Of a stretch of 64,000 nucleotides of DNA, positions 1 through 64,000 are shown one piece after another. The stretch is from Slackia faecicanis. Lineage in GTDB: Bacteria > Actinomycetota > Coriobacteriia > Coriobacteriales > Eggerthellaceae. Within the stretch, counting starts at the first letter, position 1, and every line of letters begins with the position of its first letter. The notes under the pieces were generated by a model that was not told the origin of the DNA, did not search any database, and saw nothing but the letters and a program-made list of their open reading frames with translations. The stretch lies in NCBI RefSeq assembly GCF_003725295.1, contig NZ_QICB01000002.1, positions 186,001 to 250,000 on the forward strand. Reading direction: 5' to 3'. The position numbers and the translations under genes are program-made.

Positions 1-458
1 CTCCATCTTCGAAGCGCCTCCATCGAAGCGCGTAGGTATTACCGTCTTGCATTATAGAGATACGAAACGGCGAAAACGCCGCCGTTTCGGTCAGTAAATC
101 ACTCTGATGCACTAAAGCAGTGTATCGTTCGTGCCATCTATTGTCGAGATGGCTTTCGGTCTGCGGAGCCGCGGCGGGCAAGCGTTTCCCGATCGTTGCC
201 GGAAGAGGCCGCTCGCCTGGGAAAAGAGCCGGAGCGCGGCGCATCCGGACAGACGTGCGGCGTAGCGGCGGGTCCGTGGCGCGCGGCGTCGCGGACGGCG
301 TAGCGGCGGGGCCGCGGCGGCGCGGGGCCGACAGATGCGCCGCGGCCCGCGGCATCCGTCGGAAACGTCGGGCCGCGCGGCCTTCTCGCGCTGCGACACG
401 GATGCGATGGCCCGCGCCACGGCGGGCGGCCGAAGGCGACGCGCAGACCGGCGCGGCA
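1..458. other. Leading intergenic stretch without a supported gene
   Basis: I see no convincing gene here. Open frames that cross it are GC-rich shadows of the Fe-S protein gene to the right, with arginine-rich, unnatural composition. Bases 1-120 are AT-richer and hold an inverted repeat (GAAACGGCG at 64-72, CGCCGTTTC at 80-88). A perfect TATAAT can be read on the minus strand at 51-56, so a promoter firing out of the left edge of the window is possible, but no good -35 box is visible. Confidence 0.5.
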
Positions 459-1088
459 CTATTTCACCACGATGATGGCTTCCTGGAAGCACGCGGTGGC
501 GCAGTTGCCGCAGCGCGTGCAGCGCTCCTGGTCGATCACGGCGGGCACCATGCTCACGTCGATGCAGCCCTCGGCGCACTTCGACACGCAGGCGCGACAG
601 CCGTCGCATTCGTCGGTGACGATGTAGGATCGTGCCTTGACGCCCGCGTTCATGCGTTCTTCGCCGAAGCGCACGGGCATGCGAAGCGCCTGGCCTCCGC
701 GATGCTCGACCAGCTCGCCTGCGGCCTGGTACAGGCGAAACGCCGCGATGTCGGTGCAGCCCGCGGCGCGCAGGGCGGCGCCTGCGTCGGGCGCGTCGGC
801 GAAGGCCAGCACGGCTTCGAGCGCGGCCTCTTCCACGCGGCCGCGCAGCGAAAGCGCGGCGCCTTCGTCCGCGAACGCGCCATCGGCGCCCGTGAGCGCC
901 ATGCATTTGCGCGCCGCCAGCAGCTTGCAGCATTCGCTTTCGCGGTCGACCAGCACGTACAGGCCGTCGCCATCGGCGCCCGCGACTTCGGCCAGGCAGC
1001 TCGCGGGCATGCCGGCATCGTCTACCGCGGCGGCCGCGGCCACGCGCACGGCGGATGCGATGCGCGCAAGATCGTCCAGGTATTCCAT
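459..1088 (-). CDS. 4Fe-4S protein with a pyridoxamine-oxidase-like flavin barrel
   Basis: This 209-residue protein has two parts. The N-terminal ~145 residues resemble the split-barrel fold of the pyridoxamine 5'-phosphate oxidase (FMN-binding) superfamily. The C-terminal ~55 residues carry two ferredoxin-like clusters: CDGCRACVSKC and CTRCGNCATAC, each giving CxxCxxCxxxC, the pattern that binds two 4Fe-4S clusters. It is probably a small cytoplasmic electron-transfer flavoprotein or FMN reductase; the substrate is unknown. The ATG at 1088 was chosen over an upstream in-frame ATG because GGGAGG lies 6 bases before it. It is the last gene before the left edge on this strand, about 220 bp downstream of efp, and is probably transcribed separately. 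Confidence 0.72.
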   Translation of the reverse strand: MEYLDDLARIASAVRVAAAAAVDDAGMPASCLAEVAGADGDGLYVLVDRESECCKLLAARKCMALTGADGAFADEGAALSLRGRVEEAALEAVLAFADAPDAGAALRAAGCTDIAAFRLYQAAGELVEHRGGQALRMPVRFGEERMNAGVKARSYIVTDECDGCRACVSKCAEGCIDVSMVPAVIDQERCTRCGNCATACFQEAIIVVK

Positions 1089-1199
1089 AGGTTCCCTCCC
1101 TTCCGCCCGCCGCGCCTTGGCGCGGAAGGCGGCCTCTTGCATGCGGCCCGGCTGCACGAAGACCGTTCGCGCAGCCGACGTTCGGGCCGCGAACGCAAC

Positions 1200-1223
1200 G
1201 ATGCCCGCATGGCAGCGGGCATC
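1200..1223 (-). terminator. Hairpin downstream of efp
   Basis: A perfect 9-bp stem (GATGCCCGC/GCGGGCATC) with a 6-base loop lies ~85 bp after the efp stop. On the minus strand the following bases are only weakly T-rich, so it may be an mRNA-stabilising stem rather than a strong Rho-independent terminator. Confidence 0.45.
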
Positions 1224-1306
1224 GCGTTTATTCGAACCATCGGAAGCGACCGCGCACGGCGCTTCCGAGCTCGTGTTCTCGCATGGATCGGGGTTGCCGA
1301 CCGATG

Positions 1307-1867
1307 CTACACGCGCTTGACGAAGCGGCCGTCGCGAGTGTCGATCTGCAGAACGTCGCCCACGTTGACGAACATGGGGACCTTCACCTCGGCGCCGGTT
1401 TCCAGGGTAGCGGGCTTGGAGCCGCCCTGAACGGTATCGCCCTTGAAGCCGGGGTCGGTCTCGGTGACCTCGAGCTCGACGAACATCTGAGGCTCGCAGC
1501 CGATCAGCTCGCCGTCGGCGTACTCGAGGGTGACGGGGTCGTTCTCTTTAAGCCACTGAGCGGTGTCGCCCACGTGGTCGACGGGCAGGGAGAACTGCTC
1601 GTAGCTGTTGGGGTCCATGAAATAGAAGTCGGAGCCGTCGTTGTAGAGATAGGTCATCTCGCGCTGCTCGAGGCGAACGGTATCGAACTTCACGCCCGCG
1701 TTCACGGTGTCGGAAAGCACGCGGCCGGTCTTGATGTCGCGCAGCTTCATGCGGACGAACGCGCCGCCCTTGCCGGGCTTGACGTGCTGGAACTCGATGA
1801 TGGTGCACATCTTGTTGTTGTACATGATGCACATGCCGTTCTTGAAATCGGCGGTAGAGATTGCCAT
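1307..1867 (-). CDS. efp: Translation elongation factor P
   Basis: EF-P enters the ribosomal E site and rescues ribosomes stalled on polyproline stretches. The 186-residue length and the three-domain order (KOW-like N-domain, then two OB folds) are normal for the family. The tip loop reads KPGKGGAF with lysine at residue 33, the position that is post-translationally modified in bacteria with a loop lysine; no EpmA, EpmB or YmfI-type modification gene is seen nearby. The ATG at 1867 is preceded by GGAG at the right distance, so the longer open frame upstream is not used. pepP, aroK and aroC lie upstream on the same strand, the actinobacterial arrangement, but a 199-bp gap suggests that efp may also have its own promoter. 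Confidence 0.97.
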   Translation of the reverse strand: MAISTADFKNGMCIMYNNKMCTIIEFQHVKPGKGGAFVRMKLRDIKTGRVLSDTVNAGVKFDTVRLEQREMTYLYNDGSDFYFMDPNSYEQFSLPVDHVGDTAQWLKENDPVTLEYADGELIGCEPQMFVELEVTETDPGFKGDTVQGGSKPATLETGAEVKVPMFVNVGDVLQIDTRDGRFVKRV

Positions 1868-2066
1868 TGACCACTCCTTCTGTATGATCGAACCCGCAGG
1901 TCCTTTTCCTTCTATCGGTCGGCGGCGCCGGCGCTGCGAAACCGCGGAAAGCGGCCCGTGCGCGCATCGGCGAGCGGCCGGCATGCGGCCCCGCCTGCAC
2001 GCGGCGGCGGTGCGCCCCGCATGCTTCGGATACGGCCGCAGCGCGGCGCATCCGGAAAAAATGCCG

Positions 2067-3173
2067 CTATATTATAACCAGTTCATGGGTCGATTTTGTG
2101 AAAACCTCGAATCCGTCTTCGGTTATCACGCCGAAATCTTCCAAACGGCACCCCAGAACGCCGCCCAGATACACGCCGGGCTCCACGGTGACCACATTGC
2201 CGGGCTCGAGCGGCGCCTGGTTACGCGGCGAAAGATTGGGCAGCTCGTGGATGTCGATGCCCACGCCGTGGCCCAGGCCGTGGCCCATCTTGCCCGCGTA
2301 CCCTTCGCGTGCGAGCACCTGTTCGGCCAGTTCATGGGCCTGAGCGCCCGTGACGCCCGGACGCAGCATGGCCTCGACCGCCTCGTTGGCGGCGCGCACG
2401 GCGGAAAACACCCGTCGCGCCTCGTCAGAGGCATGGCCCATGCACACGGCGCGCGTCATGTCGGAGCAATAGCCGTGCTTGCGCGCGCCGAAATCGAGCA
2501 CCACCATGTCGCCTTCTTCGAGGCGCTTGGCGCCCGGGATGCTATGCGGCGCGGCGCCGTTGGCCCCCGATGCCACGATCGAAGAAAACGCCAGGTCTTC
2601 GGCGCCCATGCGGCGCATGGTCTCCTCCAGCTCGAGCTGCACCTCGCGCTCGGTCATGCCCACGCGCATGAAGCCCGCGATATGCTCGAACGCGGCGTCG
2701 GTGATCGCCTGGGCGGCGCGCATGGCGTCTATCTCGGCGGAATCTTTCACCGCGCGCAGGCGGCGCACGAAATCGCCCGTCTCGCGCGGGGCGGCGGCCG
2801 CGGCGCCGCCCTGCTGCGCGAGCGCCGAGCCCAGCGCGCGGTAGGCGGCAAGCGCCATGGAATCCTCGATGGCAAGCGGGCCTTCGGCATGCGCCGCGGC
2901 GCTGCGCTGCGCGACCCACGCCGCGTGCGATCCGCCCGAAGCGTCCACCTGCCACGGCGTGCCCTCGGCCGCGTTGCAAGCGGCTTGGGCGTAGCGCGAA
3001 TCGGTATGCATGGCGGCTTCGTCGGCCGACACGAACAGCGTATGGGCAGGTTCGTCGTCGAACACGCCGCTGAAGCCCGTGAGCCATTTCACGTTGGACA
3101 GGTCGGTGCAGAAAAACGACCCGATGCCGGCGTCGGCCAAAGCCGCGCGCATGCGGCGAAGACGGTGTTCCAT
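2067..3173 (-). CDS. pepP: M24 family metallopeptidase (Xaa-Pro aminopeptidase type)
   Basis: This 368-residue cytoplasmic peptidase removes N-terminal residues preceding proline. It has an N-terminal creatinase-like domain (about 1-130) and a C-terminal pita-bread catalytic domain. The dinuclear metal ligands are visible in order: Asp in VVLDFGARK, Asp in GYCSDMTRA, His in GLGHGVGIDIHE, Glu in TVEPGVYL and Glu in RLEDFGV. AGGAAG sits 7 bases before the ATG at 3173. It lies between the aroC-aroK pair and efp, as in many actinobacterial genomes. It could equally be called PepQ-like; the family is certain, the exact specificity is not. Confidence 0.9.
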   Translation of the reverse strand: MEHRLRRMRAALADAGIGSFFCTDLSNVKWLTGFSGVFDDEPAHTLFVSADEAAMHTDSRYAQAACNAAEGTPWQVDASGGSHAAWVAQRSAAAHAEGPLAIEDSMALAAYRALGSALAQQGGAAAAAPRETGDFVRRLRAVKDSAEIDAMRAAQAITDAAFEHIAGFMRVGMTEREVQLELEETMRRMGAEDLAFSSIVASGANGAAPHSIPGAKRLEEGDMVVLDFGARKHGYCSDMTRAVCMGHASDEARRVFSAVRAANEAVEAMLRPGVTGAQAHELAEQVLAREGYAGKMGHGLGHGVGIDIHELPNLSPRNQAPLEPGNVVTVEPGVYLGGVLGCRLEDFGVITEDGFEVFTKSTHELVII

Positions 3174-3281
3174 GAGAGGCTTCCTTTCTCAGTTCGCCAC
3201 GGTTACGGCCGCCAGGGCCCCAAGGCCCGAAACGGCATGAAAAAGCCGCGCGCGGCATGCGGGCCGGGCGCGGCAAAACGG

Positions 3282-3818
3282 TCAAGGCCGGTAGATGCCC
3301 GCCTTCTTCAAGACGACGGTCACTTCGGCGGCCACTTCGGCCGTGCTTTTGCCCTGCACGTCGATATGCGCGCGGGCCGCTTCGTCATAGAGCGGCTTGC
3401 GTTCGCACCAGAGCTTGTCGGTATCGCAGCCCTGGGCCAGAAGCGGGCGCGTCCGCAGGCTGCGCACGCGCGCGAGCGAGCCTTCCATGGACGATTCCAA
3501 AAGCACCGCGAAACCTTGCTGGGCTATGAGGCTGCGGTTGCGCGGCAAGGCCACGATGCCTTCGCCGCACGATATGACCGCGGGTCCCATTGCGCTGCAT
3601 TCCGCGAGCGCTGCGGCCTCGAGGCGGCGCAAGCCTTTTTCACCGCGCTGCTTGAACAGCTGGTTGGCGTCTTTGCCGTGCTTGCGGTGCAGATACGAAT
3701 CCACGTCGATCGAAGCCACGCCCAGATCGCGCGCGAGACGGCGCGCCACGGTGGTCTTACCCACCCCCATGAAGCCGATGAGGAAGACGTTTTCGGTCAG
3801 AACGGCCACGGCGATCAC
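3282..3818 (-). CDS. aroK: Shikimate kinase family protein with an altered glycine motif
   Basis: The family phosphorylates shikimate at the 3-hydroxyl with ATP. The 178-residue protein shows a Walker A loop (GFMGVGKTT), the IDVDSYL aspartate that binds shikimate, the GExxxRxxE region and RPLL and ERKPLY arginine motifs. The shikimate-binding glycine triplet, normally GGG, reads CGEG, putting a glutamate where glycine is nearly invariant. The GTG start at 3818 overlaps the aroC stop in a GTGA junction, so the two genes are translationally coupled; the longer upstream frame is only aroC read out of frame. With the neighbouring degenerate aroC, activity is doubtful. The fold assignment is firm; the catalytic function is not. 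Confidence 0.78.
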   Translation of the reverse strand: MIAVAVLTENVFLIGFMGVGKTTVARRLARDLGVASIDVDSYLHRKHGKDANQLFKQRGEKGLRRLEAAALAECSAMGPAVISCGEGIVALPRNRSLIAQQGFAVLLESSMEGSLARVRSLRTRPLLAQGCDTDKLWCERKPLYDEAARAHIDVQGKSTAEVAAEVTVVLKKAGIYRP

Positions 3819-4942
3819 CCCGCCATTGCCAGCCGGCGGCGATACGCCGCGACAGCTTCCAGAATGTCGTCCATGGAATCGGCGCCGAACTTCTGCAGAT
3901 AGGCGTCGGCCAGCACGAACGCGGCCTCCGATTCGGCGACGACCGCCTTCGCGGGAACGTCGCAGCACGAAAACGAGGTGGGAACGTAGGATGCGGGCTG
4001 AAGCGTGGCCGCATCCGCCGATGCGGCGTTGCAGCCGATGCGCGCACCCGCCGCCACGCTGACGCGCGCGGTGAGCGGCATGCCCGTGGAAAGGCCGTCT
4101 TCGATGCCGCCCGCCTTGTTGGTGGCGCGCGCAAGGCCCGACCCCGCAACGGCGATAGGCGTATCGTGCGCGGCAAGGCCGTCCTGAAGGCAGCGCCCCT
4201 CGGCGCCGAACTCGACGCCCGTCACGCCTTCGATCGAAAACGCGGCGGCGGCGATGCGGCCCGCCAGGCCCGCGCCCGTGCGCGAGAGCCCGCCCAAGCC
4301 GGGCACCAGGCCGAAGATTCCCAGGCGGAATTCGCCCGGAAGCGTGCGGCCCTGAACCTGGGCGCGCGCCATTTCGATTTCCATAGAGCCGGTGGTCTGC
4401 GGCGAAGGGCAGCGGCAGCTCGACGATTCGATATCGAGCACCGAAGGAGGCATGGGTGCGTCGAAGGGGTTGGAGCGCAAGGCGGCATGGCCGATGCGCG
4501 TGACGCAGGAAAGGATGTCCACATCCAGCTCGGCCAGAAATTCGCGAACGATGCCCGCGGCCGCCACGCGCATGGCGTCGAGGCGGGCGTCGGCGCGCGC
4601 GTCGAGCACGGACAAATCGGTCATGCCGTATTTCTGCGAGCCGGCGGCTTCGGCGCTTCCCGGGCAGGCGACGCTACGCGGGGCGAAACGGCCCTCCATG
4701 CGCGCGGCATAGGCGGCGTTGGAAAGGGCCAGCAGGATGGGGGCGCCCGTGGTGCGGCCGTCTTTGAGGCCCGAGAGCACGGCCACGCCGGGGGTTTCGT
4801 CGGTGCAGCCGTTCGCACGGGCCCAGCGCGCCACGTCTAGCGAAGCGGCGTCTTCATGCACATGCAGGCCCGCGGGGACGCCTTTGACGATGGCGGCCAG
4901 CGTGGCGCTTTGCGGATCTCCGGCTATTTCGTAGTGCATCAT
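3815..4942 (-). CDS. aroC: Chorismate synthase homologue lacking the catalytic residues
   Basis: The length (375 residues) and collinear blocks (VKGVPAGLHV, VLSGLKDGRTTGAPI, MRVAAAGIVREFLAEL, LGGLSRTGAGLAGRIA, NKAGGIEDGLSTGMPL, AAFVLADAYLQK) identify the chorismate synthase fold. The functional residues have gone. The GESHG motif reads GDPQS (catalytic His to Gln11), PGHAD reads PGSAE (second catalytic His to Ser96), the RRQ-G-GR arginine segment is lost, and the C-terminal VPRA motif reads VPTS. It is the first gene of a coupled pair with aroK. Two adjacent ATGs exist; the second (4939) is better placed after GGGAG. It is probably a repurposed or decaying paralogue rather than an active FMN-dependent chorismate synthase. 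Confidence 0.75.
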   Translation of the reverse strand: MMHYEIAGDPQSATLAAIVKGVPAGLHVHEDAASLDVARWARANGCTDETPGVAVLSGLKDGRTTGAPILLALSNAAYAARMEGRFAPRSVACPGSAEAAGSQKYGMTDLSVLDARADARLDAMRVAAAGIVREFLAELDVDILSCVTRIGHAALRSNPFDAPMPPSVLDIESSSCRCPSPQTTGSMEIEMARAQVQGRTLPGEFRLGIFGLVPGLGGLSRTGAGLAGRIAAAAFSIEGVTGVEFGAEGRCLQDGLAAHDTPIAVAGSGLARATNKAGGIEDGLSTGMPLTARVSVAAGARIGCNAASADAATLQPASYVPTSFSCCDVPAKAVVAESEAAFVLADAYLQKFGADSMDDILEAVAAYRRRLAMAG

Positions 4943-5021
4943 GCTCCCAACGTGCTCGTGTTTTTCGCACCGATTGTAGCATGCGGAAATCGAGAGCGAT
5001 TCCGTGCGCGAGAAGTTGCGC

Positions 5022-5519
5022 CTAACGCTCGGGATGAACGTTTTTCATGAACAGTTTCTCCACATGGCGCAGCAGAAGCGTGTGCTTCAGGTCGGCTTCG
5101 ACCAAGGGCTTCACCATGGAAACGCGCATGCCCATGACATGGCCGCCCCACACGTCGGTGATCAGCTGGTCGCCGATGCACATGGTGGAGCGGCGACGCG
5201 CCCCCACCTTCTTCATGGCCGCGAAATACGCGAACGGCAGCGGCTTGACCGCGTGCGAGACGATCGGCAGGTCAAGGCGCTCGGCCCATTCGTGGGCGCC
5301 ATGGTGCCAATTGTTGGTGAGGATGCACGGCGTCACGCCCGCCCGTTTCAGACGTTCGAGCCAGTCTTTGATATCGGCGGGAACCTCGTGCGTGTCTCGC
5401 GTCAGAAGCGTGTTGTCAAGATCGAGAAAGACATGGGAGAACCCCGCCTCCGCGATGTCGGAAACGGGGTCGAGAGCGGTGACGCGCGTGAAGAATCGGT
5501 CAGGCTTGAAGAAGGGCAT
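5022..5519 (-). CDS. yqeG: YqeG family HAD phosphatase
   Basis: This 165-residue cytoplasmic protein belongs to the HAD IIIA (YqeG) group. Motif I reads FLDLDNTLL with both nucleophile-region aspartates, motif II ILTNNW, and motif III/IV KPLPFAY and GDQLITDV. Family members dephosphorylate small phosphorylated compounds; some are linked to phosphatidylglycerol phosphate in other lineages, which is not shown here. The ATG at 5519 follows AAGGA and lies only 8 bp after the mltG stop, so it is cotranscribed with mltG and probably ruvX, a pairing common in Gram-positive bacteria. Confidence 0.88.
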   Translation of the reverse strand: MPFFKPDRFFTRVTALDPVSDIAEAGFSHVFLDLDNTLLTRDTHEVPADIKDWLERLKRAGVTPCILTNNWHHGAHEWAERLDLPIVSHAVKPLPFAYFAAMKKVGARRRSTMCIGDQLITDVWGGHVMGMRVSMVKPLVEADLKHTLLLRHVEKLFMKNVHPER

Positions 5520-5527
5520 ACGGGTCC

Positions 5528-6709
5528 TTACAGATGCTCGTCGATGGCCTTCTGATGCTCTTCGTAGGTTTTGCTGAACGCGTATTCGACCTGGTTGGCA
5601 TCATTGGTCCAGAAGATGAAATAGTAATAGTCGCCGTAGTCGGACGACGGGGCGCACACGGCCTGCAGGCAATCGATGCTCGGCGAGCAGATCGGCGTGG
5701 GCGGCAGACCCGGGTTGGAGTACGTGCTGTAGGGCGTGTCGGCCTGCACCTCGGCAGCGCTGGGGTCGTGGCCCACCTCGTAAGCGGTGGTAGCGTCGGA
5801 CTGCAGATAGCCGTTGGTTTCGGTGTTGCGCGAGCTCAGGCGGTTGTAGAACACCTCGGCCACCTGCGAGCGGATTTTCTCGTCGCCGGTGGATTCCTTC
5901 TCGACGATCGAAGCCAGCGTAACGGCGTCGTAGATGCTCAGGCCGCGGCTTTCGGCATACGACCAGTCGAGCGAGGCTGTTTCAGTGCCGAACTGCGTGA
6001 GCATCATGCGGATGATCGAATCGGCCGTGGCATCGCTTCCCAAATCATAGGTTTTCGGGAAGAGGAAGCCTTCCAGAGAGACGCCCTTAGGGGCGCTTGC
6101 GAGGAACGCGAAATCGGCGGCGTAGGCCTGGGCGTCGGATGCGGCCGACGAGAAGTCGGCGGCGCTCACGCGGCCCTCGGTGGCCTTTTCCACGGCGGCG
6201 GCGATATCGGCCAGCTTGAAGCCTTCGGGAATAGTGAGCGCGGTAGTGCCCAAATCCCCCGAGGCCACGGCCTTGATCACGTCGTCGAGCGTCATGCCCG
6301 CCGCGAAATGGTAGGTGCCCGCCTGGAACATGCCGTCCATTTCGAGCGCCTTGGCGCGGGCGAGGAAATCGTCCGCGTTCGGCACGACGCCTGCGGCCAC
6401 GAGCGCCGCGGCCACATCGGCCGCCGAAGCGCCTTCGGGAACCACGGCCTTCGCGTCGGAGGCCACCGCCTGCTCGGCGCCGATGGCTTCGGTGTCGGCC
6501 GAGCAGCCCTTGGTCGCGTTGATCGCGACGAAGGCCAGCGCGGCGACCAGCACGGCCGCCAGCACGCAGGCAACCACGAGGGGCGCCTTGCTTTTGCGGG
6601 GACGGATATGGGACGTGTCGTACGTCCTGAACTGGCGCTCGCCCTGAGCATGAACCATGCGGGCTCGATGGTTGGGATGCGAGCTGTACGTAATCTGCTT
6701 ACGAGGCAT
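5528..6709 (-). CDS. mltG: Endolytic peptidoglycan transglycosylase MltG
   Basis: MltG cleaves nascent glycan strands at the membrane and so sets glycan chain length. The 393-residue protein has a basic cytoplasmic N-terminus (1-41), one membrane segment (about 42-63) and a large extracellular part with a LysM-like subdomain followed by the YceG catalytic domain. The catalytic glutamate is in ASIVEKES (Glu270), with downstream family motifs VAEVFYNRL, LQSDATTAYEVG and YNTY-like YSTYSNPGLPPTPI. AAGGAA precedes the ATG at 6709. It follows ruvX by 42 bp on the same strand, a conserved neighbourhood (alaS-ruvX-mltG) in Gram-positive genomes. Confidence 0.95.
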   Translation of the reverse strand: MPRKQITYSSHPNHRARMVHAQGERQFRTYDTSHIRPRKSKAPLVVACVLAAVLVAALAFVAINATKGCSADTEAIGAEQAVASDAKAVVPEGASAADVAAALVAAGVVPNADDFLARAKALEMDGMFQAGTYHFAAGMTLDDVIKAVASGDLGTTALTIPEGFKLADIAAAVEKATEGRVSAADFSSAASDAQAYAADFAFLASAPKGVSLEGFLFPKTYDLGSDATADSIIRMMLTQFGTETASLDWSYAESRGLSIYDAVTLASIVEKESTGDEKIRSQVAEVFYNRLSSRNTETNGYLQSDATTAYEVGHDPSAAEVQADTPYSTYSNPGLPPTPICSPSIDCLQAVCAPSSDYGDYYYFIFWTNDANQVEYAFSKTYEEHQKAIDEHL

Positions 6710-6751
6710 TGAAGTTCCTTACCTGTGTCGGGCGCAGGGGCCTGCGCCGGC

Positions 6752-7174
6752 TCAAGACTCGCGGCCGTTGCGGGCGTCGAGCCATGACTGCAAGAACAAG
6801 CTCGCAGCAATCATGTCCACTTTACCCCGCATGGCTCGTTCGTCCAAACCCTCTTCACGCAAAATGCGTTTGGCTTCGCGCGAGCTCATGCGCTCGTCGG
6901 CGAAGTGCAGCGGCAGCGATCGCGCCTTGGCGATGCGCCCGGCCTTCTCCTTGATGGATGCGGCCTGCGGGCCCTCCTCCCCCGCAAGGGTGAACGGAAG
7001 ACCGCAGACCAGGCATTCGATTTCCCAGTCTTCGACGATGCGGCGGAACTCCGCCCCGTCGGCGAGCACGTCTTTGGCGGGCAGCACCTTCAAAGGCGTG
7101 GCCACCCTGCCCTGCGCGTCGCTGACGGCAAGGCCGATGCGCACCTCGCCGATATCGAGCGCCAGCGTTCTCAT
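6752..7174 (-). CDS. ruvX: Putative pre-16S rRNA nuclease / Holliday junction resolvase-like YqgF
   Basis: This 140-residue RNase H-fold protein has the first catalytic aspartate in LALDIGEVRIG, the glutamate-bearing CLVCGLPFTL strand, LHFADERMSS and the last aspartate in KVDMIAASL. Family members process the 5' end of 16S rRNA and were named for resolvase similarity. A perfect GGAGG precedes the ATG at 7174. It sits between alaS upstream and mltG downstream on the same strand, the usual alaS-yqgF-mltG order. Confidence 0.93.
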   Translation of the reverse strand: MRTLALDIGEVRIGLAVSDAQGRVATPLKVLPAKDVLADGAEFRRIVEDWEIECLVCGLPFTLAGEEGPQAASIKEKAGRIAKARSLPLHFADERMSSREAKRILREEGLDERAMRGKVDMIAASLFLQSWLDARNGRES

Positions 7175-7194
7175 GGATTCCTCCGTTTCACGAA

Positions 7195-7224
7195 GATGGG
7201 CCCGCGCGCAAACGCAGGCCCATC
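7195..7224 (-). terminator. Hairpin between alaS and ruvX
   Basis: An 8-bp inverted repeat (GATGGGCC/GGCCCATC) lies in the 112-bp gap between the alaS stop and the ruvX start. No long T-run follows on the minus strand, so partial termination or RNA processing within the operon is more likely than full termination. Confidence 0.35.
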
Positions 7225-7286
7225 GGACACGTCATGATTCGATCGAAAGCGAAAGCGGTCCGGGCAAACGGTGCTCGGTACCCGCT

Positions 7287-9920
7287 TTACGCGCCGAGCT
7301 CCTTGCGAGCGGCATCGAGGGCCGCATCCATACCGGATGCGTCCTTGCCGCCGGCCTGGGCCATGGTGGGCTTTCCGCCGCCGCCGCCCTTGATGTTGCC
7401 GGCGATCGACTTAATCAGGGCGCCGGCGTTGAAGCCTGCGGCCACCGCTTCGTCGGTGCCTGCCGCCATGATGACGGGCTTGTCGTCGTTGACGGTGCCG
7501 ATCACGCAGGCGCCGGGCTCGGGCATGCGGGAGCGCAAGATGTCCCACGCGTTGCGCAAAGCGCCGGAGTCAAGGCCGTCGATGCGGGCGATGACCAGCG
7601 GGTATCCCACGTTGACCATGGCCTTGATATGCTCGGCCACGTTGCCTTCAGCAGCAACCTTTTTGGCGCGCTTCTGCTCGGCCTCCTGCTCCTTGATGGT
7701 GCGGATGTTGGCCGCCGTGCGCTCGGACACGTCGAACATCGGAACCTTGAGCTCGGCCGCGGCCTCTTTGAGCTCGTGCTCGATCTTATTCATATGTTCC
7801 AGCGCGTCGAAGCTCGTGACGGCCTCGATACGGCGCAGGTTGGCGCCGACGCTGGACTCGGAGACGATCTTCACGAAGCCGATTTCGGCGGTGTTGGCCA
7901 CATGGCAGCCGCCGCACAGCTCGCGGGAGAACTCGCCGGCCTCGACGACGCGCACGGTATCGCCGTACTTCTCGCCGAACAGGGCCGTGACGCCGGATTC
8001 GCGGGCGGCGTCGAGCGAGGTTTCGTAGATCGCCATGGGAACGGCGCTCATGATGACCTCGTTGGCCACGCGCTCCACCTCGGCGATTTGCTCGTCGGTC
8101 ATGCCCTCGAAGTGCGTGAAGTCGAAACGCAGGCGGTCGGGACCGACGTAGCTGCCGGCCTGCTTGACGTGCTCGCCGAGCACCTTGCGCAGGGAGGCAT
8201 GCAGAAGATGGGTGCAGGTGTGGTTGCGGGTGATGCGCTTGCGGCGCAGCTCGTCGACCACGGCGCGCACGGTATCGCCCGCATGCACGGCGCCTTCGGC
8301 CACCTTGACCGCATGGCAGACCAGGCCCTTCGCGGGAGCCTTGGTGTCGACCACGTCGAGCTTGACGCCCTCGGCCTCGATCGTGCCGGTATCGCCCACT
8401 TCGCCGCCCATTTCGGCGTAGAACGGGGTAAGGCTCAGGATGACTTCGCCCTCTTCGCCCTGCTCGAGCGCATCGACGCGCACGCCGTCTTTGACGATGG
8501 CCTTCACCTCGGCGGTGGCGGTCAGGCGGTCGTAGCCCACGAAGCCGGTGGCGCCCAGCTCTTTGAGCAGGTCGTCATGGATGCCGCCATAGGTGCTCCA
8601 AGCGGCCTCGGCGTCGTCTTTGGTGGCGGCGCGGGCGCGCTCGCGCTGCTCGTCCATGCACTTCTCGAAGCCCTCTTTGTCCACCGTGATGCCCGCGTCG
8701 GCGCAGATTTCCTCAGTGATTTCCACCGGGAAGCCGTAGGTGTCGTGCAGCGTGAAGGCGGTGGCGCCGTCGAGCACCGTGCCTTCGAGCTTCTCCAGCG
8801 CGTCGGCCAGATACGCCTGGCCCTGGCGCAGGGTGACGCCGAAGCGCTCTTCCTCGGACAGGATGACGCGCTCGACGAGCTCGCGGTTATCCACGATTTC
8901 GGGATAGACGTGGCCCATGAGGCGCACGATCGCATCGACGTAGTTGCTCAGGAAGGCGCCTTCGATGCCGAGCTTGTGGCCGTGCATGACGGCGCGGCGC
9001 AGCAGGCGGCGCAGCACGTAGCCGCGGCCCTCGTTGGAGGGCAGGATGCCGTCGGCGATCATGAAGGTGACGCTGCGGCTGTGGTCGGCCACGATGCGCA
9101 GGGACAGGTCGCTGACGGCGTCGGCCTTGTATTCCTTGCCGCTCAGACGCTCGCCCACGCCGATGAGGTCGCGTATGACGTCGGTTTCATAGTTGGACTG
9201 GACGCCCTGCATGATGGCGGCCATGCGCTCGAGGCCCATGCCGGTATCGATGTTTTTGGTGGGAAGCGGGGCGAGGGTGCCGTCTTCCTGGCCGTCGTAC
9301 TGCGTGAAGACGCAGTTCCAGAACTCGAGGAAGCGGTCGCAATCGCAGCCGGGGGCGCAGTCGGGGCTGCCGCAGCCGAAATCGGCGCCCTGGTCGAAGT
9401 AGATCTCAGAGCAGGGGCCGCACGGACCGGTGGGGCCGGCGCGCCAGAAGTTGTCGTCCTCGCCCAGACGGGAAATATGGTCCTCGGAAACGCCGAGGTT
9501 CTTCCAGATCTCGATGGTCTCGTCATCGTCTTCGAACACGGTGAAGTAGAGCTTTTCCTTGGGAAGCTCCAGCACCTCGGTGGCGAACTCGTAGGCCCAT
9601 GCGCACATCTCGTCCTTGAAGTACTTGCCGAAGCTGAAGTTGCCCAGCATTTCGAAGAAGCTCAGATGGCGGCCGGTAGTGCCGATGATGTCGATGTCGT
9701 TGGTGCGCACGCACTTCTGCACAGTGGTCGAGCCGATGTAGGCCGGATCGAATTCCTTGACATGCAGGAAGTAGGGCTTGAACTGCACCATGCCGGCGCT
9801 GGTGAGCAGAAGGCTCGGGTCGTCGGGAATCAGCGACGAAGACGGCATGCGCTTGCAGCCCTTCTCCTCGAAGAACTGAAGATACTTCTCGCGGATTTCC
9901 GCAGTGGTCATGTACTTCAT
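7287..9920 (-). CDS. alaS: Alanine-tRNA ligase
   Basis: AlaRS charges tRNA-Ala and edits mischarged serine and glycine. The 877 residues include the class II aminoacylation core (motif 1 near FFEEKG, HLSFFEMLGNFSFG, GPTGPCGPCSEIYFD), the tRNA-recognition region with RGYVLRRLLRRA, the editing domain with zinc-binding HTCTHLLH and CGGCHVANTAEIG, and a C-terminal DHHA1 domain with the glycine-rich GGGGGKPTMAQAGG. It is full length with nothing missing. The start is the ATG at 9920. It is upstream of ruvX and mltG on the same strand. A T-box antiterminator with its AGGGTGG element was looked for upstream and not seen. The only tRNA in the window is tRNA-Ala(CGC). Confidence 0.98.
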   Translation of the reverse strand: MKYMTTAEIREKYLQFFEEKGCKRMPSSSLIPDDPSLLLTSAGMVQFKPYFLHVKEFDPAYIGSTTVQKCVRTNDIDIIGTTGRHLSFFEMLGNFSFGKYFKDEMCAWAYEFATEVLELPKEKLYFTVFEDDDETIEIWKNLGVSEDHISRLGEDDNFWRAGPTGPCGPCSEIYFDQGADFGCGSPDCAPGCDCDRFLEFWNCVFTQYDGQEDGTLAPLPTKNIDTGMGLERMAAIMQGVQSNYETDVIRDLIGVGERLSGKEYKADAVSDLSLRIVADHSRSVTFMIADGILPSNEGRGYVLRRLLRRAVMHGHKLGIEGAFLSNYVDAIVRLMGHVYPEIVDNRELVERVILSEEERFGVTLRQGQAYLADALEKLEGTVLDGATAFTLHDTYGFPVEITEEICADAGITVDKEGFEKCMDEQRERARAATKDDAEAAWSTYGGIHDDLLKELGATGFVGYDRLTATAEVKAIVKDGVRVDALEQGEEGEVILSLTPFYAEMGGEVGDTGTIEAEGVKLDVVDTKAPAKGLVCHAVKVAEGAVHAGDTVRAVVDELRRKRITRNHTCTHLLHASLRKVLGEHVKQAGSYVGPDRLRFDFTHFEGMTDEQIAEVERVANEVIMSAVPMAIYETSLDAARESGVTALFGEKYGDTVRVVEAGEFSRELCGGCHVANTAEIGFVKIVSESSVGANLRRIEAVTSFDALEHMNKIEHELKEAAAELKVPMFDVSERTAANIRTIKEQEAEQKRAKKVAAEGNVAEHIKAMVNVGYPLVIARIDGLDSGALRNAWDILRSRMPEPGACVIGTVNDDKPVIMAAGTDEAVAAGFNAGALIKSIAGNIKGGGGGKPTMAQAGGKDASGMDAALDAARKELGA

Positions 9921-9995
9921 CTAGCGGGTCTCACTCTCGTTTTCATGTATCGGCGCCGATGCGCCGCTTTTCTCGAACAGCGAAATAATAGCCAA

Positions 9996-10031
9996 AATGC
10001 AGGCCGCGCGCGAACCGCAGCGGCCTGCATT
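9996..10031 (-). terminator. Rho-independent terminator or leader hairpin upstream of alaS
   Basis: An 11-bp perfect stem (AATGCAGGCCG/CGGCCTGCATT) with a 14-base GC-rich loop is followed on the minus strand by TTTTGGCTATTATTT. It lies ~280 bp after the AI-2E permease gene and ~75 bp before alaS, so it can end the upstream transcript or act in an alaS leader. Confidence 0.6.
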
Positions 10032-10310
10032 CCCCTCAATTTACGGATTAATCGGAAATAATGCGCGACTCGGCCGCGAAACCGAGCGCGAAAGGACCCG
10101 GCGCAACGCGCGAAGACGCCCGGCGCGCACGCGCGAAACGCGACTCGCGGCGGACGGACAAGCGGGAGCGCATCCCGGGCACGCATGCGCAATCGTGCAG
10201 AAACGGCGCGGGCGGCGAAGGCCGAGCGGCAAGTCGCAACGCACGCGGAAACCCCGAATGCCGCAGAGACGCGACGGCCGAGGGCGCCGCAGGGCGGACG
10301 ACGCGCAACC
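10032..10310. other. Gene-free GC-rich spacer
   Basis: About 280 bp between the AI-2E permease stop and the alaS leader hairpin. It is GC-rich, and both strands give only arginine-rich frames without ribosome binding sites. I see no RNA gene or repeat in it. Confidence 0.5.
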
Positions 10311-11654
10311 CTAGCGCTTCGCGTCGTCGTTGGAGGAATCGTGCGGCGCGGCGGCCTTTTCGCCGCGCAGGCGCGCGAGAATCGACGAAGGCGCGAACGG
10401 CGAGGCCGTCTTGGGGCGCGGGGGCGCCACGGCGTCTGCCACGGCGTCGGGCAGGCTTTCGTCGGAAGCCAGGCGCGTGGGCGTCCCCTTGAAGAACACG
10501 CCGTCTTCGGCGATCACCTGACGGCCCGTGCGTTTCTCGTAATAGAACACGAACACCGATTTGGCGATGGCCGCGAACGGGATGGAAAGCAGCATGCCCA
10601 CCACGCTGCCGATCAGGCCCGCCATGGCGCCGCCCACCGCGCTGCCCACGAACAGGGCCACGATGACGAGCGCCGGGTGCACGTCCACCGAATCGGACAT
10701 GATCTTGGGCGAGATGAAGGTGTAGACGAACTGTTGCACGAAAATGGTGAGCACGAGCGCCAGCACCGCCGCCCAGGGGCTCACGAACAGGCCGACCACC
10801 GCAGCGGCCGCGCCGCCGATCCACGGGCCCACCACGGGAATGATGTTCATGACGCCCGTGATCAGGCCGAGCGCCGCGGCGTTAGGAATGCCGATGACCC
10901 AGAAGCCCGCGCCGCACACCAAGCCGATCAGGAAGCATTGGATGAGCGTGGCCTTGATATAGCCGCCCATCACGCGCGTGAACGTGAGGTGCAGCATCTC
11001 GGCCTCTTGGGCGCGATGCTCGGGCACGAAGCGCTTTGCCTCGCGGCCGAGCGCGGGGAGCTCCATGAGAATCCAGAAGGCGACGACCAGCGCGAAGCCG
11101 ATCACCATGGCCGAATTGACCACGCTCGTTCCGAAGCCGAGCACGCCGTCAGCCGAAAGACGCGCCGTAGCCGACGCCCACGACGTGAGCGCCTCGGCGG
11201 CCGAATTGAGCCAGTCGCGCACCGATTCGTTTTGCAGGACGGCGGCATACTGCTCATACAGGCGGTTCGCCCAGTCGATCACGCCCTGCACATAGCCGGG
11301 AAGACCGGCCAGCATGTCCGAGAACTGCTCGGCGATACCCGATGCGGGCGAGAACATGACGCCCAGAAGGATGCCGGCAACCACGGCCGTTCCCGCATAC
11401 GATATCGCCGTTCCGACGACACGAGGGACGCCGAAGGCCTCGAGCTTGCCCACCGGGCCGCGCAGGCACAAAACGATCACCATCGTCCACGCCAGAATGG
11501 CCACGGGCATGGCAAGCACATCGAGCACGAAACCCAGGATATAGAGCACCACGGCGGCGCCGACGATCATCCACACCTGGTAAAAATGACGGCGCGCATC
11601 GTCGGTACGGTGCGCGCCTGCGTTGTTCGCTTGGGAATCGCGATTCTCCTGCAA
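10311..11654 (-). CDS. AI-2E family transporter (permease)
   Basis: This is a 447-residue polytopic membrane protein of the AI-2E transporter (YdiK/PerM) family. Hydrophobic segments start at about residues 25 and 50 and cluster again in the C-terminal half (FALVVAFWILMEL, IPNAAALGLITGVMNIIPVVGPWIGG, VIVALFVGSAVGG). The IIPVVGPWIG signature is characteristic. The C-terminal ~75 residues are hydrophilic and poorly conserved. Members export small molecules or act as Na+/H+ exchangers; the substrate here is unknown. I place the start at a TTG (11654) because AAGGAGG lies 9 bases upstream, inside the last codons of the preceding gene; no ATG fits. The 4-bp gap implies cotranscription. Confidence 0.85.
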   Translation of the reverse strand: MQENRDSQANNAGAHRTDDARRHFYQVWMIVGAAVVLYILGFVLDVLAMPVAILAWTMVIVLCLRGPVGKLEAFGVPRVVGTAISYAGTAVVAGILLGVMFSPASGIAEQFSDMLAGLPGYVQGVIDWANRLYEQYAAVLQNESVRDWLNSAAEALTSWASATARLSADGVLGFGTSVVNSAMVIGFALVVAFWILMELPALGREAKRFVPEHRAQEAEMLHLTFTRVMGGYIKATLIQCFLIGLVCGAGFWVIGIPNAAALGLITGVMNIIPVVGPWIGGAAAAVVGLFVSPWAAVLALVLTIFVQQFVYTFISPKIMSDSVDVHPALVIVALFVGSAVGGAMAGLIGSVVGMLLSIPFAAIAKSVFVFYYEKRTGRQVIAEDGVFFKGTPTRLASDESLPDAVADAVAPPRPKTASPFAPSSILARLRGEKAAAPHDSSNDDAKR

Positions 11655-11658
11655 GGGA

Positions 11659-12303
11659 TTAATCCTCCTTGGAAGCGTACGTGAAATAGCTTTCGCCGGA
11701 ATTGTCCTGCGCCGCGGGGGCGGCGGGAGCGGCATGCTTGGCGGCAGGGGCCTCAGGAGCTTCAGGAGCCGCATGCTTGGCCGCGGGAGCGGCGGGCTCT
11801 GCGGCAGGGGCCGCGGCCTGCTGAGCGCCGGCGGAAATAGACGACGCCTTGGAGGCTTCGGCGGAAGCCGCAAGCGATGCGGATTCTTCGGAGGCCTTGC
11901 GGGCGGAGAAGGCATCACGCAGCTTCTCGGTGGCGGTTTCGACCAGCTTCAGCGGCGTGTTGGCCACGGTGTCCACCGCGCTGGCGGCGCTTGCCGTGGT
12001 TTCGGCGATCTTATCGACGTTTTCAAGAATGCCGTCAAGACGCATGATTTCGAGATTGGCGGCATCCACGGCCAGAGAAACGCGCTCGACCAGCGGATCG
12101 ACCTTATCGGCGGCGGGCTTGACGCTCTGGGTGATTTCCTGCACGTCTTTGAGGATCGGGGTGATCTGCGCCTCCATGGTTTCCACCGTGGTGCGGGTGC
12201 GGCGCAAGAACTTGACGGCCTCTACCAGAAACCAGATCAGAGCAGCTCCCACGCCGACGAACACGAGCGGAAGCACGACCTCGGAAATGATTGACGTATC
12301 CAT
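11659..12303 (-). CDS. DUF948-like membrane-anchored protein with Ala/Pro-rich tail
   Basis: The 214-residue protein begins with one membrane segment (about 7-28), followed by a long helical, probably coiled-coil region (about 30-120) with the heptad-like VETMEAQITPILKDVQEIT pattern of DUF948 proteins. The tail (about 140-200) is low complexity, rich in Ala, Pro and Lys, with a repeated PAAKHAAP unit. Function is unknown; relatives are general-stress or envelope-associated proteins. It is followed within 4 bp by the AI-2E permease, whose ribosome binding site is embedded in its last codons, so both are made together, probably at the membrane. Confidence 0.65.
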   Translation of the reverse strand: MDTSIISEVVLPLVFVGVGAALIWFLVEAVKFLRRTRTTVETMEAQITPILKDVQEITQSVKPAADKVDPLVERVSLAVDAANLEIMRLDGILENVDKIAETTASAASAVDTVANTPLKLVETATEKLRDAFSARKASEESASLAASAEASKASSISAGAQQAAAPAAEPAAPAAKHAAPEAPEAPAAKHAAPAAPAAQDNSGESYFTYASKED

Positions 12304-12349
12304 AATCCATCTCCCTTGAAATATCGGGGCTTTCCGAACCTGAAGTGTA

Positions 12350-13687
12350 TCACTGATCGCGACGGGCCCGATCGCGGCGGACCGCTTCTACACGATAGTG
12401 TTCCCAACCGTTTTCGCTGGGATGATAGAAGCAGCCCCGCTCCAGGCCTTCGGGCAGATAGCGCTGGTCCACCCAGTGGCCGGGATAATCGTGCGGATAG
12501 CGGTACTGCCCGTACTCTTCGGAGCCGGGACGGTGCCTGTCGCGCAGATAGCTGGGAACGTCGCGGCGCGGGCCGCGGCGCACCTCCGCCAAAGCGGCGT
12601 CGATGCCGGCCTCGGCCGCGTTGCTTTTCGGCGCGAGCGCCATGTAGGTGACCGCCTGCGCCAGATTGATGCGGCATTCGGGCAGGCCGATCACCTCCAC
12701 CGCGCGAAACGCCGCCTCGGCGATCAGCAGCGCCTGGGGATCGGCGTTGCCGATGTCTTCGCTTGCCAGGATGAAGATGCGCCGCGCGATGAACTTCGGG
12801 TCTTCGCCGCCTTCGATCATGCGCGCGAGCCAATACAGCGCCGCATCGGGATCGCTGCCGCGCATGGATTTGATGAACGCGCTGATCACGTCGTAGTGCA
12901 TGTCTTTATTCTTGTCGTAAGGCAGCGAGCGGTGCGGCGTTGCCAGCGACACCATGTCGGCCGTGATCGGAAACGGCGGCTGCGCCTGCCCGCCCTGCCC
13001 CGACGCCTGTTCGCGCGCCAAGCCCGCCGACAACTCCAGCGTGGTAAGCGCGTTGCGCGCATCGCCGCCCGCGAGGTTCACGATCGAATCGAGCGCGTCG
13101 GGATCGAGCGAGAACTCGCCTTTCAGGCCGCGTTCGTCGGCCAGCGCGCGCTGAACGATGCGTGCGATATCGGCGTCGGAAAGCGAGCGCAGCTCGATCA
13201 CGCGTGAGCGCGAGATGAGCGCGGAGTTCACTTCGAAATAGGGGTTTTCGGTGGTAGCGCCGATCAGGATGACCGTGCGGTCTTCCACGGCATGGAGCAG
13301 CGCGTCTTGCTGGCTGCGGTTGAAGCGATGGATTTCGTCGACGAACAAGATCGTGCGCATGCCGTTGACCATCAGGCGCTTTTCGGCAGCCGCTATTTCG
13401 CGGCGCAGGTCGGACACGGTGCCGCCGATGGCCGACACCTCCACGAAGGCCGCGCGCGTGCTTTCGGCCACGATGTGCGCGATGCTCGTCTTGCCCGTGC
13501 CCGCAGGGCCGAACAGAATGGCCGACGACAAGGCGTCCGACTTAATCGCTGCGAACAGCCAGCTGCCGGGGCCCACCGCGTGCTGCTGTCCGGCAAGCTC
13601 GTCGAGCGTGCGTGGGCGCATGCGCACGGCGAGCGGCGCGGCGGCGAGCTTCGCCGCATTCTCCATTTCGGTGAAAAGGGTGTCCAT
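12350..13687 (-). CDS. rarA: Replication-associated recombination protein A (RarA/MgsA AAA ATPase)
   Basis: RarA acts at stalled replication forks. The 445 residues contain the clamp-loader-like AAA core with Walker A (GPAGTGKTS), Walker B (ILFVDEIHRF), sensor 1 (GATTENPYF) and arginine motifs, then the C-terminal MgsA tetramerisation domain (SAFIKSMRGSDPDAALYWLA, ASEDIGNADPQAL) ending in a YRYPHDYPGHWV motif typical of the family. The ATG at 13687 follows AGGAAGAG; the upstream in-frame TTG lacks a good site. A perfect TATAAT and a LexA-like box lie just upstream, suggesting DNA-damage control. It follows the AarF kinase gene on the same strand. Confidence 0.95.
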   Translation of the reverse strand: MDTLFTEMENAAKLAAAPLAVRMRPRTLDELAGQQHAVGPGSWLFAAIKSDALSSAILFGPAGTGKTSIAHIVAESTRAAFVEVSAIGGTVSDLRREIAAAEKRLMVNGMRTILFVDEIHRFNRSQQDALLHAVEDRTVILIGATTENPYFEVNSALISRSRVIELRSLSDADIARIVQRALADERGLKGEFSLDPDALDSIVNLAGGDARNALTTLELSAGLAREQASGQGGQAQPPFPITADMVSLATPHRSLPYDKNKDMHYDVISAFIKSMRGSDPDAALYWLARMIEGGEDPKFIARRIFILASEDIGNADPQALLIAEAAFRAVEVIGLPECRINLAQAVTYMALAPKSNAAEAGIDAALAEVRRGPRRDVPSYLRDRHRPGSEEYGQYRYPHDYPGHWVDQRYLPEGLERGCFYHPSENGWEHYRVEAVRRDRARRDQ

Positions 13688-13718
13688 ACGTTGCGTTCTC
13701 TTCCTGCGTTGCAAGCCT

Positions 13719-13756
13719 GAGAAGCGGCGCCTGCACGACGCCGCTTCTCTTTTTTT
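13719..13756 (+). terminator. Strong hairpin with T-run facing plus strand, in the rarA leader
   Basis: An 11-bp perfect stem (GAGAAGCGGCG/CGCCGCTTCTC) is followed on the plus strand by seven T. No plus-strand gene runs into it. On the minus strand it would form at the very 5' end of the rarA mRNA, so its role may be to protect that leader or to block antisense transcription. Confidence 0.6.
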
Positions 13757-13760
13757 CTCT

Positions 13761-13783
13761 ATTATATAAGAACACCTGTTCGA
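13761..13783 (-). promoter_or_regulatory. rarA promoter with LexA/SOS-like box
   Basis: On the minus strand a perfect -10 box TATAAT (13761-13766) is preceded by CGAACAGGTGTTCT, which matches the Gram-positive SOS box CGAACRNRYGTTYC at every position but the last. The box fills the spacer between -10 and -35, where LexA binding would block RNA polymerase. The -35 (TCGCAA at 17-bp spacing) is poor. Confidence 0.65.
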
Positions 13784-13817
13784 TTGCGAGAAGCGCGCCC
13801 GAACGCGGATCGGGCCG

Positions 13818-15494
13818 CTAACAGCCCTTCCTGATCTTGTGGATGATGTACAGGCTGAGCACCGCCGCGCCGAAGTATCCCAAAAACCCTACGATCGGCA
13901 CGCCGAACAGCTGCGGCTGCATGTCCGTGGAATAGATCATGGACGAGCCGATGAACAGGCCCGCCGTGATGATCGCAAGGCTGAGCCGGTCCACGATATG
14001 CCCGAGCTTTTCCATGGGCTGGTTGGCCTCGGCCAGATCGAACCCCAGCTTGAGGCGCCCCTTCTCGGCCATATCGAGCACGTTGACAATGCGACCCGGA
14101 ATCTCGACCGCCTTGTCGGCCGCGGCCACCGCCGCCATGGTGCGCGTCTCCACCTCCTTGACGGGGTCGAAGCGCTTCGTTCCGCGCTGCTTGATATAGG
14201 TTTCGACCACCTTGAGGATGCTGATTTCGGGCGTGAGCGACAGAAGCGTTCCCTGCAGCGACGCCAGGCCGCGCACCAGCATGACGAAGCTGCGCGGCAT
14301 GATCACATTGGCGGTGTCCAGAATCGACATGATGTCGTTGAGCAGGGCCGCGATATCCATGGAATAGGCGTCTTCGGCGGCGTAGCGGTTCACCAGCGTG
14401 GTGAGCTCCTGCAAAAGTCTGCCGTAATCGAGCTTCTTGCCGGGGGCGTCGCTCACCCTGCCCCATTCGATGAACAAGTCGGTCAGGGCATGACCGTCCT
14501 TGAACACCATGGCCTTCATCATGTCGAAGAACAGGCCGCGCTCGTGCGGGGATAGCTCGCCCATCATGCCGCAATCGATCCACACCACTTCGCCGCGGTC
14601 TTTCTTGCCATCGGCGCGCTCTTCCTCGGTAAGCGCCGGACGCACGATCACGTTGGCGGCATGGGGGTCGGCATGGAAGAACCCGGTGTCGACCATCTGA
14701 TGCATATAGGAATTGGCCAGACGGTCGCCGATGTCGCGCAGATTGTAGCCGGCCTCTTTCAGCTCGTCCACGCGCTCGAGCGAGATGCCCTCGACGAACT
14801 CCATGACGAGCACCGTTTCGTCGGAATAGCCGGGATAGACCGCAGGCGACGACACTCCCTTTTCGCCGCGCACGCCGCGGGCGAAACGCAGCAGGTTGTC
14901 GCGTTCCACCGTGAAGTCGATTTCCTCGCGCACCGTGCGGTCGAATTCGTCGATCACGGTGACGATATCGACGCCGGCGAGCACCGTGGAGCCGGTCAGG
15001 TTGAGCAGGTCGGCGGCGCGGCGCATGAGCTGGATATCGCGCTGCATGTCTTCTTTAACGTGGTCGCGCCTGACCTTGACCGCCACCGCCGTGCCGTCTT
15101 CGGCCAGATGAGCCTTGTATACCTGAGCGATCGAGGCCGAGCCGAGCGGCTCTTCGTCGAAATCGGAGAACACGCTCATGCAGTCGTCGCCGTAGAGCGC
15201 CTTCAGGCGTTCCACCACGTGCTCGAAAGGCTCGGGCGTAGTGGAGCTGCGCAGCGTCTGCAGTGCGTTGCAGTATTCCTGGGGAAGCATGTCGGAGCGC
15301 GACGAGAGAATCTGGCCCAGCTTGATGAACGTGGGCCCCAGCTCTTCGAGCAGCGTGACCAGCTTTTCGGGAGTCAGGCCGCGCGACACCTCGGTACGCC
15401 GCAAGACTCTCGTGATTTCGCGCAGGCGAGCGGCCGACGTGGTGTCTTCCAAGCCGTCGCGAACGATCTGCACGAAGCTCTTCGCACGTGCCAT
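13818..15494 (-). CDS. AarF/ABC1/UbiB family protein kinase-like protein
   Basis: The 558-residue protein belongs to the atypical kinase family involved in quinone or isoprenoid lipid metabolism at the membrane. Family signatures are visible: LTPEKLVTLLEELGPTFIKLGQ (KxGQ), the alanine-rich SASIAQVYKAHL loop in place of the P-loop, VAVKVRRD lysine, FVEGISLERVDE, HADPHAANV catalytic loop and WIDCGMMGEL. Two hydrophobic segments close the C-terminus (about 500-555), as in membrane-bound members. Two in-frame ATGs (15500, 15494) follow GGGGAAGGGG; the second has better spacing. In an anaerobe it may serve menaquinone synthesis; this is inference. Its promoter region shows TACAAT about 40 bp upstream. 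Confidence 0.88.
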   Translation of the reverse strand: MARAKSFVQIVRDGLEDTTSAARLREITRVLRRTEVSRGLTPEKLVTLLEELGPTFIKLGQILSSRSDMLPQEYCNALQTLRSSTTPEPFEHVVERLKALYGDDCMSVFSDFDEEPLGSASIAQVYKAHLAEDGTAVAVKVRRDHVKEDMQRDIQLMRRAADLLNLTGSTVLAGVDIVTVIDEFDRTVREEIDFTVERDNLLRFARGVRGEKGVSSPAVYPGYSDETVLVMEFVEGISLERVDELKEAGYNLRDIGDRLANSYMHQMVDTGFFHADPHAANVIVRPALTEEERADGKKDRGEVVWIDCGMMGELSPHERGLFFDMMKAMVFKDGHALTDLFIEWGRVSDAPGKKLDYGRLLQELTTLVNRYAAEDAYSMDIAALLNDIMSILDTANVIMPRSFVMLVRGLASLQGTLLSLTPEISILKVVETYIKQRGTKRFDPVKEVETRTMAAVAAADKAVEIPGRIVNVLDMAEKGRLKLGFDLAEANQPMEKLGHIVDRLSLAIITAGLFIGSSMIYSTDMQPQLFGVPIVGFLGYFGAAVLSLYIIHKIRKGC

Positions 15495-15527
15495 GAGCAT
15501 CCCCTTCCCCGATACGCGGCTTTGCAC

Positions 15528-15868
15528 GGCACATTGTAGCGCAGGGCCGAAACGCGCCCGGGAATGACACCGCTTTGTATACAGGCGGAAAAGCGGCGGG
15601 CGGCACGGGCGGGCGGCGGCTTCCCGGCACCGTGCCGCGAACGGCGCAAGAACACTTCGCCGTCACGAAACGCAGGCAGCGATTCGTGCGCGAAAGAGCG
15701 CAGGCGGCGCGGCTTCTTCGACCGACCCCCTTCGCATAACGACGCTTCGTTCGGGGAAAGACGCGGGCGGGCGGCGCAGCGGGCGGACGCGAACGGCGGC
15801 CGAAAACTCGCAATCGGCTTTTCATGTCAAGGGGTATCTTTCGCGGGCGCGTCGTATATACTCCAATC
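15528..15868. other. Spacer between the AarF kinase gene and the 6S RNA gene
   Basis: About 340 bp without a supported gene. Near the kinase gene the minus strand shows TACAAT (complement of 15532-15537), a plausible -10. At its right end TATACT (15857-15862) on the plus strand is a good -10 for the 6S RNA start at 15869. The middle is GC-rich with no repeat or frame I would defend. Confidence 0.5.
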
Positions 15869-16039
15869 AAGCCTTGCTTCCGAAGCCGTCATTTTGCGAT
15901 GGACCGATGCATTACTTTAGGGAGCTCTAGATTGCGCGTGAATACAGGGATTCGCGTCCGTTGACACGAAAGCTTTGCAACGCGTTGCGAGCACCCACCT
16001 TGTCTAGGTGGGTTCATCCTTAGGCCGGGGGCGAGGCTT
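15869..16039 (+). ncRNA. ssrS: 6S RNA (SsrS-like)
   Basis: 6S RNA mimics an open promoter and sequesters housekeeping RNA polymerase. Ends pair: AAGCCTTGC (15869-15877) with GCGAGGCTT (16031-16039), one G-U. An inner helix pairs GATGGACC (15898-15905) with GGTTCATC (16011-16018), and CCCACCT/AGGTGGG (15994-16012) forms the hairpin next to the 3' side of the bubble, very like the CACCxxCxxGGTTCA region of known 6S RNAs. The ~170-nt length fits. TATACT at 15857-15862 sits 7 bases before the first paired base. A short terminator follows. No frame with a ribosome binding site overlaps. Assignment rests on structure and remembered consensus, not a covariance search. Confidence 0.72.
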
Positions 16040-16045
16040 CTTCAT

Positions 16046-16065
16046 GCCCTGACAAGGGCTTTTTC
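16046..16065 (+). terminator. Terminator of the 6S RNA gene
   Basis: GCCCT-GACA-AGGGC followed by TTTTTT, starting 7 bases after the closing stem of the 6S RNA. Short but well placed. Confidence 0.65.
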
Positions 16066-16076
16066 ATTTTCGAATA

Positions 16077-16117
16077 CGAAAACAGCCGACGGGAGGGGCC
16101 GTCGGCTGTTTTTTTTC
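16077..16117. terminator. Strong bidirectional terminator
   Basis: A 12-bp perfect stem (AACAGCCGACGG/CCGTCGGCTGTT) with a 6-base loop is followed by eight T on the plus strand and TTTT on the minus strand. It separates the 6S RNA gene from the convergent flavoprotein gene. Confidence 0.85.
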
Positions 16118-16234
16118 GTTCCGCACTATCAGGCCGCATCGTGCCGGGCCCGCATGCTGCGTTCAGCGCGCCCTGTAAAACCGAAATCCCAAGACGCGCT
16201 CCGCCGCGCACATCGTGCCGCGCGGCGAAAAGCT

Positions 16235-17623
16235 TTATTCGCTCGCCTGCTCGGATGCCGCGTTGCGGCCCGCGATGCGGCCCGTGGTCATGGCGGTGAG
16301 AACCGTCCAGCCCGCCGCGCAGTTCCATTCGCAGGTTTCGCCCGCCGCATAAAGACCGGCGATCGGCTGGTGCACCGCGCCCTTATCGGCAGGACTCTTC
16401 ATACGCTGGACGCGCGCATCGACGTCGATCTTCAAACCGCCCAAGCTCAACGTGGTCATAGACGTGATCGGAGCCACGTAGAACGGCGCCTCGAGAGGCA
16501 CGAGGAATTCGGCCGGGCGGCCGCACTCGTCATCGCGGCCCGCAGCGCATGCGGCGTTATACGCGTCGACGGTCGCCTTCACCGCGACGGGATCGAGGCC
16601 GGCAAGCTCCGCCGCCTCCTCGACGGTGTTCGCCGTCGGCCACTGTATGGGCATCTTCTCGGAAAGGGCCGAAAGCTCGGGAGTCGTTCCTACGAACGCC
16701 ACCGGCTGAGCGCCGCCCTGCGCGTTCTGCTTGCGCAAAATGGCGTTATGGCCGAGCGGGCTTTCGAACGGAGTGGATTCGTCGAAGAAGCGCTTGCCGT
16801 CGGCGTCGAGCCAAATCTCATGCAGACGGAACGCGTAGTTCAGATTGACCGGGGATTTCGTTTCCAAGCCCGCAAGCGAGCTGACCAGCGGAAGACGGTC
16901 GGCCTTGCAGATATGGGCGCCATGCTCCATGGCCATCAACAGGCCGTCGCCCGTCATGTTGGGATCGGATCGAGCCATCAGCCCCGCGCTTTCGGAATTG
17001 AACGCGGTCAGCACTTCGCTGCTGCCTGCGAAGCCGCCCGAAGCAATGACGACGCCTTTTTTCGCCTTCACGTTGAAGGCGTCGCCGCCCTTTTCGGCGC
17101 GCACGCCGATGATGCGGCCCGTCTCGTCGGCCTCGAGGCCGATCGCGGGAGCTCCGGTATACGTGGTCACGCCGGCCGCCTCGGCGGTCTTGGCGAGCAC
17201 GTCCATCATGGCCGCGCCCTTGCCGATAACCTGATGAATGGCGGGAAGCTCCGTGTAGCCGAAACGAGGACCCACCTCAGGCTCGAATTCGACGCCGATA
17301 TCCTGGAGCCAGTCGATCGTCTCGCCGCACTTGTCGGCATTCAGGCGGGCGACATCCATATCGAACGCGCCGTACCATTCGGGATTCGCCGTGAACCACT
17401 CGAACACTTCGTCGGCCGTAAGCTCGATGCCCGCATCCTTCTGAAGGCGCGTGCCCCATCCGCCCAGGATGCCATCGCACAGCGCAGAATCGCCGCCGAT
17501 CTTTTCGGCCTTTTCGAGCACCACGACGCTCGCGCCGTTTTCGGCCGCCTCGATGGCGGCGGCGTAACCGCCCGCGCCCGCGCCGAAAAATCCCCTGCGG
17601 CTCAATCCCTGCGTATTCTCCAT
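16235..17623 (-). CDS. FAD-dependent flavoprotein of the fumarate reductase superfamily, N-terminal deletion
   Basis: The 462 residues match the FAD_binding_2 flavoproteins (fumarate/urocanate reductase-like) that reduce organic acceptors outside the membrane. Visible are AAAIEAAENGASVVVLEKAE, GGFAGSSEVL, DGKRFFDES, LGGLKIDVDARV and a C-terminal AAGETCEW...TTGRIAGRNA. The start carries a Tat motif (LSRRGFF), but this runs straight into the Rossmann glycines (GAGAGGYAAAIEA): the signal hydrophobic core, linker and first beta strand expected between them are absent. The junction is a GCGGGC-repeat run, as expected for a slippage deletion. AAGGAGGG precedes the ATG. The usual GG-H-GANRLGG end is replaced by NCAAGWTV, so the substrate probably differs. 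Export and FAD binding are doubtful. Confidence 0.78.
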   Translation of the reverse strand: MENTQGLSRRGFFGAGAGGYAAAIEAAENGASVVVLEKAEKIGGDSALCDGILGGWGTRLQKDAGIELTADEVFEWFTANPEWYGAFDMDVARLNADKCGETIDWLQDIGVEFEPEVGPRFGYTELPAIHQVIGKGAAMMDVLAKTAEAAGVTTYTGAPAIGLEADETGRIIGVRAEKGGDAFNVKAKKGVVIASGGFAGSSEVLTAFNSESAGLMARSDPNMTGDGLLMAMEHGAHICKADRLPLVSSLAGLETKSPVNLNYAFRLHEIWLDADGKRFFDESTPFESPLGHNAILRKQNAQGGAQPVAFVGTTPELSALSEKMPIQWPTANTVEEAAELAGLDPVAVKATVDAYNAACAAGRDDECGRPAEFLVPLEAPFYVAPITSMTTLSLGGLKIDVDARVQRMKSPADKGAVHQPIAGLYAAGETCEWNCAAGWTVLTAMTTGRIAGRNAASEQASE

Positions 17624-17712
17624 AGTGACTACCCTCCTTCATGAGCGTCGGCGAAACGCGCCGACGGCACCATTGTCGAAGCGTTTCGCGAAAACTGTCA
17701 ATATCGCATTAA

Positions 17713-17853
17713 TCGATAGTTGGCATTCGAAGATTACACTTGGAGCGATTCAGAGAAATACCAGGTAGAATAGACGAATATCGCTACAAGGCGCTTTTTC
17801 TTCTTCGTATGGGAGCAAATTTGAGCGAACTATCGTTTTTCGATAGTTCGCTC
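17713..17853. promoter_or_regulatory. Palindromic operator sites between divergent genes
   Basis: A perfect inverted repeat, GAGCGAACTATCG (17823-17835) and CGATAGTTCGCTC (17841-17853), with a 5-T spacer, lies 20 bp before the Fic-like gene. A third copy of the core CGATAGTT is at 17713-17720, near the flavoprotein promoter. Shared cores next to both divergent starts suggest binding sites for one regulator, perhaps the winged-helix Fic-like protein itself. The palindrome could also act as an RNA hairpin in the Fic-like leader. Confidence 0.55.
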
Positions 17854-17872
17854 GACGGGACAGGAGGACCCG

Positions 17873-19189
17873 ATGGAAGGCATGTCGGACGACCTTTTCG
17901 CCCGATTCGTCGCCATTCTCGCCGACGAATCGTTTTCGGAAATACGGCGCATCGCAGGCCAACGGCCCCTGCTGTATTCGGAATTCCGAACGCTTCCCCT
18001 GCCCGACGGGGTGACCGAATCGCAAGCTTGGACCCTGCTTTCCACGCTTCGAAAAACCATGGCCGTCACCATTCCCGTGACCGACGGACGGGGAAAGAAG
18101 GGATGGTACGTTCCCACGAAATCGATTGCAGAAAACCTCGCCGAAATAGACCGCTCGTGCAAGACGGGATCGGTGCTCGACCTTGCCATGTCGTCGAAAA
18201 ACGCAACGTATTTCCTGCTCGAAAGCAGCATCGACGACGCCATCGAATCGATTCGGGGCGACGGCATGTCTATCGGACACGAGCGCGCACGCGAGCTGAT
18301 CCTGGAAGAACGCGAGCCCGAAAGCCCCGAAGAACAGCTGCTCGCCAACGTGCGGCGCATCCAACGAAGCCTTCCCGAGAAAGCGCACGAGCATTGCACG
18401 CCCGAACTGCTGTCCGAACTCTACGAGCAGCTGTCATGGAACATGGGCACGCAGACCACCGCATCGATTCCCGAAACCCCCTTCGTCTGGCAGAAAGCGA
18501 AACGAGGCAGCGAAGAATCGCTTGAAATCGTCGCGAACATCATCGAAGGCAGGCGGATCGACCGCGAAGAGCATCCGTTGCTGCTCGCGCAAGGCATCAG
18601 GCACATCTTCATGAGCCATCTCCCGCTTCCCGCATGGAACGGAGCGGCGGCGGCGATCGCGATGAAGCTACTCTATTTGAAGGCAGACCTTCCCGTGCTG
18701 ACGCACGTGCCCGTCATGAAAGCCCAGCGCGACTGGATGGGAGGACTCTATCGGCCGCCGCTCGTATCGGCCGAGCCGAAGGATTCCGAAACCCTGGTCG
18801 ACGGCGAAGTCGACTTCACTACGTATGTCGACGTGTATACGAAGCTCGCCGTTATCAAGATTCATGAGATGGAGGCCGAATTCGATCGCGTCGTCCGGCG
18901 CGATACGCGTCTTTCGCACGACCTGCAAGGCGTCTTCGACATCAATCACCGGCAACGCATGGTGCTGCAGCAAGCGCTCGACAACCCCGAGGCCGTCTTC
19001 AAAATAGAAACGCATCGCGCCATGAACAACATCGCTTACGCCACTGCGCGCGGCGACCTGCTCGGCCTTTCCGAACTGGGGTTTTTGCGAAAAACACGCA
19101 AGGAGCACGCCTTTGTGTTCACCGTCGAGCCCGACCTGCGGCGCACGCTTTCCGCCTTCCTCGGAACGAAGCGGCGCGGACGCGCCTGA
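17873..19189 (+). CDS. Fic-fold winged-helix protein with degenerate active site
   Basis: I assign this 438-residue cytoplasmic protein to the Fic family by layout. An N-terminal ~200 residues is unfamiliar. A helical Fic-like core follows, where the HxFxxGNGRxxR motif would be is HLPLPAWNGAAAAIA (249-263), then KLLYLKADLPVL as in Fic proteins. A C-terminal winged helix (about 365-430) has the NxRQxxVL ... ATARGDLLxLxxLGFL pattern typical of Fic regulators. The active-site His is displaced and the ATP-binding arginines are absent, so AMPylation is unlikely. AGGAGG lies 6 bases before the ATG. It is divergent from the flavoprotein gene, with palindromes between, so I infer a transcriptional regulator. 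Confidence 0.55.
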   Translation: MEGMSDDLFARFVAILADESFSEIRRIAGQRPLLYSEFRTLPLPDGVTESQAWTLLSTLRKTMAVTIPVTDGRGKKGWYVPTKSIAENLAEIDRSCKTGSVLDLAMSSKNATYFLLESSIDDAIESIRGDGMSIGHERARELILEEREPESPEEQLLANVRRIQRSLPEKAHEHCTPELLSELYEQLSWNMGTQTTASIPETPFVWQKAKRGSEESLEIVANIIEGRRIDREEHPLLLAQGIRHIFMSHLPLPAWNGAAAAIAMKLLYLKADLPVLTHVPVMKAQRDWMGGLYRPPLVSAEPKDSETLVDGEVDFTTYVDVYTKLAVIKIHEMEAEFDRVVRRDTRLSHDLQGVFDINHRQRMVLQQALDNPEAVFKIETHRAMNNIAYATARGDLLGLSELGFLRKTRKEHAFVFTVEPDLRRTLSAFLGTKRRGRA

Positions 19190-19349
19190 AGCCCGCCCGA
19201 TCTGACGTCGGCCCAGGCGCGCGTAAACATGGCAGCGCTTCGTTCGAAAAAGACATTTCCCCACGCCGCCGTGCGGGTTTTGGGTGTAAAATGCGCTGCA
19301 CCATCAAGCACTTCAACTGTATTTCCACCTGCACGCCCAACCGACCGGC

Positions 19350-19384
19350 CGCCTCGAACATCGAGGCGTGTTTCGTGTTTTCCC
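19350..19384 (+). promoter_or_regulatory. Hairpin in the leader of the GNAT gene
   Basis: CGCCTCGA-ACA-TCGAGGCG followed by TGTTTCGTGTTTT, ending ~37 bp before the acetyltransferase start. It may terminate transcription from the Fic-like gene, or act as an attenuator if transcription starts near the TAAAAT at 19286-19291. Confidence 0.45.
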
Positions 19385-19420
19385 AATCGCGCGCAGGCAG
19401 AGGCTTTCGAAAGGAGCACT

Positions 19421-20005
19421 ATGAACGAACCCGTGTACACGTATCGTCTTGCCACCACCGACGACGCCGAGGCTTTGCAGGCGATCTATGCGCCGTACGT
19501 GGACACGTCGATCACGTTCGAGTGCACCTGTCCCGACGTCGAGGAATTCCGCAAGCGCATCGAAGAGCGCGTCTGCCTGTATCCCTACATCGTGTGCGAG
19601 GAAGACGGCGTGCCCGTGGGCTACGCCTACGCAAGCCGCCTGTTCACGCGCGAAGCCTATGCCTGGGCCGTCGAGCTTTCGGTGTATCTCTCCAACACCT
19701 GCCGCGGCCGCGGCCTGGGTCGCGCGCTGTACGACCGCCTGCTCAAGCTGCTGGAAATGCAGGGCGTGCGCAGCGCCCACGGCAAGGTGACCGAGCCCAA
19801 CGAGAAAAGCGACAAGCTGCACCTGGCCATGGGCTTCCGCCTGGTGGGCGTCATGGACAACGTGGGCTTCAAGCTGGGCCAGTGGCGCGACGTGGCGCAC
19901 TACGAGAAGCTGCTGGGCGATTTCTCCTGCGCGCCCGAGCCCGTCACCCCGATCGGCGAGCTCGATGCCGAAAAGGTGGCCGCCGTTTTGGAAGGCCGCG
20001 CCTAA
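19421..20005 (+). CDS. GNAT N-acetyltransferase (phosphinothricin/methionine-sulfoximine type)
   Basis: The 194 residues form one GNAT domain that transfers acetyl from acetyl-CoA to an amine. The start YRLATTDDAEALQAIYAPYV with downstream SITFE is the signature of the PAT/MddA/YncA subfamily, which acetylates phosphinothricin-like compounds or methionine sulfoximine. The CoA-binding motif A reads VYLSNTCRGRGLGRALYDRLL (R/Q-x-x-G-x-G/A present). AAGGAG sits 5 bases before the ATG at 19421; the longer upstream frame lacks a site. A strong terminator follows. The exact substrate cannot be told. Confidence 0.87.
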   Translation: MNEPVYTYRLATTDDAEALQAIYAPYVDTSITFECTCPDVEEFRKRIEERVCLYPYIVCEEDGVPVGYAYASRLFTREAYAWAVELSVYLSNTCRGRGLGRALYDRLLKLLEMQGVRSAHGKVTEPNEKSDKLHLAMGFRLVGVMDNVGFKLGQWRDVAHYEKLLGDFSCAPEPVTPIGELDAEKVAAVLEGRA

Positions 20006-20030
20006 CCCGAAAACCTGCACCGTATGCACG

Positions 20031-20064
20031 AAGGCCGCTCGCATGTGCGCGAGCGGCCTTTTTC
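20031..20064 (+). terminator. Terminator after the GNAT gene
   Basis: A 12-bp perfect stem (AAGGCCGCTCGC/GCGAGCGGCCTT), 6-base loop, then TTTTT. It lies between the convergent GNAT and folC genes and may serve both. Confidence 0.85.
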
Positions 20065-20087
20065 GTTGCATAGAGCCTGCGCGGCCG

Positions 20088-21452
20088 TTACTCGGCGGAG
20101 GCGGCTCGTTTGTCCTCCTCGATCGCCGCCATGATTTCCTGGATGGAATACAGCGAGCCGAAGCAGCAGGCCACGCCGTCTTCGCCCGCTGCGGCGCGGG
20201 CGGCGAGCACCGCCTCGCGCGGCGTGGAGCAGGCCACGGCCTGCGGAGCCGCCACGCAGGCGGAGAAATCGTTCGCGCGCTCGGCGGCTGCGGCGCGAAT
20301 GGCATCGACCAGATCGTCGGCCGCCAGGGCGCGTTCGTTGTCGGGCGGCTCGAAGCAATAGAAGGCGCGCGCGAGCGGCAGCACGTCTTCGATCATGGCG
20401 CGGTAGTTCTTGTCGCGCAGCACGCTCATGGCGAACACCACGCCGCCTTCGGGGAAATACGCACGCAGCGACGAGGCCAGCGCGGCCGCGCCCTGCTCGT
20501 TATGGCCGCCGTCGACGATCGTGGTCGGACGGTCGTCGACCACCTCGAAGCGGCCCTGCCAGTGCGCCGCGGCCAGGCCGCGCGCGATGGCGTCGTCGGA
20601 AATGGCGAACCCGCGCGTGCGCAACGCCTTCGCCACCTCCACCGCCACCGCGGCGTTGTCGGGCTGATAGACGCCCGCCATGCGCAGCGCCACGTTGCGG
20701 GTGTCTCCGTAGGAAACCACCTGGTGCAAGCCTTCGACGTGCGATTCGAGCGCCGAGAAATCGGGATAGGTCAGCGGCGCGCCCGCAGCGGCGGCGGCCT
20801 GCTCGATCACGCGGCGCGCGTCGGCGGGCTGGCGGTTCGACACCACCGGGACGCCCGGCTTGATGATGCCCGCCTTCTCGTACGCGATCTTTTCCACCGT
20901 GTCGCCCAGCACATGGGTATGGTCGAGCGAGATAGGCGCGATGGCGCAGACCTCGGGCGTGACCACGTTCGTGGAATCGAGCCTGCCGCCCAGGCCCACC
21001 TCGAGCACCACGGCGTCGCATTCCTGCTGCGCGAAATGCAGCAGGGCCGCCGCCGTGATCAGCTCGAACGCGGTGGGCTGTTCGTCCATGGCCAGCGCCT
21101 GCTCGCGCACGTCTGCCGCCACTTCCAACAGATCTTCGTCAGAGATGTCGCGGCGGTCGATCTGGATGCGCTCGTTGAAGCGCAGGATGTAAGGCGAGGT
21201 GAACAGACCCGTCTTATAGCCCGCCTCCTGCAGGATGGACGCGATGAACGCGCAGGTCGATCCCTTGCCATTCGTTCCCGCCACATGCACGATCTTCAGC
21301 GAATCCTGCGGGCGGCCGAGGCGCTCCAGAAGCTCCTCAGTGCGATGCAGGCCCAGACGCACGTCGCGCCAGGCGCCCTGCTGCAGATATTCCTTGGGAT
21401 CGAAATCGTAACGGCCGCCCGATTCCGTCGGCGTCGCGTTGCTGTCAGCCAT
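20088..21452 (-). CDS. folC: Bifunctional dihydrofolate synthase / folylpolyglutamate synthase
   Basis: FolC adds glutamate to dihydropteroate and to folates, ATP-dependent, in the cytoplasm. The 454-residue Mur-ligase-fold protein shows the P-loop VAGTNGKGSTCAFIASIL, the catalytic FTSPYILRFNERIQI, Mg-binding LEVGLGGRLDSTNVV, ISLDHTHVLG and the C-domain VDGGHNEQG. Length and motifs are normal. GGGGAG precedes the ATG at 21452. It lies 147 bp after accDA on the same strand, separated by a 5' UTR hairpin and its own TATAAT, so it may be read both alone and through from the fatty acid genes. Confidence 0.96.
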   Translation of the reverse strand: MADSNATPTESGGRYDFDPKEYLQQGAWRDVRLGLHRTEELLERLGRPQDSLKIVHVAGTNGKGSTCAFIASILQEAGYKTGLFTSPYILRFNERIQIDRRDISDEDLLEVAADVREQALAMDEQPTAFELITAAALLHFAQQECDAVVLEVGLGGRLDSTNVVTPEVCAIAPISLDHTHVLGDTVEKIAYEKAGIIKPGVPVVSNRQPADARRVIEQAAAAAGAPLTYPDFSALESHVEGLHQVVSYGDTRNVALRMAGVYQPDNAAVAVEVAKALRTRGFAISDDAIARGLAAAHWQGRFEVVDDRPTTIVDGGHNEQGAAALASSLRAYFPEGGVVFAMSVLRDKNYRAMIEDVLPLARAFYCFEPPDNERALAADDLVDAIRAAAAERANDFSACVAAPQAVACSTPREAVLAARAAAGEDGVACCFGSLYSIQEIMAAIEEDKRAASAE

Positions 21453-21502
21453 CTATCGCTCCCCTCGCGCGCACGCTCGCGCGGCGCGTCGTTTCATCGA
21501 TT

Positions 21503-21541
21503 ACGCAGGCCGAACCCTGCGGCTCGGCCTGCGTATTATAG
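21503..21541 (-). promoter_or_regulatory. folC promoter -10 and leader hairpin
   Basis: On the minus strand a perfect TATAAT (complement of 21535-21540) is followed by an inverted repeat CGCAGGCCGA/TCGGCCTGCG. The hairpin would form at the start of a folC transcript or end the accDA one; the lack of a T-run favours the first. Confidence 0.5.
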
Positions 21542-21598
21542 GGCGATATGCGCGTCGCCGCCGCAATATGCGCAAAACCGCCGGGCGCGACGCGGCCC

Positions 21599-23866
21599 TT
21601 AGAAGCCGGCAAAGCGCGCCTGCCTGCGGGCCACCAGCTCGGCGGGGTCGAGGGCGCACAGCTCGTCGAGCTTGCGTTCCACATAGCGGCGCACCGCGTC
21701 GGCCGCGAGCACCGGGTTCTCGCTCGCCGTGCCCTCGCCTTCCTCGAGCACCGTGTCCACGATGCCCATCTCGAAGATCTCGTAGGCGTTCATACGCATG
21801 GCCGCCGCGGCCTCGGGCGCGCGCGAGCGGTCTTTCCACAGGATCGACGCGAAACCTTCGGGAGACAGCACCGAATACACCGCATGCTCCTGCATGGCCA
21901 CCGCGTCAGAAAGCGCGAGCGCGAGCGCGCCGCCCGAGCCGCCCTCGCCCACGATGACCGTCACCACGGGCACGGGCACACCTGCCAGATACGCCAGGTT
22001 CTCGGCGATCGCGTTGCCCTGGCCTCGCTCTTCGGCCTCTTTGCCGCAAAACGCGCCCTGCGTGTCCACCAGGCACACCGCGGGCAGGCCGAAGCGCTGC
22101 GCGAGGCGCAAGGCCCGCATGCTCTTGCGATAGCCCTCGGGCTGCGGGCACCCGAAATTGCGGCGGACGCGCTCGTCGAGCGTGGCGCCCTTTTCCTGCG
22201 CGATGATCACGGCGGGGCGGCCCGACACCCATCCCAGGCCCGTCACCACCGCCGCGTCGTCGGAAAACGCACGGTCGCCGTGCAGTTCGACGAATCCGTC
22301 CACCATGAACGACAGGTAGTGCAGCGCCGTGGGGCGATGCGTGTCGCGCGCGGCCTGGACGCTGCGCCACGCCGAGTTCGCGGAGGCGTCCGACGCGGCG
22401 CGGACATGCGATGCCGTGCGCGAAGCAGGCGCCAGGATGCGATGGGCGCGCAACGAGGCGCGGGCCGCATCCCACGCCTGCGCCGAAGGGACCGCGGACG
22501 TGCCGCGCTCTTCCATGACGCGCAGCTCGTGGGCCGAAGGCGCATCCTGCAGCGCGCGGGCCAGCGCGTCGGGGCCCGCCACGGCGCACGGCGCGCCTTT
22601 CGCGCCCGAGCCCAGCAGCGCCAACAGCGCGGCCACGGTGCAGCGCAGCGAGGCGCGGTCCACTACGGCGTCGATCAGCCCGTGCTCCAGGGCGAATTCG
22701 GCCGTTTGGAACTCGTCGGGCAGCGTTTCGCCCGTGGTGTCTTGGATCACACGGCGGCCGGCGAAGCCCACGAGCGCCCCCGGCTCGGCGAACACCACGT
22801 CGCCCTGCATGGCGAACGACGCGGTCACGCCGCCCGTGGTGGGGTCGGTGATCGCCGACAGGTACGCCAGTCCCGCATCGGCGTGACGGCGGATCGCGCA
22901 GGACACCTTCGCCATCTGCATGAGCGACACCAGGCCCTCCTGCATGCGCGCGCCGCCCGATGCGCAGAAGATCACGAGCGGCAGGCCTTCGTCGGTGGCG
23001 CGGTCGGCCGCGCGGGCGATGCGCTCGCCCACCACGCGGCCCATCGAGCCCATGAAAAACGCCGAATCCATCACGCAGGCCACGGCGGGCATGCCGGCGA
23101 TGCGGCCGCGCGCGCACGACACCGCCTCGGACAGGCGCGTTTTCAGGCGCGTGGAGGCGAGCTTTTCGGCATAGCCCGGAAACGCCAGCGGGTCGCCGCC
23201 TTCGTCGATGTCGTCGATCGGCTCGACCGTTCCCGCGTCGAACAGCAGGTCGAAGCGCTGGCGCGAGGTCATGCGGAAATGGCGGCCGCAGCGCGGGCAC
23301 GTTTCCTGCGCCGCGAACACCGCATGCGCGGCGAAGATGCCGCCGCACGACGGGCAGCGGCGCCACGACCGCTCGTCGACCGGGCGCACCAGGCCGGTGG
23401 CGCACGCGCACGAGCGCCAGGCGGGCGTCATGCCGCCGAACGCGCCCGCCACCACGCGGTCGGCATCCACCGCGTACACGCCGAGGCCTTCGCCGCGCGC
23501 CATGCCCACGAAATCGACGTCGGCGGCGAGCGGCGAATCCACCAGCAGCACAAGATCGGCGCCGGCCGACTGGGCGGCGGCGAGCACCAGGTAGGCGTCG
23601 TCGAACGAACCGCCGTCGGCCCGCTCGCCGATGCTCACGCACTGCTCGGCAAGCGACAGGCGCGGGCTTGCGGCCATGTCCTGCGTGTAAGCGACCGCCG
23701 TGCGCAGGCCCACCGACCTGACCGCCGCGGGCACTTCGTCGAAGGCATGGCGGCCGTCGACCACCAGCGCGCACGAGAACCCCTTGCGCGCCAGGTCGAA
23801 CAGACTCTCGCCCGCTGCGGCCCGGGCGTCCGGCATCACTATGTAATCGGGCTTTTTCCGACGCAT
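21599..23866 (-). CDS. accDA: Acetyl-CoA carboxylase carboxyltransferase beta-alpha fusion with a remnant biotin-carboxylase domain
   Basis: The 755 residues comprise three parts. Residues ~45-135 (GLRTAVAYTQD, SLAEQCVSIG, SFDDAYLVLAAAQSAGADLV, ADVDFVGMARGEG) align with the N-domain of biotin carboxylase AccC, but the PGYGFLSEN loop is lost and no ATP-grasp domain follows. Residues ~170-430 are AccD, with a Cys4 zinc finger (C171, C174, C190, C193) and crotonase-fold CASGGARMQEG and DPTTGGVTASFAM. Residues ~490-755 are AccA (HYLSFMVDGFVELHGDR, GEGGSGGALALAL, SVLSPEGFASILWKD). It would transfer carboxyl from carboxybiotin-BCCP to acetyl-CoA. TAAGGAG precedes the ATG at 23866, 9 bp after fabZ. 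accB and accC are absent here. Confidence 0.88.
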   Translation of the reverse strand: MRRKKPDYIVMPDARAAAGESLFDLARKGFSCALVVDGRHAFDEVPAAVRSVGLRTAVAYTQDMAASPRLSLAEQCVSIGERADGGSFDDAYLVLAAAQSAGADLVLLVDSPLAADVDFVGMARGEGLGVYAVDADRVVAGAFGGMTPAWRSCACATGLVRPVDERSWRRCPSCGGIFAAHAVFAAQETCPRCGRHFRMTSRQRFDLLFDAGTVEPIDDIDEGGDPLAFPGYAEKLASTRLKTRLSEAVSCARGRIAGMPAVACVMDSAFFMGSMGRVVGERIARAADRATDEGLPLVIFCASGGARMQEGLVSLMQMAKVSCAIRRHADAGLAYLSAITDPTTGGVTASFAMQGDVVFAEPGALVGFAGRRVIQDTTGETLPDEFQTAEFALEHGLIDAVVDRASLRCTVAALLALLGSGAKGAPCAVAGPDALARALQDAPSAHELRVMEERGTSAVPSAQAWDAARASLRAHRILAPASRTASHVRAASDASANSAWRSVQAARDTHRPTALHYLSFMVDGFVELHGDRAFSDDAAVVTGLGWVSGRPAVIIAQEKGATLDERVRRNFGCPQPEGYRKSMRALRLAQRFGLPAVCLVDTQGAFCGKEAEERGQGNAIAENLAYLAGVPVPVVTVIVGEGGSGGALALALSDAVAMQEHAVYSVLSPEGFASILWKDRSRAPEAAAAMRMNAYEIFEMGIVDTVLEEGEGTASENPVLAADAVRRYVERKLDELCALDPAELVARRQARFAGF

Positions 23867-23875
23867 CGAAACTCC

Positions 23876-24313
23876 TTAGGCCAAGACGTATTTCTGGACG
23901 GCCGACGCGGCAAGCCGGCCGTCGACGAGCGCCTCCACCTCGGCGACGCACATGCGCGACGACGACTTCACGATGCGCGCCTCCAGGCGCAGCGTGTCGC
24001 CCGGGCGCACCTGGCAGCGGAACTTCGCCTTATCGATGCCCGTCAGAAAGCCCACCTTGCCGCAGTCGTCGCCCGCCAGCAGCACGCAGCACGAAGCCGC
24101 CTGGGCAAGCGCCTCCATCACGATGACGCCCGGCAGCACCGGATGCTCGGGGAAATGACCCGCGAACAGCGGCAGGTCGGGATCGACGTCGAATTCGGCC
24201 TCGATACGGACGCCCGGCTCGCACGACAGGATGCGGCTCACCCAGACGAAGGGGTCGCGATGAGGCAGGATGGCCAGCACCGCATCGCGGCCGGCGGGAT
24301 ACGTCAGTTCCAT
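23876..24313 (-). CDS. fabZ: 3-hydroxyacyl-ACP dehydratase FabZ
   Basis: FabZ dehydrates 3-hydroxyacyl-ACP in the elongation cycle. The 145-residue hot-dog protein has the catalytic motif GHFPEHPVLPGVIVMEALAQ with His53 and Glu67. The ATG at 24313 follows AAGGAAGAAGG; the longer frame upstream is not supported. It is 9 bp before accDA and ~210 bp after fabF, a gap that holds a large hairpin where accB commonly sits in this type of cluster. Confidence 0.95.
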   Translation of the reverse strand: MELTYPAGRDAVLAILPHRDPFVWVSRILSCEPGVRIEAEFDVDPDLPLFAGHFPEHPVLPGVIVMEALAQAASCCVLLAGDDCGKVGFLTGIDKAKFRCQVRPGDTLRLEARIVKSSSRMCVAEVEALVDGRLAASAVQKYVLA

Positions 24314-24424
24314 GAAAGACCTTCTTCCTTGGTCGAGGATGCTATCGGGGCGCGCGGGCCGAACCTCGGCGGCAATGCGCCCCGGCCGCGCGGGCGCGCG
24401 CGGCGATATCGGGGGAAAGCGAAC

Positions 24425-24475
24425 GCGAGCGTCCGGCAGACGCCGCAAGGGAAACGCCGTCTGTCGGACGCTCGC
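24425..24475 (-). promoter_or_regulatory. Long hairpin between fabF and fabZ
   Basis: An 18-bp inverted repeat (24425-24442 with 24458-24475), all paired with one G-U, and a 15-base loop. No T-run follows on the minus strand, so it is more likely an mRNA processing or stability element, or a partial terminator, than a full stop. It sits in the only large gap of the fab operon. Confidence 0.6.
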
Positions 24476-24521
24476 GGCCCGCGCCCGCCGCCGCGCACCG
24501 GGCGGCGGCGGAATATGCAGG

Positions 24522-25787
24522 CTAGCCTTCGAACGGCGCGATGGCGAGCGAAGCGTTGTGTCCGCCGAAGCCGAGCGAATTGCTGAGCGCCACGGCCTGC
24601 GGCCCCGTGCGCAGAAGCGAACCCGTCACCACGTTCACCGGGCAGGCGGGATCGACCTCGCGCGTACCCGCGGTGGGCGGCACCGTGCCGTTCGCCGCCG
24701 ACAGGGCGCACACGATCGCCTCGATGGCGCCCGCCGCGCCCATCATGTGGCCGACCGTTCCCTTCACCGAAGTCACGGGCGTCTGCGCGTCGGCGCCGAC
24801 CAGCGCCGCGAGCGCCGCGGCCTCCATGGCGTCGTTGGCCTTCGTGGACGTGCCGTGGGCGTTGAGATGCCCCACGTCGGACGGCTCGAAGCCGCCTTCG
24901 GCGAGCGCCGCGCGCATCGCGCGCACGGCCCCTTCGCCGCTCGGGTCGGGCGCGGTCATGTGGTAGGCGTCGCCCGTCGAGCCGAAGCCCGCCACCTCGG
25001 CGATGATATGCGCGCCGCGCGCAAGGGCGTGCTCGAACGATTCCAGCACGAGCGCGCCCGCGCCTTCGCCCGGCACGAAACCGCTGCGGTTCGCATCGAA
25101 CGGCATGGCCGACGCGGCCGGGTCGTCGGAGGTGCACAGCGCGCCCAGATTGCCGAAGCCCGCCAGGCATACCGGCGAAATGGACTCTTCGCTGCCGCCC
25201 GCCAACGCCGCGTCGGCGTAGCCGTGACGGATCAGGCGATAAGCCTCGCCCACGCAATGGGCGCCGGTAGCGCATGCGGTGACGATGCTCAGGCAATCGC
25301 CCTTCATACCATAGCGAATCGACAGGTTGCCGGCCGCCATGTTCTCTATCATCGTGGGAATGAACAGAGGGCTGACTTTCTTGGGGCCGCGCTCGTGCAA
25401 AGCGGCGCAAGCCGATTCGAACTCGAGCAGGCCGCCGATGCCGCTGCCCCACACGCAGGCCACGCGCGTCGGGTCTTCGTCCTCCATCGACAGGCCGCTT
25501 TCGGCCATGGCCTCGTCGGCGGCCACGATGGCGTACTGGACGAACGGGGCGAAGCGGCGCGCCTCTTTTTTCGACAGGCCGCACGCAACCGGGTCGAACG
25601 AGGGAATTTCGGCCGCCAGCGTGGCGGGATAGCCCTCGGTGCCGAAGCGTGCGATCGGCGCGATGCAGCTGCGGCCCTCGTTCACCGCGTCCATCAGAGC
25701 GTCCACGCCCACGCCCGCGGGCGAAAGCGCGCCCGTGCCGGTGATGGCCACGCGATGCGTGCCGTCGGGCTTTCGAGTATCCGTCAT
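24522..25787 (-). CDS. fabF: Beta-ketoacyl-ACP synthase II
   Basis: FabF condenses malonyl-ACP with acyl-ACP. The 421-residue thiolase-fold enzyme shows the Cys-His-His triad: SIVTACATGAH (Cys172), LNAHGTST and KGTVGHMMGAAG, plus the GFGGHNASL C-terminus. The ATG at 25787 overlaps the fabG stop in an ATGA junction, so translation is coupled. No fabH-type initiating synthase is in the window. Confidence 0.96.
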   Translation of the reverse strand: MTDTRKPDGTHRVAITGTGALSPAGVGVDALMDAVNEGRSCIAPIARFGTEGYPATLAAEIPSFDPVACGLSKKEARRFAPFVQYAIVAADEAMAESGLSMEDEDPTRVACVWGSGIGGLLEFESACAALHERGPKKVSPLFIPTMIENMAAGNLSIRYGMKGDCLSIVTACATGAHCVGEAYRLIRHGYADAALAGGSEESISPVCLAGFGNLGALCTSDDPAASAMPFDANRSGFVPGEGAGALVLESFEHALARGAHIIAEVAGFGSTGDAYHMTAPDPSGEGAVRAMRAALAEGGFEPSDVGHLNAHGTSTKANDAMEAAALAALVGADAQTPVTSVKGTVGHMMGAAGAIEAIVCALSAANGTVPPTAGTREVDPACPVNVVTGSLLRTGPQAVALSNSLGFGGHNASLAIAPFEG

Positions 25788-26545
25788 AGCGACATTCCTC
25801 CATCCACGCCGATGACCTGGCCGGTCACGTAACTTGCCTGCTCGCTCGCGAGAAACGCCGCCACGGCGGCCACTTCCTCGGGCCTTCCCATGCGCTTGGA
25901 CGCCACGCGCTCGAGCGCCGCATCCTTCGCGCGATCGCTCATGGCGCCGGTCATGTCGGTTTCCACGAGTCCGGGAGCCACGGCGTTCACCGTGACATTG
26001 CGCGAGGCCACCTCCATGGCCAGCGAACGGGTCAGACCGATGATGCCCGCCTTCGACGCGGCGTAATTCGCCTGACCCGCGTTGCCACGCACGCCCACGA
26101 TGCTGCTCATGTTGACGATGCGGCCGAAGCGGGCCTTCGCCATGCGCCCCACCGCCGCGCGGCAGCAGTTGTACGTGCCTTTGAGATTCACGGCCAGCAC
26201 GCGGTCGAAATCGTCTTCTTTCATACGCATCATCAGGCCGTCTTTGGTGATACCCGCGTTGTTCACCAGCACGTCCACGCCGCCGAAGCGCTCGGCCGCC
26301 TCCGCGATCAAGGCCTCGGCCTGCTCGGACGACGAAACGTCGGCGCGGGCGGCATACGCCTGCACGCCGTATGCGCGCTCCAGCTCGCGCGCCAGGTCTT
26401 CGGCGGCCTGTTCGCTGGAAGGGCTCGCGTAGTTCACGGCCACATCCATGCCGGCCGCCGCGAGGCTGCGCGCCACGGCGGCGCCGATGCCGCGCGAGGC
26501 GCCCGTCACCACGGCATGACGGCGGACGGTTTGCGTCTGTGCCAT
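25784..26545 (-). CDS. fabG: 3-oxoacyl-ACP reductase
   Basis: FabG reduces 3-oxoacyl-ACP with NADPH. The 253-residue short-chain dehydrogenase has the cofactor motif VTGASRGIGAAVARSL, the NNAGIT motif and the Ser-Tyr-Lys triad (NMSSIVGV, YAASKAG). The ATG at 26545 follows AAAGGA, 11 bp after the fabD stop; an in-frame GTG at 26560 overlapping that stop is a weaker alternative. It is coupled to fabF downstream. Confidence 0.96.
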   Translation of the reverse strand: MAQTQTVRRHAVVTGASRGIGAAVARSLAAAGMDVAVNYASPSSEQAAEDLARELERAYGVQAYAARADVSSSEQAEALIAEAAERFGGVDVLVNNAGITKDGLMMRMKEDDFDRVLAVNLKGTYNCCRAAVGRMAKARFGRIVNMSSIVGVRGNAGQANYAASKAGIIGLTRSLAMEVASRNVTVNAVAPGLVETDMTGAMSDRAKDAALERVASKRMGRPEEVAAVAAFLASEQASYVTGQVIGVDGGMSL

Positions 26546-26556
26546 CGGAATTCCTT

Positions 26557-27486
26557 TCACTGACAGGCCGCAGCGCGCTGCGATGCGAGCGCGCGGGCGT
26601 CTTCCATCGATTCGACCCCGTAGCGGGCCGCCTCTTTATGCGTCCTGCGCACCAGGCCGCGCAGCACCGCGCCGCTGCCGCATTCGGCGTAGGCGTCCAC
26701 GCCCGAAGCCTGCAGGCATGCGACGCTGCGGTCGAACAGCACGGGCGACGTGACCTGACGCACCATGTGCTCGGCCGCGTCGGCGGCGCGAAGCGGGCGC
26801 GCGTCTACGTTGCAGATCAGCGGGATGGGCGGCTCGGCGAAGCGCACGCCCTGCAAGAATGTCTCCAGCTCGTCGGCGGCATCCTGCATGAGCGGGCTGT
26901 GGAAAGCGCCTGCCACGGCAAGCATGCTCGCCCGGCGGCCGGGTCCGTGCCACGCCTCGGCCGCACGGACGACCGCATCGCGCTCGCCCGAGACCACGAT
27001 CTGGCCGGGAGCGTTGTAGTTGGCGGCCACGAGCACCGCGCCCTGTGCGACGTCCGCGATCAGTGCGGCGACCGATTCGTCGCTCGCCCCCATGAGCGCG
27101 CACATGGCGCCCGGGGCGGCAGCGGCGGCTTCGGCCATGGCGTGCGCACGGACCGAACACAGGGCGAACGTGTCTTCGAGCGTCAGCATGCCCGCCACGT
27201 TGAGCGCGGCCACCTGACCGAGCGAAAAGCCCGCCACGGCATGGGCCGATGCGCCTTCGAGCTCGAGCGCGCGGGCGGCCGCGATCGAGGCGGCGCACAA
27301 GGCCGGCTGCACCTTCAGCGCATCGGCCAAGGCCGCTTCGTCGGAGCAGGCCGCACGCACGTCGAACCCGCACATATCAGAAGCCGCCTCGAACACCTCG
27401 TCGAATTCGGGACGGCCCGAAAACGCCGCGCCCATGCCGGGTTTCTGAGAACCCTGGCCGCTGCACAGGATGGCGAGTTTACCCAC
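26557..27486 (-). CDS. fabD: Malonyl-CoA:ACP transacylase
   Basis: FabD moves malonyl from CoA to ACP. The 309-residue protein has the nucleophile motif AGFSLGQ (Ser88), CSGQGSQ near the N-terminus, and the catalytic His in AFHSPLM. It starts with GTG (27486) inside the end of fabK, an 8-bp overlap that implies translational coupling. C-terminal region is somewhat divergent but full length. Confidence 0.95.
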   Translation of the reverse strand: MGKLAILCSGQGSQKPGMGAAFSGRPEFDEVFEAASDMCGFDVRAACSDEAALADALKVQPALCAASIAAARALELEGASAHAVAGFSLGQVAALNVAGMLTLEDTFALCSVRAHAMAEAAAAAPGAMCALMGASDESVAALIADVAQGAVLVAANYNAPGQIVVSGERDAVVRAAEAWHGPGRRASMLAVAGAFHSPLMQDAADELETFLQGVRFAEPPIPLICNVDARPLRAADAAEHMVRQVTSPVLFDRSVACLQASGVDAYAECGSGAVLRGLVRRTHKEAARYGVESMEDARALASQRAAACQ

Positions 27487-28459
27487 GAGCCTCGTCTCCT
27501 TCGCACGAATCGCCGATCAGCGCCGCAGCCGCACGCGCGCTCGCATCGCCTGCCGCGAAGCCTGCGGAAAGCTCACGCACCGCATCAGCCGCGCTGCCGC
27601 GCGTCTTCACCATGCCTGCCGCCTGACCTGCCATGAACGAGCCGCCCTCGGCGTCGCCTTCGACGGCGCGGCGCAGCGACCCTGCATACATTCCCTCGAG
27701 CGCCGCGATATCGTCCACGGTGCGCTCGAGCGTCTTCATCGAACGCGACCAGGGGTTTTTCAGACCGCGCACGGGGTGTCCCGTCACGCGCCCGGTCACG
27801 ATGGTGTCGGAATCTTTGGCGCGCAGCACCTTTTCCTTATAGGTTTCGGACACGCGGCATTCCTCCACCGTGAGAAACCTCGTGCCCGCCTGGACGCCTT
27901 CGGCGCCCAGAACGCGTGCGGCCGCAGCCGTGCGGGCGTCGGCGATGCCGCCCGCCGCGATCACCGGGATGCCCACCGCGTCGCGGATCTGCGGCACGAG
28001 CGCCATCGTGGCGGTCTCGCCGATATGGCCGCCGGCCTCGCAGCCTTCGGCCACCACCGCATCGGCGCCCAGGCGCTCCATGCGGGCCGCCTGGGCCGTT
28101 TGCGCCACCACCGGCACCACCTTCGCGCCCGCCTCTTTCCAGCGCTCGATGAACCGCGACGGGCTTCCCGCGCCCGTCGTGATCGCGTCGACGCGCAGGC
28201 GCGCCAGAAGGTCGGCGACGCGTTCGACGTCGGGGTTCATCATCATGACGTTGGCGCCCACAGGCGCGCCCGGCGCCAGAGAGCGGGCGATCAGAATCTG
28301 ATCCTCGATCCAGGAAAGCGGCGCCGCGCCGCATGCCACGATGCCCAGGCCGCCCGCGGCCGACACCGCGCCCGCGAGCGTGCCGTCGGCCACCCACGCC
28401 ATGCCGCCCTGGATCACCGGATGTTCGATCCCGAATAGCTCGGTCACACGCGTTTCCAT
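27479..28459 (-). CDS. fabK: Enoyl-ACP reductase II, FMN-dependent
   Basis: FabK is the flavin-dependent alternative to FabI that reduces trans-2-enoyl-ACP with NAD(P)H. The 326-residue TIM barrel of the nitronate monooxygenase/FabK family begins TELFGIEHPVIQGGMAWVAD and has EGCEAGGHIGE (catalytic His), VIAAGGIADARTAAAARVLGAEGVQ phosphate-binding motifs and TRFLTVEECRV. AGGAA lies before the ATG at 28459, 8 bp after acpP. The FabK choice is typical of Firmicute-like clusters under FabT control. Confidence 0.93.
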   Translation of the reverse strand: METRVTELFGIEHPVIQGGMAWVADGTLAGAVSAAGGLGIVACGAAPLSWIEDQILIARSLAPGAPVGANVMMMNPDVERVADLLARLRVDAITTGAGSPSRFIERWKEAGAKVVPVVAQTAQAARMERLGADAVVAEGCEAGGHIGETATMALVPQIRDAVGIPVIAAGGIADARTAAAARVLGAEGVQAGTRFLTVEECRVSETYKEKVLRAKDSDTIVTGRVTGHPVRGLKNPWSRSMKTLERTVDDIAALEGMYAGSLRRAVEGDAEGGSFMAGQAAGMVKTRGSAADAVRELSAGFAAGDASARAAAALIGDSCEGDEARG

Positions 28460-28467
28460 GCGCGTTC

Positions 28468-28689
28468 CTAACGCAGCGACTCGATGTAGTCGACCAGGCT
28501 GCCCACCGTGGTCAGGCCGTCGGGCTCGCCGAACTCGATGTCGCAGCGGTCCTCCAGGTCGCACACCAGCTCGACCATGTCGAGCGAATCCACGCCGAGG
28601 GTCTCGAAGGTAGAATCGGCGCTCACATCGGCGGGGTCGATGTCCAGGTTGTCCTGCAGGACGGATTTCACGATTTCGATGGTCTCCAT
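28468..28689 (-). CDS. acpP: Acyl carrier protein
   Basis: The 73-residue acidic helical carrier shuttles acyl chains through the fatty acid enzymes. The phosphopantetheine attachment site is Ser35 in GVDSLDMVE. AAAGG precedes the ATG at 28689. It is the first gene of the fab operon after a terminator and a FabT-like site. Confidence 0.96.
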   Translation of the reverse strand: METIEIVKSVLQDNLDIDPADVSADSTFETLGVDSLDMVELVCDLEDRCDIEFGEPDGLTTVGSLVDYIESLR

Positions 28690-28710
28690 TTTTAATACGC
28701 CTTTCTGATT

Positions 28711-28723
28711 GTTTGACAGTCTT
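28711..28723 (-). promoter_or_regulatory. FabT-like operator upstream of acpP
   Basis: On the minus strand AAGACTGTCAAAC matches the right half of the known FabT box (AGTTTGACTGTCAAAC-like) exactly, with a weak left half. It lies 22 bp before acpP, between the marR terminator and the gene. Confidence 0.5.
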
Positions 28724-28738
28724 AGCTTTTTTATGCCG

Positions 28739-28764
28739 AAAAGATGCGGGGCGAACCCCGCATC
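28739..28764 (-). terminator. Terminator between marR/fabT and acpP
   Basis: A 9-bp perfect stem (GATGCGGGG/CCCCGCATC) closed by a TTCG tetraloop on the minus strand and followed by TTTT. It ends the marR transcript or lets a fraction read through into the fab operon. Confidence 0.75.
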
Positions 28765-28773
28765 GATTCATCG

Positions 28774-29226
28774 TTACTCGCCAGGCTCCTCGAAAAAGTC
28801 CTTGACCTTGGTCAGTGCCCTGACGAGCACGGCCTCTTCCTCTTCGGTCAGATCGGCGAACGCCGCATCGACCATTTCTTTATGGAAGAGTTCGTGCACG
28901 CGGTAGGCCTGCCTTCCCTCTTTGGTCAACGACACGAGCACCTGGCGTCGGTCCGCGTCGCTGCGCGAGCGCTCGGCGAAGCCTTTGGCCACGAGCTTTC
29001 CCACCGCGGTAGTGCACGTGGCAAGCGTCACATCGAGCCGCGCCGCGATGACGTTCATCGGACTTGACCCGTGAAGGCCGATCGCATGGATCGTATGCAC
29101 TTCGGAAATGGTGAGCCCCTCGGTCAGACGGTTGCGCACGACGTTTTCCTCGACGCGCAAAATGCTGTTGAACGTCTCCACCAACAGATCGTTCACATGG
29201 CGGCGACGCTGCGCTGCCTCCGTCAT
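28774..29226 (-). CDS. fabT: MarR family regulator, FabT-like
   Basis: This 150-residue winged-helix dimer has the MarR layout: N-terminal dimer helix, LTISEVHTIHAIGLHGSSPMNVIAA, recognition helix LDVTLATCTTAVGKLVAKGF and the wing SRSDADRRQVLVSLTKEG. Its place directly before acpP-fabK-fabD and the FabT-type palindromes in the region point to the FabT role: repressor of fatty acid genes that senses acyl-ACP. AAAGGGGG precedes the ATG at 29226. It follows degV by 20 bp, so it is probably autoregulated through the degV promoter palindrome. Confidence 0.85.
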   Translation of the reverse strand: MTEAAQRRRHVNDLLVETFNSILRVEENVVRNRLTEGLTISEVHTIHAIGLHGSSPMNVIAARLDVTLATCTTAVGKLVAKGFAERSRSDADRRQVLVSLTKEGRQAYRVHELFHKEMVDAAFADLTEEEEAVLVRALTKVKDFFEEPGE

Positions 29227-29246
29227 AGAAATCCCCCTTTCGATGC

Positions 29247-30107
29247 CTATACTGCACGCGGCGCCATGGCGACGCCCCATGCCCCCAGGCCCAGATGGGT
29301 CGCGATCGTGGCGCCGCAGATATCGGCGTGCACGCTTGCGACCTCGGCGTTCGACGCCTCGATGGCGGCCGCCAGCTTCTCGGCCGCAGCGGCGTTGCGC
29401 ACATGGGTGTAGCGCACGTCGAGCGGGCCGTGCTGGGCCGCGGTTTCTTCGAGCACTTCGATGCAGCGCGCGACGGCGCCCTTCGCGCCTCGGGCCTTGT
29501 CGAAGAATACCACGCTTCCGGTTTCGTCGATCGTCAACAGGGCGCGCACATTGAGCATGCCCATCTTGTCGGCCGTTTCCTTCGGAAGCCTTCCGCCGCG
29601 CACGAGCGAGTCCAGCGTTTCGGGGATCAGCAAGATCTTGGTGTTCGCGCACGCTTGCGAAACGCGGCGCTCCAGCTCGTCGATATCGTCGACGCCGGCA
29701 TCGCGCAGGCGGCATGCCTGGTCGACCGCGAGGCCCAGCGCCGAAGCCGCCAGCTGCGTGTCGATCACGCGCACGTCGATCGAAGCCTGGGCGGCCGCGA
29801 TCGAGGCCGACTGCACCGTGCCCGAAAGCTTCGAGCCGATATGCATGCACAGCGCCGCGTCGTAGCCGCGCTCGGCCAGCTCGTCGAACAGAGCGGAAAA
29901 CGCGCCGGGCGAAGGCTGGGAGGTGGTGGGCAGGTCGGTCGTCGCGCTTTCGAGCAGGTCGCAGAAGCCGTCGGACGACAATTCGATCTGGTCGAGCAGC
30001 GATTTTTCGCCGAAGCCGATGCTCAGCGGGACCATGGATACGTCGCGCTCGGCGTAGTCGGCGAAGGGCCAGTCGCACGTCGAGTCGGTGACGAGGGCGA
30101 TTTTCAT
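29247..30107 (-). CDS. DegV family fatty-acid-binding protein
   Basis: The 286-residue two-domain protein matches DegV/FakB: start KIALVTDSTCDWP, the fatty-acid-binding TTDLPTTSQPSPGAF and GSKLSGTVQSASIAA (Ser that contacts the carboxylate), SLVRGGRLPKETA, and a C-terminal HLGLGAWGVA. FakB proteins present fatty acids to the kinase FakA for phosphorylation and phospholipid synthesis; fakA is not in the window. AAAGGAA precedes the ATG at 30107; the upstream in-frame ATG would start inside the operator. The FabT-like palindrome in its promoter and the adjacent fabT fit a role in exogenous fatty acid use. Confidence 0.88.
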   Translation of the reverse strand: MKIALVTDSTCDWPFADYAERDVSMVPLSIGFGEKSLLDQIELSSDGFCDLLESATTDLPTTSQPSPGAFSALFDELAERGYDAALCMHIGSKLSGTVQSASIAAAQASIDVRVIDTQLAASALGLAVDQACRLRDAGVDDIDELERRVSQACANTKILLIPETLDSLVRGGRLPKETADKMGMLNVRALLTIDETGSVVFFDKARGAKGAVARCIEVLEETAAQHGPLDVRYTHVRNAAAAEKLAAAIEASNAEVASVHADICGATIATHLGLGAWGVAMAPRAV

Positions 30108-30156
30108 AACGGGTTCCTTTCTCGCAAGGACAGCGAGGCGAAAGTATACCCGTTTT

Positions 30157-30173
30157 AATTTGATTATCAAATT
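30157..30173 (-). promoter_or_regulatory. Perfect FabT-type palindrome upstream of degV
   Basis: AATTTGATTATCAAATT is a perfect 17-bp palindrome matching the FabT box (TTTGA-N3-TCAAA) known from streptococci and lactococci. It lies 50 bp before the degV start, in an AT-rich promoter region with no other feature. Confidence 0.75.
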
Positions 30174-30202
30174 ATTTTATTGCCTAATTTGTTTTCACGA
30201 CG

Positions 30203-30236
30203 AAAAACGCACGGCCCGCCAAAGCGAATCGTGCGT
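30203..30236 (-). terminator. Terminator after the uracil-DNA glycosylase gene
   Basis: Seven-bp stem ACGCACG/CGTGCGT with a 16-base loop, then TTTTTCG on the minus strand, 24 bp after the stop. It separates the alr-udg unit from degV. Confidence 0.65.
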
Positions 30237-30259
30237 CGAATTACATGCTTGAACTGCGA

Positions 30260-30883
30260 TTATCGCGCATTGGAACGCGGAGTCTTCAGACGCTCGCCCA
30301 ACGCCTCGAAATCGGCCTGGAGCGCGTCGCGCTTGCTGCGGTCATAGATCGCGGCCGCCGGGTGAAACACCGGATACACGGTGAAACGGCCCGCCATGAC
30401 GGGCTTTCCGTGCAGGCCGGTGATGCCGCACTCGGTTTTCAGGATGAACTTCGTGGCGAAGTTTCCCATGGTGACCAGGTACTCGGGCCCGATAGCGCGC
30501 ACCTGGTCGCGCAGAAACGGCGTGCACAGCTCTATTTCGTCGGGGCGCGGGTTGCGGTTCGAAGGCGGGCGGCACTTGAGCACGTTCGCGATGAACACGT
30601 CCTCGCGCGTCAGGCCCGCGTAGCCCAGAAGCTCGGTGAGGTATTTGCCAGCGGCCCCCACGAACGGAAGGCCCTGCTTGTCTTCGTTTTTGCCGGGAGC
30701 TTCGCCGATCAGCATGACGCGCGCCTCGGGATTGCCGAAGCCGGGCACCACGTTGATGCGGCCCTCGCACAGCTCGCACTTGCGGCACGCCGCCGCCTGT
30801 TCGGCAATATCTGCCAGCAGCAGCTCGGCCGATTCGCCCTCGTGCGGGACGATCGTGGCGAAATGTTCGTTGATCACGCTCAT
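30260..30883 (-). CDS. Family 4 uracil-DNA glycosylase (4Fe-4S)
   Basis: This DNA repair enzyme removes uracil from DNA. The 207 residues show the family 4 motif GEAPGKNEDKQGLPFVG, the cluster cysteines (CRKCELC near 33-39, LKCRPPSNRNP and ELCTPFL), and motif 2 VFHPAAAIYD. The ATG at 30883 overlaps the alr stop (ATGA), so the two are translationally coupled though functionally unrelated. The longer frame upstream is alr out of phase. Confidence 0.93.
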   Translation of the reverse strand: MSVINEHFATIVPHEGESAELLLADIAEQAAACRKCELCEGRINVVPGFGNPEARVMLIGEAPGKNEDKQGLPFVGAAGKYLTELLGYAGLTREDVFIANVLKCRPPSNRNPRPDEIELCTPFLRDQVRAIGPEYLVTMGNFATKFILKTECGITGLHGKPVMAGRFTVYPVFHPAAAIYDRSKRDALQADFEALGERLKTPRSNAR

Positions 30884-32163
30884 CGCAGATACACCTTCGG
30901 CATTCGCAGGGACAAAGCGCAGCACAGCTCGTGGGGAATGGTTCCCACCACGTCGCACAGGTCTTCGATCGACACGGCGGCGCCGTTCTGCGAGCCCACC
31001 AGCAGCACTTCGTCGCCCACGTGCGGGTCGAGCCTGCGGTGCGTGCCGTGGCTGCGCAAGTCGACTTCGAACATGCACTGGTCCATGCAGATGTTGCCCA
31101 CCTGGCGGCACAGATGGCCCGCATAGATCACCGACGTGCGGCTGGAAAGCGCGCGCGGATAGCCGTCGGCGTAGCCCACGGGAATGGCGCAGATCTTCAC
31201 GCTGCCCGTGCTGCGATAGTTCATGCCGTAGCTCACGCCTTCGCTCATGGGCGGCGTGTTGACCGCTGTGATGCGCGCGTGCACGCTCATGGCGGGGCGC
31301 AGGTCGAAATAACCGCGCGTTTCGGGACACGGATGGAAGCCGTACATGGAAATGCCCAGACGCGCCATGTCCATATGGGTTTCGGGATAGCGCAGAATGG
31401 CGGCCGAATTGGCGCAATGCACCAGGCCGGGATCGATGCCCGCGGAGCGCATGGCGGCCACCGTTTCCTTGAAGCGGCGCAGCTGCATGTTGAAATCGAG
31501 CGTTTCGGCGCAGTCGGCCGTGGCGAAATGGGTGAACGTGCCCACCTGCTCGAGAGCGCGGTGGAACGAGATGCTGTGAATGAATTCGAGCACCTCGTCG
31601 AAGCGCACGCCGATGCGGTTCATGCCCGTGTTCACCGCCAAATGATACGGGGCGCGCACGCCGGCGCGGTCGGCCAGCTCGCCGTAGGCGATCGCGAACT
31701 CGGTGGTATAGACCGACGGCATGAGGTCGTGATGCAAAAGCAGCGGGATCGACGAGGCGGGCGGCTCGGAGAGCACCAGGATCGGCGCGTCGATGCCCGC
31801 GCGGCGCAGCTGGATGCCCTCGTTCACCGTGGCCACCGCAAGCTGGACGGCGCCGGCGGAAAGGGCCGTGCGCGCCACCTGCACCGCGCCGTGGCCGTAG
31901 GCGTTGGCCTTGACCACGGCCATCAGGCGGCATCCCGGAGAAAGGCGGCGCTTGGCGATCTGCACGTTATGCCTGATCGCAGACAGGTCTATTTCGACCC
32001 AAGACCAGCGGCGCTCGGGCCCTGTCACGTTCTCGAGCTCTTCGGCGGAAAAGCCGGCCGCTGCGGCCGCCGCGACGCCTCGCGGACGCGCCTGCTGCGG
32101 CGTGCTTCTCAGCAGGTCGGAGAAATCCTGTCCTGCCGCTCCCGAAAATGCATTGAAAGCCAC
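30880..32163 (-). CDS. alr: Alanine racemase
   Basis: Alr makes D-alanine for peptidoglycan using PLP. Of 427 residues, the first ~50 (AAAAAAGFSAEELENVTG and before) form an unusual hydrophilic extension; the barrel then begins WSWVEIDLSAIRHNV with the PLP lysine in VVKANAYGHG (Lys85), and the second catalytic base is the Tyr in GVSYGMNYRS. The start is GTG at 32163 after GGAAGAAGG. A later start near residue 50 was considered, but no ribosome site supports it. It is coupled to the glycosylase gene downstream and follows galU by 48 bp. Confidence 0.93.
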   Translation of the reverse strand: MAFNAFSGAAGQDFSDLLRSTPQQARPRGVAAAAAAGFSAEELENVTGPERRWSWVEIDLSAIRHNVQIAKRRLSPGCRLMAVVKANAYGHGAVQVARTALSAGAVQLAVATVNEGIQLRRAGIDAPILVLSEPPASSIPLLLHHDLMPSVYTTEFAIAYGELADRAGVRAPYHLAVNTGMNRIGVRFDEVLEFIHSISFHRALEQVGTFTHFATADCAETLDFNMQLRRFKETVAAMRSAGIDPGLVHCANSAAILRYPETHMDMARLGISMYGFHPCPETRGYFDLRPAMSVHARITAVNTPPMSEGVSYGMNYRSTGSVKICAIPVGYADGYPRALSSRTSVIYAGHLCRQVGNICMDQCMFEVDLRSHGTHRRLDPHVGDEVLLVGSQNGAAVSIEDLCDVVGTIPHELCCALSLRMPKVYLR

Positions 32164-32211
32164 GTTCTTCCCTTCTTCCGTCTTTGCCGGATGCGCTCTG
32201 CGAACTTCTTC

Positions 32212-33033
32212 TTACGCCTGGGCGGCCTGCTTGCGCGCATAGAGCGCGTTATTAGCGGCCAGCCAGCTTTCCACGGTGCCCGTGTCGAAGCCGTCTTCCT
32301 CGGAAATGACGAGCGCGTACATCTCTTCCTCGCGCAGCACCGCATCGAGCGCGTCGGTGAGCTGGATTTCGCCGCCCACGCCAGGCTGCACGTCGGCCAG
32401 AAGCTCCATGACGCGGGGGCTCAGCAGGTAGCGGCCGAACACGGACAGATTGGACGGAGCATCTTCGAGCTTGGGCTTTTCGACCAGGCCGTCGACCTTC
32501 CACACGCCTTCTTCCACCTCGGAGCCGGCGATGATGCCGAAGCGGCTCACCTGCTCGTCGGGCACGGGCAGCACGGCGATCACAGAGGCGCCGCCGTGGG
32601 CCTTGGAGATCTCGAGCATCTTGGGGCAGATGGCGTTATCGGGCACCAGGACATCGCCCAGCAGCACGAAGAACGGCTCGCCTTCGCAGGCATCGGCCGC
32701 GCAGTGGATCGCATGGCCCAGGCCCAGCGGCTCGTCCTGATAGACGTAGGACACGTTGAGCTCGCCCGCGTGCTTCACGGCGTCGGCGAAGGCGTCTTTG
32801 CCCTTGGCGCGCAGCGTGGCCTCGAGCTCGGGGTCGGGCGTGAAGTGCTTCTCGATCGACTTCTTGTCGCGGCTGTTGATGATGACCACCTCGTCGGCGC
32901 CCGACGCCAGGCCCTCTTCCACCACGTACTGGATGGCGGGACGGTCGACGACCAGCAGCATCTCTTTCGGCTGGGCCTTCGTGGCCGGAAGGAAACGGGT
33001 GCCCATGCCCGCGGCGGGAATCAAGGCCTTCAT
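32212..33033 (-). CDS. galU: UTP-glucose-1-phosphate uridylyltransferase
   Basis: GalU makes UDP-glucose for envelope glycans. The 273 residues open with the nucleotidyltransferase signature LIPAAGMGTRFLPATKAQPKE, followed by VVIINSRDKKSIEKHF, FFVLLGDVLVP, GLVEKPK and FGRYLLSP. AGGAG precedes the ATG at 33033; the listed longer frame adds only two codons. It is the first gene of the galU-alr-udg unit. Confidence 0.96.
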   Translation of the reverse strand: MKALIPAAGMGTRFLPATKAQPKEMLLVVDRPAIQYVVEEGLASGADEVVIINSRDKKSIEKHFTPDPELEATLRAKGKDAFADAVKHAGELNVSYVYQDEPLGLGHAIHCAADACEGEPFFVLLGDVLVPDNAICPKMLEISKAHGGASVIAVLPVPDEQVSRFGIIAGSEVEEGVWKVDGLVEKPKLEDAPSNLSVFGRYLLSPRVMELLADVQPGVGGEIQLTDALDAVLREEEMYALVISEEDGFDTGTVESWLAANNALYARKQAAQA

Positions 33034-33234
33034 GCACAAACTCCTGTCTGTCGGCGCGCCTTCGCACGATGCGGCCCGGAAAGCGGCGGCCGCACGGCCC
33101 CGTGCGGGACCTTCGCGGCGTACGACGAGCGGCGCGAACGATGATTCGAACGAATAACGCTCAGTATTCTACTATCAGGCCGCAACCCCCGCCGCCGCGC
33201 ACGGCGAGTTTTCGTCCGGTTATCACGAAACGAC

Positions 33235-33262
33235 GAAGGCCGCCCGGCGAAAGGCGGCCTTC
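33235..33262 (-). terminator. Terminator after ccmD
   Basis: A 10-bp perfect stem (GAAGGCCGCC/GGCGGCCTTC) with an 8-base loop, 30 bp after ccmD; T-run weak (GTCGTTTCGT on the minus strand). It separates the ccm operon from galU. Confidence 0.6.
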
Positions 33263-33291
33263 GTCAAAGGCGTCGTATGCGTGAAACGGCG

Positions 33292-33471
33292 CTATTTCAG
33301 TTCGTCCACATGCTCTTCGAGCGCGGCGAGCTTCTTCTCGGTGCGCTTGAGCTTCGTCGTGATGAAAACGACGTAGCCGCACAGCACCAGGAACAGCAGC
33401 GCATAGCCGGCGATCACGAAGGGGGCCGCGTCGAGCACGGTGGAATAGATTTCAGCCAAAACGGGATCCAT
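33292..33471 (-). CDS. ccmD: CcmD-like small membrane protein
   Basis: This 59-residue gene is easily missed for its length. The protein has a short N-terminus (MDPVLAEIYSTVLDAAP), one membrane helix (FVIAGYALLFLVLCGYVVF, about 18-36) and a basic, coiled cytoplasmic tail (KLKRTEKKLAALEEHVDELK). That is the CcmD layout: it stabilises haem-loaded CcmE in the CcmABC complex. The ATG at 33471 is 2 bp after the ccmC stop, whose last codons carry the GGAGG ribosome site. Confidence 0.85.
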   Translation of the reverse strand: MDPVLAEIYSTVLDAAPFVIAGYALLFLVLCGYVVFITTKLKRTEKKLAALEEHVDELK

Positions 33472-33473
33472 GG

Positions 33474-34241
33474 TTAATCCTCCAATTTATCCTGGATACG
33501 GGCGAGCGTGTCTTCCATGAGCTGCGTGCGCAGACGCAGGCGGTACAGGCCGAACGCGATCAGCATGAAGCCGAACAGCGACAATAGAAGCGGCAAGAGC
33601 ATTTCGGGAGAAAGGCCCGAATCGGTGCGGAAGATAACCGGATGCACGCTCGAGGGAATCAGGCGCGTGATCAAGAAGCAGATCGGCACGTCGATGAAGA
33701 TCAGGATGCCGAATACGCTCGAATACACGGCGCGGCGCTCGGTGTCTTCGACGGCGTTGCGCAGGATGAAGTAGCCGAAGATCATGAGCATCAGAATGAA
33801 GTACGTGGTCAGGCGCGGCTCCCACGTCCACCACACGCCCCACTCGAAGCGGGTCCACATCTCGCCCGTGACCATGGTGCACAGCACGAAGATCAGCGAC
33901 ACCTCGGTGGCGAGGCGGGCGCGCACGTCGTAGCAATAGCGCTTGGTCATCAGGAAGCGAATGCTGTAGTAGGCGGTGAACACGAGCGCGGTGAAGCTGA
34001 CCATGGCCACCGGCATATGCCAGTAGAAGATCTTCTGCGAAAGCAGAAGCTTGTTGCCCACCAGCGTGCCGCCGATCAGCGCAGGCTCGCTGACCGTGGC
34101 GCCGTTGACGAGCGGGGCCACGGTGAAGTTCACCACGAAGCCGATCGTCGCCAGGATCGCGCCGATGGCGATCGCCCACGGCGCTATCGCGTCGAGACGC
34201 CCGCCCACCCGCGGTTCGCCGGCCGTTTTCTCATTGGCCAT
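33474..34241 (-). CDS. ccmC: Haem exporter/handling protein CcmC
   Basis: CcmC presents haem to CcmE on the outer face of the membrane. The 255 residues hold six predicted membrane helices and the tryptophan-rich WWD motif FEWGVWWTWEPRLTTY, with flanking His in FYWHMPVAM and SSVHPVI. AAAGGA precedes the ATG at 34241. It lies between ccmB (117-bp gap) and ccmD (2 bp). Confidence 0.93.
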   Translation of the reverse strand: MANEKTAGEPRVGGRLDAIAPWAIAIGAILATIGFVVNFTVAPLVNGATVSEPALIGGTLVGNKLLLSQKIFYWHMPVAMVSFTALVFTAYYSIRFLMTKRYCYDVRARLATEVSLIFVLCTMVTGEMWTRFEWGVWWTWEPRLTTYFILMLMIFGYFILRNAVEDTERRAVYSSVFGILIFIDVPICFLITRLIPSSVHPVIFRTDSGLSPEMLLPLLLSLFGFMLIAFGLYRLRLRTQLMEDTLARIQDKLED

Positions 34242-34358
34242 CCAACAAATCCTTTCATCCGTGCCGTCAGCGAACGGCATTCCACCCTTTTCGAAACGCG
34301 GCCCGACGCGCGCATCCCGGCTACGCGCCCGCCGCGAAACAGACATGCCCGGCGCGGC

Positions 34359-35084
34359 CTAGGCCGACACCACGAAATCGTAGAGCACCCACGAGATCAG
34401 AATCATCACCACGTCGTAGCCGCCCGCGAGCGCCATGGAGGTGGTGAAAGTTTCCATGAAGCCGTCGGCGCCGCACATCACGGCCGTCGTGGCCGACACG
34501 CACGCCCACAGAAGCGGAAACATCAGCGGGATGAACAGCACCGCGAGCATCACGTCTTTGCCGCGGGTATTCATCGTGATCGTGGAAAGCATGGTTCCCA
34601 CGCCCGCGATGCCCACCGTGCCCACGAGCAGGGGCACGAACATGAGCGGCCACGAAGGAGCGGCGCCCACCTGCCCCAGGAAGAAAAAGAAGAACAGCGG
34701 CACGGTGACCGCCGTCACCACGAGCAGGAACACCAGGTTCGCCGTGGCCTTCGCCAGAAAGATCACCGAGCGGTCCATGGGAACCAGCAGGATGCCCTCG
34801 AGGCAGCCCTGCTCTTTCTCGTGCGAGAAGGAGCGGTTCAGGCCCAGCAGGCTGGTGAACAGCACGACCGCCCACAGAAGGCCGCCAGCCATCTGCAGCA
34901 CGTCCAGCTCGCTTCCCGCCTGCGCGAGCGCGGCGCCGTAGACCACGAGCACCAAAAGCGCGTACAGGCCCATGGAGGTGAGCATGTCTTTGGTATGCAG
35001 CTCCTGGGAAAGGTCCTTCTTCAGCAGCGCCACGTAGTGCGCCCAGGTGGACGGCTTCTTCATCGCCGGCTTCGTCTGCGTCAT
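34359..35084 (-). CDS. ccmB: Haem exporter permease CcmB
   Basis: CcmB is the membrane partner of the CcmA ATPase, which uses ATP to release haem-loaded CcmE. The 241 residues have an N-terminal cytoplasmic helix (YVALLKKDLSQELHTKDML) and six hydrophobic segments; EKEQGCLEGILLVPMDRS is the family's conserved cytoplasmic motif. Its ATG overlaps the ccmA stop by one base (TGATG), so both are made together. Confidence 0.92.
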   Translation of the reverse strand: MTQTKPAMKKPSTWAHYVALLKKDLSQELHTKDMLTSMGLYALLVLVVYGAALAQAGSELDVLQMAGGLLWAVVLFTSLLGLNRSFSHEKEQGCLEGILLVPMDRSVIFLAKATANLVFLLVVTAVTVPLFFFFFLGQVGAAPSWPLMFVPLLVGTVGIAGVGTMLSTITMNTRGKDVMLAVLFIPLMFPLLWACVSATTAVMCGADGFMETFTTSMALAGGYDVVMILISWVLYDFVVSA

Positions 35085-35797
35085 CAGGCCACCCCCATTC
35101 CGACGGTTTCGCGGTACAGCTGCTTGAACTCCTCGAAATCGAGCTCTTCTTTCGGGGCGAACGCCACCACGCGGCCGCGGGCCAGCACGAGCGCATGCGT
35201 GCAGGCCTCGAAGCCCTTCTGCAGGTCGTGGCTCACCATGACGAACGTGCGGCCTTCGCGCAGGCTGGCGAGCAGCGTGTCGAAGATTTCCACCGCGTGG
35301 GGGTCGAGGCCCGCATACGGCTCGTCGAGAAACACCACGTCGGGATCGTTGATCAGGGCGCGGGCGATCGAAAGGCGCTGCGTCATGCCGCGCGAGAACG
35401 TGCGCACCATGTCGAAGCGGCGATGGTCAAGCTCGACCGCGTGCAGAAGCTCGCGCACGCGTTCTTCGGGGTTCGCCAGGCCATAGAGGCGCGCGACGAA
35501 CATGAGGTTCTCCATGGCCGTGAGGTCGGGATAGAGCATGGAGTTGTGCGAGATCAGCCCGATGTGCTCGCGCACCTTGTCGGGCTCCTCCTTCGCGTCG
35601 GCCCCCATGACGCGGATCGTGCCCGACGTGGGCCGGGCCAAGGTGGAAAGCGTGCGAAGCAACGTGGTCTTGCCGGCGCCGTTCGGGCCGAAAATAGAGA
35701 GGAAGGCCCCCTCGGGCAACGCGAACGTCACCTTGTCGAGAGCCTTTCTATCTCCGAAGACTTTCGTCAGCTTGCGTATGTCGAGAGCATCTGCCAT
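35084..35797 (-). CDS. ccmA: Haem exporter ATP-binding protein CcmA
   Basis: The 237-residue ABC ATPase has Walker A (FGPNGAGKTTLL), signature (TFSRGMTQRLSIARAL), Walker B (DVVFLDEPYAGLD) and H-loop (FVMVSHD). Context with ccmB, ccmC and ccmF makes it CcmA. The ATG at 35797 follows AGAAGG, 50 bp after ccmF; a longer upstream frame is not needed. Confidence 0.93.
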   Translation of the reverse strand: MADALDIRKLTKVFGDRKALDKVTFALPEGAFLSIFGPNGAGKTTLLRTLSTLARPTSGTIRVMGADAKEEPDKVREHIGLISHNSMLYPDLTAMENLMFVARLYGLANPEERVRELLHAVELDHRRFDMVRTFSRGMTQRLSIARALINDPDVVFLDEPYAGLDPHAVEIFDTLLASLREGRTFVMVSHDLQKGFEACTHALVLARGRVVAFAPKEELDFEEFKQLYRETVGMGVA

Positions 35798-35847
35798 ACA
35801 TGCCTTCTTCTGGAAACGAAGCGCCTGGCGGACAGGCGCTTGCCGTA

Positions 35848-38019
35848 CTACGCGTTTTCTTCGTCGCGATGCTCGCGACGGCGGCCGAACAGCGCGATCG
35901 CCGTGCCGACCATCAGCAGGCCGAAGCCGACCCAAGCAAAGCTTACCAGCGGGTTGACGCGCACGTCCATAGACAGGTCGCCCGCCTGGTTGACGCCGCG
36001 ATACACCACGAACAGGTCCTCGGTGGGCAGGCTGATGACCGACGCGTTGAGCTTGGTCTGCTGCGTGGAGGAAACCAGCTGCACCGACGGGGACACGTGG
36101 CCGATGTAGGAGCCGTCCTCGGTGTCGTAGACGTCGAACTCGACCTGATAGATCACATCGTCGCCGTTGGACATGGTCTCGATGCTGTTATCGGTGTAGC
36201 GCAGCTCGTAATTCTGGATCACGAAGCTTTCGGCCGTATTGTTCTCCTCGTCGAACTCGATGTAGCCCGTCTTCTCGGTGACGTACATCGACGAGCCGAT
36301 CAAGCCGATGAGGATGATCGACATGGCGAAGTGGGCGATGTAGCCGCCGTATTTCGCCGAGTTGGCGCCGAGCATGCCGAAGAAGGCGACCACGGGGTTT
36401 TTGCCCGTAGCCTTGCCGCGCTTGGACGCGGCGCGGGCGATCATGAACAGCGTGTTGAAGAACAGCAGGCTGGCCACGGCGAAGCCGACCACGGCAAGGC
36501 CGTTGTAGTACCACACGGGACCCTGCGCGAGCAGGTCGTCGGCGGCGGCGATGGCGGCCTGGGAGGCGCCATCGGCAGCGCCGGCCTGGATGATCGCGTC
36601 ATAAGCCGGATACAGCGTGGTGACGAAGTACGCCATCAGCGCGACGAAGAGCACAGCGGCGCAGATCGCAGGAACCTTCGCCAGGCGCAGGAACTCGCCG
36701 CGATCGGTCTTGTTCCACGCAAGCAGCGGGCACACGGCGATGATCAGGCAGTACACGATGCCGAGCGGGCGCGCGATAGCGTCGTAGGTGCCGGCTGAAA
36801 GAGCCTGGCCGCCGAACGGCAGGAAGCTGGGCAGCGCGCTCGCCACGGTGAGGTAGGCCAGCACCAGCGTGAATACGATCATGATCACGTTGTTGAAGTA
36901 GTACGCGGCCGACTTGGAAACCATGGATTCGATCGTGTCGTCGGACTTGAACGACTTCCAACGGATGAGCAGGCCCACGACGCCCACGAGCACGGCCACT
37001 GCGATCAGGCCGCCGAACAGCGTCAGCGACACGGGGTCGCCCGCGAAGGCATGGACCGACTGCACGATGCCGGAGCGCGTGATGAACGTGCCCACGACCA
37101 CGAAGGCGAACGCGAGGGCGGCGCACATGATGCTCCAGCGCTTGAACGCGCCGCGCTGGCGATACACCGTGAAGCTGTGGACGAGCGCGAGCGCGACCAT
37201 CCACGAAAGCAGGCTGGCGTTTTCGACCGGGTCCCACGCCCAGTAGCCGCCCCAGCCCAGCACGACGTAGGCCCAGATGGCGCCCAGGCCGATGCCGATG
37301 CCCAGGAACAGCCACGAGAACATGGCGTAGCGCGTGGCGCGCACGACCCACTTGGAGCTGGGGTCATTGACGATCAGCGCGGCGATCGCGTAGGCGAACG
37401 GGATGGTCAGGCCGGCATAGCCGATGAACAGCGTGGGCGGATGGATGGCCTGCGCCCAGTGCTCGAGCAGCGGGCTCATGCCGAGGGCCGACGCCATGGG
37501 GGTCAGGTTGCCTTCGGCGTCGATGTAGGGGGCGCCGGTGGCGGTGAAGGGCATGTTGCTCTCGGAGAACAGGCAGACCGCCACGAACGCCGTGAGCACG
37601 AGGTCGGACACGAACAGGGCCATGCAGTCAAGCGAATCGAGCTTCTTCATGGCGCGCGCGGCCACCACGGCGTTGAAGATCGAGATGAGCCATGCCCAGA
37701 ACAGCAGCGAGCCCTCGCGGCCGGCCCACAGGCCGCTGAAGCGGTAGAGCACGCCCAGGATGCCGTCGGCATCGGAGTGTTCCATGAGCACGTACTCGAT
37801 GGACATGTCGCCGGTCATGAAGCAATACACCAGAATGCCGCAGCACACCGTGAGGGCGGCGGCGGTCAGGATGGAGGCGATGCATCCGCCCCAGGAGGCG
37901 GTGGAGGCGGCCCCCTGCTTGCCCATCTTGCGCAGGATCTGTCCCGCCAGCAGGCAGACGACAGACACCACGACGCCTGCGAAGGCGACGACGAGGGCTA
38001 TCAATCCGAAGGTCGACAT
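35848..38019 (-). CDS. ccmF: Cytochrome c haem lyase subunit CcmF
   Basis: CcmF attaches haem to apocytochrome c. The 723 residues have about 13-15 membrane helices, the WWD motif GWGGYWAWDPVENASLLSW, nearby HSFTVYR and the HPPTLFIGYAG histidine motif, and a C-terminal periplasmic-type domain (about 590-700) before the last helix. GEFLRLAK and AKYGGYIAHFAMS are family features. It starts 6 bp after ccmE. No ccmG or ccmH gene follows, so thiol reduction of the apocytochrome must be served from elsewhere. Confidence 0.96.
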   Translation of the reverse strand: MSTFGLIALVVAFAGVVVSVVCLLAGQILRKMGKQGAASTASWGGCIASILTAAALTVCCGILVYCFMTGDMSIEYVLMEHSDADGILGVLYRFSGLWAGREGSLLFWAWLISIFNAVVAARAMKKLDSLDCMALFVSDLVLTAFVAVCLFSESNMPFTATGAPYIDAEGNLTPMASALGMSPLLEHWAQAIHPPTLFIGYAGLTIPFAYAIAALIVNDPSSKWVVRATRYAMFSWLFLGIGIGLGAIWAYVVLGWGGYWAWDPVENASLLSWMVALALVHSFTVYRQRGAFKRWSIMCAALAFAFVVVGTFITRSGIVQSVHAFAGDPVSLTLFGGLIAVAVLVGVVGLLIRWKSFKSDDTIESMVSKSAAYYFNNVIMIVFTLVLAYLTVASALPSFLPFGGQALSAGTYDAIARPLGIVYCLIIAVCPLLAWNKTDRGEFLRLAKVPAICAAVLFVALMAYFVTTLYPAYDAIIQAGAADGASQAAIAAADDLLAQGPVWYYNGLAVVGFAVASLLFFNTLFMIARAASKRGKATGKNPVVAFFGMLGANSAKYGGYIAHFAMSIILIGLIGSSMYVTEKTGYIEFDEENNTAESFVIQNYELRYTDNSIETMSNGDDVIYQVEFDVYDTEDGSYIGHVSPSVQLVSSTQQTKLNASVISLPTEDLFVVYRGVNQAGDLSMDVRVNPLVSFAWVGFGLLMVGTAIALFGRRREHRDEENA

Positions 38020-38025
38020 AGAGGT

Positions 38026-38703
38026 TTATCCTTCCTGCGCGACGTCGGTCGCGACGAACGAGCCGGAGCCGGACAACGACCCCGTGATGACAACCGAGGT
38101 GCCGTCGACGATGCCGTCGGCCATCGCGCCGTCGAATTCGACGGGAACCTGGACGGAGGCGTCCGCGCCGTCCGCCACCACGAAGCGAGGCTCGCCGGAG
38201 CCCGCGGCGGTCAGGGTGCCCTCGACGACGACGCCCGCGAGCTTGACCGTGGTGTCGACGATGCTATCGCCGTACTCGATCATGCGGGAGACCGTCAGCG
38301 CGTCGGTAGCGCTCTCGTACTTGGAAGGGCACTTCGTCACCAATTCGCTTGCCACCAACTCAACGCCGTTCGACGTGCTCAGGCGACCCGTGCAGATGGC
38401 CGTGACGCCGTTGCCGAACGTGGAGGACGCGGCCCCCTCGTAGCGGACGCGCAGCGTCTGGGACTCGTCGCCTTCGGGGTCGAAGATCTCGAAGGTCAGC
38501 ACGTTGTCTTCGGTGGCAAAGGAATTATCGACCACGTTGCCGGAAACCTGGATGCGGTCGGAATCATGCGATCCGCTCAAAGCCTCGGCGACCGATACCG
38601 TCTTCGCGGCGCCGCCGCTGCCGACGACCGCCAGCACGATCGCCAGGACGACGACGATCACGCCGGTCACCACGATGAGCCTGCGTTTTGTTTTCGTGTT
38701 CAT
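38026..38703 (-). CDS. ccmE: Haem chaperone CcmE, CxxxY type with second OB-like domain
   Basis: CcmE carries haem from CcmC to CcmF. The 225-residue protein has an N-terminal membrane anchor (about 9-28), then an OB-fold domain ending in the haem site, which is CPSKY (Cys125, Tyr129) instead of the usual HxxxY; this variant is known from some archaea and sulfate reducers. Residues ~150-225 look like a second OB domain (LAGVVVEGTL, SVVITGSLSGSGSFVATDV) without a haem site. AAGGAG precedes the ATG. It opens the ccm operon, after a terminator that isolates it from the cytochrome gene. Confidence 0.88.
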   Translation of the reverse strand: MNTKTKRRLIVVTGVIVVVLAIVLAVVGSGGAAKTVSVAEALSGSHDSDRIQVSGNVVDNSFATEDNVLTFEIFDPEGDESQTLRVRYEGAASSTFGNGVTAICTGRLSTSNGVELVASELVTKCPSKYESATDALTVSRMIEYGDSIVDTTVKLAGVVVEGTLTAAGSGEPRFVVADGADASVQVPVEFDGAMADGIVDGTSVVITGSLSGSGSFVATDVAQEG

Positions 38704-38772
38704 TTCCCCTGCTCCTTGTGACGCGAGGTCGAAATTTTCCGGGACCTATGCCCAGCATACGATTATTCAACA

Positions 38773-38801
38773 AAAGGGCCCGTCCAACGGGCGGGCCCTT
38801 T
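38773..38801 (-). terminator. Terminator between the multihaem cytochrome and ccmE
   Basis: A 10-bp stem AAAGGGCCCG/CGGGCCCTTT followed by TTTTGTTG on the minus strand. It ends the cytochrome transcript ~110 bp after its stop. Confidence 0.8.
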
Positions 38802-38911
38802 CGTGTTACACATCTCCTGGGAAAAGTACGCCTGCCGACGTATGCGTTCCCCTTAACGGCGTCTCACCATGCCGAAGCATGCACCGTCACGCATCCGCTA
38901 AGCTGAAAAGC

Positions 38912-39658
38912 TTACAGCGAAGCGAGCTTCTTGGCCTGGGAGGTGCTCAGCCAACCATCGGGAACGACGGCGCTGCTGTGGCACTGAGTGCAGTAGTTGA
39001 CGGACTGGCTATGAGCCTTGTGGCACTGGCTGCAGGCATACTCGCCGTGCTGGGCCTTGTGCGGGTTGTACTCCTTGTCGAGGCTGGCGGTAGCGGCCTC
39101 GAGGTCGGCGCGATTGGTGATCTCGGTGCCGTCTTCGGCCACATGGTGGCAGCCAGAGTTCAGGCAGAACTCGTCCTCGGCGATGCCGCGGGCCTCGACC
39201 AGGTCGGAGAGCTCACGGTCGGCAAGGATGGTCTGGCCGAGCTTGTTGTCGCCGGCGACCTCGTAGTTGCCGGTGACCCAATGCATGCCCTCGGTGATCT
39301 GCTCGCCCATGGTGGGAACGTGGCAGCCGAGGCAGTTGGTGGTTTCGCCGTTCTCAGGATTGGCGTGGGAGTAGGCCATCATGGCCATTTTGTCGGCCTC
39401 GTCGGCCAGCTCATTGCCGTACTTGTCATGAGAGCCGTCGATGTAGGTTTCGACGTATGCGTCCATCGGAGTGTGGCAGATGGCGTTACAGAAGCTGGGC
39501 TGCTCGTGCCAGACGAAAAAGCCTGCGCCCGCCGCAACGAGAACGACGGCGACAACGCCGACGACGATAGGCCACTTCTTCTTGCCCTGCTTAGCCTGCT
39601 TGGCATCCTTGGCGGGTTCCTCGGTCGCAGCGACGTCGGTCTTGGTTTCCTCAGCCAT
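38912..39658 (-). CDS. NapC/NrfH-type multihaem cytochrome c
   Basis: The 248-residue protein has a Lys/Ala-rich cytoplasmic N-terminus, one membrane anchor (about 29-50), then five haem-binding motifs: C57-x3-C61-H, C109-x2-C112-H, C165-x4-C170-H, C209-x2-C212-H and C223-x2-C226-H. Such proteins pass electrons from menaquinol to an external reductase such as nitrite reductase NrfA; no partner enzyme is in the window. Two motifs depart from CxxCH. The ATG at 39658 follows AAAGGGGG; the longer frame upstream is unsupported. It sits directly upstream of the ccm operon that would mature it. NrfH is a guess; NapC/NirT-like is safe. Confidence 0.85.
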   Translation of the reverse strand: MAEETKTDVAATEEPAKDAKQAKQGKKKWPIVVGVVAVVLVAAGAGFFVWHEQPSFCNAICHTPMDAYVETYIDGSHDKYGNELADEADKMAMMAYSHANPENGETTNCLGCHVPTMGEQITEGMHWVTGNYEVAGDNKLGQTILADRELSDLVEARGIAEDEFCLNSGCHHVAEDGTEITNRADLEAATASLDKEYNPHKAQHGEYACSQCHKAHSQSVNYCTQCHSSAVVPDGWLSTSQAKKLASL

Positions 39659-39990
39659 GGATACCCCCTTTCTCGGTTTTTCCTTTTCTTCCTCCGTATC
39701 CCGCGTACGATCTGGAGGGGATGCGGAGGAGCCGTGAGAAAAGCTCAGGTACGCAACCATGGGTAAACCGTAGGCGAGATACAACAATGACTTTAGCACA
39801 CATCCTTCACAGGGATAGCAAAAACGTATCACCCATTTGGGGGGAAATTACCTTTAAAAGCGTATATTCAGGCATTTTCGAGGCCGCTCGCCGCGAAAAA
39901 CGTCGCGAAGGGCGAAATCGTCATGCGCTTCGTAAGACAAAAGAGCTTGCACCGCGATACGGGAGACGCGCCGCATAACGGCCCCGCCCT

Positions 39991-40160
39991 GGACGGACCG
40001 GGCCCGCGCGGCGGGCGAAACGACCGTCCCAGCAGATCGGCCCGACGCGCACGACAAGCCGGCTCCACCCGACAGATCTGCCCGATGCACCCGGCAAGTT
40101 ACCCCCTATCCGACGGGTCGGCCCGATGCGCCCGGCAGACCGGCCCCACCCGGCGCATCG
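39991..40160. repeat. Degenerate 40-bp tandem repeat
   Basis: A recurring phrase of the type AGATCGGCCCGA...CCCGGCA...CCCACC returns with a 40-41 bp period: its TC-G-CCCG core is at 40037, 40077, 40118 and 40158, and weakly at 39998. Each 40-bp unit seems built of two 20-bp halves. The array is imperfect, GC-rich and non-coding. Confidence 0.6.
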
Positions 40161-40510
40161 AGCCCGCCGATGCATCATGCACGACCGTGACGAAGAGACG
40201 GCGGGCTTCTCCCGCAGAAACCGGACACCGCGCCGAAGCATATAAAGCCGCGCCATAACGAGACGACGGACGCGCCCTCCGATACGCCGCCGCCCTCCCC
40301 CGCGTCCGAAGACCGAGCCCAGACCGGGATTGCGTCGTTGCGGCAGAGTCGCGCCATCGACAGCAAGAGCGCATCGTCGGCGGCAGGATCGCGCCATCAT
40401 ACCGAAGTGCCAGCAAAGAGCACGCATCCCGCCCGCCTCTTCGCCCCGAACGCTGGCGCCCGCGCTCAGGCGGCGCCAGCGTCGGCGTCGACTCCAAGCC
40501 GAGCCAGAGC

Positions 40511-40570
40511 GATCCGGACCTAACCGACCAGATCCGAGCCGGACCTAGCAGATCCGATTCGGACCTAACC
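40511..40570. repeat. Three 20-bp tandem repeats
   Basis: GATCCG begins at 40511, 40531 and 40551, exactly 20 bp apart, and each unit carries GGACCTA (spacing varies in the first). Units two and three contain the small palindrome TCCGA-nn-CGGA-like. The period equals half that of the 40-bp array upstream. Confidence 0.7.
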
Positions 40571-40653
40571 AAGCCGATGCCAACAACATATGCAGGCCGA
40601 AAGCCCCCGATTCAATCTCCGAAAGCCCGAGAAATGTCGCCCGTAGTCTCAAT

Positions 40654-40859
40654 CTTGGAAAAATAAGGCCTATCAGGCCGAAAAATCCGCGGTTTGGCAC
40701 AAATGCCGCCCTCTGAATCCACGCGAATGGCAAATTAGTACACAGAAGTACATAGAATGTCGTTTATTTTGCGACGGATGCGCAGAAAACTCCCCCGCAA
40801 CACTGCGCAACCGTACCAAACCGCGAGAAAAATGACATAGCAGGCCTTATTTTTCCAAG
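40654..40859. repeat. 206-bp inverted-repeat element (MITE-like)
   Basis: Perfect 18-bp terminal inverted repeats CTTGGAAAAATAAGGCCT (40654-40671) and its complement (40842-40859) enclose 170 bp. A second match, CGCGGTTTGG, lies in register inside both arms, so the imperfect repeat extends to ~45 bp per side. It is AT-richer than its surroundings and has no transposase. A 62-codon minus frame crosses it without a ribosome site. Confidence 0.7.
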
Positions 40860-40937
40860 AAAGCCCAGTGCGCCCTTCAAACGAAGCACATTTTCGAGAG
40901 GAGGCGCGAACACGCTGCGGCATTTCGCCCCTGAACG

Positions 40938-40966
40938 TAAAAAACGCCGTTCGTAAGAACGGCGTT
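40938..40966 (-). terminator. Terminator after tRNA-Ala
   Basis: A 10-bp perfect stem AACGCCGTTC/GAACGGCGTT with a 4-base loop and six T on the minus strand, 9 bp after the tRNA 3' end. Confidence 0.9.
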
Positions 40967-40974
40967 GAAAGTTC

Positions 40975-41050
40975 TGGTGGAGATGATGGGATTCGAACCC
41001 ACGACCCCCACGTTGCGAACGTGGTGCTCTCCCAGCTGAGCTACATCCCC
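40975..41050 (-). tRNA. tRNA-Ala (anticodon CGC)
   Basis: The cloverleaf is clear on the minus strand: acceptor GGGGATG/CATCTCC with one G-U, D-arm GCTC...GAGC, anticodon stem CCACG/CGTGG around loop TTCGCAA (anticodon CGC, reading GCG), TpsiC arm with GGTTCGAATCC and encoded CCA. A terminator follows directly, so it is a single-gene transcript. Confidence 0.96.
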
Positions 41051-41212
41051 AGAAATTGACAAGACGATATTTTGCGCTTCTATCTATGGAATGTCAAGCG
41101 AGCAATCCAATTTTTTTCGCTCGCGACGAAAGCGCCTCGGCCTCATTGGCGCGAACGATACCGCACCCGCCGATAACAACCGGGCGCGAACGCGTTCGGC
41201 GCAGCCGACCGA

Positions 41213-41566
41213 CTAGATAAGATCCTCGTCCTCGTCGTCCTCTTCGTCCTCATCGACGGCATGCAGCGGAGCGGCATCGCCGTTATCGACGAAGGAGCCG
41301 AACACAGGCTTGCCCGTTTCGACATCGTAGAGCTCGACCATGCCGGTCAAGACATCGACGTACTGGTACGACTGTCTTGCCTTGCGGCCGCGCTTGCGGT
41401 CGATTTCGAGAATGAACAGCGAAGGATGCGCCTGCATAAGGACGCCTTCGCATTCGATGACCTTGGAGCGGCCCATGTTGGCACGCACCTTGAGACGCGT
41501 GTCGATGCGCTCCTGAAGCTCTGCGCGGATATCGTCGACGATGCGCGCCTGCTTTTCGAGTTCCAT
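41213..41566 (-). CDS. veg: Veg family protein
   Basis: The 117-residue protein carries the Veg/DUF1021 core: RIDTRLKVRANMGRSKVIE, GVLMQAHPSLFILEID, QSYQYVDVLTGMVEL. In Bacillus Veg stimulates biofilm matrix genes; its molecular role is unclear. An N-terminal helix (ELEKQARIVDDIRAELQE) and a very acidic tail (DEDEEDDEDEDLI) are additions. AAGGAA precedes the ATG at 41566. It lies downstream of metG, tatD and rsmA on the same strand, as in Firmicutes, which supports the call. Confidence 0.85.
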   Translation of the reverse strand: MELEKQARIVDDIRAELQERIDTRLKVRANMGRSKVIECEGVLMQAHPSLFILEIDRKRGRKARQSYQYVDVLTGMVELYDVETGKPVFGSFVDNGDAAPLHAVDEDEEDDEDEDLI

Positions 41567-41745
41567 ATATAGTGTTCCTTCAATCGGGTATGCGAGTGTG
41601 CGAACCGCCATATTAGCACGATTTGTCAAGGGATCATTAATTCTGCAAGCTGAAAACACACTTACCCGCCGCTGTCAACACCGCAGCACGCTTTTCATGC
41701 CGACGCGGCGCGGCTTTCGGCATACGGCAGTCGGCGAGCGGAGGC

Positions 41746-41890
41746 CCCTTAAGCGCACGGCCTCCTCCAAGCCGAAGGGCACTGCAGGCCAACATAGCAG
41801 CGACACCCTTAAGCGCACGGCCTCCTCCAGGCGAGGGGCGCGCGAACCGGCATGGCGACAAGCAGCGGCCTCTTTAGCGCACGGCCTCCG
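41746..41890. repeat. Three copies of the rsmA 3' end
   Basis: CTTAAGCGCACGGCCTCCTCC occurs at 41748-41768 and again at 41808-41828, exactly 60 bp apart, and a related TTTAGCGCACGGCCTCC at 41873-41889 is the stop and last codons of rsmA itself. Two degenerate duplicates of the gene end thus follow the true end. Confidence 0.75.
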
Positions 41891-42779
41891 TGTACGCCGC
41901 GCCCAGCGCGATGAACTCTTCGAGCGTCAGGCTTTCGCCGCGGCGGCGCGCATCGATGCCGGCGGCCTCGAGGATGACGGGCAGCTTCTCCACCACCCCG
42001 TCACAGCCCTTGCGACCTGAGAAGAACGTCTTCATGGAATTGGCGATGGTCTTGCGCCTGGTGGCGAAAGCGGCGTCGGCCATAAGCGAGGCCACGGCGG
42101 CCTCTTCGGCCGTAATGCCCAGATCGTCGCGGCGGTCGAGTCTGATGACGGCCGACGTAACGCGCGGCGGCGGGAAGAAATTGCCCGGCCCCACCTGGAA
42201 GCGGCCCGTGGGCTTCGCGATCAGATTGAGCTTCACCGTGTAGGCGCCGTAATCTTTCGTACCCATTTTCGCCATCATGCGGTCGGCCACTTCGCTTTGC
42301 ACCATCACCGTGGCGCACTGCAGGCTCGAAAAACGCTGGAAGAAATCGAGCACGAGAGTCGCCGCCACCGCATAGGGCAAATTCGCGATGAACTTGTTCG
42401 GAGCCGCGCCTTCTGCCGCCGCCGCGCCGAACGCTTCGTCAAGATCGGCTTGGGAAAGCGTCAGGGCGTCCTTGGAGAGCAGCGTGAAGTTATCGAAATC
42501 GGCGCAGGTTTCGGCCAAGACCGCAGGAAGGTCGGTATCGCGCTCGACGGAAAGCACGCGGCCCGCGCGCGCAAGCAGGGCCACCGTGAGCGTGCCGATG
42601 CCGGGACCCACCTCGAGCACGGCGTCGTCTCCGCAGACTTCGGACAGTTCGCAGATGCGCGCGATGACCGAGTCGTTGACCAGGAAGTTCTGGCCGAGGG
42701 CTTTTTTCGTGGCAAGGCCGTGGCGCTCCAGGACGGCGCGCGTAGCCGAAGGCGATGCAAGATATGAAACGTGAGACAT
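41874..42779 (-). CDS. rsmA: 16S rRNA dimethyladenosine transferase
   Basis: RsmA (KsgA) dimethylates A1518 and A1519 of 16S rRNA during 30S assembly. The 301 residues show KKALGQNFLVN, SAM-binding VLEVGPGIGTLTVALL, SVERD, the catalytic NLPYAVAA and PPPRVTSAVIRLDRR. Length is slightly above usual. AAAGAGAG precedes the ATG. It is the third gene of the metG-tatD-(reductase)-rsmA-veg order. Confidence 0.96.
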   Translation of the reverse strand: MSHVSYLASPSATRAVLERHGLATKKALGQNFLVNDSVIARICELSEVCGDDAVLEVGPGIGTLTVALLARAGRVLSVERDTDLPAVLAETCADFDNFTLLSKDALTLSQADLDEAFGAAAAEGAAPNKFIANLPYAVAATLVLDFFQRFSSLQCATVMVQSEVADRMMAKMGTKDYGAYTVKLNLIAKPTGRFQVGPGNFFPPPRVTSAVIRLDRRDDLGITAEEAAVASLMADAAFATRRKTIANSMKTFFSGRKGCDGVVEKLPVILEAAGIDARRRGESLTLEEFIALGAAYTEAVR

Positions 42780-42821
42780 GGGCTCTCTTTCTCGAATGAC
42801 GCGCCTAGCATACCGGACGCA

Positions 42822-43427
42822 TCAGGAAAAACGCGTTTTCTCGGACTCCTCGCGGGGCTGGCCCCACCCGATGCGGTCGATCACATCGGCCACGAAAAAG
42901 CCCGACGAACCGAGCGCCGAGCGCACGATGACCGTCAGGGCATCGTAGCCGAACGGGTCGCCGCCCGCGCCGATCACGTGCAGGTACGCGGGACGCTTGA
43001 CCTCGCGCGCGCGATCGAGGCGCGCGCCAGGGCCGATCCGCCATTCCCAATACGGCTGCAGACGGTCGAGCACGCATTTGAAACGACCCGTGGGCCCGCC
43101 GAAATACACGGGGCACACCAGGTGCACTTCGTCGGCCGCATCCAAAAGCCCGTAAAGCGCGCGCATATCGTCGTCGATCACGCATTCCTTGCGAAGCGTG
43201 CCGGGGGCGAACTCCTCGCCGGCGCGCGGGCGACAGGCCGCGCAACCCACGCAATCGGCCACGTCGTGCGCAGCCGCATGCCACGTCGTCACGCGGGCGC
43301 CTTCGGCGCGCAGACACTGTGCCAGCTCGTCGCCATAACGCGTCGAAACCCCGCGCAGGCGCGCGGCGCCGCAGATCAAAAGCGCATGACGCTCGGCCGC
43401 GCCCTCGGAAGCGACAGCCGCGATCAC
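42822..43427 (-). CDS. Flavodoxin-like NAD(P)H-dependent FMN reductase
   Basis: The 201-residue protein has the flavodoxin-fold start HALLICGAARLRGVSTRYGDELAQCL, a cysteine cluster CVGCAACR that resembles the iron-sulfur or redox motif of this subfamily, ECVIDDDMRALYGLLDAADEVHLVCPVYFGGPTGRFK (multimeric flavodoxin WrbA/IsfS-type) and a hydrophilic tail. It reduces FMN or a quinone-like acceptor; the target is unknown. The GTG start at 43427 overlaps the tatD stop (GTGA), a better start than the ATG 33 bases earlier, which lies inside tatD. It takes the place that rnmV has in Bacillus. Confidence 0.78.
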   Translation of the reverse strand: MIAAVASEGAAERHALLICGAARLRGVSTRYGDELAQCLRAEGARVTTWHAAAHDVADCVGCAACRPRAGEEFAPGTLRKECVIDDDMRALYGLLDAADEVHLVCPVYFGGPTGRFKCVLDRLQPYWEWRIGPGARLDRAREVKRPAYLHVIGAGGDPFGYDALTVIVRSALGSSGFFVADVIDRIGWGQPREESEKTRFS

Positions 43428-44554
43428 AGAATGCCCTCGTCGCCATGAGACGACTGCCATGCCGTGGCGTCGCAGTCGAGCAGGCGCAGCGCGTTGTCAT
43501 GCAGAGCAGACAAAAACGCCGCGCGCCCCTCGCCTGGCTCGATGCCGCGCACTTCGGCCAGATACGCCGCGGTGAACACGGTGAACTCGGGGGCGCATTC
43601 CAGGCCGCGGAAAGGCACGGGCGCCATGTACGGGGCGTCCGTTTCGGTGAGCAGCCTGTCCAGCGGCACGACCTGCGCCGATGCACGCAAGTCGTCGCTG
43701 CGCGAAAACGTGACCGCTCCGCCGAACGCCACGTAACAGCCGCGCTCGACCCAGCGGGCCAGCTCATCGGGGCCCACACTGCAGCAGTGCAGGAGCACGC
43801 CCGCCTCGGGCCAGCCTTCCTGCTCGAGGATTTCGAAGCCGTCGTCGTGCGCGTCGCGCATATGCAGCACGAGCGGCAGGCCGCATTCGTGCGCCATCTG
43901 CACCTGGCGGCGGAACACGTCGCGCTGGACGTCGCGCGGCGAAAGGTCGTAATGGTAATCGAGGCCCACTTCGCCGAGCGCGCAGGTGCGCGGGTCGGCG
44001 AGCATGGCCTTGAGCGATTCCTCGACTTCGGCATTCCAATGCGACGCGTTATGGGGATGCACGCCCGCGACCACGCGCACGCGCGGAATGGCCACCTCGG
44101 CGCAAGGGCAACGGTTCGCGCGCCATTCGTCGGCGCTCATGCCGTCGTGATCGAGCGGCGCGGCGGCCCGTTCGGCGGCCGATGCGGCGCGCGTGGCCTC
44201 GAACACGTCGGGCAGGATGCGCAGCGCCTCGCCGCGCCATTCGTCCAGCAGGCGATACGTGGCATCGCCGTCTTCGACGGCATCCACGATCGTGCAGACG
44301 AAATCGACGCCGTGCACGGCGCAGCGTGCAAGCGAAAGCGGCGCGTCGGAGACGAGCTGCAGATGCGCGTGCGTGTCGGCGATCGGCGCCTCGGTCAGCG
44401 GATAGGGCGATTCGACATAGCGCCAGCCGGTCTTTTTCTTCTTGCGGAACAACGCGTCGCGAAACGCGAGGTAGCCCGCGGGTCCTTCGAAATCGATCGG
44501 GCCGACGGCCTGCTGCGATGCCGCCTCCTGCTCTGCGTTCGTTTCCTGAGTCAT
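43424..44554 (-). CDS. tatD: TatD family metal-dependent hydrolase, enlarged
   Basis: TatD proteins are 3'-5' DNA exonucleases or related metallohydrolases. The core is clear: ADTHAHL, GVHPHNA, GEVGLDYHYD, LVLHMRDAHDDG, LHCCS and TETDAPYMAP, giving the metal ligands HxH, E, H, H and D. At 376 residues it is ~110 longer than usual, with a ~55-residue N-terminal extension and an Ala-rich insert between the first strand region and GVHPH. Start chosen at 44554 after GGTGG. It lies downstream of metG and is coupled to the flavin reductase gene. Confidence 0.88.
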   Translation of the reverse strand: MTQETNAEQEAASQQAVGPIDFEGPAGYLAFRDALFRKKKKTGWRYVESPYPLTEAPIADTHAHLQLVSDAPLSLARCAVHGVDFVCTIVDAVEDGDATYRLLDEWRGEALRILPDVFEATRAASAAERAAAPLDHDGMSADEWRANRCPCAEVAIPRVRVVAGVHPHNASHWNAEVEESLKAMLADPRTCALGEVGLDYHYDLSPRDVQRDVFRRQVQMAHECGLPLVLHMRDAHDDGFEILEQEGWPEAGVLLHCCSVGPDELARWVERGCYVAFGGAVTFSRSDDLRASAQVVPLDRLLTETDAPYMAPVPFRGLECAPEFTVFTAAYLAEVRGIEPGEGRAAFLSALHDNALRLLDCDATAWQSSHGDEGIL

Positions 44555-44609
44555 GCCATCCACCTTCGGATTCGGTTCGTGTCCTGTGTTTCGAACAGAT
44601 ATATAACGC

Positions 44610-44645
44610 AAACGGGGCCGCAGGCTTGCGCCCGCGGCCCCGTTT
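44610..44645 (-). terminator. Terminator after metG
   Basis: A 12-bp stem AAACGGGGCCGC/GCGGCCCCGTTT with a 12-base loop, 46 bp after the metG stop, followed by TTTGCGTTATATAT on the minus strand. The last part, TTATATAT, may be the -10 region for tatD. Confidence 0.7.
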
Positions 44646-44691
44646 CTAGACAACTCCCATGCGAAAGGCGCGAAAAGCGGCGCCTGCGCCC

Positions 44692-46269
44692 TTACAGCTG
44701 GATTTCCTTCACGTCGAGACGAGGGAACAGCGGGTCGCCCTTTTCGACCGCGTTACCTGCGGGCAGCTGGCCCCAGACGCTTGCGGCCTTGATGTCGTCG
44801 ACTTCCTCGATCGCGCCCAGGCTCAGGCGGCGGAACACTTCCGCAGAGGTGTTCGGCATGAACGGCGCGAAGAACAGCGCCAGGATGCGGCACGCCTCGA
44901 GCGCGTTGTACAGCACGAAGGCCAGCTCGCCCTGGGTTTCTTCGGACTTGGCCAGATTCCACGGAGCGCTTTCCTCGACGTAGAGGTTCACGCGGCTCGC
45001 GAGCTCCTGCACGGCGGCGGCGGCGTCGGTGAAGTTCACCTCGGTCATGCAGGCGTCGTACTTCTCGTACAGCGAGTCGGCAATGTCCTTGAGCGGGTTG
45101 GCGGCGTCGGCGAATTCGGCCGGCACGGCGGGAACCTTGCCGTCGAAGTACTTGCCCACCATGTTGAACACGCGGCTGCACAGGTTGCCCCAGGTGTTCG
45201 CCAGGTCGGCGTTATAGACCTGCGTCATGCGCTCGATGGAGATGTTGCCATCGGCGCCGAAGCGGACGTCGGACATGAAGTAGTAGCGATACGCGTCCAC
45301 GCCGTAGACTTCCACCAGGTCGGCCGGCTTGATGCCGTTGCCCTTGGACTTGGACATCTTCTCGCCGCCCACCAGCAGGAAGCCGTGGCCGAACACCGTA
45401 TTGGCGACAGGCAGGCCCGCGGCCATCAGCATGGCGGGCCAGATCACGCAATGGAAGCGCGTGATGTCTTTGCCCACGAAGTGGTACTGCACAGGCCAGC
45501 GGCGCTCGAATTCGCCCTCGCGCTCGGGGTCGGCGTAGCCGTTGCCCGTGAAGTACGCCAGCAACGCGTCGGCCCACACGTAGCACACGTGGCCCTCGTC
45601 GAAGGGCAGCGGGATGCCCCAGTCAAAGGTGGAGCGGCTGATGGAGAGGTCCTGCAGGCCGCCCTTCACGAACGTGACGATTTCGTTCTTGCGCGTCTCG
45701 GGGCGGATGAAGTCAGGGTGCTCCTCGTAGAACTTCAGCAGCGGCTCCTGGAACTCGGACAGCTTGAAGAACCAGTTCTCCTCGCCCGAAGCGCGGCGCA
45801 CGGGACGATGGCAGTCGGGGCACACCAGCTCGCCTTCCTCGTTTTTCTCGAGGTCGCTTTCGGCGTAGTAGGTTTCCTCGTGCACGCAATACCAGCCCTC
45901 GTAGGCGCTCTTGTACAGGTAGCCTTTGTCATAGAGGTCGGTCCAGAACTTCTGCACGCTGCGCGTCTGGCGATCCTCGGTGGTGCGCACGAAATCGGTG
46001 TAGGTGATGTCGAGCATGTCCCACGCCTCTTTGAACGCGGGAACCATGGAGTCGCACCATTCCTGCGGCGTCATGCCGTTCTTCTCGCCCGTTTCGGCGA
46101 CCTTCTGGCCATGCTCGTCGAGGCCGGTGACGAAGGACACGTCGTAGCCGTTCATGCGCTGGTAACGCGCCACGGTGTCGGCGGCGATGGTGGTGTAGGC
46201 GGTGCCCAGGTGCGGCGCGGCGTTCACGTAGTAGATGGGCGTGGTGATCGAATAGGCTGGCTTGGTCAT
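44692..46269 (-). CDS. metG: Methionine-tRNA ligase
   Basis: The 525-residue class I synthetase opens ITTPIYYVNAAPHLGTAYT with the HIGH-equivalent HLGT, has a CP domain with one CPDC knuckle (LVCPDCHRPV), the KMSKS signature GGEKMSKSKGN and a normal anticodon-binding helical domain. It ends after that domain, without the C-terminal tRNA-binding extension found in many relatives. GAGAGGAAG precedes the ATG at 46269. It heads the metG-tatD-rsmA-veg group. Confidence 0.97.
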   Translation of the reverse strand: MTKPAYSITTPIYYVNAAPHLGTAYTTIAADTVARYQRMNGYDVSFVTGLDEHGQKVAETGEKNGMTPQEWCDSMVPAFKEAWDMLDITYTDFVRTTEDRQTRSVQKFWTDLYDKGYLYKSAYEGWYCVHEETYYAESDLEKNEEGELVCPDCHRPVRRASGEENWFFKLSEFQEPLLKFYEEHPDFIRPETRKNEIVTFVKGGLQDLSISRSTFDWGIPLPFDEGHVCYVWADALLAYFTGNGYADPEREGEFERRWPVQYHFVGKDITRFHCVIWPAMLMAAGLPVANTVFGHGFLLVGGEKMSKSKGNGIKPADLVEVYGVDAYRYYFMSDVRFGADGNISIERMTQVYNADLANTWGNLCSRVFNMVGKYFDGKVPAVPAEFADAANPLKDIADSLYEKYDACMTEVNFTDAAAAVQELASRVNLYVEESAPWNLAKSEETQGELAFVLYNALEACRILALFFAPFMPNTSAEVFRRLSLGAIEEVDDIKAASVWGQLPAGNAVEKGDPLFPRLDVKEIQL

Positions 46270-46490
46270 TGGCTTCCTCTCGTGCTCGGGCGACTGATGA
46301 TGCCGCCTTCGCCTCGTGAGCCGCATCGGGCATGCGCGCGCAACGGGCCGACCCCGCAACGCCGCCGCACGCGTCGAAGCGACAACGGATGTTCAAAACC
46401 CGCCCATTGTAGCGCAGTCGGCGCACGGTGCATGGCGCGCTCGAGCGTCTTAGGCCATGCGTTACGCGAAAAACGTACGGTCCGGGCGCC

Positions 46491-47045
46491 CTAGCGTCTG
46501 ATGCCGCCGCGCAGCTTCGCTTCGCGAGCGCGCCAGTCCGGCAGAAACGAATCCATAAGCGCTTTGAAACGCGGTCCGTGGCTCGCTTCCAGCAGATGGC
46601 ATAGTTCGTGCACCACCACGTACTCGAGGCACTCGGGAGGATGAGCGGCCAACTGTACATTGATGCAGATACGTCCCGTCTTCACGTTACAGCTGCCCCA
46701 TCGGCTCACCATGTTGCGATACGCGACCTTCCCGGGAACGACGCCCATGACGGGCGCCCAGCGCTCGATCAGCGCGGGCGTGAACGCCGCCACCACGGCA
46801 CGCCACTCGACCAGATCCTCGGGCGTCGGGGCGCCGGGGGCCTGCTGCGCGCGGGCGATCGCGTCGCGCCGATGGTCTTCGATCCAGCCGGCATGCTCGC
46901 GCACGAAACGAGCAATGGCGGCATCGCTCGTGCGCATCGGCGCCGACACCTCGATGCGGCCGTCGGGCTCTTTCACCCTGATATAGGCGCGCTTCTGCCC
47001 TGCCCGGCGTGTCACCGCCACGTGCACACCGTCGACGACCAGCAT
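46491..47045 (-). CDS. YgjP-type metallopeptidase (DUF45, M48-like)
   Basis: The 184 residues fit the YgjP family: a beta-rich start (VTRRAGQKRAYIRVKEPDGRIEVSAP), YRNMVSRWGSCNVKTGRICINVQL, then the zinc site VVVHELCHLLEASHGPRF, with the HExxH motif and a following His. Substrate is unknown; relatives are near restriction or stress loci. Two starts have ribosome sites; the ATG at 47045 after AAGGGG has better spacing than the one at 47078. Confidence 0.85.
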   Translation of the reverse strand: MLVVDGVHVAVTRRAGQKRAYIRVKEPDGRIEVSAPMRTSDAAIARFVREHAGWIEDHRRDAIARAQQAPGAPTPEDLVEWRAVVAAFTPALIERWAPVMGVVPGKVAYRNMVSRWGSCNVKTGRICINVQLAAHPPECLEYVVVHELCHLLEASHGPRFKALMDSFLPDWRAREAKLRGGIRR

Positions 47046-47123
47046 CGATTGCCCCTTCTGTCGGGAAGTTCCGCCCATATCACCTTCGCTCAACACGTCG
47101 GAAACGAAAAACTGCACATTTTT

Positions 47124-47252
47124 TGCAGTTGGCGGTCTTTTGAGCGCCGCTTCTGACGCCAAAAAGGACGTTTTCGGCGAAAAACGCCCCCGAAAACCCC
47201 GTTTTCACGCGCGCAAGAAGGATTCAGGCTCCTAGAAAGACCGCCAACTGCA
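47124..47252. repeat. Inverted-repeat element beside the nuclease-like gene
   Basis: Perfect 17-bp inverted repeats TGCAGTTGGCGGTCTTT (47124-47140) and AAAGACCGCCAACTGCA (47236-47252) flank 95 bp. A nested small palindrome AACTGCA/TGCAGTT (47110-47130) lies at the left arm. The right arm is 14 bp after the stop of the nuclease-like gene. It could be a terminator-like structure or a mobile palindrome. Confidence 0.7.
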
Positions 47253-47265
47253 TTTTTCTTGCACA

Positions 47266-48285
47266 TTATCGCCGATTCCTTACGCCGGCGTCGCCCTCGA
47301 ACAGCAACGCGGTCCTCAACGCCTGTTGGCGCGACCTGAACTCGGGCGCAGAAAGCGACAGGCGCACCCCGAGCATCTTGGCAAGAAGAAACGCGACCTT
47401 ATCGAGCTCGCCGCGATCGAACATCTGCTTGGCCGTCACCGAGACCACCGACACCCCGCGAAACGCGAGGGCGTTGCGGCGCTTCGAATCGCTTGCGATG
47501 CGCTCGCGCTGCGTATGAAACATCGTGCTGTCGTACTCCACGCACAATCCGGCGTCGGGCCAGTACAGGTCGCACACGTAATACGGCTTGCCCGAAGCCC
47601 TCCAGTCGCCGCGGCGCATATCGATGCGGTAGTTCATATGCGGCTTCGGCAATCCGTAGCCTCCCAAGGAACGCGGAAGATGCAGGAGCAGCGCAAGCGC
47701 CGCCTCCATGGGAGAGGCGCAGTTCTCGGGAATGTAGCGCAAGGCGCGGCGGGCCTTGCGCAGCCCTCGGTCGCCTGGAACTCTCGCGAGGAACGCCTGC
47801 ATCTTTGCGACGCTGCTCAGCCGCTCGCGTTTGACGAAGCCGCAGGAGGCGTCCTCGTACTGCGACCTGTCGACGACGATTCCGTACGATCCCGTAAACT
47901 CCGCGCCGATTCGCATGAGGTCGAAAAGAGATTCGCTCGCGGCGCATTGCACGAACGTCAATTCAGGCGAGGCGACGAATCCCCTTTTCGAAAGAGCATA
48001 CAAGGAACTTCTCGGAACGGGGTTAGCGCGCACATGGAATACCAGCGCATCCGTCGTGCGCCTGCAATCTTTGGACGGAACGAGAATATGAACGGGTTCG
48101 GAAAGAGGACCGGCGCCGGCGAGCACTTCATCTGCGATTTCCCGGCACGAAATCACGCCGCCTGCTGATGGGTGCGGCACCGCGGTGCGCGAAGAGGCGC
48201 CCCCTGCCAGAAGGAGAGAGGAATCGAACGCGTCAAGCGAGCGCCAGTATTCAAGCGCGGATATGTGAGACAGGCAAAACCCCAT
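47266..48285 (-). CDS. DUF559/Vsr-like PD-(D/E)xK nuclease family protein
   Basis: I recognise the type but not the function. The N-terminal ~200 residues resemble the helical-winged part of AbiEi-like and coriobacterial proteins (SHISALEYW at the start, VHILVPSKDCRRTTDALVFH, SSLYALSKRGFVASPELTFVQCA). The C-terminal part has the nuclease pattern YYVCDLYWPDAGLCVEYDSTMFH (D-x6-E-x-D like), then SDSKRRNALAFRGVSVVSVTAKQM, as in DUF559 and Vsr endonucleases. The start is uncertain; the ATG at 48285 begins the conserved part, but its ribosome site is weak. It may be a defence, antitoxin-like or mobile-element protein. An inverted-repeat element follows the stop. Confidence 0.6.
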   Translation of the reverse strand: MGFCLSHISALEYWRSLDAFDSSLLLAGGASSRTAVPHPSAGGVISCREIADEVLAGAGPLSEPVHILVPSKDCRRTTDALVFHVRANPVPRSSLYALSKRGFVASPELTFVQCAASESLFDLMRIGAEFTGSYGIVVDRSQYEDASCGFVKRERLSSVAKMQAFLARVPGDRGLRKARRALRYIPENCASPMEAALALLLHLPRSLGGYGLPKPHMNYRIDMRRGDWRASGKPYYVCDLYWPDAGLCVEYDSTMFHTQRERIASDSKRRNALAFRGVSVVSVTAKQMFDRGELDKVAFLLAKMLGVRLSLSAPEFRSRQQALRTALLFEGDAGVRNRR

Positions 48286-48368
48286 GGCCCGCAGCATAGC
48301 GGCCCGCCGTGGCCGCGGACCGGCGCGCGGCACGACGCTTCCCTGCCGCGAACAGGCCTCATTCGACC

Positions 48369-48406
48369 AAAAGCGAAAAGTGGCGGGCCTTTATGCAGAG
48401 CCCGCC
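48369..48406 (-). terminator. Terminator after the iron alcohol dehydrogenase gene
   Basis: A 7-bp stem GGCGGGC/GCCCGCC with an 11-base loop, followed by ACTTTTCGCTTTT on the minus strand, 23 bp after the stop. Confidence 0.7.
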
Positions 48407-48428
48407 GCTTGATCGCGTCGAATAGCGT

Positions 48429-49682
48429 TTACGCCTCTTCGGCCTCGTCTTCATCGAGGGCCGGCAGGGCCGGATCGACGAAGGCGGACAGGTAAATCGC
48501 CTTGGCGTCTTCCATCGAAATCTTCTTGAACGCGCCGAACACGTCGCCCTTGGTAGCGCGCAGCGTCTCGACGATCGCGTCGACGTCTTCCTCGCGCAGG
48601 CCCAGCTCGCCCATGGTCTTAGGCATGCCCATATCGACGAAGAACGCCTGCAGCTCGTCGATCGCGGCGGTCACGGCGTCTTCCACTGCCTCGTCGCTTC
48701 CGTCGATCGGCTCGATGTCGAAAACGTCCAGCGCGAACTGCAGGAAACGGCTCGGGTCCTCGCGCCAGACATAGCGCATCCACGCGGGCATGATGACCGC
48801 AAGGCCGGCGCCGTGGGTAATCGACGTGTCGAACGCAGACATCTCGTGCTCGAGGCCGTGGCTCTCCCAACCGCCCGCGCGGCCGCCCTGCACGAGCGCG
48901 CGCCCGCAGCCAGCGATATCGTTATGCGCGAGCATGCCGGCCCACATGATGTCGGCGCGGGCATCATAGTCTTCGGGGTCTTCCAGCACGCGCGGCGCGG
49001 CCTCGATCAACGCGCGCAACAGGCCGGCGGCGATGTTGTCGGTCACGGGCACGGGACCCACGCCCGAGAACCAGCGTTCGCAGATGTGCGCGATCATGTC
49101 GGTGACGCCCGCAGCCGTCTGGAACGGCGGCAGCGTGAATGTGATTTCAGGATTCATGAACGCCACGGCCGGACGGAACGCGTCGCCGTTGGTGCCGCGC
49201 TTGGCATGCAGTTCGTCGTTGCTGATGACGCACGAGCTGGACGCCTCGGAACCCGCCGCGGGAATGGTGAGAACGCAGAAGATCGGCAGCGCGCGTTCGA
49301 CCTTCGCCTTGCCGCAGAAGAAATCCCACACGTCGCCATCGTAGAGCGCACCGAACGCGACCGCTTTCGCGCAGTCGATCGCGCTGCCGCCGCCGACGGG
49401 CAAGATCAGGTCGGCCTGCTGCTCGCGCACCATGCGGATGCCCTCGCGCACGCTTGCGACCTCGGGGTTCGGACGCACGCCCGCCAGATCGACATGCGCG
49501 ACGCCCGCCGCGTCGAGCGAAGCCTTCACGCGGTCGAGCAGGCCGGAGCGCACCACGGACCCCTTGCCGTAAACGAGCAGCGCCTTCTTGAAGCCGCGCG
49601 CGGCGGCCTTGGCGCCCACGCCTTCTTCGACACCGCGGCCGAACACGAACTCGGTCGGCGAATAGTAAATGAAATCGTTCAT
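48429..49682 (-). CDS. Iron-containing alcohol dehydrogenase (BDH/YqhD type)
   Basis: The 417-residue group III dehydrogenase has the NAD(P)-binding ILPVGGGSAIDCAKAVAFGA, TIPAAGSEASS, and metal ligands in GVTDMIAHICERW (Asp, His) and SHGLEHEMSAFDTSITHGAGLAVIMP (two His). The subfamily reduces aldehydes such as butyraldehyde with NAD(P)H. The ATG at 49682 follows GAGGAA; the longer frame is unsupported. It stands alone between terminators. Confidence 0.93.
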   Translation of the reverse strand: MNDFIYYSPTEFVFGRGVEEGVGAKAAARGFKKALLVYGKGSVVRSGLLDRVKASLDAAGVAHVDLAGVRPNPEVASVREGIRMVREQQADLILPVGGGSAIDCAKAVAFGALYDGDVWDFFCGKAKVERALPIFCVLTIPAAGSEASSSCVISNDELHAKRGTNGDAFRPAVAFMNPEITFTLPPFQTAAGVTDMIAHICERWFSGVGPVPVTDNIAAGLLRALIEAAPRVLEDPEDYDARADIMWAGMLAHNDIAGCGRALVQGGRAGGWESHGLEHEMSAFDTSITHGAGLAVIMPAWMRYVWREDPSRFLQFALDVFDIEPIDGSDEAVEDAVTAAIDELQAFFVDMGMPKTMGELGLREEDVDAIVETLRATKGDVFGAFKKISMEDAKAIYLSAFVDPALPALDEDEAEEA

Positions 49683-49800
49683 GCATTCCTCGCTTTCAGC
49701 GCTTTGACATGCGGGCATCGTAGCGCGTCGCCGCCCGCGCGCCAAGAAACACGGCGCAAAACAAAGAGAATGGCCCGCAGCCGGCAACGAAGGCGGCCCG

Positions 49801-50652
49801 CTACGCCCGCATGGCCAGGTCGTAGGCTTCGTTGCGAGGGATGCCGAACTCATCGCGCAGGGCCTTGACGATTTCCTTGCGCGTGAGTTCTCCCGCCCGC
49901 ACCAGCTCGGCGGCGCGCTCGGCGGCCGAAGCCGCGGCGTCGGCGCGACGGCCCTCTTCCTCGGCCTGCGTGGGCGGGCCCACGACCAGCACGATTTCGC
50001 CCTTCACGCCGCCTTCTTCCTCGCGACGGGCGAATTCGTCGCGCACCTCGGCCACAGGACCGCGCGCCACTTCCTCGTGCACCTTGGTGAGCTCGCGGCA
50101 GACCACCACCTCGCGACGCGGCAGCACCTCGGCCAACGCGCCGAGCGCCGCGGCGATGCGACGCGGGCTTTCATAGAACATGAGCACCGCATCGAGCGAC
50201 GAAAGCGCGCGCAGCGTCTCGCGGCGCTCGGAATCTTTGCGCGGGAAAAACCCGCCGAAGAAAAAGCGCGGATTGTTGAAACCGCTGGCCACATAGGCCG
50301 TGACTGCCGCAGAAGCGCCCGGCAGCACGTCGACATGGCCGCCCGCCGCGCGCACCGCCTCGATCAGGCGCGCGCCCGGGTCGGACACGCCTGGCATGCC
50401 CGCATCGCTGCAAAACGCCACGGTCTCGCCCGCCGCGACGCGCTCGGCCACGCGGCCGGCCTGGTGCGTGATAGCCGCCTCGTCAAGCCGCTCCAAGCGC
50501 TTCTCGATGCCGAAATGGGCGAGCAGTTTTCCGGTGACGCGCGTATCTTCGGCGCACACCGCATCGGCGGCGCGCAGCTCTTCAAGCGTGCGCAGCGTCA
50601 TGTCTCCCAAATTGCCGATAGGCGTCGGGCATATGACAAGGCGACCTGCCAT
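49801..50652 (-). CDS. rsmI: 16S rRNA (cytidine1402-2'-O)-methyltransferase
   Basis: RsmI methylates the ribose of C1402. The 283 residues show the tetrapyrrole-methylase fold signatures LVICPTPIGNLGDMTLRTLEEL, VCAEDTRVTGKLL, FCSDAGMPGVSDPGARLI, VLPGASAAVTA, FFFGGFFPRK, FYESPRRI and CRELTKVHEE. A C-terminal helical extension (about 230-283) is typical of longer members. The ATG at 50652 has GGAGG 8 bases before it, better than the earlier ATG at 50658. Confidence 0.95.
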   Translation of the reverse strand: MAGRLVICPTPIGNLGDMTLRTLEELRAADAVCAEDTRVTGKLLAHFGIEKRLERLDEAAITHQAGRVAERVAAGETVAFCSDAGMPGVSDPGARLIEAVRAAGGHVDVLPGASAAVTAYVASGFNNPRFFFGGFFPRKDSERRETLRALSSLDAVLMFYESPRRIAAALGALAEVLPRREVVVCRELTKVHEEVARGPVAEVRDEFARREEEGGVKGEIVLVVGPPTQAEEEGRRADAAASAAERAAELVRAGELTRKEIVKALRDEFGIPRNEAYDLAMRA

Positions 50653-50904
50653 GGACATCTCCTCCTCACGACGCCTTCCGCACGAACGCGAAAGGCTGCT
50701 TTCTTTCGAACACACTATATACGCTCGGCCGAACGCAGCGCAGGCGCCGACCCGCCCAAGCAGGAAACCACGCAAGCAAAACGATCGCAGCGCGCCGACA
50801 TCGCAGCGCATCCGCCCAATTGCTACTTTCCAAGTGACATAATCCTGCTACGCTGGAACAGAAAAGAATCGCGCCGCACCGACGGCGCTCGAGAAAGGAG
50901 TGCC

Positions 50905-51210
50905 ATGGGAATCTTCGACATGTTCGGCGGAGGCTTCGATAAGAAACTCGAACAGGCCCGCGCCACCGAGAACGCCCGCATCATCGACGTGCGCACCGTG
51001 CAGGAATACCGTTCGGGACACGTGCCTGGGGCCGAAAACGTGCCGCTCGATGCAATCGACACGCTTCAAGCCGCGCCCGACGCGCCCCTGTTCGTCTACT
51101 GCCAGAGCGGCGCACGCAGCTCGCAGGCCGCGCGCGTGCTTGAAAGCCGCGGATTCGTCGATGTCACGAACCTCGGCGGCATCATGAGCTATCGCGGCCC
51201 GGTCGAGTAG
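50905..51210 (+). CDS. Single-domain rhodanese
   Basis: The 101-residue sulfurtransferase has RIIDVRTVQEYRSGHVPGAENVPLD, the active cysteine in VYCQSGARSSQAA (Cys66) and the closing NLGGI motif. A short amphipathic N-terminus (MGIFDMFGGGFDKKL) precedes the domain. It carries sulfane sulfur in the cytoplasm. AAGGAG precedes the ATG. It lies 137 bp before the CoA-disulfide reductase fusion on the same strand, with which it probably works. Confidence 0.92.
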   Translation: MGIFDMFGGGFDKKLEQARATENARIIDVRTVQEYRSGHVPGAENVPLDAIDTLQAAPDAPLFVYCQSGARSSQAARVLESRGFVDVTNLGGIMSYRGPVE

Positions 51211-51346
51211 CCGACCGGGCCGCGGCATGCGCGCTCGACGGCCCGATTCGCCGGCAAAGCGCGTGGAATGCCCGATAGAATCAAGAAAGCATCATCCGGG
51301 CCCGGCCGCATGAAGCGGTCGGACTCCATCGACGTAAGGAACGCTC

Positions 51347-53056
51347 ATGAAAGTCGTCATCATCGGAGGCGTCGCAGGCGGAGCCACGGCGGCGGCACGC
51401 CTTCGCCGCTTGGACGAGCAGGCCGAAATCATCATGATCGAGCGCACGGGCTATGTGTCCTACGCCAACTGCGGCCTTCCCTACTACATCGGAGAAACCA
51501 TCCAGGACAAGGGCAAGCTCACGCTGCAGACCCCCGAAAGCTTCCGCGCCCGCTTCAACATCGACGTGCGCGTGCGCCAGGAGGCCGTCTCGATCGACCG
51601 CGCCGCGAAAACGGTGGCGATCCGCCGCCTCGACGACGGCGAAACCTACGAGGAGTCCTACGACTACCTGATCCTTTCGCCCGGCGCCAAGGCGGTCGTG
51701 CCGCCTTTGCCCGGCATCGACGACCCGCGCATCGAAACGCTGCGCACCGTCGAAGACACCTTCGCCATCAAAGAGCGCGCCGACGAGCTGCTCGAAGCCG
51801 GCAAGACGAACGCCGTGGTGGTCGGCGGCGGCTTCATCGGCCTGGAAATGGCCGAAAACCTTAAACAGCGCGGCTTCTCGGTCACGCTGCTGCAGCGTGA
51901 CAATCACGTCATGCCCACGCTCGACTACGACATGGCCTGCGAAGTGCACGCCTATCTGCGCGCAAACGGCATCGACCTGAAACTCGGCTTCAACGCGGTC
52001 GGCTTCGAAGCCGACGACGAACGCGACGAAGTGCGCGTGCTCGGAGAAAACGGCGAGGCGCTGCCCGCATCGCTCGCGATCATGGCGATCGGCGTGGTCC
52101 CCGAATCGCACCTCGCCGAAGACGCAGGCCTTGAACTGGGCATTCGCAAATCAATCATAGTCGACGAACAGATGCGCACGTCGGACCCCGCGATCTTCGC
52201 CGTAGGCGACGCCGTACAGGTGAAGCACTTCGTCAGCGGCGACGGCGCACTCATCTCGCTGGCGGGCCCGGCCAACAAGCAGGGCCGCGTGGCGGCCGAT
52301 GCCATCTGCGGACGCGCGCGCTCCTTCGCCGCGCCGCAAGGCTCTTCCGTGCTGAAAGTCTTCGACATGACCATTGCAACCACCGGTCTGAGCGAAGAGG
52401 CGGCATTGCGCGCGGGCATCACTTGCGACAAGGCATTCACCTCGTCGCCTTCGCATGCCACCTACTATCCCGGCGCGCGCAACATGTCGATCAAGACGCT
52501 CTTCGAGCCCGAAAGCGGCCGCATCCTAGGCGCGCAAATCATCGGCTTCGAAGGGGCCGATAAGCGCATCGACGTGATTGCCACCGCGATCCGCGCAAAC
52601 ATGACCGCCGCCGATCTGGAAGAGCTCGACCTTGCCTACGCGCCGCCGTATTCCTCGGCGAAAGACCCCGTGAACATGGCGGGCTTCGTCATTGAAAACG
52701 TACGCGACGGCCTGGTGAAACAGCACCATTGGCACGATGTAAACGCCCTGGTCGAACAGGGCGCGCAGCTGCTCGACGTGCGCACGGAAGGCGAATACGC
52801 CCGCGGCGCCATCGAAGGCTCCGTCAACATCCCCCTCGACGAACTGCGCGAACGCATCGGCGAGCTCGATGCAAGCCGTCCCGTGTTCGTGAACTGCCAC
52901 AGCGGCCTACGCAGCTATGTGGCGTGCAGGATGCTTTCCGGCCACGGATTCGACTGCTCGAATCTGGCGGGCGGCTGGCGCTTGTACTCGATCGTCGCCG
53001 AAGACGCCGCGTTCGACGCACGTCCGACCCACCCCTGCGGCGTGCCCCTGGCATAA
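51347..53056 (+). CDS. CoA-disulfide reductase with C-terminal rhodanese domain
   Basis: The 569-residue protein has an FAD-dependent pyridine nucleotide-disulfide domain (about 1-450: VVIIGGVAGGATAAARL, active Cys42 in YVSYANCGLPYY, NAD-binding VVVGGGFIGLEMAENL, FAVGDAVQV) and a rhodanese domain (about 465-555: LLDVRTEGEYARGAI, VFVNCHSGLRSYVACRML). Such fusions reduce CoA-persulfides or polysulfide with NADH. A hydrophilic tail of ~20 residues closes it. The ribosome site before the ATG at 51347 is weak (AAGGAACGCTC). Confidence 0.93.
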   Translation: MKVVIIGGVAGGATAAARLRRLDEQAEIIMIERTGYVSYANCGLPYYIGETIQDKGKLTLQTPESFRARFNIDVRVRQEAVSIDRAAKTVAIRRLDDGETYEESYDYLILSPGAKAVVPPLPGIDDPRIETLRTVEDTFAIKERADELLEAGKTNAVVVGGGFIGLEMAENLKQRGFSVTLLQRDNHVMPTLDYDMACEVHAYLRANGIDLKLGFNAVGFEADDERDEVRVLGENGEALPASLAIMAIGVVPESHLAEDAGLELGIRKSIIVDEQMRTSDPAIFAVGDAVQVKHFVSGDGALISLAGPANKQGRVAADAICGRARSFAAPQGSSVLKVFDMTIATTGLSEEAALRAGITCDKAFTSSPSHATYYPGARNMSIKTLFEPESGRILGAQIIGFEGADKRIDVIATAIRANMTAADLEELDLAYAPPYSSAKDPVNMAGFVIENVRDGLVKQHHWHDVNALVEQGAQLLDVRTEGEYARGAIEGSVNIPLDELRERIGELDASRPVFVNCHSGLRSYVACRMLSGHGFDCSNLAGGWRLYSIVAEDAAFDARPTHPCGVPLA

Positions 53057-53184
53057 CGACGCGACGCCTCAACATGCTTTCCGAAGGACCTTTGCTTCGC
53101 AGTGCGAACGCGGAGGCCCTTCGCATGTCCGCGCTCACCGCGCCGTGCGCTTATACTAGGAAAACGCCTCACGAAAGGATGCCC

Positions 53185-53565
53185 ATGGACTTGCTGCTCC
53201 CCGACATACCCGAATTCCTGCGCGCCGTCATCGTCGTGCTGGTCGCGACGATCGCGATGCTCGTCGCCTTTCTGGCCGCAAGCATCATATGCAGGGATTC
53301 GCGCCGCCGAGGCGGCGAGCGCCGCCTTGCGAAAGCGTCCGTGGTCATGGGCGTCGCCGCCGTGGGAGAAATAGCGGTCTTCGGCGTTTTGGGCGCGCCC
53401 TTCGCGGCGGCGCTCGGCATAAGCGCCCTCGTCAAATCGAGCGGCTATCGCAAACGCACCGCCGCGCGCAGCAACGTCTACCGCACGGGATTCGCCCTAG
53501 GACTGTTCGGGCTGGTCTCCGCCCTGTTCTCGGCCATCGTCATCGTCGCCGTTATGCTGCTGTAA
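53185..53565 (+). CDS. Small membrane protein, tandem copy 1
   Basis: The 126 residues hold three or four hydrophobic segments (RAVIVVLVATIAMLVAFLA, ASVVMGVAAVGEIAVFGVLG, TGFALGLFGLVSALFSAIVI) with a basic loop between. The layout and length match the next gene, so they are tandem paralogues of a DUF4190-like family; function is unknown. AAAGG precedes two in-frame ATGs; the second (53185) fits best. A TATACT -10 lies at 53152. Confidence 0.7.
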   Translation: MDLLLPDIPEFLRAVIVVLVATIAMLVAFLAASIICRDSRRRGGERRLAKASVVMGVAAVGEIAVFGVLGAPFAAALGISALVKSSGYRKRTAARSNVYRTGFALGLFGLVSALFSAIVIVAVMLL

Positions 53566-53638
53566 CCTGCAGCGGCCCGCCCGCGCGCCGCGATGGCCTA
53601 TACTGGACGGAATACGAACGCCTCTCGAAAGGACCCTC

Positions 53639-54022
53639 ATGCAAATCTTCGGCCTCGACCTGTCCGAAATTCTCGTCGCCGCAACGCCCGCCATCGCCTT
53701 GTTCGTCGGCGGCGCGATCGCAGGCATCGTGCTGTGGAGGCGCGCCAAAACGGGCGCGAGCGAGGAAAGCTGCGGCATCGCGTCGCTGGTCATGGGCATC
53801 ATCGCCGCCATCGAAGGAACGCTTTTCGGTCTGGCGGGCATCCCGTTCGCACTCATCCTGGGCCTCGCCGCCATCGCCGCGTCGCGTGCGCATAAATCGA
53901 TCACCGGAACCAACGGCAACAACGCCTCCACCGCGGGCCTCATCCTGGGAATCGTCGGCGTGGCCATGTGCATCATCGGCCTGGGCCAGACGGGCGTCCT
54001 CGTGTTCTCGATGGGCGATTAG
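53639..54022 (+). CDS. Small membrane protein, tandem copy 2
   Basis: The 127 residues share the segment order of the preceding gene: ATPAIALFVGGAIAGIVLW, IASLVMGIIAAIEGTLFGLAG and STAGLILGIVGVAMCIIGLG. Function is unknown. GAAAGGA precedes the ATG and TATACT lies at 53599, the same promoter spacing as copy 1, so each copy probably has its own promoter. It is 26 bp before the metallo-hydrolase gene. Confidence 0.7.
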   Translation: MQIFGLDLSEILVAATPAIALFVGGAIAGIVLWRRAKTGASEESCGIASLVMGIIAAIEGTLFGLAGIPFALILGLAAIAASRAHKSITGTNGNNASTAGLILGIVGVAMCIIGLGQTGVLVFSMGD

Positions 54023-54048
54023 CCCGCGGCGCGATCAGGAACGCCTTC

Positions 54049-54843
54049 ATGCTTAAGCTTCATATTCTTGCCAGCGGAAGCCGCGGCAATGCGGCCGTCG
54101 TCGAAAACGCCGCCACCGGACGCGGCGTGCTGATCGACTGCGGCATCTGCAAGCGCGATTTCTTCGCCCGCTGCGACGAAGCAGGTTTCGACCCCGCCAA
54201 GCTCGACGCCGTGCTGATCACGCATGAACACGGCGACCACACCAAAGGCATCGGCGTGACCATGCGCGGCCTGGCGAAGCTGGGGCGCCGCCCCGCAATC
54301 TATGCCGCGCCCGCCACGCTGCAGGCCAGCAAGCATCTTCAAGATATAGAAGAGACGTGCGAAATCCGCGCGCTTGCGCCCGAGGCCCTCGTCTCAGCGG
54401 CGGGCATGAGCATCGTCGCCTTCGCCACCTCGCACGACGCGGCCGCATCGTTCGGATTCCGCATCGAAGCGAACGGCGACGCGGCGGGCTTTATGACCGA
54501 CACGGGCATCGTCACCGACGCCGCCCACGCCCATCTGCAAGACGTGCGCCTGCTCGCGCTGGAAAGCAACCACGACCCGCGCATGCTGAGCGAAGGCCCC
54601 TACCCCTACGTGGTCAAACGACGCATCGCGTCCGACGAAGGCCACCTTTCCAACGAGCAGGGCGCCGAAGAGCTGGCGTCGCTTCTGAGCACGCGCCTCG
54701 AAGCGGTGGCCGCCATGCACGTATCGGAAAACAACAACGAATACGACCTGGCGAAACAAGGCTTTCGCGCCGTCACAGAACGCGAAGGGCACCCCGCCCG
54801 CATCGCCTGCGGCTACCAAGGCCGCCTGACCACGCTTTCCTGA
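54049..54843 (+). CDS. YycJ/WalJ family metallo-beta-lactamase-fold hydrolase
   Basis: The 264-residue protein starts LKLHILASGSRGNAAVVE, has the metal motif ITHEHGDHTKGI, an Asp-bearing FMTDTGIV strand, and ALESNHDPRML, a family mark. YycJ proteins affect cell division and wall stress and may be nucleases. AGGAA lies before the ATG at 54049, just after the small membrane protein. Confidence 0.9.
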   Translation: MLKLHILASGSRGNAAVVENAATGRGVLIDCGICKRDFFARCDEAGFDPAKLDAVLITHEHGDHTKGIGVTMRGLAKLGRRPAIYAAPATLQASKHLQDIEETCEIRALAPEALVSAAGMSIVAFATSHDAAASFGFRIEANGDAAGFMTDTGIVTDAAHAHLQDVRLLALESNHDPRMLSEGPYPYVVKRRIASDEGHLSNEQGAEELASLLSTRLEAVAAMHVSENNNEYDLAKQGFRAVTEREGHPARIACGYQGRLTTLS

Positions 54844-54874
54844 CGCGCGGGCCCGCAACCACGCCCCGAACGCG

Positions 54875-54907
54875 AAAAGGCCGCGGAATCGATCCCGCGG
54901 CCTTTTT
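54875..54907. terminator. Bidirectional terminator between converging genes
   Basis: AAAAGGCCGCGG/CCGCGGCCTTTTT with an 8-base loop. It ends the metallo-hydrolase transcript on the plus strand and the Ski2-like helicase transcript on the minus strand. Confidence 0.9.
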
Positions 54908-54934
54908 CATGCAGCGCCTTTTGAACGTCAACGT

Positions 54935-57724
54935 TTAATCCAAGATATTTTCGGCGAAGCCCACGCGGTAGTTCGACAGAACCACGTCGCCCGTCTCCTG
55001 CGTGGCATCCAGATCCACATCGGCCCTGATGCCGAAGTCGCTGTCGCCGTCGGCGTCGTGGAAGATCTGGCGCACGTGCCACACGCGCTGCGAACGCTCG
55101 TCGGATTCGTCCAGGACGAAGTACGCGTTCGAGCGGGCGTCGGCATCGAGCAGCAACTCTTCATGCGCCTCGTAGAACGCATCGAGCGCCTCCTGCCAGC
55201 GACGGGCGCCGAAGCCCCATTCCATATCCATGTCGCCGAGCTGCTCCACGTCGTCGCGCGCAGCCAGGCTCACGCGCCTGAACAGCGAATTCCTCACCAG
55301 AAGCGTCAGACCGCGGCGGTCGCGCACCACCGCGTCGGCATCCGTCGGCGCCGCGACGTCTTCCATCGAACCCGCCGACTCCCATTCGTCCACGAGACTC
55401 GAGTCGACCGAGCGCACCACAAGCCCCAGCCACGCGATAACGTCCTTCAATCGGTCGTCGCGCTTGTCCTGCGGCACCGTGCGGTCGAGCACGCGGTAGG
55501 CGTCGGACAGATAGCGCAAAAACGTGCCCTCGCTGCGGGCGATGCCGTAACGCGCCACGTACTCCTTGAAGCCCGACACCGTTTCCAGCATGTCGCGCAG
55601 AACCGACTTCGGCGCGAGCTCGTAATCGCGCGCCCACGGAACGGCCTCGCAATACTGGGCGAACGCCTGGTCGAGCAGCTCTTCGAGCGGCTTGGGATAC
55701 GTGATGTCGGCGATGCGGTCGAGGCGTTCTTCGTAATCGACGCCGTCGGCCTTCATCTCGGCCACCGCCTTCTCGCGCGCCTTGCGCTCCTGGGCGCGCA
55801 GCACCTGGCGCGGATTCTCCAGCGTGGCCTCCACCATAGAGATCACGTCGAGCGCATACGTCTCGCTTTCGGGGTCGAGCAGCTCGAGCGCCGCCAGCAA
55901 AAACGGCGAAAGGGGCTGGTCGAGCGCGAAATCCTGAGGCATATCAACCGTGGCGCGATACTCGACGCCGCCGTCCTCGGCCTCCACCTTCTCCACGACG
56001 CCCGCATCGATCAAAGTGGCAAACACTTCGTCGGCGCGCACGTAGAGTTGCTCTTTCTCCTCGAGCGGCTGGGCTGAGTCGTCGATGAGCTTGCGCACGC
56101 GCGCGAACGCGTCGCCGCCGCGCGACACCACGGCGAGCACCATGGAGTGCGTGATGCGCATGCGCGGCTTGAGCGTTTCGGGGGCCGCGTCGATCAGCTT
56201 CGCGAACGTGTCTTCGTTCCAGTTCACGAAGCCCTCGGGCGGCTTTTTCTTCTTCAGCTTGCGCAGCTTCTTGGGGTCGTCGCCCGCCTTCTGCAGCGCC
56301 TTGGCGTTCTCGATCTCATGCTCGGGCGCCTCGGCGATCACCATGCCTTCGGTGTCGAAGCCCGAACGGCCCGCGCGGCCGGCGATCTGATGGAACTCGC
56401 GGGCGCGCAGCCTGCGCATCTTGAAGCCGTCGAACTTCGTGAGCGCGGTCAAGATCACGGTGTGGATCGGCACGTTGATGCCCACGCCCAGCGTGTCGGT
56501 GCCGCAGATCACGGGAAGAAGGCCCTGCTGGGCGAGCTTCTCCATAAGCAGACGGTAGCGCGGCAGCATGCCCGCGTGATGTACGCCCACGCCGCAGCCC
56601 AGCAGGCGCTGGAGCGTCTTGCCGAACGCCGTGGTGAAGCGAGCGCCTTTGATGGCCTGCTTGATGGCCTCGCGCTGCTCTTTGGTGGCCACGCCGTAGC
56701 TCGCCAGCGACTGCGCAGTGTCGAGCGCGGCGTCCTGCGAGAAGTGCACGATGTAAAGCGGCGTCTCCTTCGCGCGGATGGCCAGCTCCACCGTGCCCTC
56801 GAGCGGCGTTTTCACGTATTCGTAGCTCAGCGGAACGGGACGGGGCGCGTCGGCGATGACGTCCACCTCGGCGTCGGTGTGGCGCTTGAGCGTGTCGACG
56901 ATCTGCGTGACATCGCCAAGCGTGGCGCTCATCAGCAGAAACTGCGTCTGCGGAAGCGTGAGCAGCGGCACCTGCCATGCCCAGCCGCGCTGCGGGTCGC
57001 CGTAGAAGTGAAATTCGTCCATGGCCACGCAGCCCACGTCGGCGTTCTCGCCCTCGCGCAGGGCCTGGTTCGCCAGGATTTCCGCCGTGCAGCACACCAC
57101 GGGGGCGTACGGGTTGATCGACACGTCGCCCGTGATCATGCCCACGTTCTCGCGGCCCAGCACGTCGACGAGCGAGAAGAACTTCTCGCTGACGAGCGCC
57201 TTGATCGGCGCCGTGTAGTACGACACCTTGCCCGTCATGATCGCCATGAAATGCATGCCCAGCGCCACGAGCGACTTGCCCGAGCCGGTGGGCGTGCCCA
57301 AGATCACGTGGTCGCCCATCATGAGGCCCATGAGCGCCTCTTCCTGATGCGGCCACGGCTCGATGCCGCGATCGTCCACCCATTCCAAAAACATCTCGAG
57401 CGCTTCCTCGGAAGTCGGGAGAGGGGGCATCTCGTGCTCGCCCGCTTCTCCGTCGCTCGAAGGAAGAGGAGGGGTGTCACGCGCAGTTCCGCACGAGCCG
57501 ATCGCCCCGGCGGGGCGATCGTGCGAGCTCAGGACTGTTTGAGCATGACGCCCCTCCTCTTCCGCCCCCTCGAGGCCGGAATCGCCCGACAACGGCGCAT
57601 CGGCCTCGTCGAGCTCTTCGTCCTGGGAGTAGTCCCAATATTTGTCCCAGACCGCCTGGGGCACCAGCGCGCCGAGCGATCCGTAGGCGTCGGCTCCGCC
57701 GACGGCTTCCTGTTCGTCTGCCAT
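54935..57724 (-). CDS. Ski2-like DEAD/DEAH-box RNA helicase with DUF3516 domain
   Basis: The 929-residue ATPase contains GTPTGSGKSLVALG (Walker A), VAMDEFHFYGDP (DEFH box), LMSATLGDVT (motif III), GVGVHHAGMLP, CGTDTLGVGINVP and HQIAGRAGRSGFDTEG (motif VI), then a long helical C-terminal region like actinobacterial DUF3516 helicases. It unwinds structured RNA, perhaps in RNA decay. The first ~110 residues are acidic and disordered and include a stretch encoded by a near-perfect palindrome (57490-57525). The ATG at 57724 follows AGAGG. It is divergent from the HelD-like gene. Confidence 0.88.
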   Translation of the reverse strand: MADEQEAVGGADAYGSLGALVPQAVWDKYWDYSQDEELDEADAPLSGDSGLEGAEEEGRHAQTVLSSHDRPAGAIGSCGTARDTPPLPSSDGEAGEHEMPPLPTSEEALEMFLEWVDDRGIEPWPHQEEALMGLMMGDHVILGTPTGSGKSLVALGMHFMAIMTGKVSYYTAPIKALVSEKFFSLVDVLGRENVGMITGDVSINPYAPVVCCTAEILANQALREGENADVGCVAMDEFHFYGDPQRGWAWQVPLLTLPQTQFLLMSATLGDVTQIVDTLKRHTDAEVDVIADAPRPVPLSYEYVKTPLEGTVELAIRAKETPLYIVHFSQDAALDTAQSLASYGVATKEQREAIKQAIKGARFTTAFGKTLQRLLGCGVGVHHAGMLPRYRLLMEKLAQQGLLPVICGTDTLGVGINVPIHTVILTALTKFDGFKMRRLRAREFHQIAGRAGRSGFDTEGMVIAEAPEHEIENAKALQKAGDDPKKLRKLKKKKPPEGFVNWNEDTFAKLIDAAPETLKPRMRITHSMVLAVVSRGGDAFARVRKLIDDSAQPLEEKEQLYVRADEVFATLIDAGVVEKVEAEDGGVEYRATVDMPQDFALDQPLSPFLLAALELLDPESETYALDVISMVEATLENPRQVLRAQERKAREKAVAEMKADGVDYEERLDRIADITYPKPLEELLDQAFAQYCEAVPWARDYELAPKSVLRDMLETVSGFKEYVARYGIARSEGTFLRYLSDAYRVLDRTVPQDKRDDRLKDVIAWLGLVVRSVDSSLVDEWESAGSMEDVAAPTDADAVVRDRRGLTLLVRNSLFRRVSLAARDDVEQLGDMDMEWGFGARRWQEALDAFYEAHEELLLDADARSNAYFVLDESDERSQRVWHVRQIFHDADGDSDFGIRADVDLDATQETGDVVLSNYRVGFAENILD

Positions 57725-57938
57725 ACAACCTCTATCCGTCATCGAGAATCCGCCCGTCCGCGGGCGGCGAAGGCGTGCGGGCGCAGGGCGCCGCAAGCCG
57801 TAGTTATCGTGCAAAATGACGCGCCGCCTCCACGGACGGGCGCGCATGTGCCATTGTACCCGGAATACCTTTTCGAGGCGGCGGCGTTTCGCGCGCCCGG
57901 CCCGCCGATGCACGCCAGACGAATCCCAAGGAGACATC

Positions 57939-60125
57939 GTGTTCACCGATTCAGCACAACCGAACCTGCCCCGCGCCGCGAGCGACCAGGCGTCGCCCGC
58001 CTGCGGCCAGGACGAACGAACCGACGACCCTATCCTGCTCGAAGAGCGCCGGCACCTGAGCGGAACCTACGCGAAGCTCGCCGCCATGGAGCGCGCCCTG
58101 GTGGCCAAGATCCAAAAGCTCGACGACGACGTGGCGGCCGATAAGGAAATGCTCGCCGACGAGCTCACCGGCAACTTCGCCAGCATGGGCGAGGCCTTCG
58201 AGACCTACGCCGAATTCGCCTCGGCCAACAAGACGATCGACCTGTACAACGCCGCCCAGGAGCTCAACTTCCAGAACCTGCAGAAGGTGCGCCTGCTCAT
58301 GCACCAGCCCTACTTCGCCAAGGTGGCGCTGCAGTTCAAACCGGGCGATGCGCCCAAGGAGCTCTACATCGGCAACGCCGGCATCTCCGACGAGAACTAC
58401 AAGCGCCTCGTGGTGGACTGGCGCTCCCCCGTGGCCGAGGTGTACTACAACCAGGAGAACGGTCCCACGTCGTATCAGGCGAACGGCCGCACCATCCGCG
58501 TCGACCTGAAGCTGCGCCGCCAGTTCGACATCGAGGCCGACCGTCTGAACGCATACTTCGACACCACGGTGGCCATCCAGGACGCCATGCTGCTGGCCTC
58601 GCTTTCGCAGGAGCGCTCGTCGCACATGAAGGCGATCACCGCCACCATCCAGAAAGAGCAAAACGAAGTCATCCGCCACGAAGACGTCGATGCGCTGCTG
58701 GTCAACGGCATCGCGGGCTCCGGCAAGACCTCCGTGCTCATGCAACGCATCGCCTACCTGTTCTACCGCCATCGCGAAACGCTCAAGCCCGAAGACGTGT
58801 ACCTGATCACGCCGAACCCGGTGTTCAGCCGCTATATCGAGCAGGTGCTGCCCGACCTGGGCGAAAGCAACCCCGAAACCATGACGTTCAACCAGTTCAT
58901 GGCCCGCATCATGCCGCCCGAGCGCAGCCGCGGCCGCGCCGACGTGGCGCCCGAGGCCCTGGAACGCATCGACGAAGCCGTGCGCGGCCTGACGTTCGAT
59001 CCCGACGACTTCAAAGACATCGTCTGCGAAGGCACGCAGCTCATCTCCGCCGGCCAGATCCGCCAGGCGGCCGACAAGTTCCGCCGCATTCCCGCAGGCC
59101 CGCACCTGGTCACGCTCATGCGCGAAGAACTGCACAAGCGCCTGGAGAACCGCCTGAGGCAGATGGCCGCCACCGAGCGCGCGCAAAACGAGGCCACGGC
59201 CCTTTCGGTCCAGGAGCAGGTGCGCATCTTCCACGAGACGATCGCCCCGCAGACCGACGCCGAGCTGCGCGAATGCACGCTGACCTACCTCAACGACCGC
59301 TACGCCGCCGCCTTCGACACGGTGGAACGCGACGATTGGCTGCGCATCGACCGCATCGGCATGCGCATCCTGGGCGTCGAGGGCCTGTTGCCTGTCGAGT
59401 GGGTCTATCTGAAGATGGCCGTGAGCGGCATGGGCGACGCGAACGTCAAATACGTCATGGTGGACGAGGTGCAGGACTACACATGCGCCCAGCTCATGGT
59501 GCTGCGCCGCTACTTCCGCCGCGCGCGTTTCCTGCTTCTGGGCGACGAGAACCAGGCGATCAAAGAAGGCACCGCGTCGTTCGACGAAATCGAAGCGGTG
59601 TTCGAGCGCGCGGGCTCCGAGGTGCAGGAATGTCGCCTGCTGACCAGCTATCGCTCGTCTCCGCAGATCACCGAGCTGTTCACAAAGCTCATGCCGAAAG
59701 AAGACCGCATGCGCGTGTCCTCGGTGCAGCACGAGCGCGCCGAACCGCGCATCGAGGCGTTCGACGACGCGCGCGCCTACGAAAGCGCCCTGCGCGACGC
59801 CGTGGAGCAGGCGCGCGGCATGGCCGGCCTGACCGCCGTGATCGCCGACAGCCGCGCCTCGCTCAAGCGCGTCCAGGCCATCCTGGGCGAGGACGCGCCC
59901 GCCGTGATCGCCGACGACGCCACGCTTCCCGCGAGCGGCGTGGTGCTCATGACGCTCGAGTTCGCCAAGGGCCTCGAGTTCGACCAGGTGATCATCCCCG
60001 ACGCGCGCCCCGAAGTGTTCGGCGAAGGACGCGTGGCGCGCAACCGCCTGTACACGAGCATCTCGCGCGCCACGGGACGCATCGTCATCCTGGCGCCCGG
60101 CGAGCTCACGCCGCTGCTCGGCTAG
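57939..60125 (+). CDS. helD: HelD-like UvrD-family ATPase (RNA polymerase recycling)
   Basis: The 728 residues have a long N-terminal coiled coil (about 25-100, SGTYAKLAAMERALVAKIQKLDDD) that in HelD enters the polymerase channels, then superfamily 1 helicase motifs: NGIAGSGKTSVLMQRIAYLF, VMVDEVQDYTCAQL, LLGDENQAIKEG, SYRSSPQI, TLEFAKGLEFDQVIIPDA and YTSISRATGR. It uses ATP to free stalled RNA polymerase from DNA. GTG start at 57939 with AAGGAG 5 bases before it; the upstream frame is not convincing. The 214-bp gap to the divergent helicase holds both promoters. Confidence 0.9.
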   Translation: MFTDSAQPNLPRAASDQASPACGQDERTDDPILLEERRHLSGTYAKLAAMERALVAKIQKLDDDVAADKEMLADELTGNFASMGEAFETYAEFASANKTIDLYNAAQELNFQNLQKVRLLMHQPYFAKVALQFKPGDAPKELYIGNAGISDENYKRLVVDWRSPVAEVYYNQENGPTSYQANGRTIRVDLKLRRQFDIEADRLNAYFDTTVAIQDAMLLASLSQERSSHMKAITATIQKEQNEVIRHEDVDALLVNGIAGSGKTSVLMQRIAYLFYRHRETLKPEDVYLITPNPVFSRYIEQVLPDLGESNPETMTFNQFMARIMPPERSRGRADVAPEALERIDEAVRGLTFDPDDFKDIVCEGTQLISAGQIRQAADKFRRIPAGPHLVTLMREELHKRLENRLRQMAATERAQNEATALSVQEQVRIFHETIAPQTDAELRECTLTYLNDRYAAAFDTVERDDWLRIDRIGMRILGVEGLLPVEWVYLKMAVSGMGDANVKYVMVDEVQDYTCAQLMVLRRYFRRARFLLLGDENQAIKEGTASFDEIEAVFERAGSEVQECRLLTSYRSSPQITELFTKLMPKEDRMRVSSVQHERAEPRIEAFDDARAYESALRDAVEQARGMAGLTAVIADSRASLKRVQAILGEDAPAVIADDATLPASGVVLMTLEFAKGLEFDQVIIPDARPEVFGEGRVARNRLYTSISRATGRIVILAPGELTPLLG

Positions 60126-60362
60126 CAAAGCGCCTCTTCCGTGCGCCGCGTTCCGTCCTGGAGCGCGGCGCATTTCGTTTCCGCACCGTTCCCGGACCCG
60201 ACGGCCGGCCTTCGCAGCATACGAAGAATACGGAGCGAATACCCGAGCCAATTTGTTTCGATATTTTGAATAATCGCCGCAAGATGCCGCTTTCGCCGTT
60301 TCGCGAGCCTTTGGGGGTATACTTGCTCTTTCGACACAGCAACCGACGATGAGAGGTACGCA

Positions 60363-61787
<1,425 letters not shown>

Positions 61788-61810
61788 GACAGCCGTTCCG
61801 TAATCGACGA

Positions 61811-61837
61811 AGAAGCCTCCTCCGGGAGGCTTCTTTC
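61811..61837 (+). terminator. Terminator after the purF-like gene
   Basis: A 10-bp perfect stem AGAAGCCTCC/GGAGGCTTCT with a 4-base loop, then TTTC. Confidence 0.75.
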
Positions 61838-61961
61838 GCATTGCGCCCCCGCCTCGGCGGCGATTGTCTGCGCTTCATGTCAGATCGAGGTCATTTTCTC
61901 GCATGTTCGACTATGATGGCCTGAACCGTAAGCGTCTCGAGTTCGACAGAAGGGGGCCGCC

Positions 61962-62900
61962 GTGATCGAATACTTCCACACCGACGAACAATCCCGCATT
62001 CTGACCAAGATCGACGAAGAGCGCCCCGGCTGCTGGATCGCGCTGTTCGAGCCGACGAGCGACGAGCTGCTCTGCGTCGCGCGCCGCTTCGGCATCGACG
62101 AAGACGACATCCGCGCGCCGCTCGACCTCGAAGAGGTTTCGCGCATCGAGCGCAACGCCGATTACACCATGTTCATCGTGGACACGCCCATGCACGTCAA
62201 AAATGCCGAAAGGAAGCGCTACACCACCATTCCTATCGGCATTTTCGAAACGTCGGGGCATGTCATATCGGTATGCTCGGTCTATCGCGTTCCCTTGATC
62301 GCCATCCTGAAATCATGGCGCAACGTGCACGACACCTCCGACATCAAAGCCTTCGCGAGCGACATCCTGATCGCCTCGTCCGAAGCGTATTTCTCGTCGC
62401 TGCACGCGATCAACAGGCGCCGCATAAGCCTGTCCGACGCCGCCGACAAGCCCGAGCGCAAAGACCTCGAAGAACTCTATGCCCTGGATGCCTCGCTCGT
62501 CTATATCAAAACCTCGCTGACCGCCAACGACAACATCTTCGAACGCTACAGGCGTTATGCGGCTTCGTCGTACGACCCCGAAGCGCTCGAGGTGCTCGAC
62601 GACGCCATCATCGAGAACAAGCAGGCGCTCGAAACCACGAAGATCTATTCCGAGATCCTAGACTCCACGATCAACCATTTCGGCCTGATGATGGATTACG
62701 ACCTCAACCACACCATGCAGCTCGTGGCCACGATCACGCTCGTGCTGTGCGTTCCCACGGTGATCGGCGGCGTATTCGGCATGAACCTCGAAGGCATTCC
62801 GCTGGCCGATTCGCCCTACGGCTTCGCTATCGTCACGGGTGTCACCGCGGGCGTGCTCGCGATCATGCTCGCCATCCTCAAACGCCTGAAGTGGTTCTAG
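61962..62900 (+). CDS. corA: CorA family magnesium transporter
   Basis: The 312-residue protein forms a pentameric Mg2+ channel. A cytoplasmic alpha/beta domain and long helices (to about 245) precede two membrane segments; the first ends in the signature GGVFGMNLEGIP, and the last is AIVTGVTAGVLAIMLAIL. The tail is short and basic. It begins with GTG at 61962 after AGAAGGGGG. It stands alone between terminators. Confidence 0.93.
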   Translation: MIEYFHTDEQSRILTKIDEERPGCWIALFEPTSDELLCVARRFGIDEDDIRAPLDLEEVSRIERNADYTMFIVDTPMHVKNAERKRYTTIPIGIFETSGHVISVCSVYRVPLIAILKSWRNVHDTSDIKAFASDILIASSEAYFSSLHAINRRRISLSDAADKPERKDLEELYALDASLVYIKTSLTANDNIFERYRRYAASSYDPEALEVLDDAIIENKQALETTKIYSEILDSTINHFGLMMDYDLNHTMQLVATITLVLCVPTVIGGVFGMNLEGIPLADSPYGFAIVTGVTAGVLAIMLAILKRLKWF

Positions 62901-62960
62901 GCGAGCGGCAGAAGCCCCAAGACCGCAGCGAATACGAACGCGACAGACGGCCATAAAGAA

Positions 62961-63001
62961 AGCCTCCCGTTTCTTTTCGTTCACCGAGGAAACGGGAGGC
63001 T
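62961..63001 (-). terminator. Terminator of the isocitrate dehydrogenase gene
   Basis: A 13-bp perfect stem AGCCTCCCGTTTC/GAAACGGGAGGCT with a 15-base loop, followed by TTCTTTAT on the minus strand, 50 bp after the stop. It may also stop the corA transcript. Confidence 0.8.
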
Positions 63002-63049
63002 GCTTCATACGCCCCGGCTTTCCGATGCGCCGGGATTCTCGCGAAAACC

Positions 63050-64000
63050 TTATGCGGCCAGGCGTTTCGCGATCGCCTGGATGAACTCGCGCGTAGAAAG
63101 CTTCACGGGGTTTTCGATCGTGGTGATCAGCGCCAAGTCGCCCGTCATCTCGCCCGCCTCGATCGTATCGACCGTCGCCTGCTCCAGGCGGTCGGCGAAG
63201 GCCATGAGTTCAGGCAGGCCGTCCAGCTCGCCGCGCTTACGCAGCGCGCCCGACCACGCGAAGATCGTAGCCACCGAGTTGGTAGACGTCTCTTCGCCCT
63301 TGAGGTGCTTGTAGTAGTGGCGCTGCACCGTGCCGTGAGCCGCCTCGTACTCGTACACGCCGTCGGGCGAGACCAGCACGGAGGTCATCATGGCGAGCGA
63401 ACCGAATGCCGACGAAACCATGTCGCTCATCACGTCGCCGTCGTAGTTCTTGCAGGCCCAGATGAAGCCGCCCTTGGACTTCATCACACGGGCAACGGCG
63501 TCGTCGATCAGCGTGTAGAAATACTCGATGCCGGCTTCATCGAAGCGCTCCTTGTATTCGGCGTCGAAGATCTCCTGGAAGATGTCTTTGAAGCGGTGGT
63601 CGTATTTCTTGGAAATGGTGTCCTTGGTGGAGAACCACACGTCCTGACGCGTATCGAGCGCGTAGTTGAAGCAGCTGCGCGCGAAGCTTTCGATCGAAGC
63701 GTCCAGGTTGTGCATGCCCTGCACGACGCCCGGGCCGTCGAATTCGTGCACCAGCTCGCGCTCTTCGGTGCCGTCTGCCGCGGTATAGACCAGCTCCACC
63801 TTTCCGGCGCCGGGGATGCGTATCTCGGCGTTCTCGTACACGTCGCCGTACGCGTGGCGGGCCAGCGTGATCGGCGCCTTCCAGTTGCTCACGCACGGCT
63901 CGATGCCGCGCACCACGATCGGCGCGCGAAACACCGTGCCGTCCAGCATGGCGCGAATGGTGCCGTTGGGGCTTTTCCACATCTGCTTGAGGCCGTATTC
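63050..64000 (-). CDS. icd: NADP-dependent isocitrate dehydrogenase, 5' end outside window
   Basis: The visible C-terminal ~316 residues match the homodimeric, eukaryote-like (type II) isocitrate dehydrogenases: [71 protein letters not shown] (metal-binding Asp pair), [33 protein letters not shown] (NADP-binding). It converts isocitrate to 2-oxoglutarate. The frame stays open to base 64000, so about 90 N-terminal residues lie beyond the edge. Confidence 0.95.

Follow-up and report, generated by a model that had tools for sequence, protein, structure and literature searches.

The AccD-AccA carboxyltransferase encoded in a 64,000-nucleotide stretch of Slackia faecicanis DNA (the window) carries an N-terminal extension, to be referred to as the stub, that appears to be a non-catalytic biotin carboxylase (BC) N-domain, left by the accC gene of the same operon and repurposed. 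The enzyme would share a remote BC and a biotin carrier with pyruvate carboxylation, and the stub would dock them. The chances that this reading holds as a whole, with sharing and docking included, are about even.

Layout and identity of the fusion protein

The fusion gene is located at positions 21599–23866 on the minus strand and encodes a protein of 755 residues (P0001), as defined by its open reading frame, translation and domain matches. A plus-strand reading of this segment was rejected. An earlier note on this DNA had recognized an AccD-AccA fusion here without naming the strand, and the domain matches bear it out. AccD, the carboxyltransferase β component, covers residues 162–418 (22613–23383, minus strand, as for all parts of the gene). 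It scores 322.8 bits with TIGR00515 (NCBIfam cut-off 317.45), and the four cysteines of its zinc ribbon, Cys171, Cys174, Cys190 and Cys193, are invariant (alignment A4). AccA, the α component, covers residues 498–753 (21608–22375). It matches PF03255 (Pfam) with an E value of 4.7e-101 and NF041504 with a score of 313.3, above the cut-off of 300; TIGR00513 and NF004344 fall under theirs. The linker between the two (residues 419–497; 22376–22612) is mostly predicted with low confidence, with pLDDT values of 22–30 across most of residues 441–490 in the full-length AF2 model. This model is poor overall (mean pLDDT 61) and is uninformative on the placement of the stub relative to AccD-AccA. A cysteine conserved in the family, Cys153 or Cys155 by alignment (23402–23410), is located between the stub and the zinc ribbon.

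The N-terminal region begins with a leader (residues 1–29; 23780–23866) that varies in length and sequence from species to species and has low pLDDT values at its start (46–54 for residues 1–20). The stub follows, at residues 30–147 (23426–23779), as assigned from sequence, structure, alignment columns and selection. Its BC-alignable core, residues 30–133, aligns without gaps with residues 2–105 of E. coli AccC. The earlier note had placed a BC N-domain at residues ~45–135; the identity holds, and the domain starts earlier, at ~30. That note had also seen no ATP-grasp domain, and the Pfam search of P0001 agrees, with no match to either CPSase_L_D2 (ATP-grasp) or Biotin_carb_C.

The copy in the window matches PF00289 (Biotin_carb_N) over residues 47–108 with an E value of 0.0017 and 21.7 bits, under the Pfam cut-off of 25.5, and therefore this copy by itself would leave the identity unsettled. 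Homologues were collected within the family to give alignment A1, with 20 extension domains. PF00289 matches each of the 20 individually, the best with an E value of 6.6e-12. With the A1 profile searched against all PDB chains, the 60 matches listed are all biotin-dependent carboxylases (best E value 1.8e-14), and the top match, 9eb7, aligns its residues 62–168 with profile positions 2–108. The earlier note had proposed such a profile search as a check on itself; the outcome is a significant match to the BC N-domain, not the lack of one that it had named as speaking against its idea.

The predicted structure gives the same picture. The AF2 model of residues 1–205 has core pLDDT values mostly of 71–91 and shows a pre-ATP-grasp (Rossmann-like) fold, with strands and helices alternating in the order of the BC N-domain. 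The best 50 Foldseek matches in the PDB are all biotin-dependent carboxylases, including urea carboxylase/amidolyase, and VIA-align superposes the model on Campylobacter biotin carboxylase (3ouz) with a Z score of 15.1 and an rmsd of 1.9 across 116 residues. The structural alignments reach residue ~308 of the BC chain, whereas the sequence match of the stub stops near 105. Because the PF00289, PDB profile, Foldseek and VIA-align matches agree, the extension is almost certainly a BC N-domain.

The stub shares with the N-domain of AccC (PF00289) the entire fold and the hydrophobic core. On the other hand, the fusion lacks the ATP-grasp and C-terminal domains of a complete AccC (TIGR00514), as well as the HPGYGF loop and other BC-invariant residues, and it has a conserved motif of its own. 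These changes were located by comparing the columns of 20 stubs with those of 16 biotin carboxylases (E. coli AccC numbering). Core positions retained in the stubs are Leu6, Ala14, Ala20, Ala45, Cys50, Gly52, Ala70, Phe91 and Gly114, and also Gly25, Val49 and Ala75. The HPGYGF stretch (residues 79–84), which faces biotin in a true biotin carboxylase, is kept in none of the 20 stubs. In the NRGE motif, Asn9 is likewise absent from all of them and Glu12 is found in one. The stubs have instead family-specific conserved stretches, such as LL-x-D-[ES]-x-LAE. Judged from its sequence, the stub cannot be catalytic.

Origin and retention of the stub in the fab operon

The fusion gene closes a cluster of fatty acid synthesis genes, all on the minus strand. 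Directly upstream, across a gap of 9 bases, is fabZ (23876–24448; PF07977), followed by fabF (24522–25787; PF00109/PF02801) and then by fabG, fabD, fabK and acpP (25784–28689; domain matches), in this order away from the fusion. The order acpP-fabK-fabD-fabG-fabF-fabZ-accD-accA given in the earlier note, with accB, accC and fabH absent from the cluster, is thus confirmed by the domain matches. A search with TIGR00747 finds no fabH in the window genome or in its congeners G105, G103 and G109, and one in G053; the rest of the cluster in the window genome is intact notwithstanding.

In the relatives represented by loci L141–L143 and L147, which we tentatively take to be Collinsella-like, Atopobiaceae-like and other, the cluster reads acpP-fabK-fabD-fabG-fabF-accB-fabZ-accC-accD, then accA. 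In the extended loci (the window, L123, L124, L126, L145, L146, L149, L152, L156 and L157), it reads fabF-fabZ-[stub-accD-accA]. The stub occupies the slot of accC, between fabZ and accD, and the place of accB between fabF and fabZ is empty here. Across a sample of 52 genomes, AccD reading frames of about 750–1000 residues never adjoin accC and short ones always do. Close relatives with a canonical accC have AccD-AccA fusions of 573–607 residues, without the extension. Since the extension sits in the vacated accC slot, it is very likely derived from the operon accC. The joining of the start of accC to accD, as the earlier note had it, is borne out by this synteny, by a single origin on the AccD tree (see below) and by the BC N-domain seen in sequence and predicted fold. 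No extension was found in lineages that never had accC beside accD, which that note had regarded as the other observation to count against it.

The extended proteins form one clade in the AccD tree (97/96), in which the trait changes once. In a tree of the domain itself (111 columns), the stub is on a long branch and its source among the biotin carboxylases is unplaced. Profile scores of the stub are higher with AccC of the extra accB-accC pairs (see below) and of the operons than with AccC linked to pyruvate carboxylase; with a full range of 34–54 bits, this lean is only suggestive. A genome from the same genus as the window (locus L144, G101:C1:134000–148000) lacks the stub and has fabF-accB-fabZ-accC-accD-accA in the canonical order. 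In the trees, the AccD and AccC of this cluster fall among operon types from other families, which would fit a replacement of the cluster.

A search with the single sequence matched 69 of 138 genomes of the family and 29 of its 48 genera, a few of these being plain biotin carboxylase hits, and the A1 profile matched more genomes. Some AccD-AccA genes, those of G011 and G100 among them, were missed by the profile, with the domain visible by eye. Every long AccD-AccA fusion examined in the Eggerthellaceae has the stub, in about 30 genera. Outside this family it occurs in two further families of the order, with one genus in each (G281–G284 and G354–G355), and nowhere else in the phylum sample, where the remaining hits resemble true biotin carboxylases by the length of their reading frames. 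A contig scan with a 10-row alignment gave 18 named loci, and the names recorded among the relatives include Eggerthella sinensis, Rubneribacter, Gordonibacter, Enteroscipio and Ellagibacter. One contig (G087:C1:580303–583910) has two equal-scoring stub copies 3.2 kb apart, in reading frames of 932 and 349 residues, from either a duplication or an assembly error.

The ratio of nonsynonymous to synonymous changes (ω) was computed for nine pairs of genes. For close pairs, ω of the stub is 0.07 (window and G105), 0.03 (G109 and G099), 0.12–0.27 (Eggerthella pairs) and 0.16 (Gordonibacter pair), and that of AccD in the same close pairs is 0.04–0.19. More distant pairs give 0.30–0.42 for the stub. 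In most pairs the stub is faster than AccD, with an ω roughly 0.5 to 3 times that of AccD. The leader has ω values of 0.27–0.57 in seven pairs and 0.07 in one. By these values, the stub evolves under purifying selection, and it is highly probable that it is functional. The earlier note had called the domain worn, and this description does not stand: ω is 0.03–0.27 in close pairs, every long fusion examined in the family has the domain, and the losses are confined to the biotin-facing and NRGE motifs. A decaying remnant private to this genome is rejected by the distribution across the family together with dN/dS.

Two other accounts of the stub itself were considered. It could be a Rossmann-like or other pre-ATP-grasp domain of no BC ancestry, for which the sub-threshold Pfam score of the window copy would speak. 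However, PF00289 matches in 20 of 20 family members, the 60 PDB matches listed and the best 50 Foldseek matches are all biotin-dependent carboxylases, and the extension is placed exactly in the accC slot; this account has almost no probability left, and we count it as already refuted by the profile, PDB, Foldseek and slot evidence. It could also be a passenger caught by the deletion and persisting only through the need for a start codon and a linker. The faster evolution of the stub relative to AccD in most pairs would fit a passenger, as would its drift past profile detection in some genera (G011 and G100), but the low ω in close pairs, the lack of an internal stop in any AccD-AccA copy listed, and the hydrophobic core and several invariant positions retained over ~30 genera all argue for constraint. 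Moreover, the leader ahead of the stub varies more freely in most pairs, and a passenger is therefore very unlikely. For a stub derived from accC and functional, the following history is proposed. In an ancestor of the Eggerthellaceae, the fab operon would have lost accB and the body of accC, whose start would have remained, fused in frame to accD. As the sequences show, the stub has since retained the fold, shed the HPGYG loop and acquired a conserved surface of its own, and selection has maintained it.

The biotin carboxylase and carrier probably available to AccD-AccA

The earlier note had also suggested a genome search for accB, accC and pyruvate carboxylase genes. In the window genome (G000; 2.0 Mb in 20 contigs, 97.7% complete), this search finds one Biotin_carb_C and one Biotin_lipoyl domain, both just to the left of the window on the same contig. 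The first belongs to AccC (G000:C2:182764–184113), which scores over the TIGR00514 cut-off. The second belongs to a PycB::AccB fusion of 624 residues (G000:C2:184117–185991), with residues 466–613 matching the AccB model. This match to TIGR00531 has 151 bits over a cut-off of 115.2 and covers model positions 1–155 of 156. The gap between the pycB-accC operon and accD-accA is about 22 kb (21.6 kb). A genome-wide loss of accB and accC is thus rejected.

The AccB part of PycB includes the motif of AccB N-termini, an Ala/Pro linker, the biotin site EAMKLMN and an insert as long as the E. coli thumb. The thumb corresponds to residues 94–102 of E. coli AccB (PMC10863985); the biotin carrier part of pyruvate carboxylase 5KS8, among others, reportedly lacks it (PMC11926652). 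Fusions of PycB with a complete, thumb-bearing AccB are widespread in the order, also in genomes without the stub (L003:8117–9991, L066, L067, L159 and L160). In the BC tree, the AccC of the window genome joins the pyruvate-carboxylase-linked enzymes of relatives (a clade of six, 100/99), separate from both the AccC of the operons and a third group, which is located beside a stand-alone accB (in G053 and others).

This genome therefore has one BC, one carrier and two carboxyltransferases, and AccD-AccA is the only gene found in it for a CoA carboxyltransferase. With a single BC and a single carrier for both, acetyl-CoA and pyruvate carboxylation probably share them, as far as gene content tells. 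AccC would charge the AccB tail of PycB, and the carboxybiotin on this tail would serve two active sites, that of PycB for pyruvate and that of AccD-AccA for acetyl-CoA. Malonyl-CoA synthesis would in this way borrow carboxybiotin made by the remote AccC on the PycB carrier. At 97.7% completeness and in 20 contigs, an accB or accC could have been missed here, though this is not likely in 31 genomes.

The 31 genomes are from a set of 58 in the family that are at least 90% complete and have the extension by profile (counts combined by hand). One BC is found in 31 of them, two or more in 26, and none in one. The carrier in the 31 single-BC genomes is of the PycB type, with ~623–690 residues (the reading frame of G006 is cut at a contig end), and four of these genomes also hold a stray biotin domain of 74–82 residues. 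The state of one or two BCs changes at least five times on the AccD tree, and therefore the extra pair has been repeatedly lost or gained, with the stub staying. The genome without any BC (G022, 98% complete) has the stub on AccD-AccA and only a weak biotin-domain match, possibly owing to assembly gaps.

The extra accB-accC pair is present in G027, G037 and G137 without a recognizable AccD. The pair therefore need not be dedicated to AccD-AccA, and in these genomes it may serve another carboxyltransferase. Seven genomes (G106, G027, G034, G058, G081, G091 and G133) have no AccD match, yet have a PycB-type carrier and a BC; they may have lost fatty acid synthesis and kept the pyruvate carboxylase operon.

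Candidate roles of the stub

As the sole BC is remote and of the pyruvate carboxylase group, docking to it, as raised in the earlier note, is plausible, and docking of BC or its carrier protein (BCCP) is a tentative assignment, the likeliest of the roles considered, with a somewhat less than even chance of being the function of the stub. The stub would hold the shared unit of AccC and the PycB AccB tail near the active site of AccD-AccA, and replace a contact once made by the operon-encoded AccC. A more specific form of docking is improbable as yet: the stub may be a pseudo-subunit of BC, binding AccC, or else the AccB part of PycB, as a BC partner would, and in about half of the Eggerthellaceae it may thereby set how much of a single BC goes to pyruvate carboxylation and how much to fatty acid synthesis.

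Docking has as its main competitor a role inside the carboxyltransferase, in which the stub would pack against the zinc ribbon or a second AccD-AccA, stabilizing or regulating the oligomer, with no contact to AccC or the carrier. The extension is also found in the 26 genomes with an extra BC and is therefore not specific to sharing. Its presence there is consistent with docking as well as with an internal role, and the latter draws support from its occurrence in both kinds of genomes, from family-specific conserved residues, among them a cysteine (Cys153 or Cys155) in the segment leading to the zinc ribbon, and from the loss of many residues that true biotin carboxylases conserve. However, close relatives with a canonical accC have an AccD without the extension, in the fusions of 573–607 residues, and the extension is found solely where accC has left its slot ahead of accD; an internal role is rather unlikely on balance. 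It is also conceivable that the single-BC genomes do not share at all, with AccD-AccA idle or working with a carrier and a carboxylase missed by the profiles, and with fatty acids imported. The seven relatives without an AccD match and the lack of a fabH match in the window genome are in line with this. In comparison, the remaining fab cluster is intact here, AccD-AccA is strongly constrained, and the same type of carrier recurs in the 31 single-BC genomes, being, where read, a thumb-bearing AccB (ACC type). The absence of sharing thus has only a small probability.

The enzyme differs from known systems in several respects. The heteromeric ACC (AccA, AccB, AccC and AccD; E. coli 8uxz/8uz2) has the same AccD and AccA parts and zinc ribbon, and an AccB-type carrier and AccC are also present in this genome. 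Here, however, a single chain comprises AccD and AccA behind a BC N-domain, the AccB part is joined to PycB, and accC is located beside pycB. In actinobacterial acyl-CoA carboxylases of the AccA3 type, one BC and carrier serve more than one carboxyltransferase. In those enzymes a single polypeptide combines BC with BCCP, and the carboxyltransferases act on CoA substrates, whereas in this genome BC is a protein of its own and the pyruvate carboxyltransferase bears the carrier as a fused part. The present case resembles two-subunit pyruvate carboxylase (PycA/PycB) and oxaloacetate decarboxylase α in having a PycB with a biotin domain beside a BC; it differs in that the biotin part amounts to an entire AccB, N-terminal motif, linker and thumb included. 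Unusual fusions of ACC parts are known from the BC-BCCP of Chloroflexus aurantiacus (PMC11077971) and the AccADCB multifunctional enzyme (PDB 9kkm). These join working domains, unlike the non-working BC fragment on the carboxyltransferase described here. Searches in a library of 5.39 million open papers gave no description of the extension or of sharing between pyruvate carboxylase and ACC. The parts are known and the arrangement is new.

The stub offers an example of an enzyme fragment kept and refitted once its gene broke, in a family of bacteria often found in the gut. The prediction that follows is that, in many Eggerthellaceae, one biotin carboxylase and one carrier would supply both oxaloacetate and malonyl-CoA.
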